DNA from: Acidobacteriota bacterium
Lineage (GTDB): Bacteria; Acidobacteriota; Terriglobia; Bryobacterales; Bryobacteraceae
Assembly: GCA_016871015.1 (NCBI GenBank)
Contig: VFZX01000023.1
Coordinates: 1 to 43,010 of the forward strand
Reading direction: 5' to 3'
Length of the DNA: 43,010 bases
Shown: positions 1-43,010 of the stretch, piece after piece
Numbering within the stretch: the stretch's first letter is position 1
How the letters are laid out: each line of letters begins with the position of its first letter
Made by a program: the position numbers and the translations under genes
Notes under the pieces: model-generated
What the model was told of the DNA's origin: nothing
Database searches by the model: none
The model's input: only the letters and a program-made list of their open reading frames with translations

Positions 1-1935
1 TCGCCCCACTTCCCTCAGATCAGCCTGTTCGGCTACGCGGGCCTGTCCAACGGACGCCTGCTCAACTTCCCGCGGCAGACCGACAACCTTCAGGTCAACG
101 CGACGCGCGAGCTCGGCAAACATTCACTCAAGTTCGGCTTCACCGGCGAGATCATGAGGCTGAACTCAATCGACGTGCGCTCGACGGACTTCGCGTTTGA
201 CCGCGGCATGACCTCCGGCCCAACCGCCCAGATCTCCTCCGCCGATTCCGGAAACGCGGTCGCGTCGATGCTGCTCGGAACCGGAGTTCCTTCCGGCGCC
301 GCGGGTGGAGTCACTTCCGTGAACAACGCAGTCCGCAACAGCGTGGTTCCCGCCACCCAGCGCCGCTACTACGGCCTCTACGTTCAGGACATCTGGCGCG
401 TCAACCAGAAGCTCACCGTCAACGCCGGCCTGCGGTATGAGACCCAGCGGCCGAGCACCGAGCGCTTCAACCGCTACAACTATTTCGACTTCAACGCGCC
501 GAACCCCCTCAGCCAGCGTGTCGGACTTCCTCTCACCGGCGGCCTCGTCTTTGTCGACAGCAAGAACCGCTATCAGACTCAGCCCGACAACGTGGACTTC
601 GCGCCGCGCATCGGGATCGCCTACAAGCTGACGGACCGCATTGTCGCGCGCACAGGCTACGGAATCTTCTACCTGATGGGATTCGGCACGGCCACCCAGG
701 GAGGTCCGGCCGCGGGCACTGATGGTTTCACTGTGACCACCAACTGGGTCAACACCCGGGGCGGCGACGGAATCACTCCCCAGGACCTGCTCGCCAATCC
801 CTATCCGAACGGCCTCAACCGCGCCGTTGGCAGCTCACTCGGGCTCCTCACGCAAACCGGATCCGATGTGATCGCCTTCCAGCGGAGCCACCCCACCGGC
901 TACATGCAGAACTACTCGTTCGACCTTCAGTTCGAGCTCGGCCGCTCTTCAGTCCTCGAAGTCGGCTACTCCGGCAATGTCGGACGCAAACTGAACTTTG
1001 GCGCCACCCCGAACGCCAACCAATTGCCCACACAGTTGCTGTCCCTTGGCGCGGCGCTGAACGAGCAGGTCACGAATCCCTTTTTCGGCGTGTTTCCGGC
1101 CGGGATTCTGTCGGGACGCACCGTGCCGCGCCACCGCCTGCTGCGACCCTATCCGCAGTTTGGCAACGTCGAAATGTCCGGAGACACTCCGGGGGCATCG
1201 TCGAGCTTCAACGCGCTCTACATCAAGTTCAACAAGCGCTTCGCAAGCGGACTGGCGGTCATGTCCAGCTACCAGTTCTCCAAGGCGATCGACAACGCCT
1301 CCGAGAACCAGGGCTGGCTCATCACCGAGACGGCGCGCGACTACTATAACCGCAGCCTCGAACGCTCGGTCTCCGGCCATGACGTTCCGCAGAGCTTCGT
1401 CACCGCCCTGGTCTACGAGGTGCCGGTTGGCAAGGGCCGCAAGCACGGCGCGAACCTGCCCCGGTCGTTGGATGCCGTGGTCGGGGGCTGGGAGACCTCC
1501 GGAATCTTCCGGTTCACCAGCGGCCTGCCGCTGCGCCTGGTGGCCCCGAACGGCTTGAGCGCCTACGGGTTCAACATCCTCAATGCCCGTGTCGGGAATC
1601 TGAAGGACCTCAACGTCGACGAGCGCCGTCCCGAGCGCTGGTTCAATGCCGCCGGCGCCTCCGCGCCCGCGCCCTTCACTCTCGGCAACGCGCCCCGCTT
1701 TTCACCCAACGTCCGTGCCGATGGTACGCATCACGCCGACATCAATATCGCCAAGAACTTCCGGATCCTCGAACGTCTGCGCGCCCAACTCCGCGGCGAG
1801 TTCTACAACATTACGAACACACCACAGTTCGCCGTCCCGGGAATCACCGTCGGGGCAGCAGACTTCGGCCAGGTCAACGGCACCCGCTTCAACGACCGCC
1901 GGACTGTCCAGGCCGGGCTAAAGTTGCTGTTCTGA
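1..1935 (+). CDS. TonB-dependent receptor, Oar-like (5' truncated by window)
   Basis: Outer-membrane beta-barrel of the Oar-like TonB-dependent receptor group, thought to import large or scarce substrates using TonB energy; the substrate cannot be read from sequence. The frame is open from base 1, so the gene begins before the window. An internal ATG at 154 is not the true start. What remains (644 codons) is the C-terminal barrel: alternating amphipathic strands rich in Tyr, Asn, Gly and Arg, with typical segments such as RRYYGLYVQDIWRVN and LTVNAGLRYE. The barrel ends in a terminal aromatic (LKLLF, then TGA), the usual outer-membrane assembly signal. The plug and the N-terminal regulatory-like domain lie outside the window. 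A complete protein of the same type is encoded at 6232-9828. The downstream neighbour converges. Family assignment is confident. Confidence 0.9.
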   Translation, partial: SPHFPQISLFGYAGLSNGRLLNFPRQTDNLQVNATRELGKHSLKFGFTGEIMRLNSIDVRSTDFAFDRGMTSGPTAQISSADSGNAVASMLLGTGVPSGAAGGVTSVNNAVRNSVVPATQRRYYGLYVQDIWRVNQKLTVNAGLRYETQRPSTERFNRYNYFDFNAPNPLSQRVGLPLTGGLVFVDSKNRYQTQPDNVDFAPRIGIAYKLTDRIVARTGYGIFYLMGFGTATQGGPAAGTDGFTVTTNWVNTRGGDGITPQDLLANPYPNGLNRAVGSSLGLLTQTGSDVIAFQRSHPTGYMQNYSFDLQFELGRSSVLEVGYSGNVGRKLNFGATPNANQLPTQLLSLGAALNEQVTNPFFGVFPAGILSGRTVPRHRLLRPYPQFGNVEMSGDTPGASSSFNALYIKFNKRFASGLAVMSSYQFSKAIDNASENQGWLITETARDYYNRSLERSVSGHDVPQSFVTALVYEVPVGKGRKHGANLPRSLDAVVGGWETSGIFRFTSGLPLRLVAPNGLSAYGFNILNARVGNLKDLNVDERRPERWFNAAGASAPAPFTLGNAPRFSPNVRADGTHHADINIAKNFRILERLRAQLRGEFYNITNTPQFAVPGITVGAADFGQVNGTRFNDRRTVQAGLKLLF

Positions 1936-2057
1936 TCCCGTTCACGCGCAGCGAAAATATTTTTGATTCCCCGCATCTGCCGGATCCTCCTCGGGTTACG
2001 CGGATTCCGGGTGCTGCCAAATCCACCCCTCCCGCTTGACCCCGTGGCCCAATACGC

Positions 2058-2867
2058 TCAGGAGGATGTATGTTCCAACTGAGCCAACGCACGCGGACCA
2101 GTCAACGCCTGGCCACCGTCACACCGATAGATCGCGCCAGTGAGAAAACTGGCCGCGTCCGAACACAGGAACACCGCGAGTTGGGCGACGTCGTCGCGCG
2201 TCCCCATGCGCCCGGCGGGGATCATTCCGATCACCCGCTGCCGGTCGGCCCCGGTCGGAGCCAGCCGCCTCATCCCCTCCGTATCGTCTATCGGTCCCGG
2301 CGCGATTCCGTTGACGCGGATCCCGTGCGGTCCCCACTCCATGGCCAGCGTCTTGGTCAGAAGGTCGACTCCGGCCTTGGCCGCGCAAACGTGCGCCTGC
2401 AGCGGATACGCCTGGTGCCCGTGGTTGGCCGAGATGTTGATCACCACTGCCCCCGGCTTGCTCAAGTGCTCATGCGCCGCCCGGCAGGTGTTGAACGTCC
2501 CCAGCAGGTCGATGTCGACCACGGCTTTGAATCCGTTGGCCGACATCCCGAGAACGGGCGCCGGAAAGTTACCCGCCGCCGCGCAGAACAGGAAGTCGAT
2601 GGGACCATACGTTTCCCGGGTCCGCGCCAGTGCGCCTGCGATTGCCCCGTAGTCACGGACATCGCATGCGAAGCCTGCTGCCTTGCCGCCCCGCGCCGCA
2701 ATACCTGCCACGGCTGCGTCGAGCTTGTCCTGCTTACGCCCGTTCAGGACCACGGTTGCGCCCAGCTCCGCGAACACCTCGGCGATCCGCAGTGCGATGC
2801 CGCTTGTCCCGCCTGTGAAGAACGCTACTTTGCCTGCGAACAGCCCGTCGCGAAAAACACGGCTCAT
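2058..2867 (-). CDS. SDR oxidoreductase, 2,4-dienoyl-CoA reductase (DECR2)-like
   Basis: Short-chain dehydrogenase of 269 aa, most like NADPH-dependent 2,4-dienoyl-CoA reductases that remove dienes during oxidation of unsaturated fatty acids. Residues 18-25 (TGGTSGIA) form the glycine-rich nucleotide loop, followed by an NGR basic patch that fits NADP(H). Further motifs are CAAAGNFPAPV, the active-site segment QAHVCAAKAG, and WGPHGIRVNGIAPGPI. The usual YxxxK is HxxxK here; that change is also found in the DECR2 subgroup, so it supports the assignment rather than loss of activity. The start is the ATG at 2867, which overlaps the stop of the upstream PQQ gene as ATGA. A longer frame back to 2948 would lie inside that gene. 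The two genes form a translationally coupled pair although their products act in different compartments. Confidence 0.85.
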   Translation of the reverse strand: MSRVFRDGLFAGKVAFFTGGTSGIALRIAEVFAELGATVVLNGRKQDKLDAAVAGIAARGGKAAGFACDVRDYGAIAGALARTRETYGPIDFLFCAAAGNFPAPVLGMSANGFKAVVDIDLLGTFNTCRAAHEHLSKPGAVVINISANHGHQAYPLQAHVCAAKAGVDLLTKTLAMEWGPHGIRVNGIAPGPIDDTEGMRRLAPTGADRQRVIGMIPAGRMGTRDDVAQLAVFLCSDAASFLTGAIYRCDGGQALTGPRALAQLEHTSS

Positions 2868-4153
2868 GGCTTTCCACCGATGCGGTACAGGTGTCCCGCG
2901 GTACGGATGATCAGGCTCCCCTGCGCGATGGCCGGCGTCGCCATGCACATCTCATCCAGGGAATTCTTCCCCAGAATCTTGAACTCCTGGCCCGCCTGAA
3001 TCACATAGGTGTCACCGTCTTCGTTCAACGCGAACAGCTTGCCGTTGTAAGCCCATGGCGAGGCGGTGAAGGCGCCGTCGACCCGCATCTTTCCGTAGAC
3101 CTCCTTCCCCGTCTCGGCATCGTGCGCCGTTACGAACCCGCGGTCAAACAGGGTGTAGTAGAGTCCGCGGTAGACGGCTGGCGAGGTGTTGTACGGACCC
3201 GCCTGCGGATGGAACCAGGCGACCGACCTGTTCGAAGTTTCGCCCGGCTTGAGCGAAATGTCCCCCGAGGCGCCGGGCCGGATCGCGAACACTGGCCTGG
3301 TCTGGTCGCCGACATATCCGGAGGTGATGTAGAGCAGTCCGTGCGCGGTGAACGGCGTCGGGATCACGATCGATGACATTCCGCCAAGCTCCCACAGCAG
3401 CTTCCCGTCAGTGTCGTACGACCGGACGCGGTTGGTGCCGCACGTGATGATCTCCTTGCGCCGGCCGGAGTTCCACACGAACGGAGTGGCCCAGTTCGAC
3501 TTCTCATCGCGCTTGACCCGCCAGATCTCCTTTCCAGTCTTCTTGTCGAGTGCCAGCAGGAACGAGTCTTTGTCGTTGTCGTTCACGACATAGACGCGTC
3601 CTTCATCGACGACGGGTGACGCTGCCGTGGCCCATCCATAACGCATTTCATGGAGTGGAGCCTGATGGGTCCAAAGCAGCTTGCCGTTGAAGTCGAAGCA
3701 GTAGATTCCGGCACTGCCGAAATAGGCGTACAGGCGTTCGCCGTCTGTGGCGGGCGTCTCCGAGGCGTAGGAGTTCTTCAGGTGGCGCGCCATCGCCGGC
3801 ACTCCCCGGTGTACCTCGCGCTCCCACAGCATCTTGCCTGACGCGAGATCGTAGGCCAGCACAATCCACCGGTGCTCATCGGTGGGAGCCTCGCGATTTC
3901 CGCCGAAATACAGGCCTTTCTTCGGAGGCTCCTTCTCTGCCGACGACACTACCGACGTCAGAAAGATGCGGCCTCCGGCAACCACGGGCGAGGACCAGCC
4001 CGTCCCCGGCACCGGGCTCTTCCACTGGACGTTTTCAGTCTTGCTCCACTTGTCCGGCAGGCGCGGATCATCCGCAACAACGCCGGTGGATCCGGCACCC
4101 CGGAATTGGGGCCAGTCCGCCACCGCAAAAGCGAGTAAAATACCGTGAATCAC
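2864..4153 (-). CDS. Secreted PQQ-like beta-propeller protein
   Basis: A 429-aa beta-propeller of the PQQ-binding-like (BamB/quinoprotein-type) group. A short hydrophobic N-terminus (residues 2-12, IHGILLAFAVA) acts as signal peptide, followed at once by WPQFRG, a motif typical of exported acidobacterial and planctomycete members. Repeated blade motifs follow, such as VYVVNDNDKDSFLLALDKKTG, shortened here to the pattern aldkktGkeiWr, and further copies with tGk-W endings. No catalytic residues were recognised and true PQQ binding is not shown. The start codon is GTG, and no ATG in frame gives a better export signal. A TATAAT lies just 8 bases upstream (4162-4167), so the mRNA may be leaderless. 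Diverges from the patatin gene and is coupled by ATGA to the SDR gene. Confidence 0.85.
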   Translation of the reverse strand: MIHGILLAFAVADWPQFRGAGSTGVVADDPRLPDKWSKTENVQWKSPVPGTGWSSPVVAGGRIFLTSVVSSAEKEPPKKGLYFGGNREAPTDEHRWIVLAYDLASGKMLWEREVHRGVPAMARHLKNSYASETPATDGERLYAYFGSAGIYCFDFNGKLLWTHQAPLHEMRYGWATAASPVVDEGRVYVVNDNDKDSFLLALDKKTGKEIWRVKRDEKSNWATPFVWNSGRRKEIITCGTNRVRSYDTDGKLLWELGGMSSIVIPTPFTAHGLLYITSGYVGDQTRPVFAIRPGASGDISLKPGETSNRSVAWFHPQAGPYNTSPAVYRGLYYTLFDRGFVTAHDAETGKEVYGKMRVDGAFTASPWAYNGKLFALNEDGDTYVIQAGQEFKILGKNSLDEMCMATPAIAQGSLIIRTAGHLYRIGGKP

Positions 4154-4161
4154 ACTTGCGA

Positions 4162-4167
4162 ATTATA
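4162..4167 (-). promoter_or_regulatory. Predicted -10 box (TATAAT) for the PQQ-like gene
   Basis: On the minus strand the sequence reads TTGGTATAAT, a perfect -10 with the extended TGn element. Eight bases separate it from the GTG start at 4153, so transcription would begin within a base or two of the start codon. No convincing -35 was seen. Prediction from sequence only. Confidence 0.55.
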
Positions 4168-4169
4168 CC

Positions 4170-4176
4170 AAGGAGG
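4170..4176 (+). promoter_or_regulatory. Strong ribosome binding site fixing the patatin start
   Basis: AAGGAGG followed by a 4-base spacer and ATG at 4181. This near-perfect Shine-Dalgarno sequence selects the ATG at 4181 over an in-frame ATG at 4145, which lies upstream of the RBS and inside the divergent gene. It contrasts with the leaderless-looking gene on the other strand. Confidence 0.85.
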
Positions 4177-4180
4177 AACT

Positions 4181-6217
4181 ATGTTCCGGTCTCTGATCAG
4201 ATTGCTTACGGCGCTGCACGTTTTCCGCGTGCCGGTGCTCGTTCTCGGCCTTCTGGCCGCACTTCCCGTCATCGCTCTCGGCCCGGCGCGTGCCCTGCTG
4301 GCCAACGTGCTCATGGACCTCGACGGCCTCGAGATCTTCGCCGTGGCCGTGGCCTCCTCGCTCACCGCCTTCTCCGCCGTTGTCTCCATCAATCTCGTTC
4401 TGCAATACGGCGACGAGCGGTTCGACCACAACGTCTCCTGGTTTGACGAATACCGGAATTTTCCCGCCTACCGGCTCGGAATCGTCGCGATCCTGCCCCT
4501 ATTGGGCGTCACCTCCTGGTACTCCAAATGGGGCCCGGCCGCCGCTGCCGGTCTCTGCGTTCTCGGGGTTATCACCGCGTTCCTGCTGGCGACCGCCGCC
4601 CGCAGCTTGCAACTCCTGGTCGCCGACCCGGACACCGACATGCCCAGCATCATCCTCTTGCCGGACTTCCCGGTGTTGACGCCCCTGTTCAACCGGCTCT
4701 ACAAACACCAACTGTCAGTGGCCAGCCTTCCCTGGGCCAACAGCCTCCAGGACTGGGTCAAGCAAATCACCGCGCGGATTCCCCGCTGGATCGGTGCCGG
4801 ATACTTCAAGTACGAAAGCGGAGTTGCCACCTCCTGGTACGCCGGACACGCCTTCGCCACTACCTTGGCGTTCGTCTCGCTTCTGTTCTACCTCTTCGGA
4901 GGCCGGCGGATTCCGACACTTTCCTACATTCTGGTGCTTCTGCTGCTCGGAAGCTGGGTCTTCGCGGCGCTTTCCTTCTTCGGCGACCGCTACCGGATCC
5001 CGGTCCTGACGGTCACCGCCATCTTCTGTGGAATCTCGGCCATGGTCACCGACACCGACCACTACTTTCCGGTCCGCCCCGGTCCTGCCACGGCGCCCAC
5101 GCCCGCCGCGGTTCTGCTCCGCGGCTCCACCCCCGATGTGATCGTCGCGGCAGCCGAAGGCGGAGGGATCCAGGCTGCCGCGTGGTCGGCGCGCGTGCTC
5201 ACCGGACTCGCCGCTGAGGTCCCGGGATTCTCCGATCGCATGCGGGTGGTCAGCGGCGTCTCGGGCGGCGCAGTCGGCGGATACTACTTCGCGAACGCTT
5301 TCTTCGGCGCGAACAACGGTGATGCCGCCGCGCTCGACAAAGCCTGGCGCAACGCGATGGAGTCGAGCCTCGACGAGGTTGCCTGGGGACTCACCAACCC
5401 AGACCTCCAACGCGCGGCCGTTCCCCTGCTGTGGCGCATTTTCGGCAACCGGTTCGAAGATCGCGGCCAGGCACTCGAATCCACCTTCGAAGCCCGGTCC
5501 GGCCAGCCCAACCACCCGGTGATGTTCTCCGCCTGGGCAAAGCATGCCGCCGATGGCAAAATGCCCGGCGTGATCTTCAACTCGACCATCGTCGAGCGTG
5601 GATCCGCAATCGGCTTCAGCAACACCGCGCTCAAGTCCGTCACCTCGCTCAACGATGTGATGCGCGGCGACTATGACATCGCCGTATCAACAGCCGTGCG
5701 CTTGTCTGCGACATTCCCGGTGGTGAGTCCCGCCGCCCGTCCCTATTCCGGCGACGGCAAGGCGCCCGCGCTGCACATGGTGGACGGCGGCTACTACGAC
5801 AACCTCGGCACGTCGAGCCTCATCGCCTGGCTTCGAGAAGCGATCCCCGATCCCGGATCGGCTCCGGTCAAGCGGATCCTGGTGCTGACGCTGCACTCGT
5901 TCCAGAAGCCCGGTGGACCTTCCATGGGCGCGCCCGAAAGCTGGCTATACCAGCTCGTCGCCCCCGTGGACACGCTGCTCAACGTCCGCGAGCGCGCCCA
6001 GATCGACCGTGGCGGTCAGGAGCTCCGCCTGCTCACCGAAGCCTGGGCCGGCAGAGTGGAAATCATCCACCGGCCCGTGTTCTTCCCCGGCTGCAACGGA
6101 GTCCAGCCGCCGCTCTCCTGGAAGCTCATCGGGAAGCAAAAGGTCTGCATCGAAGAAGGCTGGAACAAAATCAAGCGAGCCGAACTCGACGCGGTCAAAG
6201 GCTTCCTGGGCAAGTAG
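4181..6217 (+). CDS. Membrane-anchored patatin-like phospholipase
   Basis: A 678-aa protein with two parts. The N-terminal ~300 residues hold several hydrophobic membrane segments, with a clear pair near residues 10-35 and 45-75 and a further group near residues 225-295. The C-terminal part is a patatin-like acyl hydrolase, a Ser-Asp dyad family acting on lipid acyl esters. The visible motifs are a Gly-rich oxyanion-hole segment at about residue 326 (EGGGIQAAAW), the nucleophile elbow GVSGG with Ser361, and the second catalytic motif DGG with Asp535. The catalytic domain should face the cytoplasm, where patatin-like enzymes usually work, but topology was not computed. The start is set by the AAGGAGG at 4170. 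It sits alone between a divergent and a convergent gene. Likely role: membrane phospholipid turnover or signalling; substrate unknown. Confidence 0.82.
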   Translation: MFRSLIRLLTALHVFRVPVLVLGLLAALPVIALGPARALLANVLMDLDGLEIFAVAVASSLTAFSAVVSINLVLQYGDERFDHNVSWFDEYRNFPAYRLGIVAILPLLGVTSWYSKWGPAAAAGLCVLGVITAFLLATAARSLQLLVADPDTDMPSIILLPDFPVLTPLFNRLYKHQLSVASLPWANSLQDWVKQITARIPRWIGAGYFKYESGVATSWYAGHAFATTLAFVSLLFYLFGGRRIPTLSYILVLLLLGSWVFAALSFFGDRYRIPVLTVTAIFCGISAMVTDTDHYFPVRPGPATAPTPAAVLLRGSTPDVIVAAAEGGGIQAAAWSARVLTGLAAEVPGFSDRMRVVSGVSGGAVGGYYFANAFFGANNGDAAALDKAWRNAMESSLDEVAWGLTNPDLQRAAVPLLWRIFGNRFEDRGQALESTFEARSGQPNHPVMFSAWAKHAADGKMPGVIFNSTIVERGSAIGFSNTALKSVTSLNDVMRGDYDIAVSTAVRLSATFPVVSPAARPYSGDGKAPALHMVDGGYYDNLGTSSLIAWLREAIPDPGSAPVKRILVLTLHSFQKPGGPSMGAPESWLYQLVAPVDTLLNVRERAQIDRGGQELRLLTEAWAGRVEIIHRPVFFPGCNGVQPPLSWKLIGKQKVCIEEGWNKIKRAELDAVKGFLGK

Positions 6218-6231
6218 CGGCTGCGGTTTGC

Positions 6232-9200
6232 TCAAAAATAAAACTTCGCCGCCAACTGAATAATCCGCGGATCCCTGGCGCTGTTGAACTCCCCGAAGAA
6301 CTGTCCGAGCGGGGCCGCGTGCCCCGCCGGACGCAGGTTGTTGGTGATCCTCAGATTGCCGAAGCTATTGAACACCGCCGCGCCGATCGCCCCCGCCGGT
6401 GTTACCAACTGCGTCCCCGAATTCACCGAAGCGAACTGGGTGCTGTTCAGGAAATTGAACATCTCCAGCCGGATCTGAATCCGCCGCGCCGGGTTATCCC
6501 CGAGCGGGATGTTCTTGAACACCGACAGATCATGATTGATAAACCACGGCTGCCGCAAGTACGTCCGCGGATACGGACCGATATCGGCGATCCCCGGAAC
6601 ATAGAACGCATCCGGGTTGATCTCGATCCCGTTGCCCCGCATCGATGCTCCGCCATGACGGTACGGACGGACCGGCAGGTTGTAGGATCCGACCATCCGC
6701 TGGGCCGCGTTGATCCCCTGGATTCCGAGCCCCAGCTCAAACGGCGCGCCTGTGTAGAACTGCGAGATGCCGGACACCTGCCATCCGCCGAACACCAGCT
6801 TCGCCTTGCCGCTCTGGGCCATCGGTAGCGTGGGAATTTCGTAGACGTAGTTCGCCACCAGCGTATGCGTCCGGTCGAAGTCGGCAAGCGAATAATCGTA
6901 CCGCCGCGTATCGTAGGGGTGGTTGCCTTCGAAATCGACGTCGCCCGTGTTCATGTTTTTCGACCACGTATAGGCGACGTCGAATGTCAGCGATGTCCCC
7001 AGCCTCCGGCTCGCCGACACCTGCAGCGCATGGTAGTTCGCCGACCCCGCAAACTCGCGGTAGTTGATCTCGCCGAACCCCGGGAACGGACGCAGGAAGT
7101 TCAGCGGCAGGGCATTGTTTCCCGAGAACGAGTACCCGGCCTGGCTGTAGACCGCCGGCAGCCCCGCCTCGACCGCTGGCACCACGCCATCGGCGAACCG
7201 GCTTGGATCCTGCGCCGCCCGTTGGAATGTCAGGAAGTACGGAATCGCATTCAGGTTCCGCGACTGCACCAGGTGCCGTGACAGGCTTCCCACGTACGCC
7301 ACGTCGAGCACCGTCCCCCGCACCAGCGTCTTCTGGATGCCCAGGTTGTAGCTGTACACGTTCGGGATCTTCCCGTCCCGCGGATATCCGTTCATGTTCA
7401 CCGGCGCGAGCGTGCCCGACGACGTGTTCGCGAGATCGGCCACCGTGCCGTAGAACAGCCGTGGCGTGGTGACTGTCGGCGGCGTGTTCACCTGCCCCAG
7501 CAGCACGTTGCCCTGCACCCGCTCATAACTGATTCCGAATCCACCGCGGACCACCATGCTACGGTCTCCCGACGCGTTGTAGGCGAATCCGAACCGCGGT
7601 CCCCACTGCGAGCCACGCGCCTCGAATCCACCCCTCAGGTATCCGTTCCGCGCTTGCGCGATTCCGTTGAGTACGTCGCCGGATCCGGGCACGATCAGCC
7701 CCGAAAACGCCGCGGGCAGCGTGTTGGCCATCGTCAGCGTGGGCGGACGGTTCGCCGGATCCACCGCGCGCGCCGCCGTGCCCACCCGGACCGGCGTGTA
7801 CAGCCGGACCGCCCTCGCCGGATTGAATTGCTCCGGCAGGAAAACGTTGTTGTTCGAGCTCTGATCGATCGACGGTCCGATGTAGGAGATGCGCAACCCG
7901 TAGTCCAGCGTCAGCCGCGAGGTGACCTTCCAGGTGTCCTGCACGAAGCCTTCGATGGTTCGGTACTGGGGACGCCCCTCGGGCTGGGCATCGGCCTGCG
8001 CGAATTGAGAATACACGCCCAATAAAGCATTCGCATAGGGATGCCCTGCGTTGAGCGGGTTGTTCACGTCGTTCGAGAAGTTGGCGTCGCCGTTCACCGG
8101 AGTCCGCCCGGTGAAGTAGAAGCGGTTCTGCTGGAAGTAGAACCCGGTTTTGAATGAGTGTTTGCCGGTGAGCTTCGACACGTTGTTCGTAATCGTGATG
8201 TTGGCGTCGCCCGACCGCTTCGGCGTCTTGCCAATGTCGTTGGTTGGATAGGTTTGGTTGGCGATCCCTCCGAACATGAACGATGGCATCACTTCAGATC
8301 CGTCGAGGTTCCGGAAGATGAGCGGGAAATTGTTGATGCGGTGCGTCGACCGCAGCATTCCCTGGTCGAGCGCGTCGCACGTCGTCTTGCTCCGGCTCGG
8401 CGCCACCATAAGTTCGTTGATCAGGCTCGGACTGAAACTGTGCACCAGGTTGAACGCGGCGTTGCGCGGCGCCTGTGTCGACTTCAGCCGCGACAACGGA
8501 TAGTTGAAAGCGATGTTGTTGCAGCCGCCGTAGGGCTGCTCGGTCGTCTCCGTATTCTGGATGAAGCGCCCGAACAGACGCGTCTTGTCCGTGATGTTGT
8601 AGTCCATCCGGATGATGTCCTCGCGCCGCGGCGTCTGCGTCGAAAGCTGCGAGCTGTAGTTGTACCGCGCCCCTCCACGCGTGTCGTTCGCACCCGGATA
8701 CACGTTCAGAATCGCCTGGCCGTCGGCGTAGAAGCGGGCGCGCGGAATCACGTTGCCCGCGAACGGCTGCCCGTTCAGCGGATCCCGTAGCGCCACCGGA
8801 TTGCCGTTGCCGTCCGTGGTTGCGGAGAAATCACCGTTGCGCTCCGCCTCTGTTGGCATGCGCAGCGTGCGCGCGCCCGCCGGTATGAGCTGCCTGTAGA
8901 ACTCCTGGTTCCAGAAGAAGAACAGCTTGTCACGATTCCGGTTGAAGCCGATCTTGGGAAGCAGCACCGGACCGCCGATATCGTACCCCGAGTAGTCGTA
9001 CCGGTAGATCTGTCGCGGCAAGCCCAGCGCGTTGCTAAAAAAGTTGTTCGCGTTCAAGCTATCGTGCCGCCGGAAATAGCGCGCCCCACCGTGGAACTGG
9101 TTGCTGCCGGACCGCGTCGTGTACTGGATAAAACCACCCGCCGTCTTGCCGAACTCCGCCTGGTAGTTCGACGTCAGAATGCGGACCTCTTGAATCGCGT

Positions 9201-9828
9201 CCGGATTCAGCGTCACGTGCACGCGCTGATTGGCGCCCGAGATCACGTTCGACGCGCCATCCACCGTCACTTCCTTCTGCGTCCCGCGCGCGCCATTGAT
9301 GCTGAACAGGCGGACTCCACCGTCGTTCGACACCTGTCCGTTCACCGTGCTCACGACGCCCGGAATGATCTTCATCATGTCGAGAATGTTGCGGCCGTTC
9401 AGTGCGAGGTCCCGGATCTGCCGGTTGGTGATCAGCTCGCTCCGCTCGCCGGACTCGCTCTGGACTTGAAGCTGTGCCGCATCCGCGGTCACCGTGACGG
9501 ACTCCGCCGACGCCGCGACCTTCAGCTCAAGGTCGAGTCCCACGCGTGCGCCCGTCTCCAGCACGATCCGGTCGACTGCGAGCGTCGAGAAGCCCTGCCG
9601 TTCCGCCCTCAGGTTGTAGCGTCCAGGCGGCAGCAGCGCGAGGGTGTACAAGCCCTCCGGCGAAGACGATGTATCGGCGCTGAAGGCGGTCGCCGTATTG
9701 CGGACCGCGATCTTCACACCCGGCAGCACCGCGCCGCTTGAGTCGGTGACCCGGCCGCTGAGCGTCGCATTGCTGGTCTGGGACAGCGACACGGTCGAAA
9801 CGAGAAGCAGACAGAAAGCGAGTCTCAT
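6232..9828 (-). CDS. TonB-dependent receptor, Oar-like (complete)
   Basis: Complete 1198-aa outer-membrane receptor. A signal peptide (residues 1-16, ending SLSQ) leads into a carboxypeptidase-regulatory-like Ig-type domain (about residues 20-105, GRVTDSSGAVLPGVKI and PPGRYNLRAERQGF). Next comes a plug (about 120-240, with ALNGRNILDMMKIIPGV and VDGASNVISGANQ), then a large beta-barrel ending in the aromatic FYF before the stop. The 'iPGV' and 'NGaRgtqkevtVDG' motifs are typical of Oar-like proteins of Acidobacteriota. There is no SusD-like partner next to it, which separates it from Bacteroidota SusCD pairs. The ATG at 9828 has a TATAAT 8 bases upstream and no Shine-Dalgarno. A gene of the same family lies at 1-1935. 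The ligand is unknown. Confidence 0.93.
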   Translation of the reverse strand: MRLAFCLLLVSTVSLSQTSNATLSGRVTDSSGAVLPGVKIAVRNTATAFSADTSSSPEGLYTLALLPPGRYNLRAERQGFSTLAVDRIVLETGARVGLDLELKVAASAESVTVTADAAQLQVQSESGERSELITNRQIRDLALNGRNILDMMKIIPGVVSTVNGQVSNDGGVRLFSINGARGTQKEVTVDGASNVISGANQRVHVTLNPDAIQEVRILTSNYQAEFGKTAGGFIQYTTRSGSNQFHGGARYFRRHDSLNANNFFSNALGLPRQIYRYDYSGYDIGGPVLLPKIGFNRNRDKLFFFWNQEFYRQLIPAGARTLRMPTEAERNGDFSATTDGNGNPVALRDPLNGQPFAGNVIPRARFYADGQAILNVYPGANDTRGGARYNYSSQLSTQTPRREDIIRMDYNITDKTRLFGRFIQNTETTEQPYGGCNNIAFNYPLSRLKSTQAPRNAAFNLVHSFSPSLINELMVAPSRSKTTCDALDQGMLRSTHRINNFPLIFRNLDGSEVMPSFMFGGIANQTYPTNDIGKTPKRSGDANITITNNVSKLTGKHSFKTGFYFQQNRFYFTGRTPVNGDANFSNDVNNPLNAGHPYANALLGVYSQFAQADAQPEGRPQYRTIEGFVQDTWKVTSRLTLDYGLRISYIGPSIDQSSNNNVFLPEQFNPARAVRLYTPVRVGTAARAVDPANRPPTLTMANTLPAAFSGLIVPGSGDVLNGIAQARNGYLRGGFEARGSQWGPRFGFAYNASGDRSMVVRGGFGISYERVQGNVLLGQVNTPPTVTTPRLFYGTVADLANTSSGTLAPVNMNGYPRDGKIPNVYSYNLGIQKTLVRGTVLDVAYVGSLSRHLVQSRNLNAIPYFLTFQRAAQDPSRFADGVVPAVEAGLPAVYSQAGYSFSGNNALPLNFLRPFPGFGEINYREFAGSANYHALQVSASRRLGTSLTFDVAYTWSKNMNTGDVDFEGNHPYDTRRYDYSLADFDRTHTLVANYVYEIPTLPMAQSGKAKLVFGGWQVSGISQFYTGAPFELGLGIQGINAAQRMVGSYNLPVRPYRHGGASMRGNGIEINPDAFYVPGIADIGPYPRTYLRQPWFINHDLSVFKNIPLGDNPARRIQIRLEMFNFLNSTQFASVNSGTQLVTPAGAIGAAVFNSFGNLRITNNLRPAGHAAPLGQFFGEFNSARDPRIIQLAAKFYF

Positions 9829-9836
9829 GACTCGCG

Positions 9837-9842
9837 ATTATA
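9837..9842 (-). promoter_or_regulatory. Predicted -10 box (TATAAT) for the Oar-like receptor
   Basis: The minus strand reads GATATAATCGCGAGTCATG, with exactly 8 bases between TATAAT and the ATG at 9828. It lies in the 36-base gap after the Gfo/Idh/MocA stop, so the receptor is probably its own transcription unit. The predicted transcript is leaderless or nearly so. No clear -35. Confidence 0.55.
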
Positions 9843-9864
9843 TCGCTGCGAACGAATCTAGACG

Positions 9865-10986
9865 CTAGACGCTGACGCCCAGTTCCTTCCACGTCACCAT
9901 GCTCTTGCGATAAATCGCCTCGCGCCCCATGATCGCCGTGAGCGCCGCCGTGGCTCCGATCTCGATGCTCGCGTAGGGGCGCTGCCCTTCGCGGATGCAG
10001 CGGAAGAACTCAGCCATCGCGTTCTCGCGTCCCTTCTCGATCTCCTCCGTGAAGTACTTCGAAGGCTCACCGCGCATCGGATACAGCATCCCGCCGTTGA
10101 TTTCGAGCGACCCCTCCGATCCGAACACGATGTACCACTGGCCGTTCTTCAGCTCCCGCATCTGCCGCGGATGCAAGTAGAGCTGGCTGTAGTCGAGATG
10201 CATGTCGTTCTCGTACAGGTAGGTCACGCTGAACCCGTCCATCATTACCGAGCCCGCCGGGATGGTCTGCGGCAGGTACTTCTTGCCGTGCCCGAAGCAG
10301 CTCACCGGACGCGATCCCGCCGCCCAGTTGCACACATCCAGGTTGTGCACCGCGTTCTCGACGATCAAGTCGCCGGAGCGCTTCACGTCGTCGTACCAGG
10401 CCGGAAGCACCCGTTGCCCGGCGGCCGGATCCGTGGCGGTCGAATGGCGCTGCGCCTTGATGACAAACGGCGTCCCCACCGCCTTCACCTCGTGAATCTG
10501 CCGGATCGACTCGCGCACCGTCGGGTAGTAGCGCAACTGCTGTCCGATCTGGAGCCACGCCTTCGACGACCGCGCCGTCTTGAGCGCCATCGCTACCTGC
10601 TCGGGCGTGACGCCGAGTGGTTTCTCGCAGTAGACATACTTGCCCGCCTGCATTGCGATCGAGGCCATCTCGGCGTGCAGATCGCACGGCGTCGCGATCA
10701 CCACCGCGTCGATCTCCTTGAAGTCGAGCATCTGCCGGTAGTCCGTGAACGACCTCGGACTGTCGCGCGCCGCCATGCTGAGCGCGGCATCGCGCTTGCC
10801 GGAGTCGGTGTCGCACATTGCCGTCACGCGGACATCCGGCTGCGCGAGCACCTGCTTCACCAGCCCGGTTCCACGGTTGCCGATGCCGACGTGCGCCACG
10901 CGGATCTCGCGCTGCTGCGCCGGTGCAAGCGCCGCTGCCGCCGTGCCGAGCAGGAACTCGCGTCTGGGAGAAGAGGTCTGCGCCAT
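9865..10986 (-). CDS. Gfo/Idh/MocA oxidoreductase with Tat signal
   Basis: A 373-aa NAD(P)-dependent oxidoreductase of the Gfo/Idh/MocA family, which act on sugars and cyclitols. Residues 8-20 (RREFLLGTAAAAL) form a twin-arginine signal, so it should be exported folded with its cofactor. The Rossmann part follows: VAHVGIGNRGTG, acidic CDTD after strand 2, then VVIATPCDLHAEMA and the catalytic CEKP motif. A C-terminal beta-sheet domain completes it. The ATG at 10986 has AGGA upstream and directly precedes the Tat motif; a longer frame to 11184 would run through the upstream glycosyltransferase gene and is rejected. It is 13 bases after the GT39 stop, the last gene of the lysS-lol-asnB-GT39 run. 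A second Tat-type member is encoded at 30338-31636. Confidence 0.9.
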   Translation of the reverse strand: MAQTSSPRREFLLGTAAAALAPAQQREIRVAHVGIGNRGTGLVKQVLAQPDVRVTAMCDTDSGKRDAALSMAARDSPRSFTDYRQMLDFKEIDAVVIATPCDLHAEMASIAMQAGKYVYCEKPLGVTPEQVAMALKTARSSKAWLQIGQQLRYYPTVRESIRQIHEVKAVGTPFVIKAQRHSTATDPAAGQRVLPAWYDDVKRSGDLIVENAVHNLDVCNWAAGSRPVSCFGHGKKYLPQTIPAGSVMMDGFSVTYLYENDMHLDYSQLYLHPRQMRELKNGQWYIVFGSEGSLEINGGMLYPMRGEPSKYFTEEIEKGRENAMAEFFRCIREGQRPYASIEIGATAALTAIMGREAIYRKSMVTWKELGVSV

Positions 10987-10999
10987 ATGGAATCCTATT

Positions 11000-12733
11000 T
11001 TACTGGTTGGCGAATAGGAACTTGCCGCCGCTCGCTCTGACCAGGTGCAGGGACTCCTTGCCCACCAGCCGCTCGATGCGCGGCCGAGACGGCCCCTCCA
11101 CCAGCAAGTAGTGGCGCTCGCCGGACCGCCAGCGGACCGCGAACCCGGCGTCGTCCAGGAACACCGCGGGCGCCCCCGGCGCATACGAGCCGTACTCGAG
11201 GTTGTTCACCCTGCCGTTCAACAGCCAACCGCGCGTGTTCGCGTAAAAAAACACGGAGGAGAACGTGTAGTACTGATTGTCGAAAATCACTTGTCCTGGA
11301 GGCGCCATCCGCAGCGCTTCGGCGAGCGGACGCGACGCTAGGTACGGATCGAACACAACCATTGCCAGCCGCGCGGCATGGAAGAATCCGGTCATCATTG
11401 CCACCAGCGCCACGGCAGGACGCCGCACTGCCAGCACTCCCGCCGCGCAAGCGGCCGCCGCCATCAACAGAGGCGTGCGGAGATAGGCGAACGCGCCCAG
11501 CGTCAGGTCGCGCATATGCCCGAGCGACAGCGTGTAAGCTTCCGGATTCAACGTCAGCGCCACCGAGATGTCACCCGGCGTGGGCATCCCGGCGGTCACA
11601 GCGAACAGGATTGCCAGCACCACCGTGAGCAGCGCCGCCACGGCTGTGGCGAGGATGCTCCCCTTACGGATCCACGGACTGCCCTGATCGATCGCGCGGC
11701 CGAGCAACAGCGCCAGCGCCGGATAGCAGGGCATCGAATAGTACTCCTGCGTCGTCGAGAACGTGAAGAAAACGAGCAGGAAACCCGCCCAGCAGAAGCA
11801 CAGCAGCCTGAGCCGCGCGCCGCGCTCGCTCAAGCCGTCCCGGTTGAAGATCGAAGGCAGGTAGACGCTCCACGGGAACAGCCACAGCAGGTGGAATCCC
11901 CAGAACAGCAGCCGCGGCACCGTGTTGTAGTCGCGCGGATGCCGCATGTTCAGGAACCGGAACAGGTGCTCGTTCAAGAAGAAGAACCAGAAGAACCCGT
12001 GGTACTCGCCCGGCGCCGAGCGCATCGTGAAGTCGAAGTAGGGAGGATTCCGGAGTGTCGCCAACACCACCCACGGCGCCGCGATCGCAGTCAGCACCAC
12101 AATCCCTGAGAACGGCCGCAACCATCGCCATTGGCTCCACGTCCGCGTGAACGACAGGTACAGGATCACCGCGGCCAACGGGAACAACATCGCGATCAAC
12201 CCCTTCAACAGGAATCCCGCGCCCTGGCCCGCCCAAAACACGAGCGCCCAGGATTGTTTCCCCTCTTCCATCGCCCGCAGGAAGGCCCACAGCGACAGGG
12301 TGATGGTGAGCGTGAGCACCACGTCCGGGATCAGGATCCGCGTGAACAGGAACATCCCTACGCACGTCGCCATGACCAGCCCTGCGTAGAGGCCCGCGCG
12401 TTCCCCGAATGCCCAAGCGCCGATGCGGCCCGTCAGCCAGCACAGCGCGATGATCGCCAGCACGAGCGGAATCCGCGCGGCCCAGTCATGCACTCCGAAC
12501 ACGGCGAAGGAGACCGCGATCATCCAGTACTTGAGCGGAGCTTTCTCGAGATAGGCCACCCCATTGAGCCGCGCCGTCACCCAGTCGCCGGACTCGAGCA
12601 TGTTGCGCGCGATCTGCGCCTGCACCGCATCCACGTCATCCATTAGCGACGGCGGACTGATTGCGCAGCCGCCAAAAATGACGGCCGCCACCAGGACCAC
12701 AATCAGTTCGTAGCGGAGGTTCGCCGGAGCCAA
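11000..12733 (-). CDS. GT39/ArnT-like membrane glycosyltransferase
   Basis: About 577 aa, an integral membrane glycosyltransferase of the dolichyl/undecaprenyl-phosphate-sugar type (GT39/PMT/ArnT superfamily, GT-C fold). The first loop after TM1 carries the acidic pair (MDDVDA) in place of the family's DE. Then follow [17 protein letters not shown] and [10 protein letters not shown], matching the ArnT pattern GdWlvP..nG..yfeKPPl.yW. About a dozen hydrophobic segments follow, and a soluble C-terminal tail ends in residues [13 protein letters not shown]. The start is uncertain. I use the in-frame TTG at 12733, which keeps a charged residue before TM1 and overlaps asnB by 31 bases. A GTG at 12700 is the alternative and would give a 2-base gap. 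The longer frame to 13108 is an asnB shadow. Context suggests surface glycan or lipid modification. Confidence 0.82.
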
Positions 12734-14553
12734 AGGAACAAGGTTAGCAGACCCCACAACGGGTACCCGGCGTTGATCCGCCGGTCGAAGTGATCCTGCA
12801 TCAGCCGCTCCACGGCCGGCCAGCGCAGCAGTTCGAACCGTTCCACCGACCGCCGGTTCACCGTGTCGAGCAGCAGCGGCTTGAGCTTGGTCCGGAACCA
12901 GTGATGCGCGGGAATGTCGAAACCCTCCTTGGGCCGCGTTAACACCGTTCCTGGAAGCTTGCCGCGCATCGTTTCCTTGAGCAGGTACTTCAACCGCGAG
13001 CCCCGGATCTTGAAGGACAACGGAAGCGTGGACGCGAACTCTACGATCCGGTGGTCGAGGAACGGCGGCCGGATCTCGATCGAGTGCGCCATGCTCATCC
13101 GGTCGCATTTGTACAGGATGTCCTCAGGCAGGTAAAGCTGCTGGTCGAGAAAGATCAGACTGTTGACGTCTTCGCGCGACGGAATCAGGTCCGCTGGATG
13201 CACCGGGGCGGGATCGGTCATCAACTCTTTCTTCCGCGCCCGCGAGAACGCGCCATTCCAAAACATATGCGCTTCCACCGGTGGCATCAGCGAGCCTTCA
13301 AGGAACCGCTTCACTTTGAATTCCAGGCTGATCTTGTCGTCGGACACCGGCAGTAACCGGCGTGCCACCGACAGCATAAACTGGCGGACGCCCGGCGGAA
13401 CCAGCATCCGCATCCACTGCGCATAGTGGTCGGCCAGGTACGTCGTGTAGCCGCCAAACAGCTCATCCGCACCCTCCCCGCTCAGGGCCACCGTCACATG
13501 ACGCCGTGTCATCTCGGACAAGTACCACACGGGCAGCGCGCCCGCGTCCGCACTCGGCTCGTCGGAATAGTAGCTCATCTTCTCGACCGCCGACGCCAGA
13601 TCAAGGTCCGGCGCGAGATCCAGTTCATGGTGGTCCGTGCCATAGTGTTTCGATACCAGACGGAAGAACGGACTCTCATCAAAACTCCGTCCCTGAAACG
13701 AAACCGAGAACGTCTTCAGTTTCCCCGGAAACGCCTGCGCGGCGTAGTGCGTGACGGCTGACGAGTCGACACCTCCGCTGAGCCAAATGCCCAGAGGCAC
13801 ATCCGACACCAGGTGTTCCCGCACCGCGCGCGCCAACAAGGAATCAAGCTCTGCCTTGGCATCTTCGAGGCTCCAATCCCGCTCCTCACACTTTGGCGAC
13901 CAGTACGCTCCGCGCTGGATCCCGTTTGGTGTCCACTCGAGCCACGTACCAGGCTCCAGCTTCTCGACGCCTTGAAGCATCGTCATCGGTCGCGGCATAT
14001 AGTTGAGCGACAGAAAGCAGCTCAGTCCATGCGGATCCAGGTGGCGCTCGACCGCCGGGTGCGCAATCACCGCCTTGACTTCGGACCCGAAATGCAACTC
14101 GCGCCCGCGCTTGTAGATGTAGAGCGGCTTGATGCCCATCCGGTCGCGCGCCAGGATCAGCCGTTTCTCGCGCTCCTCCCAAATAGCGGCCGCGAACATA
14201 CCGTTCAGCCGGGCGAAACATTCGTGCCTCCACGCCATCCACGCTTGCAGCACCACTTCGGTGTCGCAGTTGGATTCCAACCGGTGTCCCAACTGTTCCA
14301 GCTCCCGCCGCAGTTCACGGAAATTGTAGATCTCTCCGTTGAATACGATGACGGTGTTGCCGTCCGCGGACCGCAGCGGCTGATCGCCGCCCGACAGATC
14401 CAGGATCTTCAACCGCACCGCGCCGAGCGCCACCACTGGCGACACGTAGCGGCCCTGCTGATCCGGACCGCGATGGCGGATCGATTCCACCGCCACTCCG
14501 ATCGGATCCTCCGGACCTCCATCCAGCCGGGTGAACCCGGCGATTCCGCACAT
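12703..14553 (-). CDS. asnB: Asparagine synthetase (glutamine-hydrolysing)
   Basis: 616 aa. Transfers glutamine amide nitrogen to aspartate, or to another carboxylate in glycan pathways, with ATP. It starts MCGIAG, so Cys2 is the class II glutaminase nucleophile after Met removal. [21 protein letters not shown] and CDTEVV complete the glutaminase domain (to about residue 200). The synthetase domain begins with the ATP-pyrophosphatase loop LSGGVDSS, then [12 protein letters not shown] and the late motif RPKEGFDIP. Length and motifs are complete. It sits 10 bases after the LolC/E-like gene and ahead of the GT39 gene. Asparagine synthetase paralogues are common in polysaccharide gene clusters, and the adjacent membrane glycosyltransferase is in line with that, but general asparagine synthesis is equally possible. 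Confidence 0.92.
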
Positions 14554-14563
14554 CCCCTACCGC

Positions 14564-15793
14564 TCACTCATACCGCAGCGCCTCAGCCGGCGCGATCCCG
14601 GACGCGCTCCTTGATGGATAGAGCGTTGCGATCAGGCTCACCAACATGGCACCGGCCGCCACTCCCAGCCCATCGGCCAGGTGCGGCTCGAACGGCACGT
14701 AGCTCAGCGAGTAGATGGCGTCGTTGAGCTTGATCACTTCGAACTTGTTGCCCAGGTAGCAGGCGAGCCACCCTCCCGCCAGCCCAAGCGCGGTCCCCGC
14801 GAATCCGATCAGCACGCCCTGAAGCAGGAAGATCAGCCGGACCTGCTGATGGCTCGCTCCAAACGACATCAGCAATGCGATGTCGCGATGCTTTTCCATC
14901 ACCATCATGATCAGCGACGTGAGAATATTGAGCGCCGCCACACCCTGGATCAACCCGATGATCACCACCATCGCCGCCTTCTCGCCCTGCAGCGCCGTCA
15001 ACAGCGGCTTGTTTTGCTCGCGCCAGTTGGTCACGGTGAGCTTGGGCGGCAGGAGCTTCGTGGCCTCGGCCGACACACTGACCGCCTCAAACACGTCATC
15101 AATCTGCATCTCGACCGCGTTGACCACGTCGGCCAGCCCCAGCGCGGTTTGCGAGGCCTGAAGCGAAGTGAACGCGAAGGAGTTGTCGACCTCGTAGAAG
15201 CCCGACTCAAACACACCCGTGACACGGAACGGAAACTCATCGAGCCGCTGTCCCATGGCCGTCATCTGCGGAGTGACCACGCGGACCGGAGATCCCACCG
15301 TCGCGCCCAGTTGCGCCGCCAGCCGGGATCCCAGGATTAACGGCATCCTCCCGTTCGCATCTGCCTTCCAGTCCTCGAATCCGCCCTTCTTCAAGTTCTT
15401 GAGCACTTCGGGGGGCTTTGCTTCACCCGGCGGCAGGATCCCTTTGAGTACTCCTCCCACCGGCTGGTTCGCATAGAAGATCACCGTGCCATAGAGCGAC
15501 GGCGCGACGTCGGTGACGTGCTTCACCGGTTTCATCTTCTGGATGATTTCGCGCCAGTTGACGATGCCCTCCTGGGTCACGGCTTCGAGCACCGTTACGT
15601 GCCCCACCGCGCCGAGAAGATTGCGTTGCAGCGTATTGCGGAATCCGGTATTGATTGCCAGCGCGATCACCAGCGCCGCGACGCCGGATGCCACGCCCAG
15701 CACCGAAATGCCGGTGATCACTGAAATCACCGCCTGCTTGCGCTTGGCTGTGAGATAGCGCAGCGCGACGAAGAGCTCGAAGCGGTTAGGCAT
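14564..15793 (-). CDS. LolC/LolE-like lipoprotein-release ABC permease
   Basis: 409 aa, inner-membrane permease of the LolCDE type that extracts lipoproteins for the outer membrane. The order is the N-terminal FELFVALRYL motif, TM1 (about residues 20-48, SVITGISVLGVASGVAALVI), a large periplasmic domain (about 50-265) and three C-terminal TM helices of the FtsX domain, including IGLIQGVAALNILTSLIMMV and the cytoplasmic RDIALLMSFGA segment. It ends PAEALRYE, a classic LolC/E tail. The start at 15793 gives MPNRFELF and overlaps the lysS stop by 8 bases (ATGCCTAA); an ATG three codons earlier is possible. No LolD-like ATPase gene follows, so the partner must be encoded elsewhere. Confidence 0.88.
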   Translation of the reverse strand: MPNRFELFVALRYLTAKRKQAVISVITGISVLGVASGVAALVIALAINTGFRNTLQRNLLGAVGHVTVLEAVTQEGIVNWREIIQKMKPVKHVTDVAPSLYGTVIFYANQPVGGVLKGILPPGEAKPPEVLKNLKKGGFEDWKADANGRMPLILGSRLAAQLGATVGSPVRVVTPQMTAMGQRLDEFPFRVTGVFESGFYEVDNSFAFTSLQASQTALGLADVVNAVEMQIDDVFEAVSVSAEATKLLPPKLTVTNWREQNKPLLTALQGEKAAMVVIIGLIQGVAALNILTSLIMMVMEKHRDIALLMSFGASHQQVRLIFLLQGVLIGFAGTALGLAGGWLACYLGNKFEVIKLNDAIYSLSYVPFEPHLADGLGVAAGAMLVSLIATLYPSRSASGIAPAEALRYE

Positions 15794-17291
15794 CAAACGC
15801 ACGAAGTTGTTCCGCGATCCCGATGGGACCTTCGGGGCGCAGCAGCGGGAACAGAATCACGTCGCGGATCGAGGTGCAGCCGGTCAGGATCATCGCCACG
15901 CGGTCGATGCCAATCCCTTCGCCTCCCGTCGGCGGAAGTCCGTAGCACAGCGCCCGGACGTAGTCCTCGTCCATCTGGTGTGCCTCATCGTCGCCCTTCT
16001 CGATCATCGCAAGCTGCATCTCGAAGCGCCGCCGCTGCTCCTGGGGATCGTTCAACTCGGTGTAGGCGTTGCCGATCTCCATGCCCGCGGCATAGATCTC
16101 GAACCGGTCGACGAAGGCTGGGTCGTCGAGGCTGTTCTTCGACAGCGGTGAAGTCTCCACCGGATATTGATGAATGATGGTGGGCTGGATGAGCTTGGCC
16201 TCAGCCGCCCGCTCGAAGATCTCGAGGAGCTGCTCCCCCGCTGTCGGCTTGTGAGAATGGCGTCCGAGCCACTCGGGGTCCGCCACGTTGTCCATGGATG
16301 GCCGTCCATCCCCGTCCCAGAACTCGACCACCGCCTCGCGGATCGTGTACCGCCGGATGTGGCCAAAGTCAATCTGATGGCCGTCGTAGCTGGCGATTGT
16401 GGTTCCGATGGCGTCGATGGCAACCTGCTTGAGCAGTTCGCAGGAAAAATCCATCAATACCTGATAGTCGGCGTAGGCTTGATAGAACTCGAGCATCGTG
16501 AACTCGGGATTGTGCCTGGTCGAGACACCCTCGTTGCGGAAGTTCCGGTTGATCTCGTAGACGCGCTCGAGCCCGCCCACCACCAGCCGCTTGAGGTAAA
16601 GCTCGGGTGCGATGCGCAGGAACAGGTCGATGTCGAGCGTGTTGTGGTGGGTGACGAAGGGCCGCGCCGCGGCGCCCCCATAGAGCGGCTGCATCATCGG
16701 CGTCTCCACCTCGACGAAGCCCCGCTCCTCGAGCTGCCGCCGGAAGCTCGAAACTACCTTGGCCCGGGTGATGAACGCTGCCCTGGACTGGGGGCTCACG
16801 GTCAAGTCCAGGTACCGTTGCCGGTAGCGTGTCTCGACGTCCTCCAGGCCGTGGAACTTTTCAGGCATCGGCAGCAGGATCTTCGACAGGAAATAGATCC
16901 GCTCCACGTGGATGCTGAGCTCTCCTGCCCGCGTCCGGAACACGTATCCCTCGAACCCGATGATGTCGCCGATGTCGAGCAGCTCGTAAAGCTTCCAGCC
17001 GGCCTCGTCGATAGAGTCCTTGCGGACGTAGATCTGCAGTCTGGAACCATTCTGCTGCAGGTGTGCGAATCCCGCCTTGCCCATCCGGCGCATGGTCATG
17101 ATGCGTCCGGCGGCCTTCACCTGGACCCTCGGAGTGTCCAATTCTTCAGCAGTCTTCGCGGAATACGCGGCTACGATGTCCGGAATCAGGTGAGTGGCGT
17201 CGAACCGCTGGCCGTACGGCCGGAAGCCCAGACCCTCGATCTGCCGTGCCTTTTCCAGGCGCTGCCGGATCAGTTCAGTCTCAAGCGACAA
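15786..17291 (-). CDS. lysS: Lysyl-tRNA synthetase, class II
   Basis: 501 aa, charges tRNA-Lys with lysine in the cytoplasm. An N-terminal OB-fold anticodon-binding domain (about residues 55-150; [21 protein letters not shown]) precedes the class II catalytic core. Motif 2 appears as [20 protein letters not shown], and motif 3 as [13 protein letters not shown] near the C-terminus; this length and order are normal for LysS. The start codon is TTG at 17291, supported by GGGAG at 17298-17302 with a 6-base spacer. The nearby ATG at 17304 is out of frame and closes at once. First gene of the minus-strand run and overlaps the permease gene by 8 bases. Confidence 0.96.
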
Positions 17292-17297
17292 GTGAAA

Positions 17298-17302
17298 CTC
17301 CC
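17298..17302 (-). promoter_or_regulatory. Shine-Dalgarno (GGGAG) selecting a TTG start for lysS
   Basis: GGGAG lies 6 bases before TTG at 17291. It decides the start of an essential gene that has no usable in-frame ATG at this end. With the predicted -10 at 17314-17319 the leader would be about 16 bases. Confidence 0.7.
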
Positions 17303-17313
17303 ATAAACTCTTG

Positions 17314-17321
17314 ATTATAAT
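17314..17321. promoter_or_regulatory. Shared palindromic -10 for divergent lysS and GT2 genes
   Basis: ATTATAAT is its own reverse complement and so presents TATAAT on both strands: 17316-17321 for the plus-strand GT2 gene and 17314-17319 for lysS. On the plus strand only 6 bases separate TATAAT from the TTG at 17328, giving a leaderless prediction. On the minus strand there is room for a short leader with a Shine-Dalgarno. Transcription in the two directions should be mutually exclusive. Prediction only. Confidence 0.55.
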
Positions 17322-17327
17322 TGACCA

Positions 17328-18056
17328 TTGAAGTCCCTCTCGATCGTCATCCCGGCATACAACGAGGAGCAGCGTCTTCCCCAGACGCTCGAGCTGGTAG
17401 TTGACTACCTGAAATCACGCAACTTCCGCTTCGCCGAGGTGCTGGTGGTGGACGACGGATCCAGGGACGGCACGGCGGAAGTCGCACGGCGCGCCGGAGC
17501 GCAATGGCCCGAAATCAAGCTGCTGCAGAACCCCGGCAACCGGGGCAAGGGATATTCGATCCGGAACGGAATGCTGAAGGCCCAAGGCGACTGGGTCCTG
17601 TTCAGTGACGCGGACCTGTCGGCTCCGATCGAGGAGTTGCCCAAGCTCGAGCAGGCGGTCCAACAGCAGAACGCCGCGGTTGCCATCGGATCCCGCGCGC
17701 TGGACAGGTCGCTGATCGGCGTGCACCAGTCGGCGTTCCGCGAGACGGCCGGCCGGTTCTTCAACCTGCTGATGCGGATCCTGGTCGGGCTGCCGTTCTG
17801 GGACACCCAGTGCGGATTCAAGCTGTTCCGGGCCGACGCCGCACGGGAAGTGTTCAGCCGCGTGACGACGGACCGGTTTGGGTTCGACGTCGAAGCGTTG
17901 TTCATCGCTAAGCTAAAGAAATATAAGACCGTAGAGGTGCCCGTCCGGTGGAACCACGCGGAAGGAACCAAGGTCAGCATGTTCGGGGACTCTGTTGACA
18001 TGTTCCTCGACCTGGTCCGGGTCCGCCTCAAACAATTTCAAGGTTTTTACAAATAG
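17328..18056 (+). CDS. Family 2 glycosyltransferase, dolichyl-phosphate-sugar synthase type
   Basis: 242 aa, GT-A fold glycosyltransferase that moves a sugar from a nucleotide donor to a polyprenyl phosphate (ALG5/DPM-like). Motifs in order: SIVIPAYNEEQRLPQTL at the N-terminus, VLVVDDGSRDGTAEVA, GNRGKGYSIRNGML, the metal-binding SDADLSAPIEEL, and the acceptor-side FWDTQCGFKLFRADAA. FGFDVEALFIAKL and VPVRWNH near the C-terminus are typical of the ALG5-like subgroup. There is no C-terminal membrane domain. The start is TTG at 17328, directly before the conserved first strand; no ATG is available and a TATAAT ends 7 bases earlier. A polyprenyl-phosphate-sugar made by this enzyme is the kind of donor the GT39 protein at 11000-12733 would use; that link is inference. 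Confidence 0.9.
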   Translation: MKSLSIVIPAYNEEQRLPQTLELVVDYLKSRNFRFAEVLVVDDGSRDGTAEVARRAGAQWPEIKLLQNPGNRGKGYSIRNGMLKAQGDWVLFSDADLSAPIEELPKLEQAVQQQNAAVAIGSRALDRSLIGVHQSAFRETAGRFFNLLMRILVGLPFWDTQCGFKLFRADAAREVFSRVTTDRFGFDVEALFIAKLKKYKTVEVPVRWNHAEGTKVSMFGDSVDMFLDLVRVRLKQFQGFYK

Positions 18057-18105
18057 CTGATCATTTTCCGGCGCCGATCGCGCATGTTCGAGTGAGGTAC
18101 TCAAC

Positions 18106-18348
18106 ATGCAAAAGGCAACGCTCCCGGTCCTGTCGATGTCGGCCATCCTGATTTTCGGTCTGGGTGCTGTGTCTGCCCAGGCGCTGATTCCACTGTCGAA
18201 ACTGATCCGCAACCCGGTCAAAGGCGAGATCCGGCAGCTCCACTCGGGGAGCGAGCGGATGCGGGCCGAGCGCAACGCCCGGCTCAGCAAGATTGCGCTG
18301 ACGACGCGGGAGATCAACGACCTCGAACTGAACGAACCGCTTCTGTAA
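18106..18348 (+). CDS. Small exported protein, unknown
   Basis: 80 aa. The N-terminus (MQKATLPVLSMSAILIFGLG, then AVSAQA) is a good signal peptide with a likely cut after SAQA. About 54 mature residues remain, rich in Arg, Leu and Glu, with a predicted helical stretch around residues 42-72 (HSGSERMRAERNARLSKIAL). No family was recognised. TGAGG upstream gives a reasonable Shine-Dalgarno for the ATG at 18106. It lies 49 bases after the GT2 gene and 43 before another small exported protein, so the three may be cotranscribed. No Cys or metal-binding cluster is seen. Confidence 0.6.
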   Translation: MQKATLPVLSMSAILIFGLGAVSAQALIPLSKLIRNPVKGEIRQLHSGSERMRAERNARLSKIALTTREINDLELNEPLL

Positions 18349-18391
18349 GGGCGCATGCGCAACATCGAACAGAGCACCCTGGTGGCCTGAC

Positions 18392-18874
18392 ATGCGGACA
18401 CTGTACGTTTACGCCTTCCTGTTCCTCGCCTACGCCGGCAACGATCCCGCGCTGACGGTGAAAACATTCTATTCGGACCTCTTAAAGAACAAGGCCGACG
18501 GCCTCCCGGACTCCGGCGAGCTTGCCAAAATGGCGCCCCATCTGAGCGCGCGGCTGCAGCAGTCGATCAAAACGGCGCAGGCCGAACAGGCCCGCTGCAT
18601 CAAGAAGAACCCCTCGGAAAAACCACCTTGGATCGAGGGATCGATGTTCAGCACGGACTTCGAAGGCTTCACCAGCTTCGAGGTGCAGGCTCCGGCCGAA
18701 GCAGGTGGGAACCGCCGCGTGCTTCCGGTCCGGTTCACGTATCGCGAGCGCGGAGCCAACGTCACCTGGACAGACCACGTGGTTGTGATTCTCGAAAAAG
18801 GCCGCTGGGTGATTGACGATGTCCGGTTCAAGTCCGGCACCCTGGTTCAGGCGCTAGCGGGCAAGGGCTGCTAA
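18392..18874 (+). CDS. Exported DUF3828-like protein
   Basis: 160 aa. A hydrophobic N-terminus (about residues 2-16) fits a signal peptide or short anchor. The body resembles DUF3828, an NTF2-like fold: an early ALTVKTFYSDLL helix and a late strand pair (DHVVVILEKGRWVIDDVRF). The match is by pattern memory and is moderate. Two Cys residues, one at about 69 and one as the final residue, could form a disulfide after export. The gene overlaps the tail of the convergent hydrolase gene by 21 bases. No function can be assigned. Confidence 0.6.
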   Translation: MRTLYVYAFLFLAYAGNDPALTVKTFYSDLLKNKADGLPDSGELAKMAPHLSARLQQSIKTAQAEQARCIKKNPSEKPPWIEGSMFSTDFEGFTSFEVQAPAEAGGNRRVLPVRFTYRERGANVTWTDHVVVILEKGRWVIDDVRFKSGTLVQALAGKGC

Positions 18875-19657
18875 TTCGGTCCGGGCGATGAAGCGGTTCA
18901 CCAGTGCGGCCACGGCCTCCGGCTGCTGGATGAGCAGTGCGTGTGACGCGCCTTCCACCCAGGCGAGCTCGATGTTCGGCCGGTCCGGGATGCGCATCAC
19001 GTCGCGGGACGGCCTCGGGCGTCCCCGGTCTCCCCAGATCTCCAGGATCGGAACCTTGGTTGCAAGAAGGATTGGCAGCCCGTCCCACTGCCGCCAAACG
19101 GAGGCGAATGCCTTGCTCTCCGCTTCGGTAAACCCTGCAAGCCCCCGCTTCCGCTGCTCCAGCCGGATGCGGTCCTGCTCCGGGGTGAGAGTGGTGTCGG
19201 GTCCGGTACCGAAGGCTTCGCGCAGCACCTCATGATGAGTCCAGCCCTCAATTGCAATGGCTCCGGCCACGGAGCCGGGACGGCGTCCGGCGATCTCGAT
19301 CGCCAGCATTCCACCGATGCTATGGCCGCCCACGTAGAACCGGTTGATCCCCAGCTTGCCGGCCGCCGCCAGCACGTCGCCGGCGAACATCTCCATCGAG
19401 GGGCCGGGCGCCGGGGGCTGGCTGTTCCCATGTCCCCGCAACTCGACACAAATCACCGGAACATTGGGCGAGATCCCGGCTGTCAGCGAGTCGAGCACAT
19501 GCCGGTCCCCGAAGCTTCCTGGAATCAGGATCAGCGGGGCAGTGGTCCTCCCGGTCCCATTCCGGACCGAATACGAGATGGTTGCGCCATCTGGCCGGCG
19601 AACCTCGCCGGCGCGCGCCCCAAGCGCTGTCAGAAGGAAGAGTCCGCGCCGTGTCAT
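18854..19657 (-). CDS. Alpha/beta hydrolase
   Basis: 267 aa. Classic alpha/beta-hydrolase fold: an N-terminal export-like segment (MTRRGLFLLTALGARAG), strand plus oxyanion loop LILIPGSFGDRH, CVELRGHGNSQPP, and the nucleophile elbow GGHSIGGM. An acid-site segment (LEIWGDRGRPRPS) and the catalytic His in EGASHALL complete the triad. A twin Arg near the start (TRRGLF) could indicate Tat export, but the hydrophobic stretch is short. Substrate unknown; esterase or lactonase activity is most likely. Divergent from the DUF1175 gene and overlaps the DUF3828-like gene tail to tail. Confidence 0.85.
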   Translation of the reverse strand: MTRRGLFLLTALGARAGEVRRPDGATISYSVRNGTGRTTAPLILIPGSFGDRHVLDSLTAGISPNVPVICVELRGHGNSQPPAPGPSMEMFAGDVLAAAGKLGINRFYVGGHSIGGMLAIEIAGRRPGSVAGAIAIEGWTHHEVLREAFGTGPDTTLTPEQDRIRLEQRKRGLAGFTEAESKAFASVWRQWDGLPILLATKVPILEIWGDRGRPRPSRDVMRIPDRPNIELAWVEGASHALLIQQPEAVAALVNRFIARTELAALAR

Positions 19658-19693
19658 CGCCGTTTCTTCAGGGTACGCCCCGCAACGCCAGTT

Positions 19694-19701
19694 TGTATAC
19701 T
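19694..19701. promoter_or_regulatory. Overlapping divergent -10 boxes (hydrolase / DUF1175 operon)
   Basis: The 6-base palindrome GTATAC at 19695-19700 yields TATACT on the plus strand (19696-19701), 7 bases before the ATG at 19709. It also yields TATACA on the minus strand (19694-19699), about 36 bases before the hydrolase ATG at 19657. The plus-strand spacing predicts a leaderless transcript, though GAGGTGG directly before the ATG could also be read as a too-close Shine-Dalgarno. No clear -35 either way. Confidence 0.45.
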
Positions 19702-19708
19702 GAGGTGG

Positions 19709-20377
19709 ATGTGGGCCGCACTCGTGCTTTCGGTCGCGGCCGCGCCAGCGGCGGCATCATCCCACCTCTTGACCGACCCGGCCGACCGGGACGCCTTCCG
19801 CCGATGGTTCACCTTCCTGTCTGAGTCGCTGTTCTTCCGCGACACCGCCGCCCTGCCACGCGATGTTGGCGACTGCGCCGGGCTGGTCCGGTTCGCTTAC
19901 CGCGAGGCGTTGCGCAAGCACGATGGCCGCTGGGCCGCGGACTTGGGACTCCCGGAGGTCCCGCCGATTCCCACCGTGCGCCAGTACAATTTTCCGTTCA
20001 CTCCCACCAAGTCGCTGTTGTTCCGGATCTCACCCGGCGCCTGGGCCGAATTCGCTGATGCCCGCACCCTGATGCAGCTCAACGCGCGCAGGGTGAGCGC
20101 CGGAATGGGCCGCGCTCAGCCAGGCGACATTCTTTTCTATTACCATGTCGGCCAGGAGTCGCCGTATCACCTGATGGTGTATTTGGCAGACAGCATGCTT
20201 GAGAAAAAAGCAGGTCCGTTTGTGGTCTACCATACTGGGCCCATTGACGGAAAACCGGGAGAAGTCCGGCGCCCCGCGCTCGCGGAACTGATGAAGCATT
20301 CCGAGCCACGCTGGCGGCCGGTCGAGGGCAATCCCTCGTTTCGAGGAGTCTACCGATGGAATCTAATCTCGCAATGA
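19709..20377 (+). CDS. DUF1175 (YfaT-like) exported protein
   Basis: 222 aa, exported. A signal peptide (MWAALVLSVAAAPAAASS) precedes a DUF1175 domain, the family of E. coli YfaT, whose gene also sits next to an alpha-2-macroglobulin gene (yfaS). The core resembles NlpC/P60-type papain-like folds: GDCAGLVRFAYREAL with Cys56, then a PGDILFYYHVGQ strand and YHLMVYL with His154. A Cys-His pair spaced like this suggests a peptidase or amidase on cell-wall peptides, but that is inference. The start at 19709 is the first ATG giving a clean signal peptide; the upstream open frame to 19232 lies in the hydrolase gene. Its stop overlaps the next start as ATGA, heading a six-gene operon. Confidence 0.85.
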   Translation: MWAALVLSVAAAPAAASSHLLTDPADRDAFRRWFTFLSESLFFRDTAALPRDVGDCAGLVRFAYREALRKHDGRWAADLGLPEVPPIPTVRQYNFPFTPTKSLLFRISPGAWAEFADARTLMQLNARRVSAGMGRAQPGDILFYYHVGQESPYHLMVYLADSMLEKKAGPFVVYHTGPIDGKPGEVRRPALAELMKHSEPRWRPVEGNPSFRGVYRWNLISQ

Positions 20378-23300
20378 TCAGGCGCTTGGTGTGGATGGGT
20401 GCGCTCGCTGTGGCGCTCCCCACGGTCGCGCAGCAGGAGGAAGGACGCGTGTTCTTTTCGCTGTCAAGCGATCGCACCTACGCGCCCGCCGACACACCCA
20501 GGATCCAGCTCTGGGGCCAAGGCATCCGCAAGGTCAATTTCCGGCTCTACAGGGTCGAGGATCCGGTGAAGTTCTTTGAGAATCTCCGCGACGACCACAA
20601 CTTTGGCGGACGCATGGCCCATCAATCGCGCCACCTCACACGGCTCGAGCGGCTGCGGCGCTGGAAAGTGTCGATGCGGGACCGCACCCGGGGACTGATG
20701 AAGGCGCAGTTCCAGGGTCCGGCGCGCGATGAATTGCGGAGCTCTCTCGCCGCCCGCCAGGCGCCACGCAAAGCCGCGGCTCCTCCGGAAGTGGTCACCT
20801 ACGCCGAGCTGCCCGTGTTGAATCAGCAACAGGTCGTGGCAACCTGGGAACAGCCGTTTAACCCCAAGAACCGTTGGGAGTCGGCTTCGGTTCCGATTCC
20901 GGCCAAAGGAAAAGGACTCTACCTCGTTGAGGCGATGCATGGTCCGCTGTTCGCCTACACGATCATCTCAGTGACCGATATCGGGATCATCGCCAAGGGA
21001 AGTCCCGGGAAGCTGCTGGCCCGCGTCGTGCACCGTGACACCGGTGCGCCGCAGCCGGGAGTTCCGGTGATCGTGTACGCCTCGGACAAATCCAAGCGGT
21101 ACGCCGACTCCAAGACCGACGCCAACGGATTCGTGGAAGCTCCCATTGGGGACGAGCGTCCTGATTCCGCACTGGTACTGGCGCGGCAGGGCAGCGACTT
21201 CGCGATGGTCTCCATGTATGGAGGATCGCTCGGGACCCATAGCGAGGACACGGCGGCCTACATCTACACGGACCGTCCCATCTACCGTCCCGGCCACACC
21301 GTCTACTCCCGGGCGATCATTCGGGGCCGCACACCAAAGGGGCTCATCGTTCCTAAAGGGGACGTCCGGTTCGAAGTGGATGATTCGGACGGCAAGAGGG
21401 TGCACCAAGCCTCGCCTTCCATGTCGGCGGCCGGAGCCGTCAACGGCAAGTTCGAGATCCCGGCCAATGCCCCCCTGGGACGCTACTACATTACGTTGCG
21501 GGTTGGCGAAAACAGCCTGGGCGGCATGTTCCAGGTGGAGGAGTACCGGAAGCCGGAGTACGAGGTCCGCGTGACATCCAAGGAGCGCCGCGTGTTGCAG
21601 GGCGCCGGGATTGCGGCCACCATCGACGCGCGTTACTTCTTCGGCGAACCAGTGGCGGGCGCCAAAGTGACTTATGTTGTCCACCGTTCGCGCTACTGGC
21701 CTCCCTATTACGACATGGACGAAGAGGAGGACAACGCCTCGGAAGACTCGCCCTTCGCGCAGCGGGAGCAGGTGCTTGAAGAGCAGGGAGTCCTCGACCA
21801 GGACGGGAAGCTGAACATCACCATTCCGACGGAAAGCACCACGCACGACCTGTCCTACCGCATCGAAGCCCGTGTCACGGACGAAGCCGGGATTGAGATC
21901 TCGGGCGCCGGATTCACCATCGCCACCGTGGCCCAGTATGCCGTCTCGATCTATCCGGAGCGGTACGTTTATGAGCCGGGCGCCAAGGCCCGCTTCAAGC
22001 TCGAAGCGCGGGACTACGATGGCGCTCCCGTGCCCAACGTAAAGTTCAACGTGGAGCTGGAATCCTATTCCTGGAGTGACGGCAAGCGCAAGTTCGGCGA
22101 AGTTCTCGGACGCGGGGACGCGGTCTCGGGAGTTGATGGAAAGGCGGCGGTGGAGTTGCCCGTTGGTTCGGGATCGTTGCGCGCCGTGGTCCGGTCGACG
22201 ACGGCCGACCGCCGGGTTGTCCAGGACGATGCGTACGTCTGGGTCACCGGCGGCGCGTTCTCCTGGGGAGGAGCGGACGAGGAGGAGATCCGCATCGTCG
22301 CGGACAAGAAGACCTACGCGGCTGGAGAAACGGCGAAGCTGCTCATTGCCGCCGCCGCTGGCACGCATCTCTGGGTGACGGCGGAGGGCGCCGCCGTCCA
22401 CTCTTCGAAGTTCGTCACTTGCAAGGATTCGACCGTGATGGTCGAGCTTCCGGTCGAGCGGCATTACATGCCGAACTTCTACGTCCAGGTCACGGCGATG
22501 AAGGAGCAGAAGGTATTGACGGGGACTTTGATGGTGAAGGTGCCGCCAGCCGAGCAAAAGCTGTCGATCGACATCAAGCCGTCGAAGCCCGAGTTCAAGC
22601 CGGGCGAGGCGGGAACTTATTCGTTGACCGCCAAGGATGCTGCCGGAAAACCAGTGCAAGGCGAGTTCAGCGTCGGCGTGGTCGACGAGGCCATCTACTC
22701 GGTTGCGCCCGATACCACCAAGGATCCGCTGTCGTTCTTCTATGGCCGGGAGTTCAACCGCGTGAACACGGAAACCTCGCTCACCTACCACTTCAGCGGC
22801 GAGGCGGGCAGACGCCGGATGCAACTGGCCCGCGTGCGTCCGTTCACTCCGCGCGCGCAGTTGAAGCCGGAACGCCTGGTTCAGCCCAAGGTGCGAAAAG
22901 TGTTCCCGGACACCGCCTTTTGGCAGGCCGACGTGCGGACTGACGCCAATGGACGGGCCACGGTCAAGCTGAACTTCCCCGATGCGCTCACCACCTGGCG
23001 TACCACGGTCCGCGGCATCACGGCGGACCATAAGGCTGGCGCCGCCATCAACAAGGTGATCGCGCGCAAGTACCTGATGGTCCGGATGGGGGCGCCGCGG
23101 TTCTTCCGGTTGGGGGATGAGATCACCGTCCCCGTGATCGCTCAGAATTATCTGACGTCGGAGAAGCGCGTCCGCATTTCGCTCGAAGCCAAGGGACTCG
23201 AGCTCCAGCAATCGGCATCGCAGGACCTCACAGTGCCGAGCAAGGCCACGGCGGCGGTCGACTACCGCCTGAAGGTTCCCCCGGGACGCGAAGCCGTGCT

Positions 23301-24978
23301 GCTGGCCAAGGCGCTGTCGGATGAGGAGTCCGACGCGCTGGAGCTGACCATCCCGGTGGTGCCGTTCGGCGTCAAGATGAGCGAATCACACGGCGGATCG
23401 ATGACTACCAACGGGGAGGCGGGTGCGGACCTGAACATCCCAGCCAGCGCCGAGGCGTCTTCACGTGAGCTTGAAATCAGTGTGGCGCCGTCGGTGGCGG
23501 GAACGATGTTCGACGCTTTGGACTACCTGACCGCGTTTCCGTATGGCTGCACCGAGCAGACCATGTCGAGTTTTCTGCCCAACGTGATCGTCTCGCAGGC
23601 CGTCCACTCGCTGAATCTCAAGACCTCCGTGGATACCAAGGCCCTCGGAAAGAAAGTCCAGGCCGGGCTCGACCGGCTGTACGGATTCCAACACGATGAC
23701 GGCGGATGGGGCTGGTGGAAGGAAGACGACTCGGATCCTTTCATGACCGCCTACGTGGTCGCCGGGTTGTCTCAAGCCCGGTCCGCGGGTCATGACGTTG
23801 ACAAGGCACGGATCGACCGCGGAGTGAAGTGGCTGATGGATTCCGGGTTCCTGAAGCGGGGTCCGGGCCAGGCGAGAGCCTACGCCGCGTACGCGCTGGC
23901 GCTGGCGGGCAAGAGCTCGAAGGAGTTGAACAACGACTTGTTCGCCGAAAGGAAGTCCCTCGATGCCTATGCCGCGGCAATGCTTGGGCTGGCGCTCATG
24001 CAATCGGGTGACCCCCGCGTGGCGGCGGTGGCCGGCGAGGTCGAGGCGTTGGTGAAGACCTCCGGGACGGAAGCCTGGTGGGAGGCCTCAAAGGACGGTA
24101 TGCTCGACATCTTCGCCGATGTCCGGCCGGAAGCGACCGCGTTGGCGGTGAAGCTACTGTCGAATCGCAACCCCAAGAGTCCGCTGCTGCCCAAGGCCGC
24201 GCTGTGGCTGGTGAATCACCGCACCGGCGGTTACTACTGGAATTCGACCAAGCAGACCGCGATGGTCATCCACGGGCTCACGGACTACTTGAAGCATTCC
24301 GGCGAGCTCCAGCCCAACGTCGCGCTGCTGGTTACGGTGAATGGCCGCCAGGTCTTGTCCAGGAAGTACACGGCTTCCGATTCGCTCGCGCCGGCAACCA
24401 TCCGGCTGCGGGGCGGGGAATTGCAGGCAGGCGCGAACAAGGTCCGGGTGGTCCGCAGCGGGGAAGGCCGCCTCTACTGGTCGGCGCGGGCGAACTACCA
24501 TAACCCCAATGGTCCGGAATCGCGAACGGACCGCAAGCTCGGTATCACGCGCGAGTACTTCCGCATGGCCGCCGCCGACCGCGGAGGAAAGATCGTCTAT
24601 CAGCTTGAGCCGCTGTCCGGCCCGGTGAAGCAGGGAGACTTGCTGTTGGCCCGGCTCACCGTCTCAGGCGACCCGTGGCGTTACATCTTAGTCGAGGATC
24701 CATTGCCGCCGGGCGCGGAGACCGTGAAGCGGGACGACCTGTACGAGTTTGCGTCCAAGCCGCCATGGTGGACCTACTGGTTCACCAGGAGGGAAATGCG
24801 AGATGACCGGGTCGCCTTCTTCCAGACCTACTTCAGCCGCCCCAGCGGGGACTTCATGTACCTGATGAAGGTGTCCAATCCGGGCATGTTCCGGGTGAGT
24901 CCCGCGCGGGTGGAGGCGATGTACGAGCCCGAGTATTTCGCGACCAGCAGGAGCCAGACGCTGGAGGTGCTCCGATGA
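20374..24978 (+). CDS. Bacterial alpha-2-macroglobulin with thioester motif
   Basis: 1534 aa, periplasmic protease-trapping protein of the bacterial alpha-2-macroglobulin family. A signal peptide (MIRRLVWMGALAVALPTVAQ) has no lipobox Cys, so the protein should be soluble in the periplasm rather than a lipoprotein like E. coli YfhM. The conserved Ig-like macroglobulin segment YTDRPIYRPGHTVYSRA lies at about residue 305. The macroglobulin core motif FPDTAFWQADVRTDANGRA follows, then the thioester GCTEQ with Cys1059 and Gln1062, and the alpha/alpha toroid segment GGWGWWKEDDSDPFMTAYV. The start at 20374 overlaps the DUF1175 stop as ATGA; an ATG 18 bases earlier is possible. Traps and covalently binds attacking proteases in the known model. 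Confidence 0.93.
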   Translation: MIRRLVWMGALAVALPTVAQQEEGRVFFSLSSDRTYAPADTPRIQLWGQGIRKVNFRLYRVEDPVKFFENLRDDHNFGGRMAHQSRHLTRLERLRRWKVSMRDRTRGLMKAQFQGPARDELRSSLAARQAPRKAAAPPEVVTYAELPVLNQQQVVATWEQPFNPKNRWESASVPIPAKGKGLYLVEAMHGPLFAYTIISVTDIGIIAKGSPGKLLARVVHRDTGAPQPGVPVIVYASDKSKRYADSKTDANGFVEAPIGDERPDSALVLARQGSDFAMVSMYGGSLGTHSEDTAAYIYTDRPIYRPGHTVYSRAIIRGRTPKGLIVPKGDVRFEVDDSDGKRVHQASPSMSAAGAVNGKFEIPANAPLGRYYITLRVGENSLGGMFQVEEYRKPEYEVRVTSKERRVLQGAGIAATIDARYFFGEPVAGAKVTYVVHRSRYWPPYYDMDEEEDNASEDSPFAQREQVLEEQGVLDQDGKLNITIPTESTTHDLSYRIEARVTDEAGIEISGAGFTIATVAQYAVSIYPERYVYEPGAKARFKLEARDYDGAPVPNVKFNVELESYSWSDGKRKFGEVLGRGDAVSGVDGKAAVELPVGSGSLRAVVRSTTADRRVVQDDAYVWVTGGAFSWGGADEEEIRIVADKKTYAAGETAKLLIAAAAGTHLWVTAEGAAVHSSKFVTCKDSTVMVELPVERHYMPNFYVQVTAMKEQKVLTGTLMVKVPPAEQKLSIDIKPSKPEFKPGEAGTYSLTAKDAAGKPVQGEFSVGVVDEAIYSVAPDTTKDPLSFFYGREFNRVNTETSLTYHFSGEAGRRRMQLARVRPFTPRAQLKPERLVQPKVRKVFPDTAFWQADVRTDANGRATVKLNFPDALTTWRTTVRGITADHKAGAAINKVIARKYLMVRMGAPRFFRLGDEITVPVIAQNYLTSEKRVRISLEAKGLELQQSASQDLTVPSKATAAVDYRLKVPPGREAVLLAKALSDEESDALELTIPVVPFGVKMSESHGGSMTTNGEAGADLNIPASAEASSRELEISVAPSVAGTMFDALDYLTAFPYGCTEQTMSSFLPNVIVSQAVHSLNLKTSVDTKALGKKVQAGLDRLYGFQHDDGGWGWWKEDDSDPFMTAYVVAGLSQARSAGHDVDKARIDRGVKWLMDSGFLKRGPGQARAYAAYALALAGKSSKELNNDLFAERKSLDAYAAAMLGLALMQSGDPRVAAVAGEVEALVKTSGTEAWWEASKDGMLDIFADVRPEATALAVKLLSNRNPKSPLLPKAALWLVNHRTGGYYWNSTKQTAMVIHGLTDYLKHSGELQPNVALLVTVNGRQVLSRKYTASDSLAPATIRLRGGELQAGANKVRVVRSGEGRLYWSARANYHNPNGPESRTDRKLGITREYFRMAAADRGGKIVYQLEPLSGPVKQGDLLLARLTVSGDPWRYILVEDPLPPGAETVKRDDLYEFASKPPWWTYWFTRREMRDDRVAFFQTYFSRPSGDFMYLMKVSNPGMFRVSPARVEAMYEPEYFATSRSQTLEVLR

Positions 24979-25406
24979 TCCGTTTGTTTGCCGAGCAGGC
25001 AGTGGGAATCGCTTTGATTCTCGGGTTGCTGTACTACTGGACCGGACTCCCGGAGGGCAGCGTGGGGGAGTTGGCCGCCTCGTCGATGCTGCTGCTCGCC
25101 TCGCTGGCGGGACTTGCGTTTCTCTCGTGGCGGGGCGTCCAGCGGCTGCGGCAGTTTCCTCCCCGGGGTTGGTTCCAGGCGGTGGCTCTGGTTGGGTTCT
25201 TCCTGGCGGGGCTTGCCTTTGCCTACTGGATCGCCTGGTGGATCCCAGCGCTCTCGAGCCTCACGGCCCAGACGGCCAGCATGGTGCTCCGGTTCGGAGC
25301 CGGGTACTTTGTGGCGGTCGCCGGGTGGGTGGGATTGCTTCGTGTGCTGGCTAGCCTCAAGCCCCAGACCTCGCGTGCCGCCGCTGGAGCACCGCTTGTA
25401 CAATAA
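24975..25406 (+). CDS. Four-TM inner-membrane protein, unknown
   Basis: 143 aa with four clear hydrophobic segments at about residues 8-24, 34-52, 66-86 and 100-124. The short loop between TM2 and TM3 carries several Arg (SWRGVQRLRQFPPRGW), suggesting that side faces the cytoplasm. No family recognised. GGAGG at 24963-24967 with a 7-base spacer fixes the start, and the ATG overlaps the macroglobulin stop as ATGA. Tight coupling suggests it works with the macroglobulin, for example as a membrane partner, but this is positional inference only. Confidence 0.75.
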   Translation: MIRLFAEQAVGIALILGLLYYWTGLPEGSVGELAASSMLLLASLAGLAFLSWRGVQRLRQFPPRGWFQAVALVGFFLAGLAFAYWIAWWIPALSSLTAQTASMVLRFGAGYFVAVAGWVGLLRVLASLKPQTSRAAAGAPLVQ

Positions 25407-25411
25407 GAGCA

Positions 25412-26599
25412 GTGCTGTTCCTGCTGCTGTTTTTACAGGCGGTTGACCACCAGGCGGACGGGATCAAGGCTCTCGAAGCCAAGCAGTATCCGGCCGCTGT
25501 GGCCGCGTTTGAGAAAGCGGTCGCGGCCGATGCCTCCGACTACGGCGCGCATTTTCACCTTGGGCTGGCGCAGAGTCTCGCGGGGAACTCCGGCGCTGCC
25601 GTGTCGTCCTATCGAAAGACGCTCGAGCTGAAGCCGGGGCTCTACGAGGCGGAGTTGAACCTCGGAGTGGTGCTGCTCGACACGCGCCAGCACGCGGAGG
25701 CAATTGATCCGCTCAAGTCCGCGGTGTCGAAAAAGCCGGGCGAGTTCCGGCCCAACTACTACCTGGCGGAATCCTATCTCGCCAACGGCCAGGCTGCCGA
25801 GGCCGAGCCCCACTATCGAAAAGCGCTTGAAGCGGATGCCTCCGCGGCGCCCGCCAAAGCGGGACTCGCGCGGTCTCTCCTGCGCCAGGGGAATCTAACC
25901 GGCGCAGCTCCGTTGATGCGGGAGATTGGAGACACGGACGGGCTCCTCGAACTCGCCGCGCTGTTTGAGAAGAACAAAGACCAGGCGGGCGCGATCGCCA
26001 TCTATCAGGCCGTGCCGCCTTCTCCCGCGGTACGGGAAAGGCTGGGCAATCTGCTGATCGAAACAGGCAAGCCGGAGGAGGCGATTCCGCACCTGGAGGC
26101 CGCCGTCAAGGAGTCACCGAGCGCCGCCAACCGGTACGCCCTGGCAACCGCCTACCTTCGTACGAAGCGTGCGGACCTCGCGGCCGCGTCGATCGGGCAG
26201 GCGCTGGCGGCCGATCCGGCGAATAATGAGCTCCGCCTCGCGCACGCCGGCCTGCTCCGCGATCAGCGCAACTTTGCCGCCGCGGCCAAGGAGTTCTGGC
26301 AGGTGGCCCAGGCGCGGCCCGATTCGCGCGACGCCTGGAACGGGCTGGCAACGATGATGCTGTCGCTCGAAAACTATCCCCAGGCGATTGCCGCGTTCAA
26401 CCGCCTGGAGGCGCTCGGCGAGCCCAACCCTGGGATGTACTTTCTCCGCGCGATCGCGTACGATAAGACCAAGCAGTACGAGCCGGCGATGGCGAGTTAC
26501 CAGAAGTTCCTGTCGCTTTGCAAGGACCGCTTCCCAGACGAGGAATTCAAGGCCCGGCAGCGGATTAAGGTGATTCAGAAGGAATTGAGCAAGCGATGA
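25412..26599 (+). CDS. Exported TPR-repeat protein
   Basis: 395 aa. A short hydrophobic leader (MLFLLLFLQA) is followed by about ten tetratricopeptide-type helical repeats, for example GIKALEAKQYPAAVAAFEKA, GAHFHLGLAQSLAGNSGAAV, FRPNYYLAESYLANGQAAEA and NRYALATAYLRTKRADLAAA. These form a protein-binding superhelix. It starts with GTG at 25412, 5 bases after the previous stop. TACAAT lies 7 bases before this GTG, so an additional internal promoter is possible. It ends in ATGA overlap with the next gene. Partner unknown; operon context points to an envelope scaffold with the macroglobulin system. Confidence 0.85.
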   Translation: MLFLLLFLQAVDHQADGIKALEAKQYPAAVAAFEKAVAADASDYGAHFHLGLAQSLAGNSGAAVSSYRKTLELKPGLYEAELNLGVVLLDTRQHAEAIDPLKSAVSKKPGEFRPNYYLAESYLANGQAAEAEPHYRKALEADASAAPAKAGLARSLLRQGNLTGAAPLMREIGDTDGLLELAALFEKNKDQAGAIAIYQAVPPSPAVRERLGNLLIETGKPEEAIPHLEAAVKESPSAANRYALATAYLRTKRADLAAASIGQALAADPANNELRLAHAGLLRDQRNFAAAAKEFWQVAQARPDSRDAWNGLATMMLSLENYPQAIAAFNRLEALGEPNPGMYFLRAIAYDKTKQYEPAMASYQKFLSLCKDRFPDEEFKARQRIKVIQKELSKR

Positions 26600-27024
26600 G
26601 ACTGGCGATTGCGATTCTTTCAACGGCCGCGTGGCTCGCGGCGGCGGACCTGGCCGGAGTAAAGGCAGAGCCCGACTTGGAGCGGAGGTCCGAGTTCGCA
26701 TTGGCCAACGCCGACAAGGCGCTCGATGAAGCGCGCAAGGCGCTCGATCAGGGACAGGAAACGGAGTTAAAGACGGCGATCGATGAGGTCCACCAGTCCC
26801 TGGTGCTGAGCAAGGAGTCGCTGGTCCAGTCGGGCAAGAATGCCCGCCGGAATCCGAAGTACTTCAAGAAGGCCGAGATTGGGATCCGGAAGCTCATCCG
26901 GCGGCTGGAGACGTTCAAGCTCGAAGTCCATGTCGATGAGCGCGAGCCGGTAGAGAAGCTGATCACGCGCGCTCACGAGCTGCAGGACGAGATCATGTTG
27001 ATGGTGTTCAAGAAGAAGAAATGA
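26596..27024 (+). CDS. Exported helical protein, unknown
   Basis: 142 aa. Signal peptide (MRLAIAILSTAAWLAAA), then an almost wholly charged, helical mature part, with heptad-like patterns such as NADKALDEARKALDQGQETE and RKLIRRLETFKLEV, ending in a KKKK tail. It reads like a small four-helix or coiled-coil periplasmic protein. No family recognised. ATGA overlaps join it to both the TPR gene and the next gene. Confidence 0.75.
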   Translation: MRLAIAILSTAAWLAAADLAGVKAEPDLERRSEFALANADKALDEARKALDQGQETELKTAIDEVHQSLVLSKESLVQSGKNARRNPKYFKKAEIGIRKLIRRLETFKLEVHVDEREPVEKLITRAHELQDEIMLMVFKKKK

Positions 27025-27665
27025 AGCGCATCTGGCTGGTGGCTGCCGCTGGCGTCCTGCTGTGGGGTCAGGCAGGGCGCGATTTCCTTACTCCCGATGA
27101 AGTGGGGCAGATTAGCGAAACCGCGCAGGATCCCGTTGCGCGCCTGAAACTCTACTGCATGTTCGCACGCGTGCGCATGGACATGATCAAGCAGTCGCTT
27201 GAAAAGGAGAAGCCCGGCCGGTCGCGCTTTATCCACGACACGATCGAGGATTTCACCAAGATCATCGAGACCATCGACACCGTGACGGATGACGCGCTGA
27301 AGCGCGGCAAGGATCTCTCCGAGGTGCTGCCCGAAGTGGCCAAGGTGGGCAAGGAACTGCTCGAAGATCTCGAGAAGATCGACGAGTCGGCTCCCTCCGA
27401 TCTGGCGCGTTACAAGTTCGTGCTCACCACCGCGATTGACACGACCCGTGACAGCATTGAGCTGGCGGAGAAGGATGCCGGAGAGCGCGCCCGCGAAGCC
27501 AAGATCCGTGATGCGGAAGACAAGAAGGCGCGCGAGGCGCTGATGAGTCCGGTGGATGTGAAGGCGCGCCGGGATGCTTCGCAACGGGCGGCGGAAGAGG
27601 AGTCGAAACAGAAGAAGAAGGCGCCGACTTTACGGCGCAAGGGCGAGACCCCGGCGAAGAAGTAG
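27021..27665 (+). CDS. Exported helical protein with basic C-terminal tail, unknown
   Basis: 214 aa. Signal peptide (MKRIWLVAAAGVLLWGQA), then long charged helices with a periodicity of the same general style as the preceding gene product. The last ~50 residues are highly charged and low in complexity (AEEESKQKKKAPTLRRKG), probably disordered. No family recognised. Last gene of the operon, ATGA-coupled to its predecessor; the serine-hydrolase gene converges 3 bases later. Confidence 0.75.
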   Translation: MKRIWLVAAAGVLLWGQAGRDFLTPDEVGQISETAQDPVARLKLYCMFARVRMDMIKQSLEKEKPGRSRFIHDTIEDFTKIIETIDTVTDDALKRGKDLSEVLPEVAKVGKELLEDLEKIDESAPSDLARYKFVLTTAIDTTRDSIELAEKDAGERAREAKIRDAEDKKAREALMSPVDVKARRDASQRAAEEESKQKKKAPTLRRKGETPAKK

Positions 27666-27668
27666 CGG

Positions 27669-28922
27669 TCAATCTGTAATTGCCTGCGTCACCGCGTTCT
27701 GGAAATCGTACCGGATGTTCAGGTGCGCGTACGGCATCAATTGGAGCATCAGGATCCCGATCATGTCCTCCTTGGGATCCACCCAGAAGTACGTCCCATA
27801 CGCGCCTCCCCATCCATAGCTGCCCACGGACACGAGCTTTGCCGCCTCGCCCGGATCTGCCATCACCCGGAATCCGAGCCCGAACCGGTAGCCGCGCAAC
27901 GAATCGCGCCACATCGGATGCTTGCCGATGTGGTTCGCCGTCATCAACTCCACCGTCTTACGGCTCAGCAGGCGTGTTCCGTTCACCTGTCCGCCGCTGA
28001 GGAGCATCTGCGTGAAGCGATAGTAGTCTTCCGCGGTCCCAGCCAGTCCGCCGCCGCCCGAATAATACTTCCCATTGCGCGCCGCAGGCCCCGCCTCCGT
28101 CAGCTTGTCGAGCTTGCCCTCGTGCTTCCGGTATGCCACAGCCAGGCGCGGCAGATGTCCATCCGGCAGATAGAAGTGCGTGTCGTTCATCTCGAGCGGA
28201 CCCAGAATCCGCGACCGGAAAAACTGATCGAGCGTCATTCCCGACACCACTTCGACCAGCCGCCCCACGACATCGGTCGCCGGACCATACTCCCACGCCG
28301 ATCCGGGATGGAAGTTGAGCGGAAGCTTCGCCAGGCGCGCGATGTGGTCGCCGAGAACGTCATTTGGACCGCGCTGCGCGGCCAGATTCCGGCTCAGCTC
28401 GGCCGTCGCACCCGAACTCCCGCTCACCAGGCCCGCGGTGTGCGCCAGCAGATGTTGGATTGTGATCTCCTGGTTGGCGGGCACAAGTGCGTAGCCCTCC
28501 GCCAGCCGCTCGTGCGGACGGTTGGCCACCGCCACTTTCGGCGACTTGAACTCGGGCAGGAACTTCGACACCGGATCATGCAACAGGAACCGGCTCTCTT
28601 CGTGCAGCATCATCGCCGCGACACTGGTGACCGGCTTGGTCATCGAGGCGAGCCGGAAGATGTGATCGGTCCGCATCGGCTGCCTGGTGGCGGCGTCCGC
28701 ATATCCCTGCGCCTCCAGGTGGACCACCCGGCCTTTTCGTGCGACCAGCGAAACCGTGCCCGCCACCTCGCCCGATTCAATGTAGCGCTGCAACACCGCG
28801 TGGACGCGGCGGAGCCGTTCGGACGACATCCCAACGTCCTCGGGCTTGCCGGACGGGAGCTTGGCGGCACTTGCTGCGAGGGCCAGCGCGGGCAGGAGCA
28901 GGACGAGGCGGGGGATTCTCAT
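27669..28922 (-). CDS. Serine beta-lactamase-like hydrolase (family VIII esterase type)
   Basis: 417 aa. Signal peptide (MRIPRLVLLLPALALAASAA) and a class C beta-lactamase-fold domain. The catalytic SxxK is SMTK within FRLASMTKPVTSVAAMM. The second motif is Tyr in WEYGPATDVVGRLVE, in the YxxxtDvlG form seen in family VIII (EstB-like) esterases, where true class C enzymes have YxN. The third box region is GSYGWGGAYGTYFWVDP. A periplasmic esterase or D-peptide hydrolase is more likely than antibiotic resistance. GGAG lies 5 bases before the ATG. It is 51 bases downstream of the ThuA fusion gene, perhaps in one transcript with it. Confidence 0.88.
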   Translation of the reverse strand: MRIPRLVLLLPALALAASAAKLPSGKPEDVGMSSERLRRVHAVLQRYIESGEVAGTVSLVARKGRVVHLEAQGYADAATRQPMRTDHIFRLASMTKPVTSVAAMMLHEESRFLLHDPVSKFLPEFKSPKVAVANRPHERLAEGYALVPANQEITIQHLLAHTAGLVSGSSGATAELSRNLAAQRGPNDVLGDHIARLAKLPLNFHPGSAWEYGPATDVVGRLVEVVSGMTLDQFFRSRILGPLEMNDTHFYLPDGHLPRLAVAYRKHEGKLDKLTEAGPAARNGKYYSGGGGLAGTAEDYYRFTQMLLSGGQVNGTRLLSRKTVELMTANHIGKHPMWRDSLRGYRFGLGFRVMADPGEAAKLVSVGSYGWGGAYGTYFWVDPKEDMIGILMLQLMPYAHLNIRYDFQNAVTQAITD

Positions 28923-28973
28923 ATCCGCTCCATCTTATCCTTATTTCCGGGAAGCGCGGAAAGCGCGCGACGA

Positions 28974-30341
28974 TTACTTCGCCAACAGCCACCTCACCGC
29001 GTTCCCCACGGCCCGTTGGAACATCGGATGCTCCAGCGCGTCCCGGGTGTGCCCGCTCGCCAGATGCACGAGCCGCCCCTTGCCCGGCTGATACGCCCAT
29101 CCGGCCGCCGCTGTCTGGCCGTCATCGGACCGGTTGCGGAGGAACACCTTCACCTTTGACTCGTCCGCCGGCGGCGTATGCTGCTCGTCCGCGGCCGACC
29201 AGTCCTCAAGGCCCCGCGCGACCGGATGCGTCTTATCGGTGACCTCCACGCGAAACCGCTCGAGCGGACCGTGTCCGATATAACGGCCTCCCACGAGATC
29301 CAGATACGGCCCGTCCTTGGGATACAATCCCATCGAGTTGTGCAGGTTCAAGAACGCTCCGCCGCCTTGCACGAAATCGACTACGGCCTTCTCCTGTTCC
29401 GGCGTCATCCAGATCTGATACGGCTTATCCACTCCGTCCGGCCAGTTCATCCCGTCGCGCAGGACCACCAGCATCCGCACCTTGGCGAGATTCTCCGCCG
29501 TGAGTGCGCGGACATCCACGGTGAAGTGCGGCGCGACTCCCGCGTTCTCCAGCGCGGGCCGCAATCCCGCCTCCAGGTGTTCCGGCTCGTGGAACCGGTC
29601 GCCGATCAGCACGAGCGCACTCGGCAGCGCCCGGTCGAGCTTGGCGAACGGAGCCCGCGGCACGGTCAGCTCCGCGTAAACGTGCGCCACATCCTCGGGC
29701 CGCGGCAGATCGTACGGCATCCAGGTGTAGTAGGACGCGGGCAACAAGAGATCGCGCTGGATCACCGCGAGCGGACGCCCCATCGCAATTCCATATCCCA
29801 CCTGGCGCTGGACCTCGGTGAGGAACCGCCGTTGCCGCGCGATCAGTCCCGCTCCGCCCCACGACCCGAATCCTGGCACAACCACCTTGGGCTGGCGTTG
29901 CTCGAGCACCGCCAGCAGTCCGATCCACTCGCGCGTGCTGTGCTTGGTGAGGTCGGCGCGCGGACCGTTCACCACCGCCGCACCGGCGAACAGCACGTTG
30001 CCCGCCGTCACCAGCAGCGCCCGCCGCCCGTCCGTGTACGGAATCCGCTCGGCGGCGGCGTGCCGCTCCACCACGGTGACTCCCGCGGCCGCGAGATCCC
30101 CAACCGGATCCGGGCGCGTCTGGATCATCGATTTCACCGGCTTGCCCGCCAGGCGCGCAACTTCGGCAACGTACTCGCGCCCTGCCACGCCGCGCGGCAC
30201 GTCGATCAGCAGTGTCTCATTGGCGAGCTTCACGAAGCCGCAGTTGGCGGACTGGTGCTTGTCCGCGAAACCCACGGCCCACACATTGGGGGCAACCTGC
30301 TCCACATGCGGAAGCAGCGCGGCGGCGAGCAGTAGGATCAC
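28974..30341 (-). CDS. Degenerate metallo-beta-lactamase domain fused to ThuA domain
   Basis: 455 aa with two parts. After a short leader (MILLLAAALLPHVEQ), residues to about 200 follow the metallo-beta-lactamase pattern (NVWAVGF, CGFVKLANETLLIDVPRG). The place of the metal motif HxHxDH reads QTRPDPVGDL, so the ligands are lost. Residues ~225-455 form a ThuA-like domain (trehalose-utilisation type, glutamine-amidotransferase-like fold): VLIGDRFHEPEHLEAGL, VQGGGAFLNLHNSMGLY, HPVARGLEDW. ThuA-like proteins of sugar clusters are linked to keto-sugar metabolism next to Gfo/Idh/MocA oxidoreductases, which fits the upstream neighbour. The GTG start at 30341 overlaps that gene's stop as GTGA and has GGAG 7 bases ahead; the frame open to 30482 is rejected. 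Confidence 0.8.
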   Translation of the reverse strand: MILLLAAALLPHVEQVAPNVWAVGFADKHQSANCGFVKLANETLLIDVPRGVAGREYVAEVARLAGKPVKSMIQTRPDPVGDLAAAGVTVVERHAAAERIPYTDGRRALLVTAGNVLFAGAAVVNGPRADLTKHSTREWIGLLAVLEQRQPKVVVPGFGSWGGAGLIARQRRFLTEVQRQVGYGIAMGRPLAVIQRDLLLPASYYTWMPYDLPRPEDVAHVYAELTVPRAPFAKLDRALPSALVLIGDRFHEPEHLEAGLRPALENAGVAPHFTVDVRALTAENLAKVRMLVVLRDGMNWPDGVDKPYQIWMTPEQEKAVVDFVQGGGAFLNLHNSMGLYPKDGPYLDLVGGRYIGHGPLERFRVEVTDKTHPVARGLEDWSAADEQHTPPADESKVKVFLRNRSDDGQTAAAGWAYQPGKGRLVHLASGHTRDALEHPMFQRAVGNAVRWLLAK

Positions 30342-31636
30342 AGCAGGTCTCCGATCACGTAGGGCTTGCGGTAGTCGCGTGAGAGAAGCTGGTTGGCTTC
30401 GTAGTCCGTGCCGAAGTTCTCTCCCACCGGATCGAACGTGAGGCGGCGGTTCACGCGATAGCTGATGTTGGCCAAATGGCACAGCGCCGCGGACAAGTGT
30501 CCCTCCTCGACATCACAATTCAGGTCGGTGTGCTTCCGGCTGCGGACCGCGGCGAGAAAGTTCGCCATGTGCGGTGCCGTGTCCCAGATCTTTGCCTCGG
30601 CCGGCTTCATCGACGGACCCAGCTCGCGCTTGTCGCCGAGGTACACCTGGAATCCCTGTGAGTCCACCGACATGTATCCCAGCGAGCCAAAGAACAAGTT
30701 CCCGATAAAGTTCGAGCCGTCGAACGCGATGCTCGCCTCGCCGCCGGTATTCAACCCCCGCACTTCGAACATCAACTGGCAATCGCCGTACTCAAACACC
30801 GCGGTCTGGGTGTTGGGCGTCTCCTGGTCATCGTCGTAGGCGAACTTGCCGCCGGAGGAGTAGACACTGGCGGGCAGCGCGGACTTGCCCAGACCCCACC
30901 GCGCGATGTCCATCTCGTGCACGCCTTGGTTGCCGATGTCGCCGTTGCCCGTGTCCCAGAACCAATGCCAGTTGTAATGGAAGCGGTTGCGCGTGAACGG
31001 CCGCATGGGCGCGGGCCCGAGCCACAGATCATAGTTCACGCCCGCGGGGACTGCCTCCTCCGGCGTCTTGCCAATCGACTGGCGGCGCTTGAAGCACAGT
31101 CCTTTGGCCAGGTAGACCTTGCCGATCACTCCTTGCCGCAGCAGCCCGACCGCCTTCTTCTTGTGCTCGATACTGCGGCTCTGCATTCCCGTCTGGCAGA
31201 TGCGGTTGTGCTTGCGCGCGGCTTCGACCATCTTGCGCCCTTCCCACACGTTATGGCTCGCCGGCTTCTCGCAGTAGACGTCCTTTCCTGCCTGCATCGC
31301 CCAGATCGCGCTCGGCGCGTGCCAGTGGTTGCAATTGGCGATCGACACCGCGTCGACATCTTTGCTCTCGAGCATCTTGCGGATGTCCTGGTAAATCCGC
31401 GGCTTGGTGTTCTGCGCCTTCTCCACCAGCGGGACCGCGCGCTCGCTCTGTGCCTGATCGATGTCGCACAGCGCCGCCACTGCCGAGCCGGGCTGCCGCG
31501 CGAAGATGTCGGTGTGTTCGCGGCCGCGGCTCCGGACCCCGATGATCCCCATGTTCACGCGGTCGTTGGCGCCAGCCGCAGTCTGTGTGGCGAGGGCCGT
31601 CGCGCCGCTGGTCAGGATAAAGGTTCTGCGTTCCAT
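30338..31636 (-). CDS. Gfo/Idh/MocA oxidoreductase with Tat signal (second copy)
   Basis: 432 aa. Twin-arginine signal ERRTFILTSGATALATQTAA, then the NAD(P)-binding domain (MGIIGVRSRGREH, ALCDIDQAQ), VSIANCNHWHAPSA and the catalytic CEKPASHNV. The C-terminal half has LGPAPMRPFTRNRFHYNWHW-type residues typical of the exported subgroup. AAGGAG lies upstream of the ATG at 31636; the frame to 31747 is an overlap shadow. It lies 8 bases after the NHL gene and is GTGA-coupled to the ThuA fusion gene. Likely oxidises a sugar or inositol derivative outside the cytoplasmic membrane; substrate unknown. It differs clearly from the 373-aa member at 9865-10986. Confidence 0.9.
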   Translation of the reverse strand: MERRTFILTSGATALATQTAAGANDRVNMGIIGVRSRGREHTDIFARQPGSAVAALCDIDQAQSERAVPLVEKAQNTKPRIYQDIRKMLESKDVDAVSIANCNHWHAPSAIWAMQAGKDVYCEKPASHNVWEGRKMVEAARKHNRICQTGMQSRSIEHKKKAVGLLRQGVIGKVYLAKGLCFKRRQSIGKTPEEAVPAGVNYDLWLGPAPMRPFTRNRFHYNWHWFWDTGNGDIGNQGVHEMDIARWGLGKSALPASVYSSGGKFAYDDDQETPNTQTAVFEYGDCQLMFEVRGLNTGGEASIAFDGSNFIGNLFFGSLGYMSVDSQGFQVYLGDKRELGPSMKPAEAKIWDTAPHMANFLAAVRSRKHTDLNCDVEEGHLSAALCHLANISYRVNRRLTFDPVGENFGTDYEANQLLSRDYRKPYVIGDLL

Positions 31637-31644
31637 GGAACTCC

Positions 31645-32721
31645 TTATTGCTTGGAAAGCGCGCGTACGCGGTGCGCCTCCGAGTCGCCGATGTAGATGC
31701 GGCCCATGCGGTCGACGAAAATCCCGTGGGGCCGGTTCATCTTGCACTTGAGCGGATCACCGTCCGGGCCATCGCCGCGCTGGCCGTTGCCAACGATTGT
31801 TGTGATCACGCCGGACTTGAGGTCGATCCGGCGGATCGTGTGGCTCTCCGTATCGGCGATGTAGACGCTGTTGTCGGGCGCCCAGGCGATTCCCTTGGGA
31901 CCGGACAGCGTCGCCTTGCGGGCGTCGCCGCCGTCGCCGGTGTAGCCCTTATCACCTGTTCCCGCGATGTGCACGTACTTACCAGCTTTGACGTCGATCT
32001 TGTACACTGCGTTTCCTTCGCGCAACGCGAGGTAAAGGTTTCCCTTGGGGTCGACATCGATTGCGCGCGGACCGTTCACCGGAGTCCCCGCGAGCGGCGC
32101 GCCGTCCGGTGTTGGTTTGCGCTCGCCGTTGCCGAGCCAGGTTTCGATGATGCCGGACTTGAGATCCACGCGGCGGACGCGGTGGTTGCGGATGTCGCTG
32201 ATCAGGAGCCGCCCCTGGGGATCAAACTGGATCGAGTGCGGATTGTCGAGCTGCGCCTGTGTGGCGGGTCCGCCGTCGCCGGAGAATCCCGGTTTGCCAG
32301 TGCCTGCCACGGTCCTGATCACGCCGGTTTTCTTCTCGACCATGCGGACGATGTGGTTCGGCATCTCAACGAAGAACATGTTGCCGCGCTTGTCGAACCG
32401 GATCTCGTAGGGCTGGTTGAGCGAAGCCCGGAGCGCGGGTCCGCCGTCACCCGAGTAGCCCTTCTTGCCGTTGCCCGCGACGGTCGAGATGCCGCCGGAC
32501 TTCAGGTCGATGCGCCGGATCACGTGGTTGTCGATGTCGCAAACATAGAGGGCGCCGTCGGGTCCGGTCACCAGGCCGTAGGGGTTGTTGACTTGGGCCT
32601 GTGACGCGGGTCCACCGTCGCCGGTGTATCCCTTCTGTCCGTTGCCGGCGAGAGTGACCGTGACGGTGGCGGCGGTGAGAAGGGCGGCGGAGGAGGTGAG
32701 GAAGGCGAGAGATCGGATCAT
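31645..32721 (-). CDS. Secreted NHL-repeat beta-propeller
   Basis: 358 aa. Signal peptide (MIRSLAFLTSSAALLTAA) and about six NHL blades. Each blade repeats a linker of the form aGnG.kGy.GDGGpA..A.l..P, then gi..d..G.lyi.D..nh.iRridlksG. The linker is clear in at least four places (GNGQKGYTGDGGPA, GNGKKGYSGDGGPA, GTGKPGFSGDGGPA, GTGDKGYTGDGGDA). Such propellers bind ligands or proteins, and some have lyase activity; nothing here decides. First gene of its operon, 8 bases ahead of the Gfo/Idh/MocA gene. A TAGATT ends 8 bases before the ATG. Confidence 0.88.
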   Translation of the reverse strand: MIRSLAFLTSSAALLTAATVTVTLAGNGQKGYTGDGGPASQAQVNNPYGLVTGPDGALYVCDIDNHVIRRIDLKSGGISTVAGNGKKGYSGDGGPALRASLNQPYEIRFDKRGNMFFVEMPNHIVRMVEKKTGVIRTVAGTGKPGFSGDGGPATQAQLDNPHSIQFDPQGRLLISDIRNHRVRRVDLKSGIIETWLGNGERKPTPDGAPLAGTPVNGPRAIDVDPKGNLYLALREGNAVYKIDVKAGKYVHIAGTGDKGYTGDGGDARKATLSGPKGIAWAPDNSVYIADTESHTIRRIDLKSGVITTIVGNGQRGDGPDGDPLKCKMNRPHGIFVDRMGRIYIGDSEAHRVRALSKQ

Positions 32722-32728
32722 CTAGAGC

Positions 32729-32734
32729 AATCTA
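32729..32734 (-). promoter_or_regulatory. Possible -10 (TAGATT) for the NHL operon
   Basis: TAGATT on the minus strand is separated from the ATG at 32721 by 7 bases (GCTCTAG), with no Shine-Dalgarno. It matches the spacing of the other close -10 boxes in this window but is a weaker hexamer. Confidence 0.35.
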
Positions 32735-33105
32735 TCACGACCGGTGTGGCTACGGACGAGCTGAGAGAATGGAACGTGGTTCGCAGCCGGACGGATCTTT
32801 TCACCGGAGCCGTCACGGACAGTCCCCGCGGGAACAGATGATTGGTCACGGTCTCGGCTTGTTGTCGGAATTGATCGAGCCGCGCGAAGCGGGCCATGGA
32901 TACGAGGTCAAGCCAGGGTTGATCGATGCGGCCGTTACCGCCCTGCATGGCAGCACGGGCCCTGCGGCCTGCCTGTTCGCAGCCGGTCCCGACATCCTCT
33001 CCTTCGACGCGCACTCCTGCTTGAAAGAGTTCTTCCGCGGCACGCGCCCGCTCGGCTTCGCGATCGATTGGGATGGCATCGCCGCTTCTCGGGTCTGGAA
33101 AGTGA

Positions 33106-33111
33106 TACAGT
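33106..33111 (+). promoter_or_regulatory. Possible extended -10 (TGATACAGT) for the AhpD-like gene
   Basis: TACAGT with an upstream TGn element ends 8 bases before the ATG at 33120. There is no Shine-Dalgarno before that ATG, so a leaderless transcript is possible. The hexamer is a modest match. Confidence 0.35.
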
Positions 33112-33119
33112 GCAGCTCA

Positions 33120-33719
33120 ATGGAGCCGATGTTTCTGCCCGGAGTGGAGGCGAATCCCCAGCCTTCGCCGTGGACCCGCGCGATTGAGTCGTTGAAGCAA
33201 AGCGGGTCCGGTGAATACCCGCAGATCTGGCATCTTTTCGCCTTCAAGCCCGAAGCGACAGAGCATTTGGCGCGATTCACCCAGGCCATCCTTCGCGCCG
33301 AGGCGCCGCTTACGCCAGGCTTTCGGGAACTGATCGCGGCCTATACGTCGCGGAGGAATCACTGTCCGTTTTGAACCAAGGCACACGCCGCGGTCGCGGC
33401 GGTTCTGCTGGATGACGGAGGGTTGGTTGACGCGGTGCTCAACGACCTCGACTCCTCGCCCCTGACCGGGGCCGAGAAAGCACTGCTGCATTTCGTGGAC
33501 AAGGTGAACCAAGGCTCGCCACAGATCGGTCCGGCGGACTTCGTGCCCTTGCGGGATCACTGCTGGACCGACGAACAGATCTACTACGCGATCACGGTCT
33601 GCGCACTTTTCAATTTCTACAACCGATGGGTCGACGCGACCGGTGTGCACGCTCTGTCGGATGCGGCGCACCGGGAGGGCGGCCAGAGGAGTGCCGCCTA
33701 CGGCTATGTCCGCAAGTGA
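33120..33719 (+). CDS. Predicted AhpD-like selenoprotein (CxxU), TGA at 33372-33374 read as Sec
   Basis: 199 aa including one selenocysteine, in the AhpD/carboxymuconolactone-decarboxylase fold (peroxidase-related subgroup). The frame has one internal TGA (33372-33374). Upstream residues include PQIWHLFAFKPEATEHLARF and RELIAAYTSRRNHCPF; downstream ones include TKAHAAVAAVLL and ITVCALFNFYNRWVDATGV. Both halves look like one intact protein. The TGA falls on the second Cys of the redox motif: E70-x11-C82-P-F-U85-x3-H89, exactly the AhpD active-site pattern. In AhpD this Cys is in the proton-relay site that reacts with peroxide, so Sec there is chemically sensible. A SECIS-like hairpin follows at 33376-33411. 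The alternative is a Cys-to-stop mutation: TGT or TGC to TGA is one base, and the next gene is a pseudogene. Start chosen at MEPMFLPGVE; the frame is also open upstream to 32769. Overlaps darT by 14 bases. Confidence 0.75.
33376..33411 (+). promoter_or_regulatory. SECIS-like hairpin downstream of the in-frame TGA
   Basis: Six G-C pairs (CGCCGC 33386-33391 with GCGGCG 33396-33401) close a GGTC tetraloop at 33392-33395. A lower stem of GCA/TGC (33381-33383 with 33406-33408) and CCA/TGG (33376-33378 with 33409-33411) is separated by small internal loops. The loop begins 18 bases after the TGA. The E. coli fdhF SECIS has a GGUC loop about 19 bases after its UGA, where SelB contacts the loop G and U. 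Caution: codons for Ala-Ala-Val-Ala-Ala in GC-rich DNA can give such a hairpin by chance. Confidence 0.6.
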
Positions 33720-34303
33720 GGCGCTCAACCTCCCGCGGCCAACAAAGCTGTTTCGGATCGTTCATGTCGACAACCTGTCGACTCTCCTGCGGCGGCGAGG
33801 CCTTCATGCACCTAATCACCAGCCGGATGCCGGCCTTCCGTACCGGGTGATTCACAATGAGGAGATCCAACGGGTGCGCAGGCAGCGCCGGATCCCGTGT
33901 GGTCTCCGGGGCGTGATTCACGACTACGTTTCGTTCTACTTCGGTCCCAGATTGCTAATGCTCTATCTGCTTCACACATGCTGGGCTCGCCACTGCTCCA
34001 ATTTGTGTTTTCAAACGGACACGGGATCGCCCACATACGGCGTGGTTCGAATCGCTGAGGGACTTCGACAAGGTCGACTGGGCAGCCGTCTACGCGGCCA
34101 CCTGGAGAGACACCCTTGAAGACGGCGATAGACAGCGCCGCAAGCAGGCGGAGTTCCTCGTGCACCAGTTTTGCCCATGGAGTGTGATTCAGCACGTAGC
34201 GGTTCTGAATCAAGCGGCGCGGAAGCGCGTTGCGGACGTATTTTCCAGAACCGCTGCCGCCGATTCCCGGCCCGTCGTGGTAAGACGTGGATGGTACTAT
34301 TGA
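33706..34303 (+). pseudogene. darT: DarT toxin, broken (ssDNA ADP-ribosyltransferase, DUF4433)
   Basis: DarT toxins ADP-ribosylate thymidine in single-stranded DNA. The pieces lie in three frames. From ATG 33706 to about 33978: KLFRIVHVDNLSTLLRRRGL, GLHAPNHQPDAGLPYRVIHN, RRIPCG, VIHDYVSFYFGP and MLYLLHT. From about 33981 to 34034: QFVFSNGHGIAH. From 34043 to the TGA at 34301: WFESLRDFDKVDWAAVYAAT, RRKQAEFLVHQFCPWSVIQ and a WYY end. Between the first two pieces the expected segment (G..eGy..GQ.PLIYLVST.qAv) is missing, roughly 25 residues from memory of the family, together with a frame change. A one-base loss separates pieces two and three. Translation from 33706 would stop at 34119 after 137 codons and lack the catalytic Glu of AEFLVH in frame. 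The toxin should be dead. Confidence 0.88.
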
Positions 34304-34309
34304 AAGCTC

Positions 34310-35347
34310 ATGATCCGTGAAGGACAAGGCAACCTGTTGGCTGCGCATGTGGAGGCGCTCGTCAACACGGTCAACTGTGTCGGGTACATGGGCAAGGGCA
34401 TTGCACTCCAGTTCAAGCGGGCGTATCCGGAGAATTTCCGTGCCTATCAAAGAGCGGTGAAAGAGAGCCTCGTCCAACCAGGCACTATGTTCGTGTTCGA
34501 GACCGGCCGCGTCCTCAATCCAAAGTGGATCGTCAACTTTCCCACAAAACGGCACTGGCGGGGCAATTCCCGGCTTGAAGACATTCAGTCCGGCCTTGCT
34601 GCGCTGGTAACAGAGATTCAAGCGCTCGGCATCAGGTCAATCGCTGTGCCGCCGCTCGGGTGCGGCAACGGCGGGTTGGATTGGAACGTCGTCGGCCCGA
34701 TGATCAAGAGTGCGCTTGCCCCACTTTCGGGCGTTGATGTTCTCCTCTTCCCGCCGGCCGGTTCGCCCGCTGCTGAATCGATGCCGGTCCGCACGGCGTC
34801 TCCCCGCATGACTCCCGCACGGGCACTTGTCGTCAAAGCGATGGAGCAGTATCAGCAGCTCGGCTATAGGCTGACGCTGCTGGAGATTCACAAGCTCGCC
34901 TACTTCCTTCAGGAAGCCGGCGAGCCGCTTCGGCTCCGTTACGAGGCTGGACCTTACGGACCGTACGCGGACAACCTGAATAAGGTCCTGGAGACCATGG
35001 AGGGACACGTCATCCGGGGCTACGACGGCAGTTTGAGGCCGGACACGGAGGTCGATTTGCTCCCAGGGGCGGGTGAGGCGGCGGGCTCTGTGCTCCGGGA
35101 GCACGCGGAATCCCGGGCACGGCTCGATCGGGTAGCGGATCTCATCACCGGATTCGAGACGCCACATGGCATGGAACTTCTCTCATCGGTGCACTGGGTC
35201 GCGGCCAAGCGTGAACATAGAGCACGGAGCGCGGACGAAGCTGTCGCGCAGGTTCATGCCTGGAACGATCGCAAGCGCCGCATGTTTCCGCCGGACCAGA
35301 TTCACATCGCCTGGCAGCGGCTGAGCGATGAATCCTGGATCCCCTGA
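34310..35347 (+). CDS. darG: DarG antitoxin, macrodomain ADP-ribosyl-DNA hydrolase
   Basis: 345 aa, complete. The macrodomain (residues 1-155) has the substrate loop GNLLAAHVEALVNTVNCVGY and MGKGIALQFKRAYPENF, with the second loop VPPLGCGNGGLDW. It removes ADP-ribose from thymidine in DNA. The C-terminal domain (about 170-345; LTLLEIHKLAYFLQEAGEPL, YEAGPYGPYADNL) is the DarT-binding part in known DarTG pairs. All key motifs and length look normal, so the antitoxin appears functional although darT is broken. It follows the darT stop by 6 bases, with only a weak GAAAG before its ATG, which fits translational coupling. Converges on thiE with a 27-base gap. Confidence 0.93.
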   Translation: MIREGQGNLLAAHVEALVNTVNCVGYMGKGIALQFKRAYPENFRAYQRAVKESLVQPGTMFVFETGRVLNPKWIVNFPTKRHWRGNSRLEDIQSGLAALVTEIQALGIRSIAVPPLGCGNGGLDWNVVGPMIKSALAPLSGVDVLLFPPAGSPAAESMPVRTASPRMTPARALVVKAMEQYQQLGYRLTLLEIHKLAYFLQEAGEPLRLRYEAGPYGPYADNLNKVLETMEGHVIRGYDGSLRPDTEVDLLPGAGEAAGSVLREHAESRARLDRVADLITGFETPHGMELLSSVHWVAAKREHRARSADEAVAQVHAWNDRKRRMFPPDQIHIAWQRLSDESWIP

Positions 35348-35374
35348 CCCAGATTCAAACGGCCGCCATCGAAT

Positions 35375-36049
35375 TCACACCGGATCCTCGAAAATCTCCT
35401 GCCTCACCCCCGCCTGCCCATGCAGGATCTCAAACCACTCATAGATCCTCTGCCGGACCGTATCCCTCGTACAAATCCCCGGAATCAAGTCGCTGATCAC
35501 CGCCACTGAATCCGCCCCCGCATCCAGCACCTGATGCACATTCCCGCGGTTGATCCCGCCGATCGCGGTCAACGGCAGCGCGGTCAGCCCACGCATCTCG
35601 CGGAGCCTTGCCAGCCCAGTCACCGGGTCCGGATTTGCCTTGCTCATCGTCTGGAACACCGGACCAAACGCCACGTAATCCACCGGCCCCTCGACGGCCT
35701 TCTCAAACTGCGCCCGGTTGTGTGTCGACACGCCCAGCAGCGTGTGCTCGCCCACCATCTCCCGCGCCAGAGCCACCGGCATGTCCTCCTGCCCGATATG
35801 CAGACCCGCGCCTGCCAGGATCGCGATGTCGGTCCGGTCGTTGACGACGAACTGCGCGCCATGCCGCTGGCACAGCTTGCGGATCGCCTCCGCTTCCTCA
35901 AACCGCGCGCGTGTGATCGGATCCTTGCAGCGCCATTGCAGGATCTGGACCCCGGCTTCGAGCATCGCCTCCGCCGCCGCCAGCGCCGTGCAGCCGTGCG
36001 AATCGAGTAGTGCCGTGTCGAGAATCGGATAAAGAATCGGTAGCGTCAT
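35375..36049 (-). CDS. thiE: Thiamine-phosphate synthase
   Basis: 224 aa TIM-barrel that couples the pyrimidine and thiazole phosphates to make thiamine phosphate. Motifs: LYPILDTALL at strand 1, ILQWRCKD (family QlReK), FVVNDRTDIAILAGAGLHIG with the conserved NDR and GQEDMP, LGVSTHN, DYVAFGPVFQTMSK and IGGINRGNV. The start at 36049 overlaps the S9 peptidase stop as ATGA; the frame open to 36898 is a shadow of that gene. No other thiamine genes are in the window, and no THI-box riboswitch was recognised upstream, in keeping with its place as the last gene of a catabolic operon. Confidence 0.92.
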   Translation of the reverse strand: MTLPILYPILDTALLDSHGCTALAAAEAMLEAGVQILQWRCKDPITRARFEEAEAIRKLCQRHGAQFVVNDRTDIAILAGAGLHIGQEDMPVALAREMVGEHTLLGVSTHNRAQFEKAVEGPVDYVAFGPVFQTMSKANPDPVTGLARLREMRGLTALPLTAIGGINRGNVHQVLDAGADSVAVISDLIPGICTRDTVRQRIYEWFEILHGQAGVRQEIFEDPV

Positions 36050-38196
36050 TTCAGGTGCCGGTCGAAGAACTGCGCCGTGCGGCGGTAGGCGTCGATCAAC
36101 GTTTCGTCGCGCACGAACCCGTGATCCTCCTGCGGATAGTAGAAGTGCTCGAACTGCTTGCCCTCTTGCAGCAGCTTCTCGGTGAGCTGCACGGCGTCCT
36201 GGAACAGCACATTCGAATCGACCATCCCGTGGACGATCAGCAACTGGTCCCGCAGCGAGCCGGAAAACGAAATCGGTGAACTGCGCCGGTAGGCCTCCGG
36301 ATACACCGTGGGCTTGCCCAGCCGCTCCGACGTGTACCAGGCGTTGTAATTCTCCCAGTCGTTGACCGCCGCCCAACTCGATCCGGCGCGGAACACACCC
36401 GGCGCCTGGAACAGCGCCATGTTTGTCATGAAGCCGCCGTAGCTGATCCCCCAGATTCCGAGCCGCGCCATGTCGACATTGCCGAGTCCGGCGAGATAAT
36501 CCACCGCGCCGAGCACGTCTTCGAGGTCCTTGCCGCCCATGTGCAGATAGACGCCCGTCCGCCAGTCGCGTCCATAGCCGGACGACCCGCGGTAGTCGAG
36601 GTCCATGATCACGTAGCCGCGGCTTGCCAGGTGCGCGTTGAACACGAATCTCTGGTCGACGTAGCTGCCCCACTGTTTGAGCACACTCGTCGCGTAGCCA
36701 GCCCCATGGATGAAGAACACGCACGGCCACTTGCGTCCATTGCGTGCGGCCGGATCGTAGCCCGGCGGCAGCAGGATCTTCGCCCGCACCGTCTGCCGGT
36801 CCACGCGTGAGGGGAACTCCACGAACCGGGTCCGCGGCCAGGCGACCGAACGGAACTCCGGACGCGGAGATTCCGTGACGCGGTGCGAGTCCACCCACAG
36901 GTCGAGCGGCTGGTTCAGACTCGCCAGGCTCCAGGCGATGTGACGCCCGTCTTCGCTCGCCAGTCCGTCGTTGATCCCTTCCTGCCGCGACAGTTTTTCC
37001 TTAGCCGATCCATCCGGGCGGATCCGGTAGAAGTGGCGCTCTGACGGGCCGTCCTCGGTCGAGCTGAAATAGAGCCAGTCCCCGGCCCACTGCGGAGGAT
37101 GAGAGAACCGCTCGCCCCGCACCTCGAACTTCCCCCGCGTGACTTGGTCCGCCTTGCCGCCCGCCGCCGGCACAGTGTAAAGATGCGCGAAGCCATCGCG
37201 CTCGCTCGTGAACCAGACGCGCGAGGAGTCGGGCGACCAGCCGGATTCTGACGTGAACACCCACGCCGGATCCGTATCCTCCGCCACGGCCACGGACACT
37301 CCGGTACCCGCGTCCATCACCAGGATCTGCTGCTTCTGCATCGTCAATTCGGTAGTGCGGTAGAGCAGTTTCTTCGAATCCGGGGACCACACCGGATCAT
37401 CCGCGTACGTCTTGCCGCCCCATGGCGCGAGCTTCATCGCCACCGGCTTGCCGCCTTCCGCCGCAATGGTGAACACGGACTCTTCGAGCGGATCCTCGCC
37501 CGCCACGCTGCGCGGGAAGCTGTTCGCGGTGACGAAGCGGCCCGAGTAGTTCGGCAGCGGCATCTGCCGCGCCGCGCCTTTGTGAACCGTGTACCAGAAC
37601 CGGGTTCCGTCTGGCGACCAGTCATACGCGTTCAACGAACCGGGAGACTCAATCGCCGTCACCTGCCAGATCTGGCCTGTCTTGAGGTCCTGCACGACCA
37701 CCTGTCCGCCGCGCACCGACGCGAGCCGCCCGCCATCGGGCGACAGCTTCGGTGCCGACTCCGCCGCTTGTGTCCGCGTCAGCCGCAACGGAGGCTTGCT
37801 GCCGTCAGCCGGGACCGTCCACAGGTCTCCCTTGAATCCGAACGCGACGAGCGCACCATCGTTTGAGACCGAGAACCGCGTCAGTCCCGCGGCGGGCGCG
37901 ATGTACCGCTTGCGGACATCGTCCTTCTCTTCCGCCGAGAGCAGAAGGTCATCCTGAAACGGATCGAGGTTGGTCAACCGCAGGCGCTTCTTCAGATCCG
38001 GGTGGTACGCATACAGGTCGAGGAATCGGTTACCCTCCGCGTTCCAGGCAAACACGAGCACCTTGCCGTTCTTGGACCATGTGAGCGACTCGGGCGATGT
38101 CCCCCACACCCACGGGCGTGTGTACAGCTTCTCAATGGGCCACACCTCGGCCGCCCGTGCTGCCGCGGCTGACATCAACAGGAGCGCCAGCCTCAC
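36046..38196 (-). CDS. S9-family serine peptidase (prolyl oligopeptidase/DPP IV type)
   Basis: 716 aa. Signal peptide (VRLALLLMSAAAARAA), then a beta-propeller of WD40-like PD repeats (LSPDGGRLASVRGG, WSPDGTRFWYTV, WSPDSKKLLYRT, WSPDSSRVWFTSERDG), then a C-terminal alpha/beta-hydrolase domain from about residue 480. The triad is Ser585 in GISYGG, Asp660 in VHGMVDSNV and His692 in QEDHGF. It should cut oligopeptides, often after proline, in the periplasm or outside. The GTG start at 38196 overlaps the preceding stop as GTGA with GAGGG ahead; the frame open to 38817 is an overlap shadow. Second-last gene of the cytochrome-to-thiE operon. Confidence 0.92.
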   Translation of the reverse strand: MRLALLLMSAAAARAAEVWPIEKLYTRPWVWGTSPESLTWSKNGKVLVFAWNAEGNRFLDLYAYHPDLKKRLRLTNLDPFQDDLLLSAEEKDDVRKRYIAPAAGLTRFSVSNDGALVAFGFKGDLWTVPADGSKPPLRLTRTQAAESAPKLSPDGGRLASVRGGQVVVQDLKTGQIWQVTAIESPGSLNAYDWSPDGTRFWYTVHKGAARQMPLPNYSGRFVTANSFPRSVAGEDPLEESVFTIAAEGGKPVAMKLAPWGGKTYADDPVWSPDSKKLLYRTTELTMQKQQILVMDAGTGVSVAVAEDTDPAWVFTSESGWSPDSSRVWFTSERDGFAHLYTVPAAGGKADQVTRGKFEVRGERFSHPPQWAGDWLYFSSTEDGPSERHFYRIRPDGSAKEKLSRQEGINDGLASEDGRHIAWSLASLNQPLDLWVDSHRVTESPRPEFRSVAWPRTRFVEFPSRVDRQTVRAKILLPPGYDPAARNGRKWPCVFFIHGAGYATSVLKQWGSYVDQRFVFNAHLASRGYVIMDLDYRGSSGYGRDWRTGVYLHMGGKDLEDVLGAVDYLAGLGNVDMARLGIWGISYGGFMTNMALFQAPGVFRAGSSWAAVNDWENYNAWYTSERLGKPTVYPEAYRRSSPISFSGSLRDQLLIVHGMVDSNVLFQDAVQLTEKLLQEGKQFEHFYYPQEDHGFVRDETLIDAYRRTAQFFDRHLK

Positions 38197-39686
38197 TCGT
38201 CCCTCAACTGGTTCAACGTATACGCGGCTTCCTTGGTGGCCAGCGGATCCCCGTCGAGCCCCTTCAGATTTGCGGGACGCAATTCGTACACACGCCGCGC
38301 GACCAGCTTGTCGACGGCCAGTTCCACCCGCCGGCCTCCGTCGGCTACAACCGCCGACATCACTTTCACTGGCGTGATGCCGGTCTTCGGCGATCCGTAC
38401 ACCGCGTGGTACTTGTAATAGTAGTGAATCATCGAATAATTCGCTGGATTTGAAGCCGTGGCCGCGTCCACGGGCTTGGTAAATACCAGTGAGAATCCGG
38501 TCCTGGTCAGCCGCATGTGCTGGATGTCCATCGGAGTCCGGCCGGTGAACGTGATCCGCTGGAGCCCCTCGCTTGTGCCCCAGATGCGCGACGTCTGGGC
38601 AGTGTACAAGCTCTTGCCGTCCGGAGACAGCGCCACGCGGTTGTTGCCCGCGCGGAGTCCGTTGCCTTCCACCAGGATGAACGCGGCGCCCTGATACTGG
38701 CCGCCGATTTTCTCGAGGTCCGCGCGCAGAATCCGGGGATAGGTCCACTCGGGCACGAGCATCTGTCCCGCATAGGGCCCGAACGCGCCGTTGGTCGAAT
38801 CGAGCAGCGGCTGGCACACGGACCCGCCCATGTCGTTCTGCGGAAATTGAATCGCGGGCAGCTTGCGCATCTTTTCGAGATCAGCGACTTCGGCCTCAAC
38901 CGGATCCTTGCCTCCGAACCAGGGCGCCCAGTTGAGCCCTGCTGGATGCCCGTGGAATGCACCCGGCGTGATGTGGTGCAGTGGCGAGGTGCCCACCCAG
39001 TCGCCCTGATTGTCAGCGGCGAACAGGTCGCCATCGGCGTTGAATCCGAGCCCGTTCGGCTGCCGGAATCCGCAGGAGAGAAGCGTCAACTTGCCTTGCG
39101 GCGTGATCTTGAACGAGCAACCCCGTCCGTAGGTGGGCGAATAGTGGCTGACGCGCCCAACCGTCCCAGGTTTGGCTGACTTCGACGTGCGTCCCCTGAC
39201 AGTCAGCTCTCCACGCACCGGCGGCCGTGGATCCGCCGCACCCGACGAGAGCCCCAGCGACACATAGAAGTTTCCTTCCCGGTCGCGCACGGGCCCTCCG
39301 ATGAACTCGTGGTAGTTGCCCGACATTCCCCAACCGTCGGCGATTGTCTCGTAGGTGTCCGCGACTCCGTCGCCGTCCTCATCCGCGACGCGCGTCAGTT
39401 CGGGCAAGTGGGTGACGTAGTACTCGCCAGGCTTGTCCGCCGCGATGATTCCGAGCGGAGTCTGAAACCCTTCCGCAAACTTGCGCCAGCGCTGGGTTGC
39501 CGGATCCATCAGGTACACATAGCCCCGGCGGAACGCGGCCGCCAGCATCCCGTCCTTGCCAAAGGCGATCGAGGAAACCTCAGGCGCGATTTCACGGGGC
39601 AGGGGAACGTTCTCCACGCGATAAGAGGACGATGGAACTTGTGCCATGGCGATCTCCGCAGCCACCAGTGCGAAGCTCAGTCTCAT
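38193..39686 (-). CDS. Exported sorbosone/glucose-dehydrogenase-like propeller
   Basis: 497 aa. Signal peptide (MRLSFALVAAEIAMAQ), then a six-bladed propeller of the soluble PQQ sugar dehydrogenase type (glucose/sorbosone dehydrogenase): SSIAFGKDGMLAAAFRRGYV, ELTRVADEDGDGVADTYETI (a calcium-like DxDxDG motif), YHEFIGGPVRDREGNFYVSL, FRQPNGLGFNADGDLFAADN and NGLRAGNNRVALSPDGKSLY. The last ~90 residues form a small beta domain. GGAGG lies 7 bases before the ATG at 39686, which overlaps the cytochrome stop as ATGA. Coupling to a multihaem cytochrome suggests electrons from sugar oxidation pass to it; substrate unknown. Confidence 0.85.
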   Translation of the reverse strand: MRLSFALVAAEIAMAQVPSSSYRVENVPLPREIAPEVSSIAFGKDGMLAAAFRRGYVYLMDPATQRWRKFAEGFQTPLGIIAADKPGEYYVTHLPELTRVADEDGDGVADTYETIADGWGMSGNYHEFIGGPVRDREGNFYVSLGLSSGAADPRPPVRGELTVRGRTSKSAKPGTVGRVSHYSPTYGRGCSFKITPQGKLTLLSCGFRQPNGLGFNADGDLFAADNQGDWVGTSPLHHITPGAFHGHPAGLNWAPWFGGKDPVEAEVADLEKMRKLPAIQFPQNDMGGSVCQPLLDSTNGAFGPYAGQMLVPEWTYPRILRADLEKIGGQYQGAAFILVEGNGLRAGNNRVALSPDGKSLYTAQTSRIWGTSEGLQRITFTGRTPMDIQHMRLTRTGFSLVFTKPVDAATASNPANYSMIHYYYKYHAVYGSPKTGITPVKVMSAVVADGGRRVELAVDKLVARRVYELRPANLKGLDGDPLATKEAAYTLNQLRDE

Positions 39687-42010
39687 TGCGGCACCTCCAA
39701 CCGCCGTACGATCTTCACGGCCGATCCCGCAGGCACGGCCTCCCCGTCGAACCACAACGGACCTTCCACTCTCGACACCACAATCTCTCTTCGCAGCGCG
39801 CCCGCTTCCGGGACCAGCGTCTCCTCGACACGAATGCCGTCCAGATCGTAATGGAACACCGGGCGGCCCTCCACCATCCGGTAGCCGCGGAAGCGCCGCT
39901 GTGGGATCTGGCCGGGCGCTCCCGCCCGGAACGGCACTCCGTTTGCGCGCCAGAACACATTGCCGATCAGCGCTGCCACCGGTGTCAGCTTCTTCTCGTC
40001 GGTCTTGCGGAGCAGCGTTCCGGACATATCCAGAAACCCGCCGGACCAGGCGTAGAGCAAGTTCACCGTTCCCGCGTCAAAGCAATACGACAAGCCGCCG
40101 GGCAGCCCCACCGCGATCGCCGCCGGTGTCGCTTCCGGCATATCCCACCGGACCACCACGGCGTGCTTGCCGGGTGCGGGCTTGGATTCCGCCGATTCGG
40201 CCACCCGGTAGCCATCCGGCAGCGGAGCCTTCCGGCCCAGCTCCATTCCCGCCCATAACAGCGCGATCGTATCAAGCGCTTTCTCCCTCGGCTGCGACGG
40301 GAAGTAGTTCGGCATCGAAGTCCCCGACAGGATCCGTGCCGGGTTCAGCATCCAGCGCTCATACCAGTCCCAGCGCATGCGGGCCGTAAGGTTGATGAGC
40401 TGCGGACCCTCTTCCCCAAGCGACTTGTTTGATCCCCAGTCGTGGCAGCCGATGCAGGCCATCCCTTGCTTGCGAGGATTGGTGCCCAACAATCCGTTGC
40501 CGGTGGTCTGCCGCGCTTCAACGGGCTTCGGCGGACTCGGGCCATCTCCCGGCGCGATTCCCTCGAGCTTCGCGAGTGCCGGAGCAATCTCCCGCACCTG
40601 GGCTACGGAGTAGTGGGGCATCCGGATCTCGTGCGAGGAACGGATCCGTTCCTTCGCTGTCAGCACCCGCTCGATCCAGGCGGTCTTGAGCTTGGCGCCA
40701 ACCCCGGTCAACACCGGGACCGGCTCGGCGAGCGAGGCCAGCGGACCGGTGGATTCGATCTTGTGGCAGGCCGCGCAACGCAGTTCTTCGAGCCTCAGGC
40801 TCAGCTCGAACACCGCCGCGGGCGAGGAGTCAGGCGCGGCAGCGTACTCCCGGAGGAAACTGGAAATCGCGCGCCGGTCCCCCGCGCTGAGAGTGTACCG
40901 CGGCAGTCCCGCCGCGGGTGCCGCCGCCAGGCAGCCATTCTCCGCACTCAACTGCGACAAGGGCTTCGCCTTCAATGCCGGTTTCACGCCCTGAACCGCA
41001 TGGCACGCGGCGCACCCGGTGGACTCAAACACTGCCTTCCCGTTGGCGGCGTCTCCTGATGGCGCGTCCGCTTCGAATTGGGGATTCCGCGAATTCAACA
41101 GGTGTGCCGCGATCGCCACCGCGTCATCCTCGTCCAGCAGCATCGACGGCATCCGCCCTGTGGGTTCGACCTTCGCTGGATCCCGCAGGAAAGCCGTTAA
41201 CGACGCCAGGCTGTACTTCGACCCCAATCCATCCAGGCCCAGCCCAGGCTGCTGATGGCACGCGATACACCCGATCGTCCCGAACAGCTCGTTTCCCTTG
41301 CCGACCAGCACTTCATTGACGCGTTTGCTGGTCCTGGCCGGCGCCGGATCCTGGAGCGTGGCGAGATAGGCGGCCACATCGGCGCGCTCACCCGCGTTGA
41401 GCGACACGGGCATCGTAGCGCCATTCCGGAACGACTGTGGAGCGGCGAGCCAGGCGTGGAGCCACTTGGCGTTGGTTCGCGTACCGACTCCATCGAGTAC
41501 GGGCGCGGGTCTAGCCAGCCCGGGTGCAGCATGGCAGTTCGCGCAGCCATATTCACGGACAAGCTTCCGTCCCGCGTCCGCGGCCGGACCTCCTCGATGC
41601 GACAGCACCGCGCCCGGAACCGGCTCCCACGGAAAGCGCGCCCCTTTCCAGCGGAACTGCACGGCTGCCGGTCCGTCGGTCCGCTGAAAGCGGAGTTGAA
41701 TCGCATGCCGCCCGGCTGCCAAGAGCACTGGCTGCCGGCCCTCCGAAGCGTCGATCCGCAGCTCCGCCTTTCCGGCGTCGAATTCGTACTCGCCAGCTTC
41801 CAGCACCGTGAGGAAGCCCGACCATACGGCTTGGAACCGCGCACCCAAAGCCGGATGAAGCGACTCCCGCGAGTCGAGGTGGAAGTCCGGGCGGGGAACC
41901 ACCCACGTCCGTTCCGTCCGTGCGTCCCGTGCCTGAAGGATCAAACCCGGAGCGTCGTTCTGAGCCAGCAGTCCGGCGCAGGTCACAAGGGCGGCAGCGG
42001 CGCGCAACAT
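39683..42010 (-). CDS. Exported pentahaem c-type cytochrome with PA14-like domain
   Basis: 775 aa. Signal peptide (MLRAAAALVTCAGLLAQ). Residues ~35-140 look like a PA14 carbohydrate-binding domain (FLTVLEAGEYEFDAGKAELR, AAGRHAIQLRF). Five CxxCH haem sites follow, beginning at Cys156 (CANCH), Cys248 (CIACH), Cys333 (CAACH), Cys412 (CAACH) and Cys519 (CIGCH). Met ligands are likely in segments such as GATMPVSL, GRMPSMLL, IRMPHYS and GTSMPNYFPS. A C-terminal ~150-residue beta domain without haem completes it. Start chosen as the ATG at 42010; a TTG two codons earlier is possible. First gene of the operon with the propeller dehydrogenase, peptidase and thiE. A TAAAAT at 42022-42027 is a possible -10. 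Confidence 0.88.
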   Translation of the reverse strand: MLRAAAALVTCAGLLAQNDAPGLILQARDARTERTWVVPRPDFHLDSRESLHPALGARFQAVWSGFLTVLEAGEYEFDAGKAELRIDASEGRQPVLLAAGRHAIQLRFQRTDGPAAVQFRWKGARFPWEPVPGAVLSHRGGPAADAGRKLVREYGCANCHAAPGLARPAPVLDGVGTRTNAKWLHAWLAAPQSFRNGATMPVSLNAGERADVAAYLATLQDPAPARTSKRVNEVLVGKGNELFGTIGCIACHQQPGLGLDGLGSKYSLASLTAFLRDPAKVEPTGRMPSMLLDEDDAVAIAAHLLNSRNPQFEADAPSGDAANGKAVFESTGCAACHAVQGVKPALKAKPLSQLSAENGCLAAAPAAGLPRYTLSAGDRRAISSFLREYAAAPDSSPAAVFELSLRLEELRCAACHKIESTGPLASLAEPVPVLTGVGAKLKTAWIERVLTAKERIRSSHEIRMPHYSVAQVREIAPALAKLEGIAPGDGPSPPKPVEARQTTGNGLLGTNPRKQGMACIGCHDWGSNKSLGEEGPQLINLTARMRWDWYERWMLNPARILSGTSMPNYFPSQPREKALDTIALLWAGMELGRKAPLPDGYRVAESAESKPAPGKHAVVVRWDMPEATPAAIAVGLPGGLSYCFDAGTVNLLYAWSGGFLDMSGTLLRKTDEKKLTPVAALIGNVFWRANGVPFRAGAPGQIPQRRFRGYRMVEGRPVFHYDLDGIRVEETLVPEAGALRREIVVSRVEGPLWFDGEAVPAGSAVKIVRRLEVPQ

Positions 42011-42278
42011 CAGCAATGAGCATTTTACCGTTGCGCGGCTGGCCCGCGGGTGGGATTCATTTTGACAAGCCTGGAGACCGGCGGCAGACTGGTGCGGCGG
42101 ATCGAAGCGCTACCGGCTGGTCTGAAGAAGCCATCCGCAGGCACTGGCCCGCCCTCGGAAAGAGGGGGCTGATCAACTCCGGCATGGAAGTCAGGCGTCT
42201 GGTGTATACCATGCGCGTCAGGGAAACCCAAAATGGAAATCCCGGTTAAGATCCGGAGATTGAAGTGGAGAAGTAGAC
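42011..42278. other. Divergent intergenic region, cytochrome operon / TPR-like gene
   Basis: 268 bases with no convincing gene. TAAAAT at 42022-42027 (minus) is 5 bases before an in-frame TTG and 11 before the ATG of the cytochrome gene. On the plus strand TAAGAT (42247-42252) lies 26 bases before the ATG at 42279. A TTGACA at 42062-42067 has no matching -10 at normal spacing. Short open frames here have no recognisable product. Confidence 0.4.
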
Positions 42279-43010
42279 ATGACGAATTGGCGTATCTTGA
42301 CAACCGTCGGCTTTCTCGCGCTCGCAGGAATCCATCCAGGGACAGCGCAGGAGACGAAGAAGCCGGCGACACCTCCGGAACAGGCGGCGCTGACCGCCGC
42401 CCTCAAGATCAAGGATCCGGCCAAGCGCCTGGAAGCGCTTGCGGTGTTCCTGGGAGAGTATCCAGACAAATTCACCTCCAGGGCGCGGGGCAGTTCCGTT
42501 ACGACCGCAGTTGCCCTGTACGCCAAAGACAAGCCAGCCTTGCTGGCTGAATTCCGGAAGCAACTCGCAGCCACGCCAAAAACGATCGACCAGATTGACC
42601 TGCATCGCACGCTGGCGACCGAATTGACGGGCAAGGGTCTCTTCCTGGACGAAGCCATCAAGGCCGCGAACCGCGCAGTCGCGTTGGATAGCTTGGAAGT
42701 ATTCGGTGCCGCGTTGAAAGCGACTGCCAAGGCGAACAAGCGCCCCGACCCAACCGGCGAGACGATCCGGGCACGCCACCAGCTTTACCGGGTCGGCTTG
42801 CTGGAGGCCCAGGGGCAGGCTTTGCTCAAAGCTGGTAAGCACAGGGCGGCCGCGAACTCGCTCAAAGCCGCCCTGCAACTCGACTCCTCGAATGGCGCCG
42901 CTGCACTCGGCTTGGCGTCGATCGCAGAGAAACGCAAGCGCGCGAAAGAAGCTCTGCACTACGCCACGATCGCCATGCTGGGCCGCGCGACACCGGAGGC
43001 GAAGAAGAAG
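42279..43010 (+). CDS. Exported TPR-like protein, 3' end beyond window
   Basis: Open from ATG 42279 to the last base (244 codons, no stop). A signal peptide (residues 1-23, ILTTVGFLALAGIHPGTAQ) is followed by helical repeats of TPR type: DPAKRLEALAVFLGEYPDKF, LFLDEAIKAANRAVALDS, GKHRAAANSLKAALQLDSSN and a further helix ending KEALHYATIAML. GGAG at 42267-42270 lies 8 bases before the start. In acidobacteria such N-terminal regions often precede a thioredoxin-like (TlpA) domain, but that part, if present, lies outside the window. Function unassigned. Confidence 0.75.
   Translation, partial: MTNWRILTTVGFLALAGIHPGTAQETKKPATPPEQAALTAALKIKDPAKRLEALAVFLGEYPDKFTSRARGSSVTTAVALYAKDKPALLAEFRKQLAATPKTIDQIDLHRTLATELTGKGLFLDEAIKAANRAVALDSLEVFGAALKATAKANKRPDPTGETIRARHQLYRVGLLEAQGQALLKAGKHRAAANSLKAALQLDSSNGAAALGLASIAEKRKRAKEALHYATIAMLGRATPEAKKK

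Follow-up and report, generated by a model that had tools for sequence, protein, structure and literature searches.

AhpD-like selenoproteins of the Sargasso Sea were described in 2005 (PMC1088965), excerpts of the GOS survey describe AhpD-like 1 and 2, both with a CxxU motif (PMC2398784), and the table of a 2026 review, as excerpted, lists an AhpD-like TIGR01926 CxxU selenoprotein family with Zhang 2005, Sargasso Sea, as its reference (PMC13188914). For the Acidobacteria, the consulted portions of two further papers give four selenoproteins in three families in a 2006 survey (PMC1794560) and one genome with three known selenoproteins in a 2025 method paper (PMC12013277). We analyzed a stretch of 43,010 nucleotides from an Acidobacteriota bacterium (hereafter the window) in which an earlier note, made from the sequence, had pointed to a possible AhpD-like selenoprotein. 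Its premise that Sec forms are known among AhpD-like proteins agrees with these reports, in which CxxU members go back to 2005. From the comparisons described below, the gene very probably encodes an AhpD-like selenoprotein of 199 residues in which UGA85 is read as Sec.

Reading frame, active site and fold

The gene occupies positions 33,120 to 33,719 of the forward strand. Translation gave 200 codons, with TGA at codon 85 (33,372-33,374), the predicted Sec85, and again at codon 200 (33,717-33,719), where it serves as the terminator. Active sites of the AhpD type follow the pattern E-x11-C-x2-(C/U)-x3-H, and the same pattern underlies the earlier note. The frame carries it as Glu70 (33,327-33,329), Cys82 (33,363-33,365), codon 85 as the second redox position of a C-x2-U motif, and His89 (33,384-33,386). 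In the protein alignment A2, which comprises 26 of the 80 sequences and in which U was read as C, Glu70, Cys82 and His89 are invariant in all 26 rows. The earlier note had placed a sole in-frame TGA on the second Cys of this motif, at these same residues, and had read the two halves as one protein; translation and motif agree with it, and two family models match across the TGA when Cys is put at position 85. These are Pfam CMD (PF02627), with 31 bits against a cut-off of 23 over residues 44-93, and NCBIfam TIGR01926 peroxid_rel, with 90.2 bits against 81.8 over residues 32-176. The frame is also open upstream to 32,769 (an ORF of 201 residues), an extension that was set aside as part of the gene because the homologous stretch starts at the ATG at 33,120 (query residue 1) and because an ATG lies 80-84 codons ahead of the Sec codon in many relatives.

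An AlphaFold2 model computed from alignment A2 reached a pLDDT of 96.1 and a pTM of 0.92. Its top PDB matches were 6k40, 2prr, 2oyo, 2pfx and 3c1l (TM 0.73-0.79), the same entries that a sequence search retrieved; 26 PDB chains were matched at E <= 0.001, and the top 16 of them came from five entries named as peroxidase-related or AhpD. As modelled, the protein is an all-helical AhpD fold of the carboxymuconolactone decarboxylase superfamily and of the TIGR01926 type.

UGA and cysteine codons among the relatives

One scan of genome contigs yielded 79 distinct related loci. The query had Cys at position 85 and one of its six search patterns was able to match nothing but Cys forms, so the sample is biased against TGA. 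The aligned column 85, for which the earlier note had asked whether relatives carry Cys or TGA, holds TGA in 69 of the 79 loci and Cys (TGC or TGT) in the other 10. With the window included, the counts are 70 and 10 of 80 sequences (these are related to one another, and neither the codon counts nor the hairpin pair counts below are independent), which is the pattern of a bacterial selenoprotein, UGA being conserved and aligned with Cys. One of the Cys rows, L087, has a long branch and is probably a paralogue; excluding it, Cys stands at 9 of 78 loci. At a single TGA locus (L085) the frame ends 35 residues past the TGA, which speaks against an intact gene there; it was left out of the tree and of the pN/pS set and is still counted among the 69. 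Since the TGA recurs at exactly this column in 70 of 80 sequences and the rest have TGC or TGT, chance is not the explanation. An assembly or sequencing error was likewise rejected on the recurrence of the TGA in the other loci. Rows with Sec are labelled Acidobacteriota, Gemmatimonadota, Myxococcota and Planctomycetota, labels that can be wrong as many of these genomes are metagenome bins.

A close homologue (E <= 1e-40) is present in 70 of 150 genomes of the order to which the window belongs; the best match contains one internal TGA in 64 of them and no stop in 6, and a few of the weaker matches (44-48% identity) could be paralogues. The TGA was confirmed at column 85 in all 12 of the order genomes that were fetched as loci. 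This set overlaps the 79 loci in species and is not a second independent sample.

In a midpoint-rooted tree of 79 rows, computed with the Sec/Cys column masked, eight Cys rows group together with support of 100/99 within the Sec forms, and another Cys row (L064) is placed elsewhere among them. The Sec/Cys label needs three changes on this tree, at least two of which are forced by well-supported branches. The nesting of Cys forms inside Sec forms allows the direction of change to be studied and favours a direction from Sec to Cys, as far as a midpoint root can indicate.

The part of the gene after the TGA evolves as coding sequence. Compared with the nearest relative (L009), pN and pS were 0.086 and 0.658 before the TGA and 0.144 and 0.616 after it, and pN after the TGA was also well below pS in each of the six further relatives compared; with synonymous changes close to saturation, these ratios are rough. 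In A2, 26 columns do not vary among the remaining 25 rows; the window copy matches 25 of them and has Cys instead of Gly at the other, residue 148. It thus gave no sign of decay. By these comparisons purifying selection acts on the gene downstream of the TGA, and a decayed gene is effectively excluded.

SECIS-type hairpin and selenocysteine machinery

The bacterial SECIS model, in the part of the 2026 review consulted, has a loop of 3-9 nt with a G in the first two positions, often of the form N1-G-(G/U)-..-N2 in which N1 pairs with N2, on a stem of 4-16 bp and 16-37 nt downstream of the UGA (PMC13188914). A hairpin that fits this description lies at 33,386-33,401 of the forward strand, just downstream of codon 85. 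Counting the U of UGA as 1, it spans positions 15-30: positions 15-20 pair with 25-30, position 21 pairs with 24 (G-C here), and GU sits at the tip. Its four-base loop GGUC (33,392-33,395) sits on six pairs and starts 17 nt downstream of the UGA; the comparison with the model covers position, loop and stem. Neither the hairpin nor the covariation described next figured in the earlier note.

Across all 70 TGA rows, the seven pairs, from base to apex, form in 64, 70, 69, 68, 70, 70 and 69 rows. The apex reads GGUC in 46 rows, AGUU in 18, AGGU in 3, GGGU in 2 and CGGU in 1, and the apical pair is G-C in 46, A-U in 21, G-U in 2 and unpaired in 1. In 64 rows the first and last bases of the apex are third positions of adjacent Ala and Val codons, so the two sites are synonymous, and they change together: GCG-GTC occurs 46 times, GCA-GTT 18 times and a mixed combination never. 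The Val codon at the apex is GTC or GTT in 64 of 64 rows, compared with 49% of the Val codons elsewhere in these genes (naive probability about 1e-20, which is overstated as the sequences are related). The linkage was retained in a set thinned to 43 rows, with 31 G-C and 10 A-U among the 41 that could be scored. None of the 10 Cys relatives has GTC or GTT at this site; they have Val as GTG (4) or GTA (1), Ile (4) or Phe (1), so only five have Val there at all, and the apical pair forms in 3 of the 10. The 70 UGA and 10 Cys forms amount to a natural experiment on the SECIS element: the apical G-C pair swaps to A-U through synonymous sites while the GU (or GG) at the tip stays, and forms with a Cys codon lack this constraint.

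Other measures of structure were mixed. In an alignment of 30 TGA rows out of 70, a diverse subset chosen by hand, three of the five pair measures were higher than in every one of 500 shuffles, and the other two did not exceed the shuffles (153 of 500 and 492 of 500). Control hairpins slid along this alignment paired 26-81% of cells, against 96.7% at the hairpin itself. The hairpin region of the window was not more stable than its shuffles (z -0.14; 91 of 200 shuffles did equally well), and folding at this site is just as good in Cys homologues (mean -17.6 versus -16.4 kcal/mol). Folding energy was set aside as uninformative, and because it is unexceptional the case for a SECIS element rests on position, apex and covariation.

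The earlier note had proposed a search of the genome for selA, selB, selD and tRNA-Sec, and all four are present. The tRNA-Sec scored 73.8 bits (cut-off 47) and was called tRNA-SeC with anticodon tca by ARAGORN, and SelB (345.6 bits), SelA (492.7 bits) and SelD (361.8 bits) all exceed their cut-offs. The SelD gene (L122:356, C61) itself has an in-frame TGA, within a G-U-A-S-K motif; the Sec synthesis pathway of this genome probably uses Sec, via SelD. Elsewhere in the same genome, a second AhpD-like frame (L121:1004; C588, about 2203) carries a TGA in C-G-F-U-T-G-T-H and a GGUC-tip hairpin at the same distance; it is 34% identical over residues 65-196 and is probably a second AhpD-like selenoprotein. 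Further AhpD-like frames were observed around the related loci: a second TGA-containing one at L060:4025 (33% identical, C-V-Y-U), some 2 kb upstream of the homologue in L060, and at least one Cys-type paralogue within a few kb at, for example, L057, L063, L067, L083 and L087.

Within the order, SelB was found at E <= 1e-80 in 123 of the 150 genomes and in 55 of the 64 that have the TGA form. Seven of the remaining nine have tRNA-Sec over the cut-off, and the last two, which are 80% and 64% complete, carry SelB in pieces. Where the homologue is uninterrupted, five of six genomes have both SelB and tRNA-Sec; the uninterrupted form therefore needs no loss of the machinery and does not simply follow it. 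The sixth (G028) lacks full-length SelB and, at E <= 1e-9, tRNA-Sec.

Predicted chemistry, alternatives and known families

SelB with Sec-tRNA(Sec) would bind the hairpin at positions 15-30, and Sec is very probably inserted at UGA85. A tentative scheme for catalysis follows from the general chemistry of AhpD proteins. The Sec85 selenolate would attack a peroxide or similar electrophile to give a selenenic acid, which Cys82 would resolve into a Cys82-Sec85 selenenylsulfide, with Glu70 and His89 relaying protons and a thiol reductant resetting the selenenylsulfide. Family and motif are what suggest peroxide reduction by the Sec85 protein.

It is also possible, though in our judgement unlikely, that the selenoprotein is no peroxidase and reduces another electrophile, such as a disulfide or an organic acid (halogenated or unsaturated), in concert with an adjacent MFS transporter. 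Such a transporter is the immediate downstream neighbor in 15 of the 69 TGA loci (in 64 of the 69, the sequence extends 700 nt or more past the gene) and the immediate upstream neighbor in 6 of the 10 Cys loci; in one more Cys locus it is further upstream. The figure of 15 was obtained with a looser distance limit, adopted once several loci had shown the transporter frame overlapping the gene's end; a tight limit gave 9. The fold is shared, moreover, with the debrominase Bmp8 (TM 0.67-0.68), but this is a distant match with 17-18% identity. The window and most TGA loci lack the transporter next to the gene, a single distant match located elsewhere (30% identity, E 4.8e-28) is all that the same genome offers at E <= 1e-20, and the nearest solved relatives are named, by label, as peroxidase-related or alkyl hydroperoxide reductase. 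Where they do adjoin, the MFS and AhpD-like genes recur in two orders (e.g., L018:6594-7817 and L083:4692-5996), and the best NCBIfam match of two transporters examined as examples was the L-lactate model NF049980, with 193 and 187 bits, under its cut-off of 320. Other recurrent neighbor clusters, delimited with no gene caller, were discarded as antisense or frame-shifted ORFs or as lying at scattered distances. A bolder proposal, which we consider improbable, is that the CPFU clade is a distinct and long-kept selenoenzyme of soil Acidobacteriota that would act with an adjacent MFS transporter of the carboxylate type on one organic substrate (e.g., a halogenated acid or an organic hydroperoxide that the transporter imports or exports), and that would have turned to Cys in one acidobacterial lineage with its SECIS element erased and the gene pair kept in reversed order.

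That a near-cognate tRNA or some other recoding system instead inserts Cys or Trp at the UGA appears highly improbable. The support for Sec at residue 85 comes from sequence comparison, which leaves some room for such decoding, but the genome has tRNA-Sec, SelA, SelB and SelD, the hairpin fits the bacterial SECIS model with an apex that Cys forms do not keep, and the sole genome with an uninterrupted form but without full-length SelB (G028) also lacks tRNA-Sec at E <= 1e-9. A recent nonsense mutation from a Cys codon, with a pseudogene decaying like the neighboring darT, was the alternative raised in the earlier note and would take one substitution (TGC or TGT to TGA) next to a darT frame that matches only part of its profile, but we reject it as hardly credible given the same TGA in orthologues labelled with four phyla, the purifying selection after it, the SECIS covariation and the Sec genes of this genome. 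As for the neighbors themselves, the selenoprotein gene is followed in the window by a frame at 33,643-34,119 whose match to DarT covers no more than profile positions 1-76 of 201, and by a DarG antitoxin gene at 34,310-35,347 (458 bits, cut-off 250). In the one toxin frame searched, this looks like a toxin-antitoxin pair with a truncated toxin, and both genes look unrelated to the selenoprotein gene.

With Sec at residue 85 thus the favoured reading, a gene that looks truncated to standard annotation in many soil-type Acidobacteriota would yet encode a full selenoenzyme. No description of this acidobacterial clade was found in the open-licence papers searched, and it may be described elsewhere; new as far as searched are a large, mainly acidobacterial clade, nested Cys forms without the SECIS element and a recurrent MFS neighbor. 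The novelty is modest, that of a clean extension of a known selenoprotein family with no surprise.

The peroxidase-related structures 2pfx, 2oyo, 2prr, 3c1l and 6k40 share fold and sequence profile with the protein described here, and they differ from it in identity (22-28% in the structural match) and in the second redox residue, which we take to be Cys in all five. The AhpD of M. tuberculosis (1gu9, 1knc) presumably has the same kind of motif, E-x11-C-x2-C-x3-H, but is a weak structural match (TM about 0.4). Sestrin (PA26) gave a weak Pfam match (17 bits, below the cut-off of 29.4) and a partial fold match, and is a longer eukaryotic protein. The AhpD-related (seleno)protein NF041238 AhpD_rel_CFYUT, listed as CxxU in the excerpted review table (PMC13188914), was matched over residues 69-178; its model is 357 positions long and the score, 32.6 bits against a cut-off of 175, led us to reject membership. 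The AhpD-like TIGR01926 CxxU family shares with our protein the same NCBIfam model over its cut-off and a CxxU motif with Sec in second place; set beside its published members, as the consulted text describes them, the CPFU-containing group found here is mainly acidobacterial.
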